Shown here: positions 1-35,645 of the stretch, in pieces
How positions within the stretch are numbered: position 1 is the stretch's first letter
Layout: each line of letters opens with the position of its first letter
Virus record (IMG/VR): IMGVR_UViG_3300019360_000023
Location: 1 to 35,645 of that record
Length of the DNA stretch: 35,645 bases
Strand: one strand, 5' to 3'
DNA from: a virus
Translations under genes and position numbers: made by a program
The notes under the pieces: model-generated
What the model was told of the DNA's origin: nothing
Databases searched by the model: none
What the model saw: the letters and a program-made list of their open reading frames with translations, nothing else

Positions 1-1137
1 CGCGATCGCCGCGCGCGGCGGCGGGAGTAGCTCCTCGATAGCGAACAGGTTCGGCGTCGGCTCGTAGGCGCGCGCGCGGGCGCGCGCGACCTGGCGCGCG
101 AGCTCGCCGGCGACGTGCGCGCGCGACCGCAGGTGCGGCCGGCGCGAGTAGACGGTGAAGACCTCCCGGCGCCGCGAGTAGAGCCGGCGCACGCCGATCA
201 TCGCGTGCGGGGGTCGATAGGCGCAGCCGGCGCGCAGCGTGCGGTTGAGCCCGGGCTGCGATTCGAGCGCGGCTGCGCACGCCTGAGCGACCAGCGCTTC
301 GATCTCGGCGTCATCGCGCGTTGGCACGGGAACCCAGCGCCCTTCGTGAAGCGGCGCGATCTCGGGCCAGATCCCGCAGCGCGAGGCCTGCCACGCGTTC
401 ACGGGCGCGCGCGGTGGGTCGGGCTCCGTCACCAGCGTCGCGCGCGCTGCGACCTCGAGATCTCGCGCGGCCTTCCCAGGTGCGACGCCCAGGTGCGCGC
501 ACGCCGCGCGGTGCGAGGCGAGGCAGGCGAGCGCGGAGCGCGCGGCCGCCGGCGCGCCTACGAGGTAGTGGATCGGAACGAGCCACTCTGCCGAGCCGGC
601 GAAGCGCGCGAGGTGCGCCTCGAGGAGCGCGACGACATCGGCCGCGACCGCCGCATCGGGCCTCGCCGCGCGCAGTGCCGCATGCGTGTGGCGCGCCTCG
701 TCCTCGAGCACCGCGTCGAGCACGTGCGAGTAGGGCACCCCGCCCTTGCGCAGCCACGTGAAGACGGTCGCAAGCCAGTGCTCGCCGACGACGTTCAGCA
801 CAGCCCGCGAGACCTCGCCCGAGAGGTTCGCGATGAAGCGAAGCAGCTCTGCGCCGGGATGATCGGGCGCGAGCGCGACGAGGCCGCCGTTCAGCTCGGC
901 GAGCTCTCGGAACACAAGGTGGTGCGTCTCCTCGTCCTCGAGCTGGTTCGGGATGTTGTCGCCTTCGCGCGCGGCCTCGACGCCGATCTGCTCGAGCCAG
1001 GCGAGCATCGAGAACAGGTATCGGCACGCGAGCCGCGCGCGTGGGTCTTCGACGGGGTGGAGGTCGGCAACAAGGCGCGCGGCGCGCTGTTGCGGCCGTG
1101 AACCGATGACGATGCGGCCGAGCGCGGCCGCGTTCAC
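1..1137 (-). CDS. Ferritin-like di-iron protein, partial (runs off left edge)
   Basis: An uninterrupted frame reads from a GTG at 1137 to the window edge (379 residues, no stop reached). The GTG overlaps the TGA of the upstream gene as GTGA, the overlap style of the whole operon. The N-terminal half is predicted helical and carries two ExxH motifs, E69-E70-T71-H72-H73 and E147-A148-R149-H150, with E119 between them and E49 or E54 upstream. This is the ligand order of four-helix di-iron carboxylate proteins (ferritin-like, N-oxygenase-like). The second half (about 230-379) is Arg- and Ala-rich and weakly resembles the acyltransferase core of E2 subunits; that resemblance is only a guess. Such an enzyme is not a usual tail-operon member, so it may be a moron, or host DNA if the phage ends here. 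The di-iron reading is inferred from motifs; substrate unknown. Confidence 0.6.
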   Translation of the reverse strand, partial: MNAAALGRIVIGSRPQQRAARLVADLHPVEDPRARLACRYLFSMLAWLEQIGVEAAREGDNIPNQLEDEETHHLVFRELAELNGGLVALAPDHPGAELLRFIANLSGEVSRAVLNVVGEHWLATVFTWLRKGGVPYSHVLDAVLEDEARHTHAALRAARPDAAVAADVVALLEAHLARFAGSAEWLVPIHYLVGAPAAARSALACLASHRAACAHLGVAPGKAARDLEVAARATLVTEPDPPRAPVNAWQASRCGIWPEIAPLHEGRWVPVPTRDDAEIEALVAQACAAALESQPGLNRTLRAGCAYRPPHAMIGVRRLYSRRREVFTVYSRRPHLRSRAHVAGELARQVARARARAYEPTPNLFAIEELLPPPRAAIA

Positions 1138-1526
1138 GCGCGCAGCCCGTAGATGGCTGCGAGAGCTGCGAACATCAGCAGGCCCTGCGCGATCGCGCTC
1201 GTGTACGTGACGCGGCGGAAGGCACGCACGAGTTGCCCCACCTCGCGCAAGTTGCGCGTCGATCCTTGCAACACGGCTTCCATCCGCTCGTCCGACTCTC
1301 GGAGCCGCTTCACGACGTCGCGAACAGTCGCGGTGTTCGCGTCGATCGCGGTGGCGACGCGCTCGAGCTCGTCGCGCACCTCGCCCATTGTCTGGTTGAT
1401 CGTCTGCTCGATCCGACAGAGCGTGGCGACCTGCACGCTCGCGTTCGGCTGCGGCGCGTAGCCGGCCACTTCCGGCGCGATCGGATCGACGTGGTGCGGC
1501 CGTAAGTGGCGCGCGCGATCGGTCAT
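1134..1526 (-). CDS. Coiled-coil protein with C-terminal membrane anchor
   Basis: 130 residues. The central part (about 35-100) has heptad-like, charged helical sequence with many E, R, V and L, as in coiled coils. The last 23 residues form one hydrophobic segment (about 108-128) ending in YGLRA. A soluble coiled coil followed by a C-terminal membrane helix is the layout of XhlA-type haemolysin or holin accessory proteins, and this is the only lysis-like candidate in the window, but there is no diagnostic motif. The start ATG overlaps the stop of the upstream gene by four bases, and the stop overlaps the GTG of the di-iron gene, so translation of all three is probably coupled. Function unknown. 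Confidence 0.75.
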   Translation of the reverse strand: MTDRARHLRPHHVDPIAPEVAGYAPQPNASVQVATLCRIEQTINQTMGEVRDELERVATAIDANTATVRDVVKRLRESDERMEAVLQGSTRNLREVGQLVRAFRRVTYTSAIAQGLLMFAALAAIYGLRA

Positions 1527-1990
1527 TTCGCCTCCGCGCGTCGCTCATCGGGCTTCGCCCAGACGCGATCGTCGTCGAGCTTGAAGAGGAAGACGCCCGG
1601 CTTCGGGCTCGCGAGCGACCACGGCGTCATCGCGTCGACGGTGAAGCGACGCCCGTTCACCGTGAAGCCGATCGCTTTCGGAACGGGGAGGTCGAACTGC
1701 TTCTGTTCGTCTTCGGGGATGATCATGAACTCGATCGCGTCGCTGTCGTCCGCGACGAACTCCTCGCCCGATAGCGAGAGACGCACGCGGCGTCGGCGCA
1801 CCACTTCCTTGCGCGCCGGATCATCGGCGCGCGGCTGGAGCGCGAAAGCCTGCGGCTGCCTCACGACCTCGTTGATCCAGGGGTCGGGGACTTCGATTGC
1901 GCCAGCGCCCGGCGACTCGTCGCGCAACACGACGAGCGTGGCGCCGTTCTCCTCCACCATCCAGCGGCGGTAGCCGAGCCCGTCCGCCAT
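1523..1990 (-). CDS. Hypothetical protein downstream of the tail tip gene
   Basis: 155 residues, not recognised. The sequence alternates beta-type stretches (IEFMIIPEDE, VFLFKLDDD) with a basic patch around residues 60-72 (KEVVRRRRVRL). No signal peptide, membrane helix or enzymatic motif is seen. It starts two bases after the stop of the J-like gene and overlaps the next gene by ATGA, so it belongs to the late tail operon. Its position fits a small virion-associated or tip accessory protein, but nothing in the sequence proves that. Confidence 0.7.
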   Translation of the reverse strand: MADGLGYRRWMVEENGATLVVLRDESPGAGAIEVPDPWINEVVRQPQAFALQPRADDPARKEVVRRRRVRLSLSGEEFVADDSDAIEFMIIPEDEQKQFDLPVPKAIGFTVNGRRFTVDAMTPWSLASPKPGVFLFKLDDDRVWAKPDERRAEAK

Positions 1991-1992
1991 AA

Positions 1993-4900
1993 CTACTTGT
2001 CCTCGCGCAGCCAGAGCGCGCTGTTCGGCGACACCGTGAGGCCGAGCGGCCAGTCCGTGTCCTCGGCGTTGTCGATCCGCGTCTCGTACGCGAACGACGT
2101 GCCCTCGCTCGAGCCGATCGGGTCGCCCTCGAGGAGCAGCTGCGTGTCGGAATCCACCTGCAGGATGGGATTCCAGTTCGTGTTGACCGCGCTGCCCGGG
2201 ATCCGGATCTCGAGGTTCGGATCGACCGGCGGCGTCGTGTGATCGCCTAGCAGGCCGCTCCGGTGCCAGCGCGTTCCGGTGCCGAGCACGATGCGGTTGC
2301 CGCCGCTCGTCGTCCCGAAGCGCGCGATGCCTTCGTGGTAGCCCTTCGAGCGCGAGTAGCGGACCTGGAGCTCGTACGAGTAAAGCCCGCCTGGCTGCAG
2401 ATCGAGGATCGAGATGTGCGGTGCGAAGTACTGGCCGCCGATCGAGATCCCGATCGGGTCGAGCACGAAGACGTCGCCGCCGTCCGCGCCGAGGTTCGGC
2501 GCCGTCGGGTTGCGCACGACGCGGTACTGGAACTGCGGGTGCAGGTGGATCGGGCGCTGTTGACCGGTCGCGCCGAAGACGCCGGCGTCGATGATCCCCT
2601 GGAAGAAGCCGCCGATGATGATCGTGCTGCGGCCGTTCGCGCTGTTGGGGTTCCCTTCGACGGTGATCGTCTGACGAAGGATCGTCTTCCAGAGATCCGC
2701 CTCGGCCGCGTTGAAGTCGAACACGCGGATCGAGCTTGCGGTGACCGCCTCGCTCATGTTCGAGAAGGCGTTGGGCTTCATCAGCGCGTTCGAGTGCCCG
2801 GCGTCGCCCTGCTTCTCGGCGATGACGGACTTCATCGGGACAGTGCGCCCGTCTTTCAGAACCGCTTTGACTCGGGCGCCAAGCTTCTTCTGCAGGCCGC
2901 GTTTGAAGACGCGCTGCTGGTCTTCGTACTGCTGCGCGGGCGTGTACCGGAGCTCACGGTGCCGCTGCTTGATCGCGCGCAGGATCTTGTTCGTGTCCGG
3001 GTCGTAGATCTCGACCTCGAACTCGCGCACCGCCGCGTCGATCTCGCCGTCGTTGCCAGCGCCGCCGGCCTCGCCGAAGGAGGGTTCATGGCCGAGGTCT
3101 GTCTCCGCAGAGATCGCGGGCTCGCGGAACGCGAGATGGAAGTCCGGCGTCGTCCAGGTCGTCGCCGGAAGGCCCGACGGACCAATGAACGAGAAGCCTC
3201 CTAAGAATGGGATGCTGAAGCCGCCGCCGAGACCGGGGACAAAGGGCCCGACGTTCGGAACGCCGAGCGCGTGCTGGTAGGTGATCGTCTCGGGCTCGCC
3301 GAGGCGCCCGAACGGGTCGAGCAGCCGCACGGTGATGTCGTAAGCAAGGAACTGCGGCGTGAACTCGTATGGCGACGCGTTGACGCGCGCGATCGATTGC
3401 AGGAGGCCCTGCCCGCGGATCTGCACGAGATAGGAAGAGCCCAGCGGCGCGGGCGTCGGCACCTGCCACGCGATCTGCATCGTCGGCGTACCCGACGCCG
3501 TGGGAGTTCCCGTCGCCGGCGCGACGCGGAGGTTAGTCACCTTGCCGACGAGGCCGATGCTCGCAACGCGCGTCAGCGATACCGGCTCACTGCGCTGCTT
3601 GTCGGCGCCGATCGCGCGCACCTGCACGTCCCAATCATCGTCGAGCGGCAGCGGCCCGATCGGCACCTCGACGCTCTGCCCGCCGATCGTCTCGAGGTGA
3701 TCGAACTGCGAGGGAGCGGCGCCGCGCGGGAAGGTGCGCCACGAGACTTCGTAGTGATCGACGTTCCCGCCGAGCGGGTTTGGCGCGACCGATAGGAAGT
3801 ACCGGATCCCCACGTCGTCCGTCTGCCCGACCGGTAGCGAAACGTCCGCGCGCACGCGCGGGGCCGAGAGGTAGACCTCCTCGTCCCCCGACCCGGTCTC
3901 CGTAACAAGCTCCGCCGCATCGTCGTCGAGACCCATCGCGGTCGGCGAAAGCGCCGCGACGCGAAAAGGCGTCGTCGTGTTCGAGAGCGTGAAGCCCGAG
4001 GCGGAGATGTACGTGTCGACGGCCATCCCGGCGGTCAAGAACGATCCGGCTCGCCGGAGCTGCGCCTGGCGCACGAAGCGCCCGCCAGCTGCCGCCTCCG
4101 TCACGGCCGCAGAATGCGTGATCGTGATGCCGTCGCCGCCGTTGCGCAGCGCGGTGATGGGCCACCAGCCCCGATTCTCGTCGCGGAAGCCGTCGCGCAG
4201 CTCGACCCAGCCCGAGGGCTGGAACGCCGCGAAGAGAAGTGCACCGACCGGGCCGTCGATGTGCGCGCTGCCGCCGGAAGGCGTGACCGAGAGCGACGCC
4301 AGCCCGGTGCCATGCGAGTCGACGTGGCAGGTGATCGTCCCCGTGCGGAAGGCGCCGACCAGCTGCTCGTCGCCGCCCGCGGCCTCGGTGACGAGCGTGA
4401 CGCCTGTTACGGAGAGTGACGTTGCGGCCACTGCCGAGACCACAGCCGCCGCAACGTTGTTGGCGGCGTTTGCGAAGCCCGAGCTGCGCACACGCATGCC
4501 GACCTGAAAGCCGTCGGTGATGAAGGAGCCCGATGCGCGCGTGAACGTGCCCGGCGCGGTCGCGCTGATCGAGGCGACGCCCGTAATCACTTCGACACGG
4601 ACAGCCGTGATCTCAGGGCGGCCAGGCGGCGCGCCCGTGTTGGCGAAGGTCGAGCGCCGGCGGCCGAGCGACGACGCGAAGTTCGGGACCGGCTGCAGGT
4701 CGATTGTGTCAAACAGCTCGGGCGCGTGATCGCGGCAGATCAGCTTGCCGTTGAAGTTGCCCTGGGCGATCTCGCTGCGCTTCTTTTCGATGCCCTCGAC
4801 GACGAGCTCCTGCGTCTGCTGAGCGAACTCGCCGAGAACGACGCTCACGCCGCGCGCCGCGCCCGCCTGGATCCAGGTCGAGCCGTCGACCGTCGTCTGG

Positions 4901-7353
4901 AGCGCGATCCACTGATTCGAGCCCTTCGCGGAGCGCAGCGTCTCGGTGAGCCCGACGTTCACCCGCGCCTCGACCGCGACGAAGCTGCCGGCGGCGTTGA
5001 TGCCGCCGAGCCGGATCGCCGGATCGCCGAGCTGATAGAGGTCCCACTCTTCGTCGACGCGCAGCTCGAGGATCGCGTTTCCCGGCGGCGTGAACTCGAG
5101 CAGGACCGCGCGCGCCGTGCCCCACGCGAACACCTCGGTCGAGACCTCGAGCATCTCAGCCCGCTGCAAGCCGAGCCATTCGATGCCGCAGTCGACCTCG
5201 TACACCTCGGAGCGCAGCTTGATGAGGCCCAGCTGGTAGCGGCCCTCGCGCCAGATCTCGGAGGCACGCTGCGTGAATTGGAAGACGCGGCGCTCGAAGC
5301 GCTGCGCGGCCGTTGCCGTGAGCGTCGACGCCTGTGTGCCCGAGCTCGGGAGGAGCCCGCTCGGATCGTGCAGCGTGAGCACGGTCGCCGTCACGCTGTC
5401 GATCAGGAAGAAGGCGTCCACCGAGCCGGTCTGGACGCGGATGAAGCCTTCGACTGCGACGAGATCGGTTCCATAATCACCGGTCGCTCGCGTGAGCGCC
5501 TTCCGGCCGCTCGCCGGCACCGAGAACGTCACGCTGAGCGCAGCGACGGAGCCCGAATCGTCCGCGTAGGCGTCGTCGTAGACGACCCGCTCGTCGGTCT
5601 TGTAGTCGAGCGCCTCGTTGCGGAACGTGCAGCGCAGCGCGTGCGGCCGCACGGGCCACGTGCGGGTCGAGCGGATCCCGCTGACCTCGGTGTCCGTGAG
5701 GATGAGCTTCGGCGCCGATTGCTTCCGCGAGATCGCGACCGCGTACTTGCCGTCGATCCGGTCGAGCGTCGCGCGGCCCGTCGCGAGAATCGCGCTCACC
5801 TGGTCCCACATGCTGAGGCCGTCCTGGTCGAAGACGCCGTCGCACTTGTGGCGCGCCTCGGTGCCGCCGTTGATCGTGGGCACGAGCTCGGCGCAGTAGT
5901 CGTAGAACGCCTGCCAGCTCGCCCAGTCGATCTTCGCGTCCGGGACGGGGTTCCGGACCTCGTAAGTGACCTGCGTGCCGTTGTGGCTCGTGAGGTAGGA
6001 GAGCGCGATCGCGGCGGGGTTGCTCGTCTCCTGGACGGCGCCGCGTGCGCCGCCGGAGAGGATCGGGACGCGCGCGCTCGCGATGCAGTTGATGTTGCTC
6101 GACGATTCGGTGTTGCTCGTCTCGCCGACGGCCGTGACGTCGATCGCCGTGCAGCCGGGCGTGAAGCTCTTGATCGCGGAGTCGGGCACGTAGCCGGTGA
6201 AGCGGACCCACGTGGGGTCGGTGAAGAGCGAGGACACATTCGAGCCCGTGCCGCCGCGCTCCTTCGTGTAGTCGGCGGGCCCGTTGTTGGAGCCCCCCGC
6301 GATCTGCGAGATCAGGAGCCGGACACGCGCCTCGTACTGCTTCGCCGGAGCGCCTAAGTCGCGGCTCACCCGCACGCCGCACGCGCTCGTCGTCTTGCCG
6401 TTCACCTGGACGATGTCGCCTTCGGCGCGGTTCACCGTCTTCGCGTTGATCGCGGAGCCCCACGTTTCGAGCAGCGCGCCGGCGGCGAGGTTCAGCCACG
6501 GCCCGGTGCCGACCTCGCGATACTCGACCAGAAGATCGAACGCATGGCCGCTCTTGTTGCCCTTGTCGCTGTAGCGGGCGAGGCCCGGCAAATCGAACTC
6601 GAGCTCGAGCTTCGTCGCCTTCTGCGCGAGCGTCTGCACGAACGAAGGGCTGCCGCTCGGGAGCCGGTCCTCGAGCTTGATGCCCGGGTAGAGCTGCTCG
6701 ACGAGCGGGAAGTCGATCGTCTGCTGGTTTCGGTAGACGGTGGCTTCCGACGGGAGCAGCGTCCGGTCCGTCTCGCCGAACTTGACCTGCGAGATGACGG
6801 CGTCGCCCATCGTCACGAAGAGCAGCGCGCGGGTAGTTGGCTCGGTGCCGCGCTGGCGAATCAGGGTTACCGCCGCGTGCGGCGGCGCGAGGCGCGTCTT
6901 TCCGAACACCCGCCAGACTGGGCCGTCGGGCGTGAACTGGTTGCCGATCTGCTTGACGGTCGCGCTCGGCGTGCGGTCGATGCCGTCGGGCTTGTTGGGC
7001 GGTCCGAGGATCGCCTGGACGATGAAGTTGAGCGCGGTGGAGATCACCGCCGAGACGACGGCGTAGATCAGCTGGGGGATGAACTGATAACCGGGGGTCG
7101 GACGGAGCGCGACGAGGTCGCCGGCCCGCGGCACGCACGAGAGATCAGCCTCCGGCTGGGCATTCACCGTGACGAACGTGCTCACGCGAATCGGCTCGGG
7201 CACGCAGTGCGCGACGATCTCGCCGAGTGTTAGGCCGGCCGGCAGCTCTTCAAAGACCCGCTCGCTCGTGAACGGATTGGGAAAGAGCACCGTCTGGACG
7301 CGACCCCGCGCGATCGCGCTACGGAGCGGGATCAGCTGACCGGAGCTCTGCAT
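1993..7353 (-). CDS. J-like tail tip / host-specificity protein
   Basis: 1786 residues from the ATG at 7353, which has a GGGGA ribosome site nine bases upstream. A longer open frame upstream to 7521 is read through the preceding gene and is Ser/Arg-rich, so it is rejected as N-terminus. The protein has an N-terminal hub region with a hydrophobic stretch (about 90-115), long beta-rich baseplate-hub sequence, two copies of a small module around residues 935 and 1100 (GSFITDGFQVGM and GSFLTAGMAV), fibronectin-III-like sequence near 1180-1350, a charged helical stretch near 1450-1520, and a beta-rich C-terminus. Size, position after NlpC/P60 and DUF1833 genes, and these domains match lambda J, which ends the tail and binds the receptor. 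The C-terminal part probably sets host range. Confidence 0.85.
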   Translation of the reverse strand: MQSSGQLIPLRSAIARGRVQTVLFPNPFTSERVFEELPAGLTLGEIVAHCVPEPIRVSTFVTVNAQPEADLSCVPRAGDLVALRPTPGYQFIPQLIYAVVSAVISTALNFIVQAILGPPNKPDGIDRTPSATVKQIGNQFTPDGPVWRVFGKTRLAPPHAAVTLIRQRGTEPTTRALLFVTMGDAVISQVKFGETDRTLLPSEATVYRNQQTIDFPLVEQLYPGIKLEDRLPSGSPSFVQTLAQKATKLELEFDLPGLARYSDKGNKSGHAFDLLVEYREVGTGPWLNLAAGALLETWGSAINAKTVNRAEGDIVQVNGKTTSACGVRVSRDLGAPAKQYEARVRLLISQIAGGSNNGPADYTKERGGTGSNVSSLFTDPTWVRFTGYVPDSAIKSFTPGCTAIDVTAVGETSNTESSSNINCIASARVPILSGGARGAVQETSNPAAIALSYLTSHNGTQVTYEVRNPVPDAKIDWASWQAFYDYCAELVPTINGGTEARHKCDGVFDQDGLSMWDQVSAILATGRATLDRIDGKYAVAISRKQSAPKLILTDTEVSGIRSTRTWPVRPHALRCTFRNEALDYKTDERVVYDDAYADDSGSVAALSVTFSVPASGRKALTRATGDYGTDLVAVEGFIRVQTGSVDAFFLIDSVTATVLTLHDPSGLLPSSGTQASTLTATAAQRFERRVFQFTQRASEIWREGRYQLGLIKLRSEVYEVDCGIEWLGLQRAEMLEVSTEVFAWGTARAVLLEFTPPGNAILELRVDEEWDLYQLGDPAIRLGGINAAGSFVAVEARVNVGLTETLRSAKGSNQWIALQTTVDGSTWIQAGAARGVSVVLGEFAQQTQELVVEGIEKKRSEIAQGNFNGKLICRDHAPELFDTIDLQPVPNFASSLGRRRSTFANTGAPPGRPEITAVRVEVITGVASISATAPGTFTRASGSFITDGFQVGMRVRSSGFANAANNVAAAVVSAVAATSLSVTGVTLVTEAAGGDEQLVGAFRTGTITCHVDSHGTGLASLSVTPSGGSAHIDGPVGALLFAAFQPSGWVELRDGFRDENRGWWPITALRNGGDGITITHSAAVTEAAAGGRFVRQAQLRRAGSFLTAGMAVDTYISASGFTLSNTTTPFRVAALSPTAMGLDDDAAELVTETGSGDEEVYLSAPRVRADVSLPVGQTDDVGIRYFLSVAPNPLGGNVDHYEVSWRTFPRGAAPSQFDHLETIGGQSVEVPIGPLPLDDDWDVQVRAIGADKQRSEPVSLTRVASIGLVGKVTNLRVAPATGTPTASGTPTMQIAWQVPTPAPLGSSYLVQIRGQGLLQSIARVNASPYEFTPQFLAYDITVRLLDPFGRLGEPETITYQHALGVPNVGPFVPGLGGGFSIPFLGGFSFIGPSGLPATTWTTPDFHLAFREPAISAETDLGHEPSFGEAGGAGNDGEIDAAVREFEVEIYDPDTNKILRAIKQRHRELRYTPAQQYEDQQRVFKRGLQKKLGARVKAVLKDGRTVPMKSVIAEKQGDAGHSNALMKPNAFSNMSEAVTASSIRVFDFNAAEADLWKTILRQTITVEGNPNSANGRSTIIIGGFFQGIIDAGVFGATGQQRPIHLHPQFQYRVVRNPTAPNLGADGGDVFVLDPIGISIGGQYFAPHISILDLQPGGLYSYELQVRYSRSKGYHEGIARFGTTSGGNRIVLGTGTRWHRSGLLGDHTTPPVDPNLEIRIPGSAVNTNWNPILQVDSDTQLLLEGDPIGSSEGTSFAYETRIDNAEDTDWPLGLTVSPNSALWLREDK

Positions 7354-7741
7354 GCCGATAGATCCCCGCGATGCGCTGGGCATTGAGCCCGGTCGCGAAC
7401 GAGAGCAGGTGTCCGCCGACCGGCGGCCGGCTCGAGAGTGCGTACTGGCCGTCGACGACGAGCGCGCAGTGCGAGACGAAGCCGGCGGTGCGCAGGAGCA
7501 GCACGTCGAACGGCTGGGCACGCTCGACGCGCGCCCACTCGCGCGTGGCCGCCTCTTGAAGGATCAGCTCCTCGATCTGCGCCGACGTCGCCGCGTCGCG
7601 TTCCGTCACGCGATCGCGCGGGTAGCGATCGGCGAAGTCCGGAAGCGCGAGGCCCTTCTGCTCGAACAGCGCGCGCCGGCAGATCTCCCAGCAGTTCGCC
7701 TCGTCGAACGGCACGCCCAGGTAGGGGCGCACCCAGCTCAC
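7319..7741 (-). CDS. NlpC/P60-type tail peptidase (lambda K-like)
   Basis: 140 residues from a GTG at 7741 that overlaps the upstream TGA as GTGA. Candidate catalytic residues are C17 (in NCWEIC), H91 (in FVSHCALVV) and H111 (VGGH), the Cys-His-His order of NlpC/P60 cysteine peptidases. In lambda-type tails this protein sits between the L-like and J proteins and is thought to cut peptidoglycan during entry or assist tip assembly. Here it lies exactly there and overlaps the J-like start by 35 bases. The lambda K JAMM domain seems absent, so this is the peptidase part only. An upstream extension to 7885 is Arg-rich shadow sequence. Confidence 0.8.
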   Translation of the reverse strand: MSWVRPYLGVPFDEANCWEICRRALFEQKGLALPDFADRYPRDRVTERDAATSAQIEELILQEAATREWARVERAQPFDVLLLRTAGFVSHCALVVDGQYALSSRPPVGGHLLSFATGLNAQRIAGIYRHAELRSADPAP

Positions 7742-8232
7742 AACCGCACGGACCGGAATCCGCTCGCCGGGTTGAAGCGCCACCCGACGCTCGGGTCCGC
7801 GGCGAGGTTCTCGTAGGTGTGAATCTCCACCGTCATCGTGGGCAGCGCGAAGTTCGCGACGCGCATCGGCCCCTCGATCATCCACTCCTGCGTGTCGGGG
7901 TCCTGGAGGTGGACGAATCGCAGCTCCGCCTGTGCGGGATCGGCCAGGCCGCGCATCGCGATTCTCAGATCCGGCGGAACACCGTCGATCGCGATGTGCG
8001 CGACCGGGATCTCCTCGTCGACCCCCTCGTCGGGCAGCTTCAGCTCGAACGCGCGCGCCACGTAGAGCTGACCCTGCGAGACGACGTCGCGCTCCGCGAG
8101 CGCGAGCCGCAGGTGCTCGGCCTGCGCGGCGCCCGGGAACTGCCAGTACACGTGGAGCAACACGAGCAGGTTCTGGTCACTCGCGCGCGCGAGCAGGTGC
8201 TGCCGAAACGCGACGCTGACGCGCGTGCTCAC
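7738..8232 (-). CDS. DUF1833-type minor tail protein (lambda L-position)
   Basis: 164 residues from a GTG at 8232, which overlaps the preceding stop as GTGA. The pattern FRQHLLARASDQNLLVLLHV, then LPDEGVDEEIP, a predicted strand AHIAIDG, and the ending TYENLAADPSVGWRFNP match the DUF1833 family as I know it: a short beta-rich tail protein found just before NlpC/P60 and J genes. It probably forms part of the distal tail or baseplate hub. The longer open frame up to 8481 is Arg-rich and lies under the preceding gene, so I reject that start. Confidence 0.75.
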   Translation of the reverse strand: MSTRVSVAFRQHLLARASDQNLLVLLHVYWQFPGAAQAEHLRLALAERDVVSQGQLYVARAFELKLPDEGVDEEIPVAHIAIDGVPPDLRIAMRGLADPAQAELRFVHLQDPDTQEWMIEGPMRVANFALPTMTVEIHTYENLAADPSVGWRFNPASGFRSVRL

Positions 8233-9329
8233 ACGGGTGCGTCCGTGACGACGTCGGCGGCGCTCACGTTGGCCGCCGCATCCATCAGGTTGTGCGTGCC
8301 GAACGGCACGGCCGCGAAGTCCTTGCCGATATCGGCGTCGGGCGCGGCGTCGTGCCCGAAGCGATACCAGTGCTGGAGCGAGGCCTGCGACTGGTAGCCG
8401 TTCTTCGCGGCGTTCAGGTTGAAGTCGCGGCCGCCGTAGTAGATCGAGCCAATCTCCGCGACCGCTAGCTCGCTCGACCAAAGCGCGAGCGAGTGGATGC
8501 GGCCGGCGAGCTCGCTACCGACGCGCCCCACCGCGATCGCGCGCGCGGTGTCGGTCATCGTGCCGGTCGTGTCCGCGGGCATGCTCGTCGGGGTGAGCAG
8601 CTGCGCGTTCACGTAGACGCGCAGCGGATCGCTCGCCTCCGAGCCATCGAACGCGACCGCGATGCAGCGCCACTGGCTGCGCTGGAGCTGTGCCGCGAAG
8701 CGATGGTTCTTGATCAGCGCGCCGGCCGAGTTGTAGGCGTTCACCTCGAGCGTGTCCGCGGTCCCGGTCTGGCGCGCGAGGATGATCCGGTTGCTGTTGC
8801 CCGCGCCGGCGAAGACCTCGACGAGCCGTCGGTCGATCGTGTCGCTGTCCGCGCGCTTCAGCCACGCGAGGAGCGTCCAGGCGTCTGCAATCCCGACCGT
8901 GGTTTCGCTCGAAGAGAGGCGCTCGCTCGAGCCGTCGAGATCGAGCGAGACGGTCTGCGAGTCGAACGGCGCGTCGGCGGTGCGTACGACCGGCACGAGC
9001 ACCCGGAAGAGCGTCGGCGCCAGCGGGGCCACACGGTAACGGCCCGCCGGCTGCCACACGACAGCGGCCCCGGTAAACGGCTCGTTCACGCCCTGAAACA
9101 CGAGCGACCCCTGGAGCAGCGTCGTGCGCCAGAAGGTCTCGAACGTCGCGAGCTGCGCCGCGCTCATGTGGAACGCGAGCACGTGGCGGTCCTGGCGCGA
9201 ATCGGCCTGGCGCCGCGAGCGCACGCGGCCCGAGAGCGTCTCGGAGTAGTAGGTGCTCGGCGCCGGATCGAGCTCGTAGCCGTCGACCGCGACGTAACTC
9301 GGGAGCGACGCCGGCCAGACCGCCGCCAC
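8229..9329 (-). CDS. Minor tail protein fused to a LamG-like lectin domain
   Basis: 366 residues. The first 95 or so look like the short distal-tail proteins that follow the tape measure gene (lambda M position), with a motif HVLAFHMSAAQLATFETFW. From about residue 123 to 300 the sequence has the pattern of a concanavalin/LamG beta sandwich: SLDLDGSSERLSS, then AWTLLAWLKR, IILARQTG, QWRCIAVAFDGS, and LAGRIHSLALWSSELAVAEI. LamG domains commonly bind glycans, so this subunit may decorate the tail tip with a sugar-binding lobe. It sits between tape measure and DUF1833 genes with a two-base gap and a GTGA overlap. Fold assignment is from sequence pattern only. Confidence 0.75.
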   Translation of the reverse strand: MAAVWPASLPSYVAVDGYELDPAPSTYYSETLSGRVRSRRQADSRQDRHVLAFHMSAAQLATFETFWRTTLLQGSLVFQGVNEPFTGAAVVWQPAGRYRVAPLAPTLFRVLVPVVRTADAPFDSQTVSLDLDGSSERLSSSETTVGIADAWTLLAWLKRADSDTIDRRLVEVFAGAGNSNRIILARQTGTADTLEVNAYNSAGALIKNHRFAAQLQRSQWRCIAVAFDGSEASDPLRVYVNAQLLTPTSMPADTTGTMTDTARAIAVGRVGSELAGRIHSLALWSSELAVAEIGSIYYGGRDFNLNAAKNGYQSQASLQHWYRFGHDAAPDADIGKDFAAVPFGTHNLMDAAANVSAADVVTDAPV

Positions 9330-9331
9330 GC

Positions 9332-11728
9332 TCAGACCTGGCTGCGCGGCGGCAGCTCGCGAAAGTGCCGCGTCATCGACCGCTTCAGCGGACCGCCGCG
9401 CTCCAGCTCGTCGAGCACGATGTTGCGGACGGAGACGTCGAGCTGCAGGCCTTGCGCGGTCGAGCGCGAGCTCACCGAGTCGACCGCAATGGGGGCGCCG
9501 TTGTTGTGCAGGTTGACCGTGATCGGAGCGCCGCCGGCGCCGCCCCCGAGCGAGTCGCGCAGCATGCGCATCGCGCGCGGGCTCTCGAGCGGGAGAAGCA
9601 TCTCGGGCGACCCCGCCTCGGCCGCGATGACACCGACGCCGCCGGGCCGTGGTAGGACCAAGCCTCCCTGGGCGGCGAAGATGTTCCCGAAGCCGCCGCC
9701 TCCGGTGCCGGGAATCGTCGGTATGCCGCCGAACACGCCGGAGAAGATGTTCCCGAGGATCGAGCCGAAGATGCCGCCGAGGCCCCCGCCACCGCCGCCT
9801 CCTCCGCCTCCTCCGCCGCCAGCGCCGATGCCCGCAATCGAGTCGCGCAGCCGGGCGATCAGCGGCTCGAGCACGAGGATCTGGAAGATCACGTCCGCGA
9901 GAGACGCGAGCATGCGCGCGCCCATTTCCTTGAACGCGTCGCCGGCGTCCTGCGATCCCGTAACAAGATCGGTGAAGAGGTCCTGGAAGCCCTGGCTGAA
10001 CGAGTCGAGCGCACGGTCGGCGATCTTCACGAAGTCGCTCGTCTCGGCGAACGCCCGAGCCGCTTCCTTGCGCGCGCGGCCGGCCTGCTCTGCGGTAAGC
10101 GCACCGGCGCGCTCGAGCTCGGCGATCTTCTCGAGCTCCTCGCGGTAGGCCTCCGCGGGTGTCTTGATCTCTTCGAGGATGCGCGTGAGATCGCGCAGGC
10201 TCTCCTGGTAGTACTCAGCCGACGTCACGGCCTCGATCTCGGCGCGCGCCCGTAGCTGTGTCGCCTGCTCGGCCGTGATCCCGCCCTCTCTCTCGAGGTC
10301 GGCGATCTCCTTCAGCGTGCCCGCGTACTCCGCGGCCGGGCCCAGGATCTTCTCGAAGAGGCGCTGCGTCTCGTCCAGGCGCTGGTTGTACTCCTTCACC
10401 GCCTCGGCCTCGGCGTCAGTGAAGGCCTCCTTGCGCCGGAGAGAGAGCAGCTCCTGCGCCTCGGCGAGCGCTTCGGTGCTGCCCTGCGCCTCGCGAACGT
10501 TCTTTGCGTACTCGACCTCGGCCTCGGCGAGCGCGCGGCCGAGCTCGGTGCTCTCGCGCGTCACCGCAATCTGGTCGGTCATCTCTTGGCGAAGATCCGC
10601 GAGCGCCTTGGCGGCCTTCGCGACCTCTTCGACATCGATGGGCGGCGGCGTCGGTACTGGCGCGGTCAGACGCCCGGGCCGACGCGTGTCGATCCGCTCG
10701 CCGATTTCGACCCCGAGCTCGCCGCGCCGGCGTCGCGTGGCGTCGAGCGCAGCCTGCGTGCGCCCTGATAGATCGCTGGGCGCGCGCTTCTCGAGGTCAG
10801 CGATCGAACGATCGAGGTCATCACGCTCGCGGCGCAGGCTGTCGAGGCTTCGCGTGTCGAGGTCCTGCATCCGCTCGACGGCGAGTCCCGTCCACTTCGC
10901 GAGATTCGCCATCTCCTCGGCGATGGCGGTGATTGCCGGCAGGGCGGAGACCACCGACGCCTTGAACTGCAGGTCGAGCACCTTCGCGGCAGCGTCGAAC
11001 TGGTCGGCCGTGTCTGCAGCGCTCCGAACGAGCCCCTCGTCGATCACCGCGCCGGCGTCGCGCGCCTTCCGTGCGAACTCGTCAAGTCCGCGTGATCCCG
11101 AGCGCAGTACGTTGACCATGGCGAGACCGCGCGTCGTGAAGAGCTCGGCGCCGAGCTGCAGACGGCGCGCGGGATCCGCGGTCGCCGCGAGCGCGTCAGC
11201 GACGTCGCGCAGCACGGCCTCCGTCGGGCGCAACGAGCCGTTCGCGTCGCGGATCGAGACGCCAAGCGCCTGGAAGGTCTCGATCGCTTTCTTCTCGCCC
11301 GTGGCCGCGTCCGCGACCGCGACCGAGAGCCGCTGCAGGCCCAGCGTGAGCGCTTCGGGATCGAGGTCCTCGAGCGTCGCCGCGAAGCGGAGCTCCTGGA
11401 GGCCCTCGATCGAGATCCCGAGCCGGTCCGCGGTCGTGGCGAGGTTGTCGAACTCACGGCCAGCGCTGATCGCCGCGTTCGCGATGCTGGCGATCGTGCC
11501 CGCAACCGCGAGTCCACCAAAGCCGATCAGCGTCGCCTTCATGGCACCGAAGCTCTGGTCGAGCGCCTTGAGGCGGCCGATCAGCGACGGAGACGCGAGC
11601 TCCTTCTCGGTCTTCGCGGCGGTGTCTTTCGCCTGAAAGCCGAGCTGCTGCATCTCCTCCCGAAGACGGCGAACGGCATCCGCCGCTTCTTGCGTGCGGA
11701 CGACGATGTCGAGCTGCGCGTCAGCCAT
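9332..11728 (-). CDS. Tape measure protein
   Basis: 798 residues. It has an amphipathic helical N-terminus, a hydrophobic segment near 66-92 (GFGGLAVAGTIASIANAA), long coiled-coil regions (about 280-580) rich in A, E, R and L, and a conserved lambda-type C-terminal part (FSQGFQDLFTDLVTGSQDAG). An unbroken run of 13 glycines follows, then hydrophobic Gly-rich sequence and a C-terminal beta-type tail. By the usual 1.5 angstrom per residue rule, a protein this long implies a tail of about 120 nm. It starts inside the end of the T-part frame of the chaperone pair, the standard gene order. The Gly run is coded mostly by GGC/GGA and may vary between isolates. Confidence 0.92.
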   Translation of the reverse strand: MADAQLDIVVRTQEAADAVRRLREEMQQLGFQAKDTAAKTEKELASPSLIGRLKALDQSFGAMKATLIGFGGLAVAGTIASIANAAISAGREFDNLATTADRLGISIEGLQELRFAATLEDLDPEALTLGLQRLSVAVADAATGEKKAIETFQALGVSIRDANGSLRPTEAVLRDVADALAATADPARRLQLGAELFTTRGLAMVNVLRSGSRGLDEFARKARDAGAVIDEGLVRSAADTADQFDAAAKVLDLQFKASVVSALPAITAIAEEMANLAKWTGLAVERMQDLDTRSLDSLRRERDDLDRSIADLEKRAPSDLSGRTQAALDATRRRRGELGVEIGERIDTRRPGRLTAPVPTPPPIDVEEVAKAAKALADLRQEMTDQIAVTRESTELGRALAEAEVEYAKNVREAQGSTEALAEAQELLSLRRKEAFTDAEAEAVKEYNQRLDETQRLFEKILGPAAEYAGTLKEIADLEREGGITAEQATQLRARAEIEAVTSAEYYQESLRDLTRILEEIKTPAEAYREELEKIAELERAGALTAEQAGRARKEAARAFAETSDFVKIADRALDSFSQGFQDLFTDLVTGSQDAGDAFKEMGARMLASLADVIFQILVLEPLIARLRDSIAGIGAGGGGGGGGGGGGGLGGIFGSILGNIFSGVFGGIPTIPGTGGGGFGNIFAAQGGLVLPRPGGVGVIAAEAGSPEMLLPLESPRAMRMLRDSLGGGAGGAPITVNLHNNGAPIAVDSVSSRSTAQGLQLDVSVRNIVLDELERGGPLKRSMTRHFRELPPRSQV

Positions 11729-12065
11729 TCGGACGCTCCGGCTCGCTTCTCATGCGCGCGAGGTAGACGCGGTCGATGCGGTGGACGAGGCGGGCGAGCT
11801 GCTCGCGCTCTTCTGGATCTTCCAGGGAAACGAGCCGGCAGTAGGCCTCGATCTCCGAAAGCGGGATCGCGCCGGCACCGCCGAAGTGAACGGCGCGCGA
11901 ATCCGAGAGCGCTGCGAATGCGGACCAGGCCACCTGGGGAAGGCCCGGCGAGATCTTCGGCTCCTCGTCGAGCTCCGGGACGGGCATGCCTTCACGGCGC
12001 AGCTCGCGGAGCCAGGCCTCCGCCTCGCCCACGCGCAGCTTCCATGCGAGCAGCGCCTCTAGGCT
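11721..12065 (-). CDS. Tail assembly chaperone, T extension made by -1 frameshift
   Basis: 114 codons open in the -1 frame relative to the G-like gene. No convincing independent start is seen: the open frame upstream to 12269 is a shadow of the G-like gene. If ribosomes slip on GGGAAAA at 12065-12071, the product is a 246-residue fusion (132 from G, 114 from this frame). The sequence (SLEALLAWKLRVGEAEAWL, then acidic and helical, ending near LVHRIDRVYLARM) is typical of T-type extensions that coat the tape measure protein before the tube forms. It ends eight bases inside the tape measure start. Frameshift is inferred from the perfect slippery heptamer, frame relation and gene order. Confidence 0.8.
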   Translation of the reverse strand, partial: SLEALLAWKLRVGEAEAWLRELRREGMPVPELDEEPKISPGLPQVAWSAFAALSDSRAVHFGGAGAIPLSEIEAYCRLVSLEDPEEREQLARLVHRIDRVYLARMRSEPERPNG

Positions 12066-12460
12066 TTTCCCGCGGCGTCCTCCGCGCGCGTGCGGAAGTG
12101 GCGTAGCTGGCGCGAGCTCGCGAGCACCCAGTCCGCGAATCGCGGGCAGGTGCGCAGCACGTCGAGCGCGGCATCGCGCGAGAATTTCAGCTCCTGGTCG
12201 CCGTCTTTCATGCCGCGCCAGTCGAGCAGCACGCTGCCGGTAAGCGATTCGATCTCGGCGTGCGCCCACTGGGCAGCGACGTCGGCATCCGTGTCCGGTC
12301 CCCTCTTCTCACTGACGAGCGGGAGCGTCGCGCGCGCGAGCGCGAAGGCATGCCGCGGGTTTCGGTACGCCGCGATCTTCACCTCGGTCTCGTCGTCGAA
12401 GCGCAGCCACGTGCCGTCGGCGTAAAGGTCCGGATCGACCTTTTCGTTGCGGATGTCCAA
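12059..12460 (-). CDS. Tail assembly chaperone G-like protein
   Basis: 133 residues, ATG at 12460, stop TAG at 12059-12061. It begins MDIRNEKVDPDLYADGTWLR, a form common in phage tail chaperones, and has mixed alpha/beta sequence with no enzyme motif. It lies directly upstream of the tape measure gene and ends with codons GCG GGA AAA GCC TAG, which contain a -1 slippery heptamer. The plain termination product is the G equivalent; the frameshifted one is GT. A plus-strand lipoprotein gene separates it from the next tail gene upstream (ending at 12920), so it may depend on readthrough across that insertion. Confidence 0.85.
   Translation of the reverse strand: MDIRNEKVDPDLYADGTWLRFDDETEVKIAAYRNPRHAFALARATLPLVSEKRGPDTDADVAAQWAHAEIESLTGSVLLDWRGMKDGDQELKFSRDAALDVLRTCPRFADWVLASSRQLRHFRTRAEDAAGKA
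12065..12071 (-). other. Programmed -1 frameshift slippery site GGGAAAA
   Basis: On the minus strand the zero-frame codons are GCG GGA AAA GCC TAG, so the heptamer G GGA AAA fits X XXY YYZ exactly. A shift of -1 continues as AGC CTA GAG into a 114-codon open frame, whereas the zero frame stops one codon later. Lambda uses GGGAAAG at the same place. A short downstream stem (CTCGC with GCGAG) could stimulate slipping but is weak. Confidence 0.8.
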
Positions 12461-12508
12461 GCGGGTTCTCTCCTGTGCGTGCAGCTAACGATGTTACGGT
12501 CCGCAACG

Positions 12509-12916
12509 ATGCGTTACGTGAGTACCCGCCTGGCCGCGATCGCGTGCAGCCTCCTCGGCTGCGTGTCGCTCGATCTCGGAGCGCCGAACCCAAGCGAGCT
12601 GCTGCGCGTGCACAAGGAGATCTGCATCGGGCACGACATCACCGTCGCCTGCGCGTATCGGCTCGTGCCGGGCGACTACCAGAAGCAAGGCGAGGACGCG
12701 GAGTCGGAGTTCTTCCTTCCCGCCCACACCGAGCAGGGTGGAGCCATTGTCGTCGGCGCGATGGTCGACGTGGCCCAAGCGATCCAAGCGCACAAAGACC
12801 GCTCGAAGCTCTGCATTGTGACCGGGTTTCGTCTCCCGGTCTGCCGCGATTGGGAGCGCACGGGAAGGCGAGAGCAACCCATCGGGGACCGTGCAGAGCG
12901 CGTTAGCGAGCGCTGA
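12509..12916 (+). CDS. Predicted lipoprotein, reverse-strand moron in tail operon
   Basis: 135 residues on the strand opposite to every surrounding gene. From the ATG at 12509 the N-terminus has basic residues, a hydrophobic core and the lipobox LLGC with Cys18; an in-frame ATG at 12491 is an alternative start with a longer n-region. Neither has a clear ribosome site. The mature part holds four more cysteines (CIGHD, VACAY, LCIV, VCRDW), which could form two disulfides in the periplasm or at the surface. It fills 459 bases with no credible minus-strand gene between the G-like gene and the completion protein, which is how morons appear. Phage lipoproteins of this kind often block superinfection by binding receptors, but that role is inference. 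Confidence 0.7.
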   Translation: MRYVSTRLAAIACSLLGCVSLDLGAPNPSELLRVHKEICIGHDITVACAYRLVPGDYQKQGEDAESEFFLPAHTEQGGAIVVGAMVDVAQAIQAHKDRSKLCIVTGFRLPVCRDWERTGRREQPIGDRAERVSER

Positions 12917-12919
12917 GGC

Positions 12920-13315
12920 TCACAGCCCAAAGATCTCTGCCTCGATCGCTGCGAACACCTGCTCGACGAATGCCGCCGGCGCCTGGCGCGAGTGTCCGTC
13001 GTTCAGCGGCCGGATGTACGGCACGTTGTTACTGACGTGGATCTCGTCGCCGAGCTTGAACGACCCCAGGCGCACCGTCCCTGCCGGCACGCCAAGCGGG
13101 TTCGAGTAGCCCGCGCGGTGATCCTTGAACTCAGGATTCGGTGCGCCGACCTCGACGTTCCAGGAGTCCTTCGCGGCGCCGCTGTCGACCGGCGTGCGCA
13201 GCGCGACGTCTTCCCAGAAGCGGATCACGAAGCGCTTGATGCGGTCGACCGCGCGCCCCTCCTCCGTGAAGAGCCAGGCGTCGAGCTGGCGCGCGAACTC
13301 GGGCGCGCTCGCCAT
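12920..13315 (-). CDS. Tail completion / HK97 gp10-like protein
   Basis: 131 residues. The pattern of a helical N-terminus (MASAPEFARQLDAWLF), then TPVDSGAAKDSWNVEVG, a short turn, and NNVPYIRPLNDGHSRQAPAAF is characteristic of HK97 gp10 / lambda Z-type proteins that cap the tail at the head-tail interface. TPVDTG followed by N..PYA..LE.G is the usual signature; here it reads TPVDSG and VPYIRPLNDG. Its ATG overlaps the stop of the tail tube gene by one base. The position after the tube gene, not before the terminator, is unusual. The longer open frame reaching to 14656 is a shadow of the tube gene. Confidence 0.8.
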   Translation of the reverse strand: MASAPEFARQLDAWLFTEEGRAVDRIKRFVIRFWEDVALRTPVDSGAAKDSWNVEVGAPNPEFKDHRAGYSNPLGVPAGTVRLGSFKLGDEIHVSNNVPYIRPLNDGHSRQAPAAFVEQVFAAIEAEIFGL

Positions 13316-14535
13316 TAGGTGAGCTTCGCGATCAGGTCGATCTGGATCGTGTGCGGATCCGCGGGCTCGACGGTCGCGTTCACGATCGCCGCGAAATTGT
13401 ACCGCTCGAGGACGTCGCTGTTGATCTGGATGCCGTCCGGCGCGCCGTCCATCAGGTTCACGCTCGGCAGGGTGACGGCGACCAGGTTCCCCGTGCCGTC
13501 GACGCCGGCGAACTGGATCGCAATGAGGGTGTGCGCCTTCAGCACGTCCAGGAAGTCCGCGCGGCTTGTGAAGTACGCCTCGATCGACCCACCCGGCGCC
13601 ACGCTGCCGTGGTTGATCCCAGCCGGGAACTTCGACGCGATCTGGTCGAGCGCGCGCAGGTTGTTGTTGATGTTCAGCGCGAGCGAGCGCACGCCTGTCG
13701 CGATCGCAGCGCCGTTCTTGAAAATGCGCGCGACGTTCGAAGAAGCGCTGAGCGAGGGCGCGAGACCCGCCGCGGTCGTGCCGCCGCTGAAGATCGTTGC
13801 GCCGGCAGGCGTCATCTCCTTGCCCTGGAATGCGAATGTCATCTGGCCGATCTGCTTCGCGGTCAGGGAGAAGCCGAGCGTGCCCACGCGCAGACCGGTG
13901 CCCGAGAGGAACTGCGTGATGTCGAGGTGCGCCTGCTCGACGGAGAACTGGTTCTTCGTCTCGTCGGTGCCGTCGCGGAACATGCGCGCCGAATACTTCT
14001 CGCTGCCCGTCCCGGTGTGATTCGCCCAGTTCTTCGAGGCACCGAGAAAGCTGATGCCGGGGCTCTTGATCTGGAGGACCAACGCGGTCACCGCTCCGGC
14101 GCCGTCGGCGATCTGCCAAAAGCCGTCGTTCACGGTGTCGAGGATCGCGACCCACATCCCCGGCTTCGCGCCGTCGGTGACGAACGAGCCGGCCGAGCGC
14201 GTGAAGGTGTTCGGCGATCCCGTCGCGGCCGTCGCGTTGAGCGTCACCGCCGCGATCTGCTGCTTCGCGCGCAGCATCGCGCCTTCGATCAGGTCGAAGA
14301 AGTTCGGCTCGTAGAGGAGCTCGCTTCCGACGTTGAAGGCTGCGCCCTGCCCGACTTCGACGATCGCCTCGACCTTGCGGTCGCTGCGCAGCAGCTGCGA
14401 CTGCACGCTCTCTTTGACGGGGTCGAGCTTGCCGGTCGTGACGCGCAGCACCTGCCCATTCGGCGATCCCGGGGTCGTGCCCCACGTGGTCTCGCGGATG
14501 TACCGGAAGTCGACGCGGTTGCCCTGACCCGGCAT
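13315..14535 (-). CDS. Major tail tube protein
   Basis: 406 residues. It opens MPGQGNRVDFRYIRETTWGT, a beginning I recognise from long phage tail tube proteins, and is beta-rich throughout. Residues about 107-150 contain the module FTRSAGSFVTDGAKPGMWV, also present twice in the J-like protein; it is probably a surface or insertion domain. It is the largest protein between the terminator and tape measure genes, as expected for the tube subunit. The last part (VEPADPHTIQIDLIAKL) resembles the C-terminal strand used for ring stacking, by analogy only. It ends one base inside the completion gene. Confidence 0.85.
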   Translation of the reverse strand: MPGQGNRVDFRYIRETTWGTTPGSPNGQVLRVTTGKLDPVKESVQSQLLRSDRKVEAIVEVGQGAAFNVGSELLYEPNFFDLIEGAMLRAKQQIAAVTLNATAATGSPNTFTRSAGSFVTDGAKPGMWVAILDTVNDGFWQIADGAGAVTALVLQIKSPGISFLGASKNWANHTGTGSEKYSARMFRDGTDETKNQFSVEQAHLDITQFLSGTGLRVGTLGFSLTAKQIGQMTFAFQGKEMTPAGATIFSGGTTAAGLAPSLSASSNVARIFKNGAAIATGVRSLALNINNNLRALDQIASKFPAGINHGSVAPGGSIEAYFTSRADFLDVLKAHTLIAIQFAGVDGTGNLVAVTLPSVNLMDGAPDGIQINSDVLERYNFAAIVNATVEPADPHTIQIDLIAKLT

Positions 14536-14544
14536 GAAGGCCTC

Positions 14545-14793
14545 CTAGTTCAGGCTCGCCGCCTGTCGGATGAGCGACTCGTACTTGCCCGCGCGGTTGC
14601 GCAGCGCGTTCGCGCCGCAGCGCGCGACCTGTCCGTGCCACCAGCCCCAGTCCCACCCGACGGCCTGATAACTAGGTGACCATCCTTGCTGGCACAGCTG
14701 GCAGGCATGCGGGATCGAGAAGAGCAGCTCATCGAGGCGCGCCCTCGCCTCGTCGGCGCTGATCGCTTCGTTCACCGGGTCGACGTGGTTCAT
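14545..14793 (-). CDS. Small Trp- and Cys-containing hypothetical protein
   Basis: 82 residues from the ATG at 14793, overlapping the preceding stop as ATGA. It has an acidic helical N-terminus (about 1-25), the motif CQLCQQG, then a tryptophan-rich stretch (VGWDWGWWHGQVARC). Three cysteines might bind a metal. The gene sits between tail terminator and tail tube genes. It is not recognised. The longer frame reaching to 15189 is an Arg-rich shadow. Confidence 0.65.
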   Translation of the reverse strand: MNHVDPVNEAISADEARARLDELLFSIPHACQLCQQGWSPSYQAVGWDWGWWHGQVARCGANALRNRAGKYESLIRQAASLN

Positions 14794-15551
14794 GCGCCGT
14801 CCGCCCGGAAGTCGACGCCGTTCAGCAGGAGAAGCGGCACCGCCGCGCCGCCCGGGCCCTCGTAGAGGATCCGGCCATCGGTCTTCACGCGAATTGATTC
14901 GTTCCCGGCCTTGAGCAGGAGCTCGGTCGCAGGCCGCGCGTAGCTCGGAAGCGCGTTCGCGAGCGAGACGATCTCCGCGCCGTTCGCGACTGCGATCGCG
15001 TTCGAGTGGATCACGCCGCGCAGCCGAGTGACGCCGAGGCTCACGAGGTAGGCGGCGGTCGCCTCCGCGCCGCCTGCATGCACCCAGGGCGAGGCGAGCA
15101 TGAGCGCCGTGTAGGTGAGCGGCACGGCGGCGCCTCCGGCGACGTCGACGTCGCGCTCGAACGCGACGGCGAGGTTCAGCTGCATCCACTCGCCGTCTTC
15201 ACGCTGCGCCGCGATCGATGGCGTTCCGAAGCGGATCAGCCCCGAGGTGCCGAGCTGCGCGGTGCGCGCGGCGAGGAAGATCGCGGCCGCGCTGTCGGCG
15301 AGTGACCGTGCGCGCTGCGTCCCGAGCTGAAGCGGCGCGAAAACCTGGACGACGATCACGCCGGAGAAGCGGTGCGTGTACTCGTTCAGGAAGATCTGAG
15401 CGCCGGCCGCGTCGCGAATGAAGAGCGAGGCCCACTCGGTCTGGCGGTTCGGGCGCGGCTGTCCCTCGAAGTAGGCCGGCACGCCGGTTACCGCCCAGCC
15501 CGCCTCGAAGAGCTCCTCGATCGCACGGCGCGTGTCGGCGAAGCCCGCCAT
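14790..15551 (-). CDS. Tail terminator-like protein with extra C-terminal domain
   Basis: 253 residues. The first 135 fit tail terminator proteins (lambda U-type): helix RRAIEELFEAGWA, then strands with PNRQTEWASLFIRD and HRFSGVIVVQVFAP, a helix RARSLADSAAAIF, and a final EWMQLNLAVAFERD. That fold caps the tail tube with a hexameric ring before head joining. The remaining 115 residues (from about 140) are an additional beta-type segment rich in A, L and G with the end GPGGAAVPLLLLNG; its role is unknown. It lies between the head-closure and tail tube genes, the usual place. Translation of the 82-residue gene below is coupled by ATGA. Confidence 0.75.
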   Translation of the reverse strand: MAGFADTRRAIEELFEAGWAVTGVPAYFEGQPRPNRQTEWASLFIRDAAGAQIFLNEYTHRFSGVIVVQVFAPLQLGTQRARSLADSAAAIFLAARTAQLGTSGLIRFGTPSIAAQREDGEWMQLNLAVAFERDVDVAGGAAVPLTYTALMLASPWVHAGGAEATAAYLVSLGVTRLRGVIHSNAIAVANGAEIVSLANALPSYARPATELLLKAGNESIRVKTDGRILYEGPGGAAVPLLLLNGVDFRADGA

Positions 15552-15563
15552 ACGCGCTCCTTG

Positions 15564-15938
15564 TTACTGCGGCTCGCGCATCTGGATGATCAGGACCGCC
15601 TTCGTGGGGTCCTCGTCGATGTGCACCGGCACCCAGGTCTTCCCGGACCAGACGATCCGGTCGTTCAGCTTCGGCGCGAGCGCGATCGAAGCCGCAGCGG
15701 CGGCCGCCTCGAGCGCGAGCCGCTCGATCACGAGCTGTCGATCGCCGGTCCGGATCCGGATCCCGTCGACTTGGCGATCGCGGTAGGCGACGACGAAGGC
15801 CTTTGCCGCGAGATCGGTGTAGGGCTGCGCAACGGCGCCGGTCGCGGTGTTGTAGGAGCTCGTGCCCGCGACGCGGTACGTGATCGACTCGGTGAGATCC
15901 GCGAGCCTCGCGAACGCGGTCTTCACATTGAGCGCCAC
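15564..15938 (-). CDS. Head closure / head-tail joining protein
   Basis: 124 residues with SITYRVAGTSSYNTATGAV near the start, a helix around 40-50, a beta strand pair and WVPVHIDEDPTKAVLIIQMR at the end. Small beta-barrel head-closure proteins (lambda FII or SPP1 gp16 type) have this size and this order of a tunable loop followed by strands. The gene lies directly before the terminator gene, the expected position. Twelve bases separate the two genes, containing a GAGCG-type weak ribosome site. Family is inferred from position and pattern. Confidence 0.6.
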   Translation of the reverse strand: MALNVKTAFARLADLTESITYRVAGTSSYNTATGAVAQPYTDLAAKAFVVAYRDRQVDGIRIRTGDRQLVIERLALEAAAAAASIALAPKLNDRIVWSGKTWVPVHIDEDPTKAVLIIQMREPQ

Positions 15939-15941
15939 GGC

Positions 15942-16562
15942 TCATCCTCCGCGGATGCGCGCGCGCAGACCCGCGATCGCGGCCGGCGCCGACGCTGCGT
16001 CTCCGCGAATCCGCTGGCGCAGCGGGGTGTGCACTGTGGCGACGAATCCACCCGTACCGGCGAGCGCCAGGGCTTGGTCGCTTTCCGCCGCGAGGCCGAT
16101 GGATCTCACCTTTGCCCGCGCGAGCGCGAGCGCGGCATCCGTCTCGCTCGCCCGTCCGACGGGCGTCGACACGAGCGAGAAGGCTGCGTCGCTCCCGTCC
16201 GATCGCCCGACGAGTCGAAGCTTCGCGCGACCGACGCCGAGCGCCGTGCCGCTCTCCGCGGCGAGCGCCGCAGAGCGCGCCTTCGCTCCGGCCAAGGCGA
16301 GCGCGACATCGGCTTCGGCAGCGAGCGCGGCGGCGCGGCGCTTCGAGCGCGGGGGCGCCAATGCCGCGTCCGTCTCGACCGCGCGGCCGATCGCCGCGTA
16401 GCTCGAGCGTGCAAGGTCCGTCTCGATCGCGAGGCCGATCGGCCTCGACTTCCGGCCTGCGAGCGCAAGCGCAGCCGAGGTTTCGTCCGCGCGACCCATC
16501 GTCCCGGTCTGCGCCGTGCTGAGCGCGGCGGCGGCCGGAATCGGTTGGAATGCCCAGCTCAC
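15942..16562 (-). CDS. Tandem-repeat protein, GRAxETDxALALA repeats
   Basis: 206 residues, most of which are about eight imperfect repeats of 16-20 residues. The consensus is roughly (I/V)G(L/R)AxETDxALALA followed by a basic spacer such as KxRx; clear units begin GRADETSAALALA, GLAIETDLARSS, GRAVETDAALAPP, GRASETDAALALA and GLAAESDQALALA. Repeats like this occur in phage structural operons, but I know no assigned function. It could form a solenoid or thin fibre on the capsid or neck. It sits between the small structural gene (ending 16565) and the head closure gene. Composition is very rich in A and R. Repeat number might vary between relatives. Confidence 0.75.
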   Translation of the reverse strand: MSWAFQPIPAAAALSTAQTGTMGRADETSAALALAGRKSRPIGLAIETDLARSSYAAIGRAVETDAALAPPRSKRRAAALAAEADVALALAGAKARSAALAAESGTALGVGRAKLRLVGRSDGSDAAFSLVSTPVGRASETDAALALARAKVRSIGLAAESDQALALAGTGGFVATVHTPLRQRIRGDAASAPAAIAGLRARIRGG

Positions 16563-16564
16563 AC

Positions 16565-16909
16565 CTAGGCTGCCTTACGGATGGACCACTCGACGGTGAT
16601 CGTCCCGGCCAACGCATCGAGGGTCCAGTCCCACCCGTGCATCAGCATGAACGAGGGGCTCACCCAGTTCGGCTGTGCCGGCGCGCCGGTGAGGATCCAC
16701 TCGGCAACGACCCGCTGCGTTCCGCCCGACTGCACCTTCTCATAGAGCCGGATCTGGAGTTGGTCGCCGGCGATCATGTCGGAGAGGTCGAGGAAGCACT
16801 GGAAGACGCCGTCCGACGTCTCGACGTCGGGCCCCGCCGTGTCGGTCGTCATCGAGTGCTCGGTCGTGCCGACGGCTTCGGAGCCGGCGAATGCTTCCGT
16901 AACAGGCAT
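16565..16909 (-). CDS. Small beta-rich structural hypothetical protein
   Basis: 114 residues from the ATG at 16909. Sequence is acidic and beta-type: SDGVFQCFLDLSDMIAGDQL, IRLYEKVQSGG, WVSPSFMLMHGWDW and ITVEWSIRKA. This pattern resembles small phage decoration or fibre proteins, but no family is recognised. The start lies five bases below the stop of the 285-residue repeat protein, and its stop is two bases above the ETD-repeat gene, so the three look like one functional block. An Arg-rich N-terminal extension to 17026 is rejected. Confidence 0.65.
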   Translation of the reverse strand: MPVTEAFAGSEAVGTTEHSMTTDTAGPDVETSDGVFQCFLDLSDMIAGDQLQIRLYEKVQSGGTQRVVAEWILTGAPAQPNWVSPSFMLMHGWDWTLDALAGTITVEWSIRKAA

Positions 16910-16914
16910 GGGCG

Positions 16915-17772
16915 TCAGCCCCCGACGCCGATCGCGACGGCGTTGTACCCAGAGTCCGGCGCGTTGTTGCAGTGACCCCGGACCCAGATCTCGGCGCCGG
17001 CGGGCACCGGGCAGTAGGCGCCCCACGGCGTGAGCATGTCCTGCGTCACGCTGCCGATCTGCTCCGAAGGATTCCCGCTGTGCTGGCGCCGCAGGATGAT
17101 CTGCTTGTTCGTCGCGTCACCGAATGCGAGGTCGATGTAGCAGTGCTCGGCGGTGATCGTGGCGTTGCTCACCTGATAAGCGAGCTGCCACCACCACATC
17201 GCTTTCGCGGTGGTGCCGAGGCTCACCCAGGATCCGGCGGTGGCGTTGCCCGGCGTGAATGAGACACCGCCCGAGTTCGTGATCGTGCCGATCGTCTCGG
17301 AAAACGACCCGACGGGAACGGCGGCGGGGTTGCTCGGCTGCCCGAAGAACTTGACCGCAACGAACAGAGACCCGGCAGTCGCGTTGTCCCCCTGCGCCCG
17401 CACCGCGACGGACGATCCCGCCTTGATGAAGAGCGGGAAGAAGAACGGGTGGCCGCAGTTGCCCGCGACCCCGCCCGACGTCCCGCAGACGATGTTGTCG
17501 ATCACGGAGACGTAGGACGTGCCGCCAGCGGAGTCGACCCCGACGTCGAGCAAGTGGCTGCGCTGCGCACCGCCGGTCGCTCCGCCCGTCACGAGCAGGA
17601 AAAGGCCGTAGACGTCCTGCGCGATGTTCGAGCTCGACGCGACCTGCGTCCACGAACCTTCGGCGTTGCTCGCGCCGGGTGTTACGGACGTGCCTGGGTT
17701 CTGCTGGGGCTGGCTGCCGAAATTGTCGAACGTGAACGAGTAGCGCGAGAGCCCGGGTACGCCGAGGCTCAT
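16915..17772 (-). CDS. Internally duplicated beta-sandwich-like structural protein
   Basis: 285 residues from the ATG at 17772, overlapping the upstream stop by one base. The protein is an internal duplication: residues about 28-145 and 165-285 share the order PGxxxAGSW, hydrophobic strand, polar turn, and a closing (F/Y)xxPxxxxAGxxxxVRxxxxNAxxG motif. Compare TPGASNAEGSWTQV with TPGNATAGSWVSL, and FIKAGSSVAVRAQGDNA with VPAGAEIWVRGHCNNA. Two similar domains of about 120 residues rich in beta strand suggest a jelly-roll pair, as in decoration proteins or receptor-binding fibres. Its place in the block between head and tail genes favours a head or neck decoration. Family not recognised. Confidence 0.75.
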   Translation of the reverse strand: MSLGVPGLSRYSFTFDNFGSQPQQNPGTSVTPGASNAEGSWTQVASSSNIAQDVYGLFLLVTGGATGGAQRSHLLDVGVDSAGGTSYVSVIDNIVCGTSGGVAGNCGHPFFFPLFIKAGSSVAVRAQGDNATAGSLFVAVKFFGQPSNPAAVPVGSFSETIGTITNSGGVSFTPGNATAGSWVSLGTTAKAMWWWQLAYQVSNATITAEHCYIDLAFGDATNKQIILRRQHSGNPSEQIGSVTQDMLTPWGAYCPVPAGAEIWVRGHCNNAPDSGYNAVAIGVGG

Positions 17773-18224
17773 CAGGTGGCCCGGAAGAAGGTCGCCCCCG
17801 TCAGCACGATGTCCGATCCATCCGGCGTGAACGCCGCGTCGAACATCGTGAGCGGGATGATGGCGGAGTCCGCCGAGCTGTTCGGGTCGTAGGCCACGAC
17901 GACTTTCGAGATCGCGTTGCCGGTGGCGCCGGTCCACGTGACGGTCGGCAGCGCGAGATCGAGGCGATCGTTCGCGTCGTCCTGCGCCGAGGCCGCGAGG
18001 TCGGAGTCCGTGAGGAACTTCCGGCCCATCGTCGTCTGCTCGTTCGTCGCGCCGTCGAGCACTTCCGCGAGCGTGTCGCTGTCGATCAGCGCGGCATCGG
18101 TCTCGAGACCGCTCGTCTCGATCGGGATCAGCACGAGCCGCGCGGTCGCCGGGTCGTTGTTCTTGACCCGGTCGTAGAACTCGCGGACGCGGCCCTTGGC
18201 GACATTGAAGACGATGTTCGCCAC
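17772..18224 (-). CDS. Hypothetical structural-block protein
   Basis: 150 residues: MANIVFNVAKGRVREFYDRV at the start, then LVLIPIETSGLETDAALIDS, TMGRKFLTDSDL and a C-terminal beta-type half with TWTGATGNAISKVVVAYD and DGSDIVLTGATFFRA. I have the impression that small phage proteins with this opening are common beside decoration or fibre genes, but I cannot name a family. Note LETDAAL, the same tripeptide context as in the repeat protein at 15942-16562. It ends exactly where the duplicated protein starts and begins 12 bases below the MuF-like gene stop. Confidence 0.7.
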   Translation of the reverse strand: MANIVFNVAKGRVREFYDRVKNNDPATARLVLIPIETSGLETDAALIDSDTLAEVLDGATNEQTTMGRKFLTDSDLAASAQDDANDRLDLALPTVTWTGATGNAISKVVVAYDPNSSADSAIIPLTMFDAAFTPDGSDIVLTGATFFRAT

Positions 18225-18236
18225 GTCGCTCTCCTG

Positions 18237-19256
18237 TTAGAGGCCTGCAGCCTCGAAGGCGTCCGGCTCTTTCGCGCGTAGCGCCTCGAGCGGGAGCACG
18301 CGCTTCTGTGAGTCGACAAAGCGGTCAATCGTGAGCTCGCCGGAGCGGAAGAGCACGGCGCGCGACTTTCCGAGCACGTCCTTCTGCACGTCGGCGGTCT
18401 GGCTTGCGAGCCACCTCGGGTACGTGATCGTGCGCGCCGGGCGCTCTCCGCCGATGACGCCGACCGTCGTGCAGCGGCCTGCGCAGCCGATGTGCGCAGG
18501 CGGTCGCGGTCCTTCGCCGACCGAGAACACCTGACCATCGAGCGCCGCGCAGATGGGGCACGTCTTGTCATCCAGCGTGGCGATCCACTGGACGCCTGCG
18601 ATCGCGTCGGCGCTGTCGAACACTGCCTCGCGCGCGGCCGCGGTCGCGTGTGTCGCAGCACCTCGGCCGATTCCGATGATGCGCTGGCCGGATCGATCGA
18701 GGAGTCCTGGCGCCGCGCGCGCGCCGACGACGCGGCGCATGATCTCGTCGTCGCTCTCGCCGAGCGTGAGCCCGACCTGCACCTGCGCGCGGAGATCTCG
18801 GATCGTGTGCTGGCGCTCGAGCTCGAGGTGAACCGAGAGAGGTCCGCCCTGCCAGGGCGCTCGCGCGCGCGAAACCGCCGGCGCCCGCGCCGGAGCGTCG
18901 GCGCCGACCAGGCGCAGGACGCCGACCTGGTGCTTCGCCTCCTCGGCCGCAAGTGCCGCGAGCTTTGTCCGCATGTCGTCGCGCACGCGTTGGTAGGTCT
19001 CGCGCGAGCGCCGCTCGATCCGGGCGAGCGCGTCGCGCAGGGCGGTGCTCTGCGATGCGGATCGGGTCTGACCTCGCGTGCGCGCGCGGCGGAGCGTCGC
19101 GGCGAGCGTCCCCTCGGCCTGGAGCCAGAGGCGCGCGCGCACGACGTCGAGCATCTCGTTGCCGAGCTGCGTTCCGACGCGACGCACGTAGATCTGATGG
19201 CGCACCGCGCGATCGCGGAGCACTTCGCTGCGCGGCGGCACGGGCTCCGTGGCCAT
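18237..19256 (-). CDS. MuF-like minor capsid / head morphogenesis protein
   Basis: 339 residues. A long Arg-rich helical N-terminus precedes the diagnostic C-terminal motif: WIATLDDKTCPICAALDGQV, then PPAHIGCAGRCTTV (about residues 227-271). This Cys-x2-Cys and HxxC(R) arrangement defines the SPP1 gp7 / Mu F family, minor capsid proteins bound to the portal and sometimes ejected with DNA. The usual place is directly after the portal; here it lies four genes later, after coat and adaptor, so the order is rearranged. About 65 residues follow the motif. No toxin domain is evident. Confidence 0.85.
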   Translation of the reverse strand: MATEPVPPRSEVLRDRAVRHQIYVRRVGTQLGNEMLDVVRARLWLQAEGTLAATLRRARTRGQTRSASQSTALRDALARIERRSRETYQRVRDDMRTKLAALAAEEAKHQVGVLRLVGADAPARAPAVSRARAPWQGGPLSVHLELERQHTIRDLRAQVQVGLTLGESDDEIMRRVVGARAAPGLLDRSGQRIIGIGRGAATHATAAAREAVFDSADAIAGVQWIATLDDKTCPICAALDGQVFSVGEGPRPPAHIGCAGRCTTVGVIGGERPARTITYPRWLASQTADVQKDVLGKSRAVLFRSGELTIDRFVDSQKRVLPLEALRAKEPDAFEAAGL

Positions 19257-19272
19257 GGCGTGCTCCAGCTGC

Positions 19273-19818
19273 CTAGGCGCGCGCGATCTCCACGGACCTC
19301 GCGCCCGGTCGCGTCGCGCGCAGGAGGCGCCCTAGGAGGAGATCGACCCACTCCGTCTTCGTGAACGAGCGGGGCGCCGCGGATTCTCCGTAGCTGCTCG
19401 ACAGAGAGATCGGACCCACCGAGAGCGACTCGCTAGCGACCTGGCGCAGGTCGTCGCGATCCGGGACGAGATCCGCCGAGACGTAGCGGCTCGCGAGCTC
19501 GGCGGTCGCCCACGTGAGCTCCTTCGGGATCGAGCCGGAGTCGCGCGACGGAAAGAGGAATTGGTCGCGCGTGTAGGCGCCGGTTCGTGGCCACTCGAGT
19601 TCCTGCGACGAACTCGTCCGCGCTCCGATCCAGAGGGCGCGGTACTGCGCGTCGAGAAAGCGCGTGGCCTTGAGAATCGCCGCCTCGCGCGCTGGCGCCG
19701 GCGCTGCGGTCCACGCGGCCGGCGTACCCACCTCCGCGAGGTATGCGTTCACCGCCGCCTCGGCGGCGTAACAGTTGGCACCGGCGACGATCGCGCCGGT
19801 CTCTGCGACGAGCGCCAC
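19273..19818 (-). CDS. Head-tail adaptor, DnaT-like family
   Basis: 181 residues. The order MALVAETGAIVAGANCYAAE, AREAAILKATRFLDAQYRAL, ELEWPRTGAY and a helical end with TWATAELASRYVSADL fits the phage proteins annotated as putative DnaT-like; structurally these resemble the helical head-tail adaptors (HK97 gp6 / SPP1 gp15 type). Such a protein binds under the portal and links to head closure. It lies just below the 69-residue gene and the coat gene, and overlaps nothing. A replication role suggested by the family name is unlikely here. Confidence 0.75.
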   Translation of the reverse strand: MALVAETGAIVAGANCYAAEAAVNAYLAEVGTPAAWTAAPAPAREAAILKATRFLDAQYRALWIGARTSSSQELEWPRTGAYTRDQFLFPSRDSGSIPKELTWATAELASRYVSADLVPDRDDLRQVASESLSVGPISLSSSYGESAAPRSFTKTEWVDLLLGRLLRATRPGARSVEIARA

Positions 19819-19821
19819 GAT

Positions 19822-20031
19822 CTACTCGCGCGCGCGCTTCTTCCGCGCGCCTTCGGCCGCCGGCGCCGTCTCGGGCGCTGCCTCGCCATCGCTCACCGCG
19901 GCCGCCGGCGCCGTCTCGGCGATGCGCTCATGCAGCGCGTCGCTGAAGTCCGCCGCGTTGATGACGGCGCGCTCGCCGGACGCGCGCAGGCGCACCTCGA
20001 GCGTCTCGATCAGTTCGACGGGAGCCGTCAT
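19822..20031 (-). CDS. Small acidic/Ala-rich hypothetical protein
   Basis: 69 residues from the ATG at 20031, chosen because GGAGG lies five bases upstream; a TTG at 20043 would only add four residues and consume that site. The sequence is helical at the start (APVELIETLEVRLRASG), then Ala/Glu/Pro-rich, and ends in a basic tail GARKKRARE. It comes right after the coat-gene hairpin. The type is common behind coat genes, but no function is known. Confidence 0.65.
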   Translation of the reverse strand: MTAPVELIETLEVRLRASGERAVINAADFSDALHERIAETAPAAAVSDGEAAPETAPAAEGARKKRARE

Positions 20032-20056
20032 GCGCACCTCCAACAGAGAAGAGAGA

Positions 20057-20100
20057 AGCCCGGCACGCCCCCGCCCCCCCTGACGAGAGCGTGCCGGGCT
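20057..20100 (-). terminator. Strong hairpin below the coat gene
   Basis: AGCCCGGCACGC (20057-20068) and GCGTGCCGGGCT (20089-20100) are perfectly complementary over 12 bp, with a 20-base C-rich loop. In the minus-strand transcript the hairpin lies seven bases after the coat stop and is followed by TTCTCTCTTCTC, a pyrimidine tract with few clean U runs. It is either a partial terminator that sets high coat expression relative to downstream genes, or an mRNA 3' stabiliser. Confidence 0.65.
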
Positions 20101-20106
20101 GGCTCT

Positions 20107-21219
20107 TTAGTCGCAGAGCCGGGCGAGGAGCTCGGGCCGCACGACTTCACCGCCGTAGAGGCAGTCGTACGACCAGATCGTCTCCTTGTTCACCCGAATC
20201 ACCTCGACGCGAAGCGTCAGACCCGAGATCGGGTCGGTCGCCTGCGCGATGTTCGATCCCAGCATCTCCGGGTTGGGATCGATGCGCAGCGGCCGCATTG
20301 CGAAGCAGAAGGCGTTCTTCTGGAAGGCGAGGTTCGGGTTGTGGGTCGCCTTCACCGTGATGGCCACGTTGTCCGCCACACCCACGACGAGGCCCGGGTA
20401 GATCTGGAGCGTGCCCGCACCCGAGACGCCCGTCGTCACGACATAGGTCTGCGTGTGACCCGCGAACGTGATGATGTCGCCCTCGAGGATCGTGCCGGTG
20501 CCGGTGTCGACCGGGATCGCCTTCACGCCCGCGGTCAGGGCCGCGGAGTTCGTGAGGTAGCCCGAGCCGGTTCCGGCGGTGTGCGTCGCGAGGTTCTGGT
20601 CCATGCCGATGTCGAGGCCGAAGCGCCGGCCGAGGATGCCCTCGAGCAGCGGATCGGTCTGGCCGGTCTTGTCGAGGTCGCGGAAGGCGTCGAGCCGCAG
20701 CATCTCCTCTTCGACGGTGGGATCCACGATGAGACGGCGATCCGCGACGGGCGCGAGCGTCTGGTTCAGCAGCTTGCGCACGCTCGTGATGTCCGCGACC
20801 GCGACGGGATTCGTCGTGTCGCGCACGCTGTACGCGCGGTTCTTCATCTTCGTCAGGATGAAGCTGTCGACGGCGTTCGCGAGCGACTTCACGCCCTCGT
20901 CCGCCGCCATCGGGAGAATGCGGCCCGACTCGACCTCGGAGAGCTCGCGGTCGGAGAGCTTGAAGCGCGCCTCCTTCCACTGGTCGAGCGTGATGTCCAC
21001 GCCCGTCGGCGCCAGGTCCGTCGGCGTGTTGGCCGAGCCCGGCGTCACGTTCTGCGCGGGCACCGCGCTCGGCACCGGGACGCGGATCAGCTGATTCTTC
21101 TCCGCGGCCTCCCGGTTCTTGTCGGTGTTGACCAGCCGCGCGACGATGGCGTTCTGACGGAGCGACGCCACGCCCAGGCTGACCATGATCTCCATCACGT
21201 TCGTGAGAGTGTTGGCCAT
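20107..21219 (-). CDS. Major capsid (coat) protein, P22 gp5-like
   Basis: 370 residues. The N-terminus MANTLTNVMEIMVSLGVASL and next stretch LVNTDKNREAAEKNQLIRVP are characteristic of P22-type coat proteins, which begin in the same way; KLSDRELSEVESGRILP and DGxxSLANAVDSFIL follow. The protein has the HK97 fold in that family, somewhat shorter than P22 gp5 (430). It forms the icosahedral shell together with the scaffold encoded upstream. AAGGGA stands about nine bases before the ATG. A strong hairpin follows the stop. P22 itself has a short tail; here the coat is joined to a long-tail module. Confidence 0.88.
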   Translation of the reverse strand: MANTLTNVMEIMVSLGVASLRQNAIVARLVNTDKNREAAEKNQLIRVPVPSAVPAQNVTPGSANTPTDLAPTGVDITLDQWKEARFKLSDRELSEVESGRILPMAADEGVKSLANAVDSFILTKMKNRAYSVRDTTNPVAVADITSVRKLLNQTLAPVADRRLIVDPTVEEEMLRLDAFRDLDKTGQTDPLLEGILGRRFGLDIGMDQNLATHTAGTGSGYLTNSAALTAGVKAIPVDTGTGTILEGDIITFAGHTQTYVVTTGVSGAGTLQIYPGLVVGVADNVAITVKATHNPNLAFQKNAFCFAMRPLRIDPNPEMLGSNIAQATDPISGLTLRVEVIRVNKETIWSYDCLYGGEVVRPELLARLCD

Positions 21220-21274
21220 TGTCTGGTTCCCTTGTTAGGCGTCGCCCGTTCGGTCTCGAGGTCGTTGAAGCGAA

Positions 21275-22066
21275 TCAGTCCACGAAGTTGATGTTCTTCC
21301 CGGACTTCTTCGCCTCCTCGACCTTCGTCACCTTGTTGGGATCGCGCCGACTGATGGTCACGGCGTCGCCGCCGGCGGAACCTCCGCCGTCGGCCCCGGA
21401 CCCACTGCGCAGCGCCGAGGCGAACAAGTTCGCGCCGGCGCCTTTCTTCTGGAGCTCGAGAAACGGGGCCACGCCCATGCGTTGGCCCTGGTCGTCGCGG
21501 AGCGTGCGGTGCACGACCTTGCCGTCGACCACTTCGAATTGACCGGCGTAGACGGCCTCGATCTGCGACGGCGCTCCGTCGCTGATCGGCGTCATGGCCT
21601 CCTTGATCGCGCTGAGCGCCGCGGCGCCGGCGAGAAGCTCGCGCCGAATCTCGGCGGAGTTCCAGCGCCCTTGCGTCTCCTCGGCCTGCTTGCGCGCGGC
21701 GAGGGTCTGCTCGCGCTCTTTCGCGAGGAGCTTCTCGAACTCGCCTTCCTTGCGGAGGCGCTCCTCTTCGCGCTTCGACTCCGCGTCGACCATCTGCTTG
21801 TACTTCTCAGGGTCGACGCCTTCGTACTTCTCGAGCAGCTTGCGCCGCTGTGCAGCCTCCTCGTTCGCACTCTTGAGTCCGCCGCGCAGCCGAGCGAGCT
21901 CGGCGCGCGCGGGCTCAGGGAGCTGCGCTTCGTCGTAGCCGCCTGCGCCACCACCTCCGCCGGCGCCGCCAGCACCTCCGCCGCCGCCGCTACCGCCAGC
22001 ACCACCTCCGGCACCGGGTCCAGCGCCGCCATCGTCGGCCGAACAGATCAATCGGTTGCGGAGCAT
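21275..22066 (-). CDS. Scaffolding protein with Gly-rich N-terminus
   Basis: 263 residues. The ATG at 22066 is preceded by GGGAGGA at six bases, so it is preferred over the ATG at 22120. Residues about 13-45 are nearly all Gly and Ala, then YDEAQLPEPARAELARLRGG begins a long charged coiled coil (about 50-130: KLLEKYEGVDPEKYKQ, ESKREEERLRKEGEFEKLLA), a middle segment around IEAVYAGQFEVVDGKVVHRT, and a basic C-terminus GKNINFVD. A helical charged protein between portal and coat genes is what scaffolds look like, and the basic C-terminus fits coat binding. The low-complexity Gly block is unusual. No protease domain is seen. Confidence 0.8.
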   Translation of the reverse strand: MLRNRLICSADDGGAGPGAGGGAGGSGGGGGAGGAGGGGGAGGYDEAQLPEPARAELARLRGGLKSANEEAAQRRKLLEKYEGVDPEKYKQMVDAESKREEERLRKEGEFEKLLAKEREQTLAARKQAEETQGRWNSAEIRRELLAGAAALSAIKEAMTPISDGAPSQIEAVYAGQFEVVDGKVVHRTLRDDQGQRMGVAPFLELQKKGAGANLFASALRSGSGADGGGSAGGDAVTISRRDPNKVTKVEEAKKSGKNINFVD

Positions 22067-22141
22067 CTCGCTCCTCCCAACGCGAGGGCCGCCCATCTCG
22101 GGCACACGAACGCACGGCATCTCGCCCCGCGCTCGCGCTTC

Positions 22142-23668
22142 TCAGGCCTCGCTGCCTGAATCGCTCGGGAGGTCGCCCGCGCCCGCGCCATCGCCATCTC
22201 GGCCCGGCGGGTCGTCGTCAGCGCCCTCGTCTTCGTCGGGATCCTCGTCGTCGACGGGATCCGGTGGCCGCGTCGCGGCCCACTGCTCTTGGTTCTCGCG
22301 GACGGCCTCAGCCGCCTCTTCCTCGGTCTCTTCGGGATGCAGCGCGAGACGCCACTCGACCGGGCTCGCGACGCCCTGCGCGATGCGCTCGGCCCACTCA
22401 GCCGCCTCGAGCTCGTGCACGCGGAAGTCGCGCGAGTAGGTCACCCACGGCGCGTCGTCGCTATTCGTCTCGACGCCGTAATAACGCGCGGCCATCGCCC
22501 AGGCCTGACGCTCGCACTCTTCCATGCGCGAGGCCTTCATCTCGAGCAGCGCGACGAACTCACGCCGATCGATCTCGCGCTTCGCCGCGCTCTCCACCTG
22601 CGCGGTCGGCATCTGATGGCGCGCCGTGCGCCCGAAGACCAGATCCGCGGCCTGCTCGATCATCTCTCGGGCAAAGGCGCCGTAGGCTTCGAAGATCCCG
22701 GTGCTCGGCGACTGATACGCCGCGGTGTCGCCTTTGGCGAGCACGAGTGCGCGCTGCGCGCCGAGGTCGAGCTTCTCGATGCCCTGCGCGTCGGAGGCAA
22801 TGACGAGAAGCGAGAAGCCCTGGCGGTAGAAGTTCTCGTCGCGAACGCTCGAGCGATTCCAGAGCGCGTTGGCCTTGCGCGCGACCTCGTCGATCACGGT
22901 GCCGCCCATCATGGGGCCGCGGAAACGGTCGTAACAGGGAACGATGGGCACGCGAGCGATGCGATTCGGCCCGTTCTTCACGAGAACGGCCTTTCCGTCC
23001 GTGCCGTCGGCGTGCCAGATCTGCCACGTCGCCGGCGTCCAGACGCGGTAGCGCGTGATCTCCTTCGTGGCCTGGAACGAACCCGGGCGCTGCTGCACGC
23101 AATCGCGCAGCACCGCGAATTTCAGCTGGCCGCGCGTGCGCGGATCCTGCGTCTCGATCTCCCAGTCGATGACGGCCTCGGCCGTGACAAGCTCGAACCA
23201 GGGGCGCAGTCGCTGCTCGCGCGCCGCGGCTTCGGTGAGCCCGTCCGGCACCTCGGGCGCGTCGACCAGCACGAAGCTGATGCCCTGCAGCTGCGCCTCG
23301 TCGTGGACGGCGGAGAAAAACGCGTGCGCGCTCGAGCCGAACAGGTCGGCGTCGAGGACGATCGGTGCGAGCACGTCAGGGAGCTCGCGCTGCGCCTCGA
23401 CGCGCATCACGTGCGAGCGATACACGTCGATCGCGTGCGTCACGAGGTTCTGGTAGAGGCCCGGCGAGCGGTCGAGCCGGTTCTCGTATGTCTTCGCTCC
23501 CTCGACCTCGTGCGGGTAGAGGTAGCGCCGCACGGTGCCACTCGGCGCAAGGGCCACCTTCGAGGCTTCGGCGAGCGCGCGGCCGCCACGGAAGTGGTCT
23601 CGGTTGAACGACCAGTCGGGAAGGCGCTCGGTGTACTCGGGATGCCGGACGGCGAAGTCCTCGGACAC
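22142..23668 (-). CDS. Portal protein, DUF4055-like
   Basis: 508 residues from the GTG at 23668, which has GAGGGG upstream; a frame reaching to 23818 is a shadow of TerL. The start SEDFAVRHPEYTERLPDW, a long ordered core (FGSSAHAFFSAVHDEAQLQGISFVLVDAPE, split over 160-190), KANALWNRSSVRDENFYRQG and GRTARHQMPTAQVESAAKR fit the DUF4055 portal group. The C-terminus is very acidic (DPDEDEGADDDPPG). The ring of 12 subunits forms the DNA gate, nucleates the head with scaffold and docks the terminase. It lies between TerL and scaffold genes, as expected. Confidence 0.82.
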   Translation of the reverse strand: MSEDFAVRHPEYTERLPDWSFNRDHFRGGRALAEASKVALAPSGTVRRYLYPHEVEGAKTYENRLDRSPGLYQNLVTHAIDVYRSHVMRVEAQRELPDVLAPIVLDADLFGSSAHAFFSAVHDEAQLQGISFVLVDAPEVPDGLTEAAAREQRLRPWFELVTAEAVIDWEIETQDPRTRGQLKFAVLRDCVQQRPGSFQATKEITRYRVWTPATWQIWHADGTDGKAVLVKNGPNRIARVPIVPCYDRFRGPMMGGTVIDEVARKANALWNRSSVRDENFYRQGFSLLVIASDAQGIEKLDLGAQRALVLAKGDTAAYQSPSTGIFEAYGAFAREMIEQAADLVFGRTARHQMPTAQVESAAKREIDRREFVALLEMKASRMEECERQAWAMAARYYGVETNSDDAPWVTYSRDFRVHELEAAEWAERIAQGVASPVEWRLALHPEETEEEAAEAVRENQEQWAATRPPDPVDDEDPDEDEGADDDPPGRDGDGAGAGDLPSDSGSEA

Positions 23669-23685
23669 GGCCACCCCCTCGCCGT

Positions 23686-25014
23686 TCAGAAGCGGACGCC
23701 GACCGCCTGCCGCGGCCGCGACGAGAGCGTTGCGAACGCCCCCGAGGCCGCGTCGACCTGGTCGTCGTGCGAGCCGTCCGGGAACGCCTCGAGCTCGTCG
23801 AGAAACGCCGAGATCCACGTTCCGCGTAACAACCGCACGTTGCCGATCTGCGCCTGCGAAGCGAGCGGGCCCGCGCGTGTGAACTTGTCGCCGGTCTTGC
23901 GGTCGCCGCTCACGGTCCAGCCGGAGAGGAGATCGCGCACGAGGTACTCGACCTGCGATTTCCCCGACGCGCCGGGCTCCTGCTCTATCACGATGGGAAG
24001 GCCGCGGCCGTCGAGCTCGGCGACCGCTCGAATCGCCTTGTCACGCTCGCCCGGCCGAGCGCGCAGCCGGCGCACGTCCGCGATGTAGAGGGCGCCATCG
24101 GAGCCGCGGTGCATCCGGCAGCTTGCCGTCCAGTCCGGATCCGTGGCCTCGGCATTCGGTTCGGTCGCCGCGAGGTCCCAGTAGCGGACGCCGGGCGCGC
24201 CGGCGGGCAGCGCATCGACGATCGAGGAGAACCACTCGCGCCGGAAGAGCGCGCCGACCGATCGCGCCGTCCAGTCGCCGTCCTCGAGCTGCCGGCGCGT
24301 GACCGGATCGAGATTCGCGAGACTGGCGGCGTAATCCTCGCGATCGAGAAACGCGTTGTCGGCCATCGTCGCCGGCACGAAGGGACGATCGGGGCGCCCT
24401 TCCGGAAGCGCGAAGCGCGCGCGCACCCAGTCGTGACCCTCGCCGCCGGGATTACTGGCCGCGCGGATCCGGAGCGGAACGGCCGAGCCCTTCAGGCGCC
24501 GAAGCCGGGAGAACAGATAGCGGTACTGCGACTCGGCGAACTGCGTGAGCTCGTCGAAGCCGATGTACGCGTACTCGGCGGACTGGTAGTTGTGCTTGTC
24601 GTCCTCGTGCTGTAGGTGGCCGAACTCGAGCGTCGCGCCGCTCGGGAACGTCCAGCGCATGTTCGCGCCGTTCCAGACTGCCGGGGTTGCGGAGAGCCAG
24701 GCCTTCGCGCGGGCAACGAGGCCATTGGCCTTCTCGAGCTGCGCGAACGTGCGCCGGAGCAGCAGTGCGGCGTAGCCCGGCACGTCGACGTACTGGAGAG
24801 CGCCCATCAGCAGCCAGTCGCTCTTCCCGCCGCCGGCGGCTCCGCCGTAGAGGATCTCGCGATGGGGGAGCAGCAGCGCGGCGATCTGCTTCGGGAACGG
24901 CTGATGCGGGCAGAAACCAGAGGCCATGCGCGGCGTGAGCAGGTGCGCGAGGCGCGCGCGCTTCGCGGGCGAAAGCGCGGCGACCTGCGCCGGGGTGACG
25001 GTGGGCCAGGCCAT
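23686..25014 (-). CDS. terL: Terminase large subunit (packaging ATPase-nuclease)
   Basis: 442 residues. Walker A is GGAAGGGKS (57-65) and Walker B is YIGFDE (150-155), with the adjacent TQFAESQYRYLFSRLR helix. The C-terminal RNase H-like nuclease has YWDLAATEP (D280), IVIEQEPGASGK (E344) and GSHDDQVDAAS (D417/D418), a full set of acidic metal ligands. This enzyme pumps DNA into the prohead through the portal and cuts concatemers. It starts four bases below the terS stop, and the portal GTG follows 17 bases after its stop. All key residues are present, so packaging should work. Confidence 0.95.
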   Translation of the reverse strand: MAWPTVTPAQVAALSPAKRARLAHLLTPRMASGFCPHQPFPKQIAALLLPHREILYGGAAGGGKSDWLLMGALQYVDVPGYAALLLRRTFAQLEKANGLVARAKAWLSATPAVWNGANMRWTFPSGATLEFGHLQHEDDKHNYQSAEYAYIGFDELTQFAESQYRYLFSRLRRLKGSAVPLRIRAASNPGGEGHDWVRARFALPEGRPDRPFVPATMADNAFLDREDYAASLANLDPVTRRQLEDGDWTARSVGALFRREWFSSIVDALPAGAPGVRYWDLAATEPNAEATDPDWTASCRMHRGSDGALYIADVRRLRARPGERDKAIRAVAELDGRGLPIVIEQEPGASGKSQVEYLVRDLLSGWTVSGDRKTGDKFTRAGPLASQAQIGNVRLLRGTWISAFLDELEAFPDGSHDDQVDAASGAFATLSSRPRQAVGVRF

Positions 25015-25018
25015 GGGC

Positions 25019-25648
25019 CTAATGAGTCGTCGGAGGCGGCTCGGCTGGCGGCGGGTTCGTGTAGGCGCCGAGCAGGCGCGCGATCTCGGCGAGCACCGCG
25101 GGATTGTCGCCGATGTCCAGCGTCACCGGGACACCGTTCGGGAAGTCGACGCTCTTCTGCTCCTTGAACGCGAGCACGCTGACGTGCTTCCCGATGTCCT
25201 CGAGCACGCGCAGCCGGTCGATTATGCGCACCTTCTTCGTGACGAGGCCGCCCGGCGCGTCGATCACTTCGAAGGAGGCGACGAGCTTCGCCGCAGCGTC
25301 CGAGAGCTCGTGGATCGGCCGCAACTGGCCATCCGGCCGGAAGATCGCGCGCACGTCGACGCGCCAGAGATCGGCGAGCTCGCGCAGCACCCAGGCCGCG
25401 TCGATCGCGGCCTTCTCGGTGACGGTCTTCTCGCGCGCCCGCATCGCGGTGAGCAGCGCGTCGCGCACGTGGGGGAGCGCGAGCAGCGTCGACGCCTTGT
25501 TCTTCGCCGTCGCCGCGGAATAGCCCGCGCGCACGGCCGCGTGCGCGCCGATCCCGTCGACGAGGTACTCCTCGATGAACCGCTTCTGGCGCTCGGTGAG
25601 GCGCGGCTTTCGGCTGCGCTTCGCCGGCGCGCCGCGTGACCGCGCCAT
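25019..25648 (-). CDS. terS: Terminase small subunit
   Basis: 209 residues from the ATG at 25648, with GAAGGGG about eight bases upstream. The basic N-terminus (MARSRGAPAKRSRKP) leads into TERQKRFIEEYLVDGIGAHAA, VRAGYSAATAKNKAS and LLALPHVRDAL, the signature helix-turn-helix region of Terminase_2 family small subunits. A central helical oligomerisation part and a Pro-rich C-terminus follow. TerS recognises the packaging start on DNA and regulates TerL. A 274-bp non-coding stretch with phased repeats lies directly upstream and could be its binding site. A longer open frame upstream runs through the repeats and is rejected. Confidence 0.92.
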   Translation of the reverse strand: MARSRGAPAKRSRKPRLTERQKRFIEEYLVDGIGAHAAVRAGYSAATAKNKASTLLALPHVRDALLTAMRAREKTVTEKAAIDAAWVLRELADLWRVDVRAIFRPDGQLRPIHELSDAAAKLVASFEVIDAPGGLVTKKVRIIDRLRVLEDIGKHVSVLAFKEQKSVDFPNGVPVTLDIGDNPAVLAEIARLLGAYTNPPPAEPPPTTH

Positions 25649-25720
25649 GCCGGACCCCTTCGCCGCGCCTGCGGCTGCGCCCGGCTCGAGTCCATGCGCG
25701 CACGGGGCGGATCGTGGGCA

Positions 25721-25729
25721 CCTATACCA
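25721..25729 (-). promoter_or_regulatory. Candidate extended -10 promoter for packaging/late genes
   Basis: The minus strand reads TGGTATAGG, a TGn extended -10 with four of six bases of TATAAT, about 75 bases before the terS ATG. No good -35 is seen at 17 bp; instead the phased boxes lie immediately upstream, which would suit an activator-dependent promoter. Sequence match only. Confidence 0.3.
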
Positions 25730-25748
25730 CGTCTCCTCCGAGGCTCGC

Positions 25749-25896
25749 GACGCGTCGGGACGCGTGCAGACGTCTAACGACGCGTCGCGCCCAATAAAGT
25801 GCGGTCGCGACGCGTGACGACGTGTCGCGACGCGTCGTGCACGTTTCGCGCGTTTCGCGGGCAATCGGGTCGCGTCGCGACGCCTCGCGGCGCGTC
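25749..25896. repeat. Phased array of GACGCGTC-like boxes, 10-bp register
   Basis: Boxes begin at 25749 (GACGCGTC), 25759 (GACGCGTG), 25769 (GACGTCTA), 25779 (GACGCGTC), 25809 (GACGCGTG), 25819 (GACGTGTC), 25829 (GACGCGTC), 25869 (GTCGCGTC), 25879 (GACGCCTC) and 25889 (GGCGCGTC). Every start is a multiple of 10 from the first, about one helical turn, so all boxes face the same side of the DNA. GACGCGTC is itself palindromic. It lies between an excisionase-like HTH gene and terS. Possible roles: packaging site bound by TerS, activator sites for a late promoter, or replication iterons. Confidence 0.75.
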
Positions 25897-25922
25897 GCGC
25901 GCTCCACGTGGAACCGCGGCGA

Positions 25923-26135
25923 TCAGGCCGAGGCCGCAGCACCCTCCTTGCGCTTCGCGATGAAGGCGTCGAGCTCGCTGCGCTCGATCCGCCACAGGGG
26001 CCGCCCGGTGTAGCGCTTGCGACCGACCTGGATCGCGCGGAGCTCGCCGCCGCGGATCCACGCCAGCACGAGGCGCACGGAGACGTCGAGCTCCTTCGCC
26101 GCCTCCTTCACGCCGAGCAGCGCGCGCACGCTCAT
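25923..26135 (-). CDS. Excisionase/MerR-like HTH DNA-binding protein
   Basis: 70 residues from the ATG at 26135, overlapping the upstream stop by ATGA. LLGVKEAAKELDVSVRLVLA then WIRGGELRAIQVGRKR and PLWRIERSELDAFIAKRK is the winged-helix pattern of the excisionase family (helix-turn-helix 17): the V..AWIR segment is the recognition helix and the wing carries R/K residues. Such small proteins act as excisionases or transcription regulators. It is the last gene before the phased array and candidate late promoter, so it could bind there. No integrase is present in the window to pair with. Confidence 0.8.
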   Translation of the reverse strand: MSVRALLGVKEAAKELDVSVRLVLAWIRGGELRAIQVGRKRYTGRPLWRIERSELDAFIAKRKEGAAASA

Positions 26136-26704
26136 CCGCGCGCCTCCAGCAGCCCGCCCCGCCGCAGCAAGAACTCGAGCTCTTCGCGCGCGAGCGCAAG
26201 CCGCGCGTACACCCAGCGCTCCGCGGGCGCGCGCGGCGCGAGGTGCGGGTGATCCAGGAGCCGCTGGAGCACGTGCTTTGCGCCGCCGGAGCCGGGCTCG
26301 CAGTACGTGACGTACACGAAGCGCCGCTCCTCGCCGAGGCGCGCGATCATGCGCGTCAGCGTCCAGTGCTCGAGCACGTCCGCGCCCTCGTCGGAGCGCA
26401 CGCTCGTCGTCTCGTGGCGCGGGATCGCGGTGAGCCCTGGCGCGTACGCGTAGCTGCGGCGCCGCACGCGCAGCTGCTCGACGTCGGTGAACTCCCAGGC
26501 TGTCCCGCAGCGCGTGCAGCGCTCGACGACCATGCCCTTCCCGGCGACTGGCGCGTGCGTCGTGCCCGGGCACGAACCGCGAGCGCACTTCTCCGCCCAG
26601 GAGCGGCCGTGCGAGATCGTGTACGCGCTTGCGCGCGGCGAGGAGAGCTTGTCGCGCAGCTCCCACCACCGGCCGACGGCGTGATCACCGGAGCGATAGA
26701 CCAC
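26132..26704 (-). CDS. Zinc-binding protein, possible late regulator
   Basis: 190 residues from a GTG at 26704, preceded by GGAGG. It has a probable Cys4 zinc site, C40 and C45 (CARGSC) with C63 and C66 (CTRCG). A basic, Tyr-rich stretch follows (LRVRRRSYAYAPGL), and a helical C-terminal part (ARLALAREELEFLLRRGGLL). A zinc-containing, basic protein placed one or two genes above the late genes recalls phage late regulators such as Q-type antiterminators, but the sequence is not recognised as one. It is translated before and coupled to the HTH gene. Function unknown. Confidence 0.7.
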   Translation of the reverse strand: MVYRSGDHAVGRWWELRDKLSSPRASAYTISHGRSWAEKCARGSCPGTTHAPVAGKGMVVERCTRCGTAWEFTDVEQLRVRRRSYAYAPGLTAIPRHETTSVRSDEGADVLEHWTLTRMIARLGEERRFVYVTYCEPGSGGAKHVLQRLLDHPHLAPRAPAERWVYARLALAREELEFLLRRGGLLEARG

Positions 26705-26707
26705 CTG

Positions 26708-27043
26708 TTAGGCCTCCTCGCGCTGGGTCAGAGAGTCGACCAGGAACCGAAAGACCTCAGGCGAGTCGCGCATCGCGGCGCCGATCGACGCCGTCAGCTG
26801 CCGGACGATCGTCTCCTCCTTCTCGTCGTCGACGTCGATGTCGTGCACGTTGATCGCTGCATGGAGGAACTCGTGCAGCAGCGCGAGCGCCGATCGCGCG
26901 GGCCCGTGCGACGTGTCGACGTGGATCCGCTGGCTCGGGTGCAGCACTTCGCCGTAGAGGTTACGGCTCGCCGCGTCGCGACCCGCGAACTCGGCGATCG
27001 CGTAGTCGAGCGCTCCGACCTTGACCGACGCCGGCAGCTTCAT
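26708..27043 (-). CDS. HExxH metallopeptidase-like phage protein
   Basis: 111 residues. It has a short beta-type N-terminus (VKVGALDYAIAEFAG), a middle with SQRIHVDTS, and the zinc-binding helix LLHEFLHAAINV with H57, E58 and H61. The family is small, common in phage early regions, and related to ImmA/IrrE or SprT-like proteins. Its substrate is unknown. The third ligand is unclear; E75-E77 (DEKEETIVRQL) is a candidate. The ATG overlaps the upstream stop as ATGA. This is the second HExxH protein in the window; the other, at 33016-33591, sits in the immunity region. Confidence 0.75.
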   Translation of the reverse strand: MKLPASVKVGALDYAIAEFAGRDAASRNLYGEVLHPSQRIHVDTSHGPARSALALLHEFLHAAINVHDIDVDDEKEETIVRQLTASIGAAMRDSPEVFRFLVDSLTQREEA

Positions 27044-28002
27044 AGCAGCGCCGCCGCCTTCTCGATCTGCTCGAGCGCCACGTCGATCTGCGCGATCTCG
27101 CCGTCGATCACCTCGCGAGACCGCAGGTTCCTGAGCTCCTCAGCGAGCTCCGCCCGCCGCGCGCGCAGCTGCTCGACCAGGTCGCGACCGTGCGCCTTCT
27201 CCGCCGCGCGCGCAGCTGCTCGACCAGGTCGCGACCGTCCGGCGCGCGGCGGCGGTGCGAGGCTCTCCGTCGAGCCCGGCGCGGGCCGACCCGCGCGGTG
27301 CGCGATCGCGTGCGCGCGGCTGAAGAACCGCGGCACGCGCCCGGTGCCCTTATACGGCGCCGCGGGTTTTCCGCAGCCGCACTCGCAGGGTGTTCGGTCC
27401 GCCATCGTCTCCTCCTCCTGCCGCGCGGCAGCGCGCGCTGGCCTGCGCGCGACGCCCTGGTCGCGCTCGTACTCATCGCGAACCTGCGCCGCGATGTGGG
27501 GATCCCGCGTCTCGCACGAGAAGCGCTGGCGCTCGCCATCGACGACGCGCTCGTAGTACATCACGCCGTTGTTCCGGCGCGTGAGGTTCCGCGGCACCCG
27601 CGCGGATTCGCCGCCCTCGAGCGAGAGGCCGATGCTGTCTGCGGTCGCCTCGCGCCGCTTCTCGGCGAGTTCCTTGATCGCAACCCCAACGCTCGCCGCG
27701 ATCCGGCGTCGGATCGGCGGCCGCTTCGGCGGTTCAGTGACGAGCCCATGCGCGCCGAGGGTTCGCGGGCCTTCCGTCTCGGCGCCGGCGTCTCGCCGCG
27801 CGCGAACGCCCGGACAGCCGACGCACTCGGCGAGCATCAGATCACCCGGCTTGGCCGCCGCGCGATTGCGCGCGCATGAATCCTCCGTGAGCCACGATCG
27901 CAGCGGCGAGCAGCGGTACTGCACGATCCCGCTCGCGGTCGCGGCGCGGACGGGCGCCGGTGCGGCCTGAGAAGCGCCGCCGTGCGGCGCCGTGGTGCTC
28001 AC
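27040..28002 (-). CDS. Two-part zinc protein, apparently fused reading frame
   Basis: 320 residues from a GTG at 28002 (GTGA overlap) to a stop at 27040. Residues 1-70 carry C31, C43, C60 and C63, a likely zinc ribbon. Residues 138-180 (NLTRRNNGVMYYERVVDGER) resemble the N-terminal arm domain of tyrosine integrases. From M200 the sequence MADRTPCECGCGKPAAPYKG resembles stand-alone phage CxCGC zinc proteins, and a very strong ribosome site (GGAGGAGGAG) precedes that ATG in frame. So either one fused protein or two products from one frame are made. A 38-bp direct repeat disturbs the C-terminal part. Function unknown; DNA-binding is inferred. Confidence 0.6.
   Translation of the reverse strand: MSTTAPHGGASQAAPAPVRAATASGIVQYRCSPLRSWLTEDSCARNRAAAKPGDLMLAECVGCPGVRARRDAGAETEGPRTLGAHGLVTEPPKRPPIRRRIAASVGVAIKELAEKRREATADSIGLSLEGGESARVPRNLTRRNNGVMYYERVVDGERQRFSCETRDPHIAAQVRDEYERDQGVARRPARAAARQEEETMADRTPCECGCGKPAAPYKGTGRVPRFFSRAHAIAHRAGRPAPGSTESLAPPPRAGRSRPGRAAARAAEKAHGRDLVEQLRARRAELAEELRNLRSREVIDGEIAQIDVALEQIEKAAALL
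27154..27238. repeat. Perfect 38-bp direct repeat, 47-bp offset
   Basis: The 38 bases at 27154-27191 recur exactly at 27201-27238; both include GCAGCTGCTCGACCAGGTCG. The offset of 47 is not a multiple of three, so the copies are read in different frames of the same gene, one as GRDLVEQLRARR and the other as GRSRPGRAAARA. This points to a recent tandem duplication within the coding region. Confidence 0.85.
27406..27418 (-). promoter_or_regulatory. Internal ribosome binding site before in-frame ATG (27405)
   Basis: The minus strand reads CAGGAGGAGGAGACG directly before the ATG at 27403-27405. It is one of the strongest Shine-Dalgarno matches in the window, yet it lies inside an open frame where it also encodes RQEEET. 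A separate 121-residue product starting MADRTPC is likely. Confidence 0.55.
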
Positions 28003-28406
28003 AGGAACGCCTCCGCGCGGATCAGCTCGACACCGCGCGCGCGGATCCGCTCGTGCAGGTGCTCCTCGCCGCGCTCGCTCGCGCTCTCGAGTTCCGCGAA
28101 AACCTCGTCGGGGACGAGCACGCGCTGCGGAGTGGGTGCGCGGAGCGCGGGCGCTGCGACCGGCCGCTCCGCGCGGCGCGCGGGCTCGAATTCGCCGCGA
28201 AGGATCGCCGCGAGCCGGTCCTCGAGCTCCGGGTACTGTGCAACGAACGCCTCGAGCTCGAGCCGCTCCGCCGCGCACGCACGTTGGCACGCGGGCTCGG
28301 CGCACCAGTACGTCGCTGGCTCCACGATCGACCAGCACCAGCGGCAGCGCGGCCAGGGTTCGTACGGGATCGCCGGCTTGTACGGCTCGCGGATGAAGCG
28401 CGACAT
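27999..28406 (-). CDS. Cys-rich putative zinc-binding protein
   Basis: 135 residues. Residues 20-45 have CRWCW, YWCAEPAC and ACAAE, giving four to five cysteines spaced like a zinc ribbon. The remainder is helical and acidic (LEAFVAQYPELEDRLAAIL; AELESASERGEEHLHERI). The ATG overlaps the replication gene stop as TGATG, and its stop overlaps the GTG of the next gene as GTGA. It may act on DNA together with the replication protein upstream. No family recognised. Confidence 0.7.
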   Translation of the reverse strand: MSRFIREPYKPAIPYEPWPRCRWCWSIVEPATYWCAEPACQRACAAERLELEAFVAQYPELEDRLAAILRGEFEPARRAERPVAAPALRAPTPQRVLVPDEVFAELESASERGEEHLHERIRARGVELIRAEAFL

Positions 28407-29197
28407 CAGGCAGCGACCTCCTTGAAGCCGAGGTCGATCTCGCGCTCGCGGGCCACGCGCTTCATCGTGCCGACGAAGTACGCGGTCGGGTTGCTGACGA
28501 TGCCGTCTCGAAAGCGGCTCCAGGCCTCGTAGACCGCGGTCTCGATCTCCGGCCAGGGCAGCAGGGTCACGATCGCTCGGAGGTTTCGATCGTCTGTGCT
28601 TCGGTCGCGAAGGCGCACGCGAAGCTCTTCGACGCGGGCTGCGATCTCGCCCTCGTGATCCGGTTCCGGGGTTCCGGTGGACGATTGTAAACCGCCGTCG
28701 CCGGCCGTTTCCGGTGGAGTCTTGTTATCGCAAGAGGAAGAGACGGTTGTCTTCTCGATCTTTGCAGAAGAAGAGGAACGGTTAGGAACGGTACGGTTAG
28801 GAGGGGCGTTGACCGGGCGCTCAGCGGGTGGTGACGGGGCGTTGACCGGGCGCTTAGCGCCCGGTGACCGGACACCGAGTTGTTGTGTTTCCGAGAACTT
28901 GGGCCACTCGATGAGCGTAAAGCCGTTGGCAAGCGGCTTTACATTCATACTCACTTCACGCGCCAACGCACGCATCGCTTCGAGAGCCGCGGAAACCGAT
29001 TCGCAGCCCGTGATGGTGAGCAAATCGCCCGGCTGCAGGCGCACGGTGCAGGCCTGCTCCGGAGTGAGTCCGTCCGAAGCCCAGCGGTCCATCATGTGCA
29101 TCCCGAGCATCGCGAGCGTGAGCTTCTGCTCGCGCGACCAGGGCTCGCGGTAGACGCTGCACTCGAGCGCGAACCACCGCTTGCGCAGACTCGCCAC
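28406..29197 (-). CDS. Replication initiator / replisome organiser-like protein
   Basis: 263 residues from a GTG at 29197. The N-terminus (RKRWFALECSVYREPWSREQ, DRWASDGLTPEQACTVRL, and a winged-helix-like LLTITGCESVSAALEAM) fits phage replication proteins with an N-terminal HTH domain. A Pro/Asn/Ser-rich linker follows (about 110-165; RPVNAP appears twice, then PNRTVPNRSS), and a C-terminal helical domain (LPWPEIETAVYEAWSRFRDG). The linker DNA holds iteron-like repeats and a hairpin, as in lambda gene O, where the origin lies inside the initiator gene. No helicase or loader gene is recognised nearby. Assignment by layout and pattern, not by a family signature. Confidence 0.6.
   Translation of the reverse strand: MASLRKRWFALECSVYREPWSREQKLTLAMLGMHMMDRWASDGLTPEQACTVRLQPGDLLTITGCESVSAALEAMRALAREVSMNVKPLANGFTLIEWPKFSETQQLGVRSPGAKRPVNAPSPPAERPVNAPPNRTVPNRSSSSAKIEKTTVSSSCDNKTPPETAGDGGLQSSTGTPEPDHEGEIAARVEELRVRLRDRSTDDRNLRAIVTLLPWPEIETAVYEAWSRFRDGIVSNPTAYFVGTMKRVAREREIDLGFKEVAA
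28774..28871. repeat. Iteron-like repeats and palindrome, candidate origin
   Basis: Within the replication gene: AGGAACGGT at 28774 and 28784 (10 bp apart), CGGTTAGGA at 28779 and 28794, GGGGCGTTGACCGGGCGCT at 28803 and 28836 (33 bp apart), and a perfect 9-bp inverted repeat ACCGGGCGC TTA GCGCCCGGT at 28845-28865. Such clusters inside an initiator gene are typical of phage origins. The protein-level repeat RPVNAP could also explain the 33-bp pair. Confidence 0.45.
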
Positions 29198-29413
29198 CTA
29201 CGCGCCCTTCCCATCGGCCGCGGCCCGCTCGCACGCAGTGCACGGCACCGAGTGCCCGACCGTCCGCTCCGGCGTTTCGTGCAGCTTCGAGTAGCCCGGG
29301 AACTTCACGCGGCGCGTGTGACCGCAGGAGAGCTCTTGCACAACACCGTCTTGCGAGCTCGGGTCGCGACTCGCCTTGAGCACCTCGGCGAACGGGGTCT
29401 CCGAAAGCGCCAC
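29198..29413 (-). CDS. Small Cys/His zinc-ribbon-like protein
   Basis: 71 residues from a GTG at 29413 that directly follows the TAG of the RuvC-like gene. Candidate metal ligands are C30 and H32 (SCGHTRR), plus C58 and C61 (PCTACE), so a small zinc ribbon is likely. Sequence between them is basic (VKFPGYSKLH). It ends directly before the replication gene's GTG. Function unknown; likely a nucleic-acid accessory. Confidence 0.65.
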   Translation of the reverse strand: MALSETPFAEVLKASRDPSSQDGVVQELSCGHTRRVKFPGYSKLHETPERTVGHSVPCTACERAAADGKGA

Positions 29414-29929
29414 CTACACCCCCTCCCGCACGAGCCACGCGTCGAGCAGCCAAAGGGCGTCTGCCTCGTTGTCGTCTGGCATCCTGCGACCAAAGCGCGC
29501 GAGGGCGGCCGCGATCAGCGCCGGTTTCTTCGCGTTGCCCTTCCCGGTCGCATGCTTCTTCACGGTCGCGCTGTGCAGGGTCGCGTGCTCGATCCCGTGC
29601 TCCGCGCACCAGGACTGGATGTCGGTCGCAACGCCGGCGGCGTACTCGGTCGCGGCCCCACCGCGGTGATGGGCCTGCTCGTAGACAACGAGCTTCAGGT
29701 CGGGATACCCAGCGAGCACGTCGTTGAGGCGCGCGCGCAGCCGTAGGTATCGAACGCCCGGGCTCTCGCCGCGCCGCGGCGTGAGATCCCAGGTTCCCGA
29801 TGTCGCGACGAGCGCATCGCAGCCGACCGCAAATCCGCACGTCGAGCCCGGATCGATCGCGAGGACGCGCGCGCGCCGAATTCCGGCCCCGGCGCCTTGT
29901 GACGCCGGAGCCGCCCCCTCCCCCATCAT
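29414..29929 (-). CDS. RuvC-like Holliday junction resolvase
   Basis: 171 residues from the ATG at 29929, chosen because GGGAGAG precedes it; an upstream ATG at 29953 adds eight residues but has no ribosome site. RuvC-fold acidic residues are visible: D26 in VLAIDPGSTCGFAV, E84 in LVVYEQAHHRGG, and D153/D157 in DDNEADALWLLDAW. The basic stretch VKKHATGKGNAKKP matches the RuvC DNA-binding loop. Phage RuvC proteins resolve branched replication or packaging intermediates. It lies in the early leftward operon, upstream of the replication gene. All catalytic carboxylates appear present. Confidence 0.88.
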   Translation of the reverse strand: MMGEGAAPASQGAGAGIRRARVLAIDPGSTCGFAVGCDALVATSGTWDLTPRRGESPGVRYLRLRARLNDVLAGYPDLKLVVYEQAHHRGGAATEYAAGVATDIQSWCAEHGIEHATLHSATVKKHATGKGNAKKPALIAAALARFGRRMPDDNEADALWLLDAWLVREGV

Positions 29930-29973
29930 GCCGCTCTCCCGCCGCCCATCCACGGCGACAGACTTGTTACGCC

Positions 29974-30405
29974 CTACGCCTCGGCGCCGGCGCCGCCCTC
30001 CTCGGTCCGCTTCTTCGCGCCCGCGATCGGGAAGAGCTGCTCCTGGCGCTCCTCATACGTCATCGCGCGCTCGGACACGATCTCGCCGGTGTCCAGGCGG
30101 ACGGTGCGCACCGCGTTCTCGCTGAACTCGAAGCGGGTCTCGACGACGACCTCGCGCGACTCGCTCTTGTCGCGCACCTTGCGCAGGAACTCGCGAATCT
30201 GGCCGTCGAGGCCTTCGATCTCGGCCTTCGCGTCCTTCTGGGCGTTGACGCGCGCCTCTTCCTTCTGGTCGCGCATCAGCGAGATGCGGGCGGCCTCATC
30301 GGCGTAGCTCGCGACCTCGCTCTCGTTGAGCTTGCAGGCGAGCACCATCGTGCTGCGCTCGGTGTTGGGCTCGTCGCCCGAGCCCCGTTGCCTCTTCTTC
30401 GCCAT
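29974..30405 (-). CDS. Coiled-coil hypothetical phage protein
   Basis: 143 residues, ATG at 30405 with AGGAGG four bases upstream. A charged helical middle (MRDQKEEARVNAQKDAKAEI, EFLRKVRDKSESRE, about 45-85) is followed by a beta hairpin type segment RTVRLDTGEIVSERAMTYEE and a basic/Gly end. The TVRLDTGE(I/V)xxxRxMTxEE pattern recurs in early-region phage proteins I have seen, without known function. It is the first gene after the tRNA in the leftward operon. Confidence 0.75.
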   Translation of the reverse strand: MAKKRQRGSGDEPNTERSTMVLACKLNESEVASYADEAARISLMRDQKEEARVNAQKDAKAEIEGLDGQIREFLRKVRDKSESREVVVETRFEFSENAVRTVRLDTGEIVSERAMTYEERQEQLFPIAGAKKRTEEGGAGAEA

Positions 30406-30430
30406 CTCGCCTCCTGAGTTGTTGGGGACC

Positions 30431-30502
30431 TGGTAGCGGGGGTGGGAATTGAACCCACGCGAATCGGGTTATGAGCCCGATTGGCCTCCGTGGCTCCCCG
30501 CA
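30431..30502 (-). tRNA. tRNA-Met (anticodon CAT), initiator-like, short D-arm
   Basis: 72 bases with an encoded CCA (30431-30433 on the plus strand). Anticodon arm TCGGG-CTCATAA-CCCGA gives anticodon CAT. T arm is GTGGG-TTCAATT-CCCAC. The acceptor pairs GCGGGG with CCCCGC; the first position is T opposite T, unpaired. Positions 29-31 are GGG and 39-41 CCC. Both the unpaired 1:72 and the three G:C pairs are initiator tRNA features. The D-arm is small (GCC-ACGGA-GGC) and U8 is missing, so the fold is non-standard. The opposite-frame gene above ends inside it. Isoleucine (CAT with lysidine) is an alternative identity. Confidence 0.8.
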
Positions 30503-30828
30503 TCACGAACCGCGCCCGATCGCTTCTGCTCGTAGCGATGGTGCGGAGGGCAGAAGTCTCGGCCCGGCCCGATCGAAATCGCGCACCGCTCGCAGAGCGG
30601 CCGGTCGCAAGTGCCGGCGTTGCCGTTCATCCGCACCACCGGGTAGTCGCAGAGCTTGCCCGCTCCCGGCTGGCCGCAGCCCGAGCAGCGCAGCGTACGC
30701 GCACCGCGCCCACACACGATCGCAGTCGTCCCGTCGGACAATCGATGAGTGCCCGGACCGAGCCGCTCGGCCTGGTCCAGGAGCTCGCCGGCGCGCTTCT
30801 CCGCCGCCCTCTTCTCGTCGGGCGACAT
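30469..30828 (-). CDS. Zinc-finger protein whose stop lies in the tRNA
   Basis: 119 residues from the ATG at 30828 (TGATG overlap with the gene above). Cysteine pairs CSGC (48-51), C60, CDRPLCERC (74-82) and CPPHH (93-97) form two probable zinc sites; small phage proteins with CxRPLCxxC are common. The last residues (SHGGQSGS) are read from the 5' half of the tRNA, and the stop codon TAA is the A-rich side of the anticodon loop. The gene and tRNA thus share 34 bases. Function unknown. Confidence 0.75.
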   Translation of the reverse strand: MSPDEKRAAEKRAGELLDQAERLGPGTHRLSDGTTAIVCGRGARTLRCSGCGQPGAGKLCDYPVVRMNGNAGTCDRPLCERCAISIGPGRDFCPPHHRYEQKRSGAVRDAGSHGGQSGS

Positions 30829-31043
30829 CAGGCGATCTCCTCGGCCTGCTCGAGCAGCTCGTTGCCGAGCTCGCGCAGCTGCTTCGCATCGAGCGCCCAC
30901 TTCGCGACGAGGTGTCGGTACTGCTGCGCGCAGCACTTGCCGCGCGTGAGACGCGTTCCTCGGCCACCCTCGCCGTCGAGCGTGATCGTGTGGCCGTGGC
31001 CATCGCCGCAGCGGTAGACGGTCAGCTGGCGCGTCTCGGCCAT
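30828..31043 (-). CDS. Small early-operon hypothetical protein
   Basis: 71 residues from the ATG at 31043, which overlaps the preceding stop; a GTG at 31046 adds one residue. It contains YRCGDGHGHTITLD and KCCAQQYRH, so three cysteines and several histidines might bind a metal, and a helical acidic C-terminus (LRELGNELLEQAEEIA). It is the second gene of the leftward operon. No family recognised. Confidence 0.7.
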   Translation of the reverse strand: MAETRQLTVYRCGDGHGHTITLDGEGGRGTRLTRGKCCAQQYRHLVAKWALDAKQLRELGNELLEQAEEIA

Positions 31044-31411
31044 CACGCGCGTCTCCGAAGCGACGCGTCGAGAGCGTCGACCTTCGCGACCGGAGCCTTC
31101 CGCTCACGCGCGCGCGCGCGAAACCTCTGAAGCGCCTCGATCTCGGACGGCGTCGAGATGTCCTCGCCCGTGATCGCGGTGATCACTGGCGGCACGTACG
31201 CGGGCAGCGGCCGGCGCTCGTCGGGCGATAGCCATTTGGAGACGATGCTCTTCGCGGTTCCCTCGGTGCAGGTCCAGCGGTTCAGCTCCGCGATCGCCTT
31301 CGAGAGCTCCTCGAGACAGTCGTGATCCTTCACAGCCTGCCAAGCGCGCAGGCGGATCTCCTCCTTCCACTCGCGGAAGAGTTCGAGCTGCTCGGGCTCG
31401 TGCGCGCTCAT
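31043..31411 (-). CDS. HTH regulator-like protein, first gene of leftward operon
   Basis: 122 residues. The middle (CLEELSKAIAELNRWTCTEG, then TAKSIVSKWLSPDERRPLPA and YVPPVITAITGE) fits phage HTH proteins of the CII/Cro-like group, with AKSIVSKWL as the probable recognition helix. The C-terminus is basic (RFRARARERKAPVAKV). It begins the leftward operon, just below two tandem hairpins (31424-31461) and an inverted repeat (31502-31542), so it may control early-to-late or lysogeny decisions. The exact family is not certain. Confidence 0.65.
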   Translation of the reverse strand: MSAHEPEQLELFREWKEEIRLRAWQAVKDHDCLEELSKAIAELNRWTCTEGTAKSIVSKWLSPDERRPLPAYVPPVITAITGEDISTPSEIEALQRFRARARERKAPVAKVDALDASLRRRA

Positions 31412-31423
31412 GCGGCGGCCTCG

Positions 31424-31461
31424 ACCGGGCGGTTCGCCCGGTGCCGGTTCTCCAGACCGGC
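31424..31461. promoter_or_regulatory. Tandem hairpins in the leader of the leftward operon
   Basis: ACCGGGCG (31424-31431) pairs with CGCCCGGT (31435-31442) around a 3-base loop, and GCCGGT (31443-31448) pairs with ACCGGC (31456-31461) around a 7-base loop. The two stems are adjacent with no spacer, 12 bases before the ATG at 31411 on the minus strand. In RNA they would lie just ahead of the first gene and could hide or stage its ribosome site, or act as an antitermination element. Confidence 0.45.
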
Positions 31462-31501
31462 CCAGGCCCGCTGCCCAACGCCTAAGCGCCTATCAGGGCG
31501 C

Positions 31502-31542
31502 GGTGCCAAAAGTTCGCGGTAGCGTTGGCAGCCGTTGGCACC
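31502..31542. promoter_or_regulatory. Inverted repeat GGTGCCAA ... TTGGCACC
   Basis: GGTGCCAA at 31502-31509 is the exact reverse complement of TTGGCACC at 31535-31542; a further TTGGCA at 31525 is exactly 10 bp before the TTGGCA at 31535. CGCCTA also occurs twice at 31479 and 31487. This lies between divergent genes starting at 31411 and 31579 and could be an operator. No clear -35/-10 pair is seen. Confidence 0.4.
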
Positions 31543-31578
31543 TCTCAGGTCCCACAACGAGCGCACGGGGAGGCCTTG

Positions 31579-32166
31579 ATGGTGGCGGTGCTTTCGATCA
31601 TGAGCCGGGCCGTGTACGTGGTCGCGCTCGGATGCGCGGCGTATGCCGCCTGGCTGGCGCTTCGGGTGGTCCAGCTGGCGGAGAGCGCGCCGCAAGAAGC
31701 CGCCGGCTTCGCCATGGCGATCGCCTGGGCCGTGATCCCGTATGCAGGCGCGCGCGCGGTCGAGAAGCTCTGCAGTCCGCTGCCCGAGGGATCGGCCCGA
31801 GCTGCCGCTGGCGTGATATTCGCGGGCGCTGGGCTGTTCATCGCGTTCGCCGTGATCTCGAGCTTTGCGGAGCGCCCGAGCACCCGGTCCCACGAAGGCG
31901 AGCGGCCGATGCCGGGACGGGCCGCGGAACCGATCGCTCAAACCGCCGCGATCTGCGCGCACTGGAACGGTAGGCTGCCGAGACAACGCGTCGATGAGCT
32001 CGTCGAGATGGTCCGCTCGAATCCTGAGCTCACGCGCAAGGCCGAATGCTCTCGACGCCACGCCGCGTACTACGTCGGCCTGATGAACGAGTGGTGCGAC
32101 GTGCCCTACGGCGACCAGACGCTGCTGTTCGTGCTGAAGCAGCGCCTCGGCGAGCGGTGCCCGTGA
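31579..32166 (+). CDS. Membrane protein with three predicted helices
   Basis: 195 residues from the ATG at 31579, which has GGGGAGG five bases upstream; an upstream extension to 31525 lacks such a site. Three hydrophobic segments lie at about 5-30 (AVYVVALGCAAYAAWLAL), 42-60 (FAMAIAWAVIPYAGA) and 78-100 (GVIFAGAGLFIAFAVISS). The remaining 95 residues are soluble with C125, C156 and C173. A small membrane protein beside the repressor genes might be a superinfection-exclusion or lysogenic-conversion factor, but the sequence itself gives no function. It converges with the minus-strand HTH gene, three bases apart. Confidence 0.75.
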   Translation: MVAVLSIMSRAVYVVALGCAAYAAWLALRVVQLAESAPQEAAGFAMAIAWAVIPYAGARAVEKLCSPLPEGSARAAAGVIFAGAGLFIAFAVISSFAERPSTRSHEGERPMPGRAAEPIAQTAAICAHWNGRLPRQRVDELVEMVRSNPELTRKAECSRRHAAYYVGLMNEWCDVPYGDQTLLFVLKQRLGERCP

Positions 32167-32168
32167 GC

Positions 32169-32399
32169 TCATGCCGCCGCTCCGTCGCCCTCGCGCGGGA
32201 GCCGAAACGCACGAAGAGGAATCTCCGTGACCTCGGCCCAGTGCTCCTCGGTGTCCCGCGCGAGCTCGCGCTCACCCCGTAGCCAAAGCGACAAGAACGT
32301 CTGGGAGCAGTCGAGCCTCTCGGCCGCTTGCCTCTGCGTGAGTTCTTCGCGCGCCATCCAGCGACGCACACGTGCGCGGTCTTCTCGATCGTGCGACAT
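32169..32399 (-). CDS. Small XRE-type HTH regulator (Cro-like)
   Basis: 76 residues. MAREELTQRQAAERLDCSQT then FLSLWLRGERELA (about 15-45) is a clear helix-turn-helix: TQRQAAERL is the positioning helix and SQTFLSLWL the recognition helix. The operator copy at 32402-32418 lies only two bases upstream of its ATG, so either the mRNA is nearly leaderless or the operator overlaps its own translation start, and autoregulation is likely. It is divergent from the 151-residue HTH gene, as in cI/cro switches. Which one is the maintenance repressor cannot be told. Confidence 0.8.
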   Translation of the reverse strand: MSHDREDRARVRRWMAREELTQRQAAERLDCSQTFLSLWLRGERELARDTEEHWAEVTEIPLRAFRLPREGDGAAA

Positions 32400-32401
32400 C
32401 T

Positions 32402-32418
32402 GAGCACCACGGGTAATC
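32402..32418. promoter_or_regulatory. Operator copy 1 (GAGCACC-ACG-GGTAATC)
   Basis: This 17-bp imperfect palindrome (GAgcACC against GAttACC on the other strand) recurs at 33577-33593 and 33611-33627. It stands between divergent HTH genes, adjacent to the start of the minus-strand one. It is followed by CTAACCCGG, giving a second overlapping dyad CGGGT...ACCCG. Confidence 0.65.
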
Positions 32419-32498
32419 TAACCCGGGGTCGAGGTCAAGCCCGAAATATCACCCAGCGGGTTTGGACGGCGAACACCGCCAGTTCTCAAACTCCCGGG

Positions 32499-32954
32499 AT
32501 GTCGCCGAAGCGCCGCTGGTATCAGCGCCTCAAGGGCCGGTTCCCGAAGGCGCTCGAGGTCGCCTTAGCATCGGACAACGAGCGACAGCGGAACTTCGCA
32601 TGGCTGTATCTCGACGTCGTGGGCGCCGACGGAACGCAGCGAGCTTTCGCAGAAAAGCTCGGCTGGGATCCGGACAACGGCCAAAGCCGTGTGCACCAGT
32701 ACCTCTACGGGATGAAGGCGATTACCGACGACGCCGTAGAGCAGATGGCGGCCGCGCTCGGCCGGCCAAGAATCGACTTCATTCGGCCGTGCCATCCGCT
32801 GGGCTTCGACATGCGCGGCCCGCTGGGCTCGATCGAGCCGGGCGACGAGGAGTGGGATCGCATGTGGGCGTACCACGCGACGGTGCGTCACGACGGCTCG
32901 TACGAAGACCCCAAGGTCCTTCGCGAAAAGAAGCCCTACTACTTCCCGGAGTGA
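32499..32954 (+). CDS. HTH repressor-like protein (ImmR position)
   Basis: 151 residues from the ATG at 32499; no good ribosome site precedes it, and an upstream open frame to 32328 overlaps the operator region and is rejected. The segment DGTQRAFAEKLGW, SRVHQYLYGMKAITDDAVEQ and MAAALGRP (about 44-90) is an XRE-like HTH. The C-terminus is acidic then aromatic (EWDRMWAYHATVRHDGSYED). It directly precedes the ImmA/IrrE-like gene, which in ICEBs1-type systems encodes the protease that destroys the neighbouring repressor. So this is the most likely lysogeny repressor. HTH class is clear; identity as repressor is inferred from context. Confidence 0.7.
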   Translation: MSPKRRWYQRLKGRFPKALEVALASDNERQRNFAWLYLDVVGADGTQRAFAEKLGWDPDNGQSRVHQYLYGMKAITDDAVEQMAAALGRPRIDFIRPCHPLGFDMRGPLGSIEPGDEEWDRMWAYHATVRHDGSYEDPKVLREKKPYYFPE

Positions 32955-33015
32955 CCGTTCCTGTCACACCACTGTCGGAGAATCGGCGAGCGGGGGTCGT
33001 AGATGGGAACCAATC

Positions 33016-33591
33016 GTGATTCTCTCCGGGGCTTACACCTGCATTGCGCGAGCAGACGAGATTCACCGCAGGATCGGCTACACGGGAGGAGCGTTCCCGC
33101 TCCGCGAGTTCCTGAGAACTGAGCCGACCTTCGAGCTCCGCGCGGCCCCTCCTGGCGTCCTCCCTGAGGGCGCGGACGCGGCGATGCGACGAGACTCGGC
33201 CGGCGCGCTCGTTCTGTACAACCCCAGAGCGCCAGTCCAGCGGATTCGCTTCACGATCGCCCACGAGATCGGGCACGCCCTTCTGCACCATGCGGGCGAA
33301 CACCGGCGCGCGCCACGCCGAGCACTCCCGCCGCGCGAAGCGAAGCGCGAGGACCAGGCCGACCTGTTCGCCGCCGAGCTCCTGATGCCGGCCTGGGCGA
33401 TCGACCGCGCTCTCCCGACGGACTGGAGAGAGCACGGAGGGGCAGCAGTCGATTTCGAGCGCCAGGTCCGTCGCCTGGCGGCCCTGTTCCGGGTCTCCCG
33501 CGCGGCGATGCGGATCCAGCTCGAGCACTACCTCCACCTCCGCGAGACCTCGCTCGGACTGCGGGCCGGAGCGGTTGAGCACCTACGGTAA
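33016..33591 (+). CDS. ImmA/IrrE-family metallopeptidase
   Basis: 191 residues from a GTG at 33016. The zinc-binding helix is FTIAHEIGHALLHH (H83, E84, H87), and the second motif EDQADLFAAELLMP (112-125) carries the usual third ligand and is the hallmark of ImmA/IrrE peptidases. VLYNPRAPVQRIRF precedes the HExxH helix as in the family. In known systems such an enzyme cleaves an HTH repressor to start induction. It lies 61 bases after the HTH repressor-like gene and ends inside operator copy 2. Its likely substrate is that neighbour. Confidence 0.9.
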   Translation: MILSGAYTCIARADEIHRRIGYTGGAFPLREFLRTEPTFELRAAPPGVLPEGADAAMRRDSAGALVLYNPRAPVQRIRFTIAHEIGHALLHHAGEHRRAPRRALPPREAKREDQADLFAAELLMPAWAIDRALPTDWREHGGAAVDFERQVRRLAALFRVSRAAMRIQLEHYLHLRETSLGLRAGAVEHLR

Positions 33592-33593
33592 TT
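33577..33593. promoter_or_regulatory. Operator copy 2 (GAGCACC-TAC-GGTAATT)
   Basis: It overlaps the stop codon of the ImmA-like gene. It lies 34 bp (start to start) from copy 3, a little over three helical turns, so two repressor dimers could bind on the same face and cooperate. Confidence 0.65.
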
Positions 33594-33599
33594 TTCTTG

Positions 33600-33629
33600 T
33601 TGACACGTTTGAGCACTGTGGGTAATCAT
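33600..33629 (+). promoter_or_regulatory. Early rightward promoter TTGACA-18-AATCAT
   Basis: A perfect -35 TTGACA at 33600-33605 is followed after 18 bp by AATCAT at 33624-33629, four of six bases of TATAAT. The stretch is AT-rich compared with its surroundings. Operator copy 3 covers the spacer and part of the -10, so a bound repressor would exclude RNA polymerase. It drives the gene at 33655, whose GAGGTGA ribosome site is adjacent. Confidence 0.65.
33611..33627. promoter_or_regulatory. Operator copy 3 (GAGCACT-GTG-GGTAATC)
   Basis: Same 17-bp motif as copies 1 and 2, placed within the promoter at 33600-33629. Together with copy 2 it forms a two-site operator ahead of the rightward operon. 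Confidence 0.7.
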
Positions 33630-33654
33630 CACGCCACCTGACCGAGGTGAGCCG

Positions 33655-34209
33655 ATGGATGCCCTCCCGACCGCGCAGCAGTTCGACCGCACCTCCGTCG
33701 ACTGGATCCTCGCGCGCACGAACCCGACGCCCCCGGCGCTGCGCTGGGGCTGGGAGCGCGCCGACGAGATCGCCGAAGAGGACGAGGAGCGCTGCGCGAA
33801 TCCCGCGTGCCACGGCCTGCTGCTGACGGCAAAAGAGGACGGCGAACACCTCGTCCACGACGGCGGCGACTCCCGCATCCGCGTCTGCTCGCGCGCGTGC
33901 GCGGCAGCGATCGAGCACTGCGCCGGTGTTCGCGCCGAGCGAGCGCGCGCGCGGCGCCGCTCGACGAATCCTCGCGTCGCCGCGGAGGCGACCTCCATCG
34001 AGATGGTGGCGCGCGCGTGCCGCTTCGCGACGGGCCGCGCGACTCCCGCGGACCGATTCGCGCTCTTCTATGTCGGCATCAGCGTGCTCGATCGCACGTG
34101 GGCGACCGATCGCGAGATCGTGCTGCGCTACGCGCGCCTCGCGCAGATCGACCGCGACCTCGCGCTGTACGGCCGCAGTCCGAAGCCGCCGGCCGCGGAG
34201 CTCGCCTGA
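33655..34209 (+). CDS. First gene of rightward operon, Cys-rich, unknown
   Basis: 184 residues, ATG at 33655 with GAGGTGA upstream. A probable zinc site lies at about 47-85 (RCANPACHG with C47 and C52, then RVCSRACAAAIEHC). The second half is helical and basic (AERARARRRSTNPRVAAEAT; TDREIVLRYARLAQIDRDLA). It is the first gene below the repressor-controlled promoter, where N, Cro or antirestriction-like proteins occur, but it matches none that I recognise. Confidence 0.75.
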   Translation: MDALPTAQQFDRTSVDWILARTNPTPPALRWGWERADEIAEEDEERCANPACHGLLLTAKEDGEHLVHDGGDSRIRVCSRACAAAIEHCAGVRAERARARRRSTNPRVAAEATSIEMVARACRFATGRATPADRFALFYVGISVLDRTWATDREIVLRYARLAQIDRDLALYGRSPKPPAAELA

Positions 34210-34210
34210 C

Positions 34211-34414
34211 ATGGGCGACACCTTCGAGAGCGCGGCGAAGCGCTTCGCGCGCGGGGCCATCGACGACCCGACGATCCTGCTCGGCCGCGTCGACACGGGC
34301 CCTATGTTCGAACGCCACTCGACGGCCTGCACGCGCTGCACGCGGCTCGCGGCGCTGATCGACGGGCTTTGCGCTGGCTGCCGGCCTCGGCAGCCGATCG
34401 ACGAGGCCGCGTGA
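34211..34414 (+). CDS. Small protein with CxxC pairs, unknown
   Basis: 67 residues from the ATG at 34211, one base after the previous stop. It has MGDTFESAAKRFARGAIDDP and a C-terminal CTRC...CAGC pair (C40, C43, C54, C57), so a small zinc ribbon is likely. A longer open frame reaching 33926 is an Arg/Ser-rich shadow. Its stop TGA overlaps the GTG of the lipoprotein gene. Confidence 0.65.
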   Translation: MGDTFESAAKRFARGAIDDPTILLGRVDTGPMFERHSTACTRCTRLAALIDGLCAGCRPRQPIDEAA

Positions 34415-34743
34415 CGGCGGCCCGGCACATCGCGTTCACTCTTGCGCTCGCGGCCTGTTCCGACGCCGTGGACGAGCGCGGGCACGAAAACGCGGCTCCG
34501 TCGGCGCCGGCCGTGCTCGTGAGCGGTCCGGAGCCGCTGCCGACGGACGAGCAAGTCGCGCGCGCGCTCGAGGAGCTCGCGATGCCCTCGTGCGCCGCAG
34601 AGTTCGGCCCGCCCGGACACGTGCGCGTCAGTTGCACCTGCGACGAGCTTTGGCGCGCGCTCGGCTTCTACCCCGAAGGCATCGGCATGCTCGAGCTCTA
34701 CGAGCGTGCGTGCGGCCGCATCTCGTACGAGTTCGCCCGATGA
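34411..34743 (+). CDS. Predicted small lipoprotein in rightward operon
   Basis: 110 residues from a GTG at 34411 (GTGA overlap). The N-terminus VTAARHIAFTLALAACSD is a short signal peptide with lipobox LAAC (Cys16). The mature part is Pro/Ala-rich, then has CAAEF, VSCTCDELW and ERACGR, so up to four cysteines could pair in the periplasm. An ATG at 34369 would bury the signal and is rejected. If exported early in infection it could alter the cell surface (exclusion). It is the second lipoprotein in the window, unrelated in sequence to that at 12509. Confidence 0.6.
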   Translation: MTAARHIAFTLALAACSDAVDERGHENAAPSAPAVLVSGPEPLPTDEQVARALEELAMPSCAAEFGPPGHVRVSCTCDELWRALGFYPEGIGMLELYERACGRISYEFAR

Positions 34744-35009
34744 GCGCCGCCGAGCCCAACCTGTACGAGGCGGCGGCGCGCGAGAAGAAAGCGCTTGCGC
34801 TCGCGGACTCCCTGATCCGGCAGGCGCACGTCTGGCTCAACGACGCCGAGAGCCTTCACGCGCTCGCGGCCGTCGCGCACGAGCTGACGCCGGAGCGCCG
34901 ACGTCTGCACGAGCGTGCGGCGGGCGTCGCGCTCAGCTCAGACGTGACGTGGGGCCGCGTCGCCGAGATTCTCTGCGAGCGCGCACGCGCGGCCCAGGTG
35001 GAGCGATGA
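34740..35009 (+). CDS. Small helical hypothetical protein
   Basis: 89 residues, ATGA overlap on both sides. Nearly all helix, rich in A, E, R and L: LYEAAAREKKALALADSLIR, LNDAESLHALAAVAHELTPE and WGRVAEILCERARAAQ. No motif is recognised. It is probably a small cytoplasmic protein translated in step with its neighbours. Confidence 0.65.
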   Translation: MSAAEPNLYEAAAREKKALALADSLIRQAHVWLNDAESLHALAAVAHELTPERRRLHERAAGVALSSDVTWGRVAEILCERARAAQVER

Positions 35010-35191
35010 CGGCCCCCCTCGTCATCAGCCGGCTTCCGGCGAAGGAACGTGCAGCGATGCTCGAGCGCGCGAGCGACGCGGCCGATCTGGTCGCTGCCGT
35101 CTGCCTCGACCTCGACGCGCTCGGGCAAGAGGATGAGCGGCTCGAGCGCGCGCTCGCGCTGATCGGGTCCGTGCGGGATGCGCTCCGATGA
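35006..35191 (+). CDS. Very small helical protein, unknown
   Basis: 61 residues from the ATG at 35006, overlapping the previous stop as ATGA. It reads MTAPLVISRLPAKERAAMLE, then ASDAADLVAAVCLDLDALGQ and a helical end. The frame continues upstream to 34706 but that part is Arg/Ala-rich shadow. Its stop overlaps the next ATG. Confidence 0.55.
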   Translation: MTAPLVISRLPAKERAAMLERASDAADLVAAVCLDLDALGQEDERLERALALIGSVRDALR

Positions 35192-35511
35192 CCGGCGATC
35201 AGCTCGCGCTCGACTACGCCGGGCCGCGCGCGCGGCGCGCGGATCCGGCGCCGTCACACAGCGCTGCGGCCGCGGCCGCGCGCTTCGCGAACTCGCACGC
35301 GGGCCGGATCGTCCTCGCAGTGCTCGCGAATCCGGGTCGAACCGCAGTCGAACTCGCGGCGCTGCCCGGCCTTCGTCTTACGACGGTGCAGATCGACCGG
35401 CGCGCGCACGAGCTCGAGCGCGAGGGCTGGATCACGCGCTCTGCGGATCTGGCGGTCCGGCGCCTGTTCCCGACTCTGCGCGCCCGCGACTGGGCGGAGG
35501 AGAGCGCCTAA
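35188..35511 (+). CDS. Winged-helix-like DNA-binding protein
   Basis: 107 residues, ATGA overlap at the start. After a basic linker, FANSHAGRIVLAVLANPGRT, AVELAALPGLRLTTVQIDRR and AHELEREGWITRSA form the helix-helix-wing order of winged-helix domains; TVQIDRRAHEL is the likely recognition helix. Such proteins occur as phage regulators. It ends TAATG, one base into the following gene. Confidence 0.7.
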   Translation: MTGDQLALDYAGPRARRADPAPSHSAAAAAARFANSHAGRIVLAVLANPGRTAVELAALPGLRLTTVQIDRRAHELEREGWITRSADLAVRRLFPTLRARDWAEESA

Positions 35512-35645
35512 TGGCTGCCGTCTCTCTCTCCGAAGCCCTGGCGCTCATTCGTCGCGGGCGCGCAGCGACCGTCGACCTCGCCAACTCCAGCAGCGCGCCG
35601 CTGCGCGTCGTCTGCATGGACTGCCGCGTGGTCATCTCGGGACCG
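35511..35645 (+). CDS. Partial gene at right edge, CMDC motif
   Basis: 45 codons to the window edge, starting at an ATG that overlaps the previous stop as TAATG. It reads MAAVSLSEALALIRRGRAAT and then VVCMDCRVVISGP, so a CxxC metal site may begin here. The rest lies outside the window, and the product cannot be named. Confidence 0.6.
   Translation, partial: MAAVSLSEALALIRRGRAATVDLANSSSAPLRVVCMDCRVVISGP

Follow-up and report, generated by a model that had tools for sequence, protein, structure and literature searches.

A phased 10-bp direct repeat upstream of the terminase genes of a GC-rich phage, candidate operator for an adjacent HTH_17 protein

Between the gene for a 70-residue HTH_17 protein and the small terminase gene of a phage, we found an array of 10-bp direct repeats that keeps a single register. 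The array is real and very probably selected for position, and a homologous array stands at the same place in a related phage (IMGVR_UViG_3300037465_000701, designated L041). Most likely, and with about an even chance in our estimate, it is an operator for the adjacent HTH_17 protein, which would contact the DNA at each helical turn and act on the terS operon as its late regulator.

Results

Gene order around the array

The DNA analysed is virus record IMGVR_UViG_3300019360_000023, positions 1 to 35,645, and "the window" designates this whole stretch of 35,645 bases. It is a phage of a GC-rich host and has a GC content of 69%; genes for the head, the tail and packaging lie on the minus strand (Table 1). 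The HTH_17 gene is the last of the operon upstream of the terS operon, and 274 bases separate its stop (25923) from the terS ATG (25648). This is the longest gap from terL to about 32.4 kb, a region in which the other genes overlap or nearly touch, and outside which gene calls are less certain. The array lies inside this gap, which bears out the non-coding location given to it in a first-pass annotation made from the sequence alone.

Other features of the window were recorded on the way. The closest named relatives of TerL are those of the methanogen (archaeal) viruses psiM2/psiM100, at about 51% identity, which is unusual for a GC-rich phage. A tRNA-Met(cat) gene (30431-30502, minus strand) was the sole match of an Rfam search. 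Two copies of a 33-bp repeat, 87% alike and with the look of a stem-loop as DNA, are present at 28803-28868, within a minus-strand reading frame (28406-29197) where they apparently form a low-complexity linker.

Table 1. Features around the array (window coordinates).
Feature	Position	Strand	Basis
terL, large terminase subunit	23686..25014	-	phrog_979 E 2.2e-123
terS, small terminase subunit (Terminase_2)	25019..25648	-	PF03592 E 3.1e-24; phrog_51; SF6 TerS 3ZQP/3ZQQ E 8.6e-11
terS leader with conserved blocks (CGAGCCGGGCGCAGCC; AGGCGCGGCG; 20/21 identical at 25700-25720)	25655..25720	-	alignment to L041
Putative extended -10 (TGGTATAGG), weak	25721..25729	-	sequence; altered in L041 and missed by the promoter scan
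Array of 16 continuous 10-bp units, consensus ACGCGTCGCG	25740..25899	+	T at unit position 6 in 16/16 (25745, 25755 ... 25895); homologous array in L041
Array portion nearest the putative promoter, most similar to L041 (CTCGCGACGCGTCGGGACGCGTGCAGACGTCTAAC)	25744..25778	+	gapless alignment
Short hairpin GTTCC-ACGT-GGAGC between HTH_17 gene and array	25901..25914	-	sequence; L041 counterpart GGTTCC-ACGG-GGAACC
70-residue HTH_17 (MerR/excisionase-like winged HTH) protein, proposed binder	25923..26135	-	PF12728 E 1.8e-12; phrog_66; 4J2N E 0.0028

A continuous direct repeat in a 10-bp register

The first-pass annotation had listed ten palindromic boxes in an exact 10-bp register, separated in places by gaps of whole turns. 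All ten are indeed in one register and nine have at most one mismatch to GACGCGTC, but the tenth (25769, GACGTCTA) has three. The register is also kept across the supposed gaps, which consist of degenerate units with T at position 6, and the array is continuous. The six units beyond the listed boxes (GAGGCTCGCG, CCCAATAAAG, TGCGGTCGCG, CACGTTTCGC, GCGTTTCGCG, GGCAATCGGG) each carry this T. As to symmetry, the best units are palindromic, but conservation is oriented: T is always kept, whereas the A at position 1 that completes the palindrome is found in 8 of 15 units. The array thus has a direction, and is best viewed as a single uninterrupted direct repeat whose units range from good to poor.

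Dinucleotide shuffles, the control proposed with the annotation, do not match this register. The lag-10 self-match of 25740-25909 is 0.475, versus 0.294 +/- 0.042 in the shuffles, and none of 20,000 reached it. Nine boxes in a single phase occurred in 0 of 3,000 shuffles, and T at position 6 in 15 of the 16 units in 0 of 20,000. Column information over 15 units was 7.3 bits, compared to 1.5 +/- 0.5 in shuffles (0/20,000). Among 209 sequences (1.96 Mb), no run of a single rare base at a spacing of 9 to 12 is stronger than this array. The signal is local, as GACGCGTC-like words are not enriched over the whole window (53 versus 89 expected). When the unit matrix was scanned over the window, L041 and the remainder of the L041 record, no further array appeared.

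The array in a related phage

L041 was the sole near relative found, with identities of 81% for TerL, 69% for the HTH_17 protein and 63% for TerS, and its gene order is identical. Its array, at 4164-4273, aligns with window positions 25740-25849, sharing place and register, without insertions or deletions in 110 bp and with 81 of these 110 positions identical (74%). Motif and register thus recur in a relative, the comparison that had been suggested for them: T is present in 9/11 units, and the L041 array is significant alone, its score being reached in 0 of 10,000 shuffles. The promoter-proximal third is nearly identical in the two phages. From array to hairpin, the L041 stretch is shorter by exactly 50 bp, or five units, and the difference is at the promoter-distal end. 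The register is therefore kept where units are degenerate, recurs in another phage and survives a length difference of 50 bp, which supports the earlier suggestion of selection on position. In the comparison of the two phages, the T column (9/11) is kept no better than the other columns; the evidence for the T itself comes from comparing units with one another, and these share descent.

The array is known from these two genomes only, a narrow basis for the comparison. Searches of viral contigs with TerS, TerL, the HTH_17 protein and the next upstream gene gave no other near relative, and genome contigs plus 379 genomes of L170's phylum gave distant TerL or TerS only, with no array in those checked. 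The DNA patterns ACGATCCGCCCCGTGCG and GACGCGTGCAGACGTC matched L041 plus chance matches without array, and no similar DNA was found in the phage collection. No phased array lies near the HTH_17 relatives in Arthrobacter phage Shoya and L121, nor upstream of the terminase genes of psiM2, the closest named phage by TerL.

The two candidate binders

The first-pass annotation had named TerS and the HTH_17 protein as possible binders, and a one-turn period is expected from either. Both are still candidates, with the sequence comparisons favouring the HTH_17 protein. Its gene directly adjoins the array in both phages, and it is the only HTH_17 in the record. It is 70 residues long, consists of the winged HTH only, and scores 47.7 bits against PF12728 (curated cut-off 27), its L041 homologue being also above the cut-off. 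The profile match in the PDB is to Pukovnik Xis (4J2N), and phrog_66 is labelled "excisionase and transcriptional regulator". Phage HTH_17 proteins are usually labelled excisionases, which counts against a role as late regulator.

Structural searches were made with a predicted model of low confidence (pLDDT 68). Pukovnik Xis, RacA and BldC came out as its top fold matches, each of them weak because the model is poor; Foldseek listed BldC (6AMA/6AMK) at E 0.2-0.4. With VIA-align, unrelated folds led the list, BldC was absent from it and nothing usable came out.

The presumed recognition helices, counted by eye on the alignments, differ in conservation. Between the two phages, that of the HTH_17 protein goes from VSVRLVLAWIRGGEL to VSTRLVRAWIESGEL, with 11/15 residues identical, whereas that of TerS goes from AATAKNKASTLL to PRSAKQVSARVL, with 3/12 identical. 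As the unit motif is unchanged, this favours the HTH_17 protein, although the contrast would weigh less if TerS, as seems to be the case for SF6 TerS, recognises DNA by shape alone. Over its length, TerS has 36/72 identical residues in the N-terminal DNA-binding part and 80/90 in the core, which suggests fast change or exchange of the DNA-binding domain.

The terS leader and the candidate promoter

An extended -10 had been proposed between array and terS. It is weak, being not clearly conserved (TGGTATAGG in the window, TGGTACATC in L041), and a promoter scan of both phages found no consensus sigma-70 promoter and missed the proposed -10 as well. If the -10 is at 25726-25721, the predicted start is near 25714 and the array extends from about -31 to about -185. 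The promoter is the weakest link of the operator proposal.

The leader that follows is conserved in blocks, and may be a packaging cut region or a regulator site. The blocks do not appear to be coding, as substitutions in the TerS frame fall mostly at codon positions 1 and 2. RNA folding of the leader gave nothing unusual.

Discussion

A proposed operator of the late operon

We propose that the array is the operator of the late operon (terS, terL, capsid, tail) and that it is bound by the HTH_17 protein of 70 residues, the product of the last gene of the preceding operon, which lies immediately upstream. Once enough of this protein is made, protomers would bind head to tail, one per 10-bp turn, on the same face of the DNA. 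Binding would nucleate on good units and then cooperatively cross poor ones, giving a filament from about -31, beside the promoter, to about -185. Such a filament would bend the DNA and most likely recruit RNA polymerase to a promoter without recognisable -35 element. The array with its register and orientation, its presence in L041, the gene order and the protein family are observed; we infer the binding, the filament and the sign of the regulation (activation rather than repression). Gene order, the contrast between the recognition helices and the known filament-forming relatives favour this binder. The five-unit difference being promoter-distal, while the promoter-proximal part is best conserved, also supports an operator. 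A fuller version is more tentative: an Xis/BldC-like HTH_17 protein might have been recruited as late activator, forming along the terS promoter a filament in which up to 16 protomers each occupy one helical turn, and this filament or the array might also mark the DNA for packaging.

The main rival is that the array is a pac site, or part of one, at which DNA would wrap a TerS ring with HTH domains set at intervals of about one turn, and TerL would cut nearby, perhaps in the leader. An SPP1/SF6-type terS is encoded beside the array, and its Terminase_2 product is homologous to SF6 TerS including the DNA-binding domain. The pac site of SPP1 has direct repeats and overlaps the late promoters PL1/PL2 and the terS start (PMC6316719; PMC4737164); from one HTH motif of the TerS ring to the next is about one turn of B-DNA, and wrapping has been put forward as a model (PMC4737164). 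The unusual conservation of the leader between array and terS would also fit. We nevertheless regard a pac site as possible rather than probable, because the TerS recognition helix has changed while the motif was conserved, and because the array goes from 16 to 11 units between phages although the ring should not change. Moreover, DNA binding by the SF6 domain is weak and independent of sequence, and the pac DNA of SPP1/SF6 contains AT runs instead of a GC-rich 10-bp consensus (PMC4737164). Operator and pac site do not exclude each other, since both share one place in SPP1.

Other explanations appear less probable. Several bacterial regulators typically use tandem 9-11-bp direct repeats. A host nucleoid or response-regulator-type protein binding a phased direct repeat at the late promoter would fit such a habit, and response regulators are mentioned in PMC5859096; this is improbable, given that each of the two phages encodes, beside the array, a DNA-binding protein of its own that belongs to a repeat-binding family. 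An Xis-type accessory array for excision would agree with the phrog_66 label and with the tyrosine integrase in the L041 record. However, no integrase was found in the window, and that of L041 sits at the other end of the record, some 16 kb away from the array, and has no phased array in its vicinity, so that excision is unlikely as the main role. An origin or partition site is likewise opposed by its neighbours, none of which is a replication or partition gene, and we rate this pair of readings as very improbable. The tyrosine integrase of the L041 lineage is placed at the L225 end (G003:C1:27915-28397); since the L041 record carries it, the lineage is probably temperate, and the window record probably ends short of the integrase. 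Finally, the array could be a decayed 10-bp minisatellite without function. Slippage would account for a length change by whole units, and the array, at 74% identity, is conserved about as well as the third codon positions of the terS core (78%). This is the explanation to which we give least credence, as T and register are kept in units otherwise stripped of the motif, the 110 bp aligned between phages have no insertions or deletions, and the promoter-proximal part is nearly identical.

If the proposed operator is true, a family known mostly for control of excision and for sporulation has a further role in driving phage late transcription. Filament growth, tolerance of degenerate sites and promoter activation could then be measured jointly at a single natural site of 160 bp. 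If instead the pac site is right, the array is an unusually regular natural sequence for the model of wrapping around a small-terminase ring, with one contact per turn.

Comparison with known systems

The array resembles the SPP1/SF6 pac sites in its homologous TerS and in having repeats at the promoter and terS start (PMC4737164; PMC6316719). It differs in that no long uniform 10-bp register is described there, the DNA is rich in AT runs and the TerS domain is without sequence specificity. With the recombination directionality factors Xis and RdfS of phages, the candidate binder shares the HTH_17 family, and these form head-to-tail filaments on DNA; Xis, like BldC, binds in this way along repeats and copes with degenerate sites; RdfS, Xis and BldC have been grouped as HTH_17-type filament formers, with bound BldC molecules one DNA turn apart (PMC11963761). 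The array here, however, is not beside an integrase or a known attP.

BldC operators in Streptomyces (whiI, smeA-sffA) are also similar: BldC is a small stand-alone MerR-like winged HTH that binds head to tail to directional 9-bp repeats of variable number, forms filaments and tolerates degenerate units (PMC5859096). The geometry of the array would fit one such protomer per turn. Its repeats are AT-rich and come in two to four units, whereas those described here are of 10 bp and GC-rich, and BldC serves Streptomyces development, not phage late genes.

The nearest layout is that of known late promoters, and the first-pass view that late promoters of this kind are undescribed does not hold. Alt of lactococcal phage TP901-1 and Ltr of Staphylococcus aureus phage Phi13 use sets of four imperfect direct repeats that precede the late promoter, and the gene for the activator lies just upstream; Alt occupies -76 to -32, and Ltr depends on repeats from -107 to -42 (PMC13123087). 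As with Alt, Ltr and RinA, the candidate regulator gene in the window and in L041 ends the preceding cluster, directly upstream of a putative late promoter. Direct repeats are present as well, though next to a promoter that is only putative. The proximal edge of the array, at about -31, matches the Alt layout if the -10 is at 25726-25721. The protein, however, matches HTH_17 and excisionase families only, and not those of Alt, Ltr or RinA, and the GC-rich array has 16 (or 11) units instead of four. The differences from the known late-promoter repeats lie in the family of the protein, in how many units there are and in how strictly the register is kept.

Follow-up and report, generated by a model that had tools for sequence, protein, structure and literature searches.

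Repeated imperfect dyads in the immunity region of an uncultured siphovirus are very probably landing sites for the phage's own repressor

A short sequence repeated in two control regions of a GC-rich phage is more than a product of chance. Its confinement to these regions and its replacement by another dyad in a sister phage lead us to read the copies as phage operators, very probably the landing sites for the phage's own repressor and thus the on/off switch of a temperate virus. The window, that is the stretch of DNA analyzed here, is the whole IMG/VR virus record of 35,645 bases (IMGVR_UViG_3300019360_000023; GC content 69%). The leftward-encoded genes are those of a siphovirus (terminase, portal, major capsid, tape measure and J-type tail fibre proteins), and the lineage is uncultured. 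The regulatory genes (Table 1) comprise the leftward gene HTH76 and the rightward gene HTH151, a divergent pair with a 99-bp gap between them, followed on the HTH151 strand by the ImmA gene directly downstream and by a second intergenic stretch of 95 bp behind ImmA.

Table 1. Genes, proposed operators and early promoter of the immunity region (positions in the window)
Feature	Position	Strand	Basis
HTH76, 76-aa XRE-type HTH protein (HTH_3/HTH_31)	32169..32399	-	Pfam, PHROG
Operator O1, GAGCACCACGGGTAATC	32402..32418	+	exact motif match; dyad match
Operator O4, GAACACCGCCAGTTCTC	32471..32487	+	sole additional match of the symmetric dyad in the record
HTH151, 151 aa, divergent HTH_3 domain	32499..32954	+	sub-cut-off Pfam; six-frame scan
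ImmA/IrrE-type zinc metallopeptidase (HEIGH), 191 aa from GTG	33016..33591	+	Pfam, PHROG, PDB
Operator O2, GAGCACCTACGGTAATT	33577..33593	+	exact motif match; dyad match
Early promoter P_E, TTGACA then TAATCA (17 bp) or AATCAT (18 bp)	33600..33629	+	
Operator O3, GAGCACTGTGGGTAATC	33611..33627	+	exact motif match; dyad match
First gene behind P_E, 184-aa Cys-containing protein	33655..34209	+	no family match

The initial annotation had reported GAGCACY-N3-GGTAATY three times in the window, once beside the divergent HTH genes and twice behind ImmA. Exactly three copies of this motif (GAGCACYNNNGGTAATY) are present in the whole record, all on the plus strand and at these places, the latter two being spaced by 34 bp from start to start. 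A scan of the entire 35.6 kb yielded no further match at one or even two mismatches. At up to three mismatches six matches were counted in total; this is about what chance would give (3.75 expected; six or more in 16 of 100 shuffles), so that matches at this level carry no meaning. Comparing each site with its own reverse complement revealed a 17-bp imperfect dyad, RANNACY-N3-RGTNNTY, of which the motif represents one face. This dyad occurs four times in the 35,645 bp where 0.11 matches are expected, and none of 100 shuffles reached four, although the three sites and a listing of 17-bp repeats were already known when the pattern was drawn up, which makes these statistics partly post hoc and leaves the fourth match, O4, as the only new evidence. 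O4 lies 11 bp upstream of the HTH151 ATG, within the 99-bp gap, where the chance of a dyad match is by proportion about 0.0003. The four sites thereby form two pairs, O1/O4 between the divergent HTH genes, with O1 2 bp from the start codon of HTH76, and O2/O3 around a TTGACA promoter. O2 contains the ImmA stop codon and ends 6 bp before TTGACA.

The repeats also stood out when 17-mers from the two intergenic stretches were compared: the best triple had a lowest pairwise identity of 13/17, a value that none of 400 shuffles attained (their maximum was 11). When gapped 12-mers were ranked over the whole genome, the motif came no higher than ranks five and eight in a total of 7571 families; codon-type repeats occupied the top, the four families above the motif were scattered over tens of kilobases, and such word ranking is uninformative for the motif. 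Binding to palindromes upstream of the regulator's own gene is common among XRE proteins, as stated in a passage of PMC12565409. No paper on the operator sequence was found in the open-licence PMC literature, and the paired-operator patterns occurred in none of the viral_contigs or genome_contigs.

A scan for sigma-70-like promoters found one candidate only between 31400 and 33800 (2.4 kb; 0.2 expected), with TTGACA at 33600-33605 followed by an 18-nt spacer and AATCAT. The earlier reading of a TTGACA-18-AATCAT promoter with an operator copy over its spacer thus held as to the promoter and the overlap, O3 covering 13 of the 18 spacer bases and four of the six bases of AATCAT, but probably needs adjustment in its -10 element. 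The window and the sister phage described below have in common a core of GTTGACWCGYTT..GTAA..CGAGGTSAGCC followed by ATG, and their alignment sets the -10 element at the common GTAA (TAATCA in the window, TAAGTT in the sister). As GTAA stands at the same 17-bp distance in both promoters, a 17-bp spacer is favoured. Transcripts from P_E would be expected to start near 33634-33637. The 184-aa protein encoded behind P_E had no match in family searches (Pfam, PHROG, NCBIfam), and the start and leader of its gene are weakly similar in the sister. The window ends 2 kb behind P_E.

Scans of viral_contigs with the portal, early-gene and MCP sequences retrieved a single close relative, a 28.4-kb record (G001, the sister phage). 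Among the 57 loci found with TerL, G001 alone was close (81%), the next being at 59%, and no prophage relative was found in genome_contigs. The sister is 78.7% identical to the window at the nucleotide level over 8.5 kb (18.2-26.7 kb; head genes about 79%), and the match continues in pieces to 31.58 kb, including a common leftward early arm, after which the immunity regions differ. At up to one mismatch the window's motif is missing from G001. There, another dyad, GTAAG-N5-YTTAC, which is absent from the window, is found across the whole record at three places and no others; for a somewhat broader version of it, chance would give 0.07 matches in the 19.5-kb part. One copy abuts the start codon of the leftward HTH gene, and the other two bracket a TTGACT that precedes the first rightward early gene, at a distance of 8 bp on the upstream side and 16 bp on the downstream side. 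These sites flank the rightward HTH gene, with O1 on one side and O2/O3 on the other, and a degenerate copy with three mismatches is found between the two HTH genes. The blind 17-mer shuffle test is weak for G001, with 13 of 300 shuffles reaching the observed value.

The leftward HTH proteins of the two phages do not align, and the best match of the rightward ones has an E of 0.018 over 10 residues. Promoter core and ribosome-binding stretch are similar in the two phages, while the operators surrounding them differ. Since dyads and HTH proteins differ around a similar promoter core, operator sequence and HTH genes have evidently been exchanged together, and promoter core and layout stayed, a pattern that rests on this one pair and, for the O1-type place only, on one distant relative. 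Joint exchange indicates that the repressor is encoded by the phage, and it is in line with the earlier suggestion that this switch has an operator sequence of its own. G001 is probably heteroimmune to the window phage. The regulatory regions of three distant TerL loci were inspected (G008, G014 and G015). G014 and G015 have no divergent HTH pair. In G008 (L125 1915-1970), such a pair has AGGTTGC-N8-GCAACCT against the leftward HTH start codon and two copies of GCAACNTGT beside it, a third operator-like sequence at the same place.

We consider it likely that a dimeric HTH repressor, encoded by the phage, uses O1, O4, O2 and O3 as its operators. In the lysogen, this protein (most likely HTH151) would occupy O2/O3 and thereby silence P_E, which would read rightward into an operon like that of lambda PL. 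The same protein on O1/O4, between the divergent genes, would shut HTH76 and tune its own synthesis, and HTH76 would act as a Cro-type competitor for the same sites. Upon induction, ImmA would cut or displace the repressor, thereby freeing P_E. Throughout this scheme we infer binding, the identity of the repressor, the target of ImmA and the direction of every effect. The initial annotation had spoken of a complete genetic switch; the repeats do behave like the operators of a phage switch, but that picture had missed O4.

The arrangement resembles the immunity region of lambda in mirror image. In the lambda record, cI and rexAB lie between OR and OL, cro is divergent at OR, N lies beyond OL, and cI, rexAB and N are all on one strand. 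In the window, HTH76 takes the place of cro, O1/O4 that of OR, HTH151 that of cI, ImmA that of rexAB and O2/O3 that of OL. In both phages, the (proposed) repressor operon has a cluster of 17-bp imperfect dyads on either side, with divergent HTH genes at one cluster and, at the other, an overlapped early promoter on the strand of the repressor operon. The lambda PL operon carries recombination/integration genes, and a comparable operon is seen behind the promoter of the sister, where the genes downstream of O2/O3 code for small proteins, a protein resembling recombination directionality factors (PF18897, 102 bits) and an SMC/Rad50-like ATPase; a tyrosine integrase gene closes the operon. Unlike lambda, the window has two rather than three sites per cluster, clusters about 1.2 kb rather than about 2.4 kb apart, and ImmA where lambda has rexAB. 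The half-site positions A2, A5 and C6 are kept in 8 of 8 half-sites of the window and in 12, 9 and 11 of the 12 in lambda, respectively. A lambda-type operator sequence can be set aside: the lambda matrix ranked the window's sites 5, 13, 39 and 126 and did not single them out.

Assignment of the metallopeptidase is firm (Peptidase_M78, PF06114, 4.4e-19, 68.9 bits at a cut-off of 22), its HEIGH being a HEXXH motif. PHROG matches were to metallo-protease and others, PDB relatives are CapP and IrrE, and a scan gave 57 distant ImmA loci. Family searches covered 17 records (the window, G001 and 15 of the more distant TerL loci). Peptidase_M78 exceeded the cut-off in the window alone, and none of the 17, window and sister included, had a Peptidase_S24 domain of the LexA/CI type. 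The 28.4-kb record of the sister, itself a fragment, yielded no ImmA, and as it keeps the operator layout, the layout as such does not need ImmA; this suggests that it persists where ImmA is absent. The immRA operon of ICEBs1 diverges from Pxis, whereas the early promoter of the window lies behind immA on the same strand. A small HTH regulator gene followed by an ImmA/IrrE metallopeptidase gene, with no self-cleaving domain, is common to the window and to the ImmR/ImmA systems of ICEBs1, TnSmu1 and ImmAR-type prophages, as far as these are described in passages of PMC8960796, PMC10233336 and PMC12637031. HTH151, unlike the regulators of those systems, has no detectable relationship to ImmR (no NCBIfam match, and no PDB sequence match up to E 1). 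According to the same passages, ImmA cuts ImmR, with a RecA-dependent trigger in ICEBs1 (PMC8960796; PMC10233336), and pneumococcal prophages carry either C1-type or ImmAR-type control (PMC12637031). The initial proposal of an HTH/ImmA pair in place of a RecA-cleaved CI is reasonable with regard to protein type; RecA itself is a different matter, because the part of PMC10233336 on ICEBs1 has ImmA activated by the RecA-dependent damage response, so that lack of the cleaved CI type does not exclude RecA.

Other phages offer partial parallels. Operators lie between two HTH genes in N15 and PY54, and N15 has a second operator pair at a distant promoter, which, unlike that of the window, overlaps the repA promoter; the N15 locus named immA is a secondary immunity region and not an ImmA protease (all from the pertinent text of PMC4488713). 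The kind of switch is already known, and the operator specificity is new.

Which of the two HTH proteins is the repressor can be argued from several sides. HTH76 is a fair XRE match (Pfam HTH_3 7.3e-5, 23.2 bits at a cut-off of 23; PHROG transcriptional repressor, 1.1e-7) and little more than an HTH. HTH151 matches HTH_3 below the cut-off of 23 (0.0049, 17.3 bits; in the six-frame scan 6.1e-5, also below cut-off), the domain spanning residues 46-90 and the C-terminal part comprising about 60 aa. No relatives of HTH151 were found, and the single match to HTH76 (L004) was dismissed as a short HTH match in a contig that seems unrelated. In a set of 50,697 phage records, neither protein had a relative and the immunity region had no DNA match. 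Structures predicted without alignment gave a pLDDT of 55.5 and a best PDB match of E 0.08 for HTH151, and, for HTH76, a single extended helix that matched nothing in PDB even at E 10; nothing was drawn from these models. Both proteins align a Gln with Gln33 and Gln44 of lambda CI, residues with a role in DNA contact. On the strength of the lambda mapping, its size and its ImmA neighbour, we take HTH151 to be, with reasonable probability, a CI/ImmR-type repressor and HTH76 a Cro-type protein.

The same operators could serve with reversed roles, HTH76 being the lysogenic repressor, autoregulated through O1 at its own start codon, and HTH151 and ImmA being the first rightward lytic genes. The position of O1 argues for this, because it is closer to the HTH76 start than lambda OR1 is to cro and has a spacing more like that of OR3 to cI. 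An O1-type site stands against the leftward HTH start codon in all three records with a divergent HTH pair (at 2 nt in the window, 0 nt in G001 and 0 nt in G008). Furthermore, the stretch from ImmA to the early gene showed no intrinsic terminator, so that HTH151-ImmA transcripts might run into the early operon. Against it stand the small size of HTH76, with hardly any sequence beyond the HTH, and the position of lambda PL, which likewise follows the cI operon on its strand. Moreover, ImmA partners are encoded directly upstream of immA in the systems described in passages of PMC10233336, which here points to HTH151. Overall, we regard the reversal as rather unlikely.

Explanations that do without a phage repressor fare worse. 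Many phages use host factors, and O4 holds GAAC-N7-GTTC, a dyad of a general LexA-like look, so the sites might bind a host regulator, for example of the LexA type, and tie the phage to the host damage response. A host factor should have preserved the sequence, unless the hosts differ, whereas the roughly 79% identical sister lacks these sites and has another dyad in place together with other HTH genes; we hold this explanation to be quite improbable. That the repeats are non-regulatory, as relics of local duplication or products of chance, could be argued from three copies lying within 1.2 kb and having a few flanking bases in common. Against this, the fourth site fits the dyad rather than a direct repeat, a different dyad occupies the matching places in the sister, and the mismatch scan, dyad count and 17-mer shuffles make chance unlikely for the exact copies. 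We give a non-regulatory origin scarcely any credence.

Returning to operators for a phage-encoded repressor, the window gives an uncultured GC-rich phage lineage a concrete and testable immunity system with a new operator sequence. In the pair formed with G001, the layout is constant while operators and DNA-binding proteins change, which makes the two phages a natural test of how immunity specificity and induction mode (ImmA or not) are exchanged. We tentatively entertain the idea, without favouring it, that both are exchanged as one cassette and that the induction device can be removed from an otherwise fixed switch. On its right, such a cassette would end close to where ribosomes bind ahead of the first early gene. 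Both sisters would keep the mirror-image lambda layout and the promoter core, having exchanged repressor, Cro-type protein and operator sequence, with ImmA in the rex position of one only.

Some further features of the surrounding DNA were noted. A 213-aa gene with a match to PHROG 12304 (31525-32166, plus strand) lies between HTH76 and the leftward arm. Because it converges with HTH76, the HTH76 transcript would comprise a single gene, in contrast to that of lambda cro. A 111-aa protein gene (26711-27043, minus strand; PHROG 1233) overlies a sub-cut-off Peptidase_M78 match (14.8 bits), and in the matching region of the sister a gene with HEVIH is found (L062 6600-6947), possibly making this a second small metallopeptidase-like gene common to both phages. 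Between the leftward arm and a divergent small membrane-protein gene, window and sister have a conserved inverted-repeat set, GGTGCCAA ... GTTGGCA ... GTTGGCACC (31500-31545 of the window; L062 1804-1902 of the sister). This set is alike in both despite their differing immunity operators, and a factor common to both phages may bind it to control the leftward arm.
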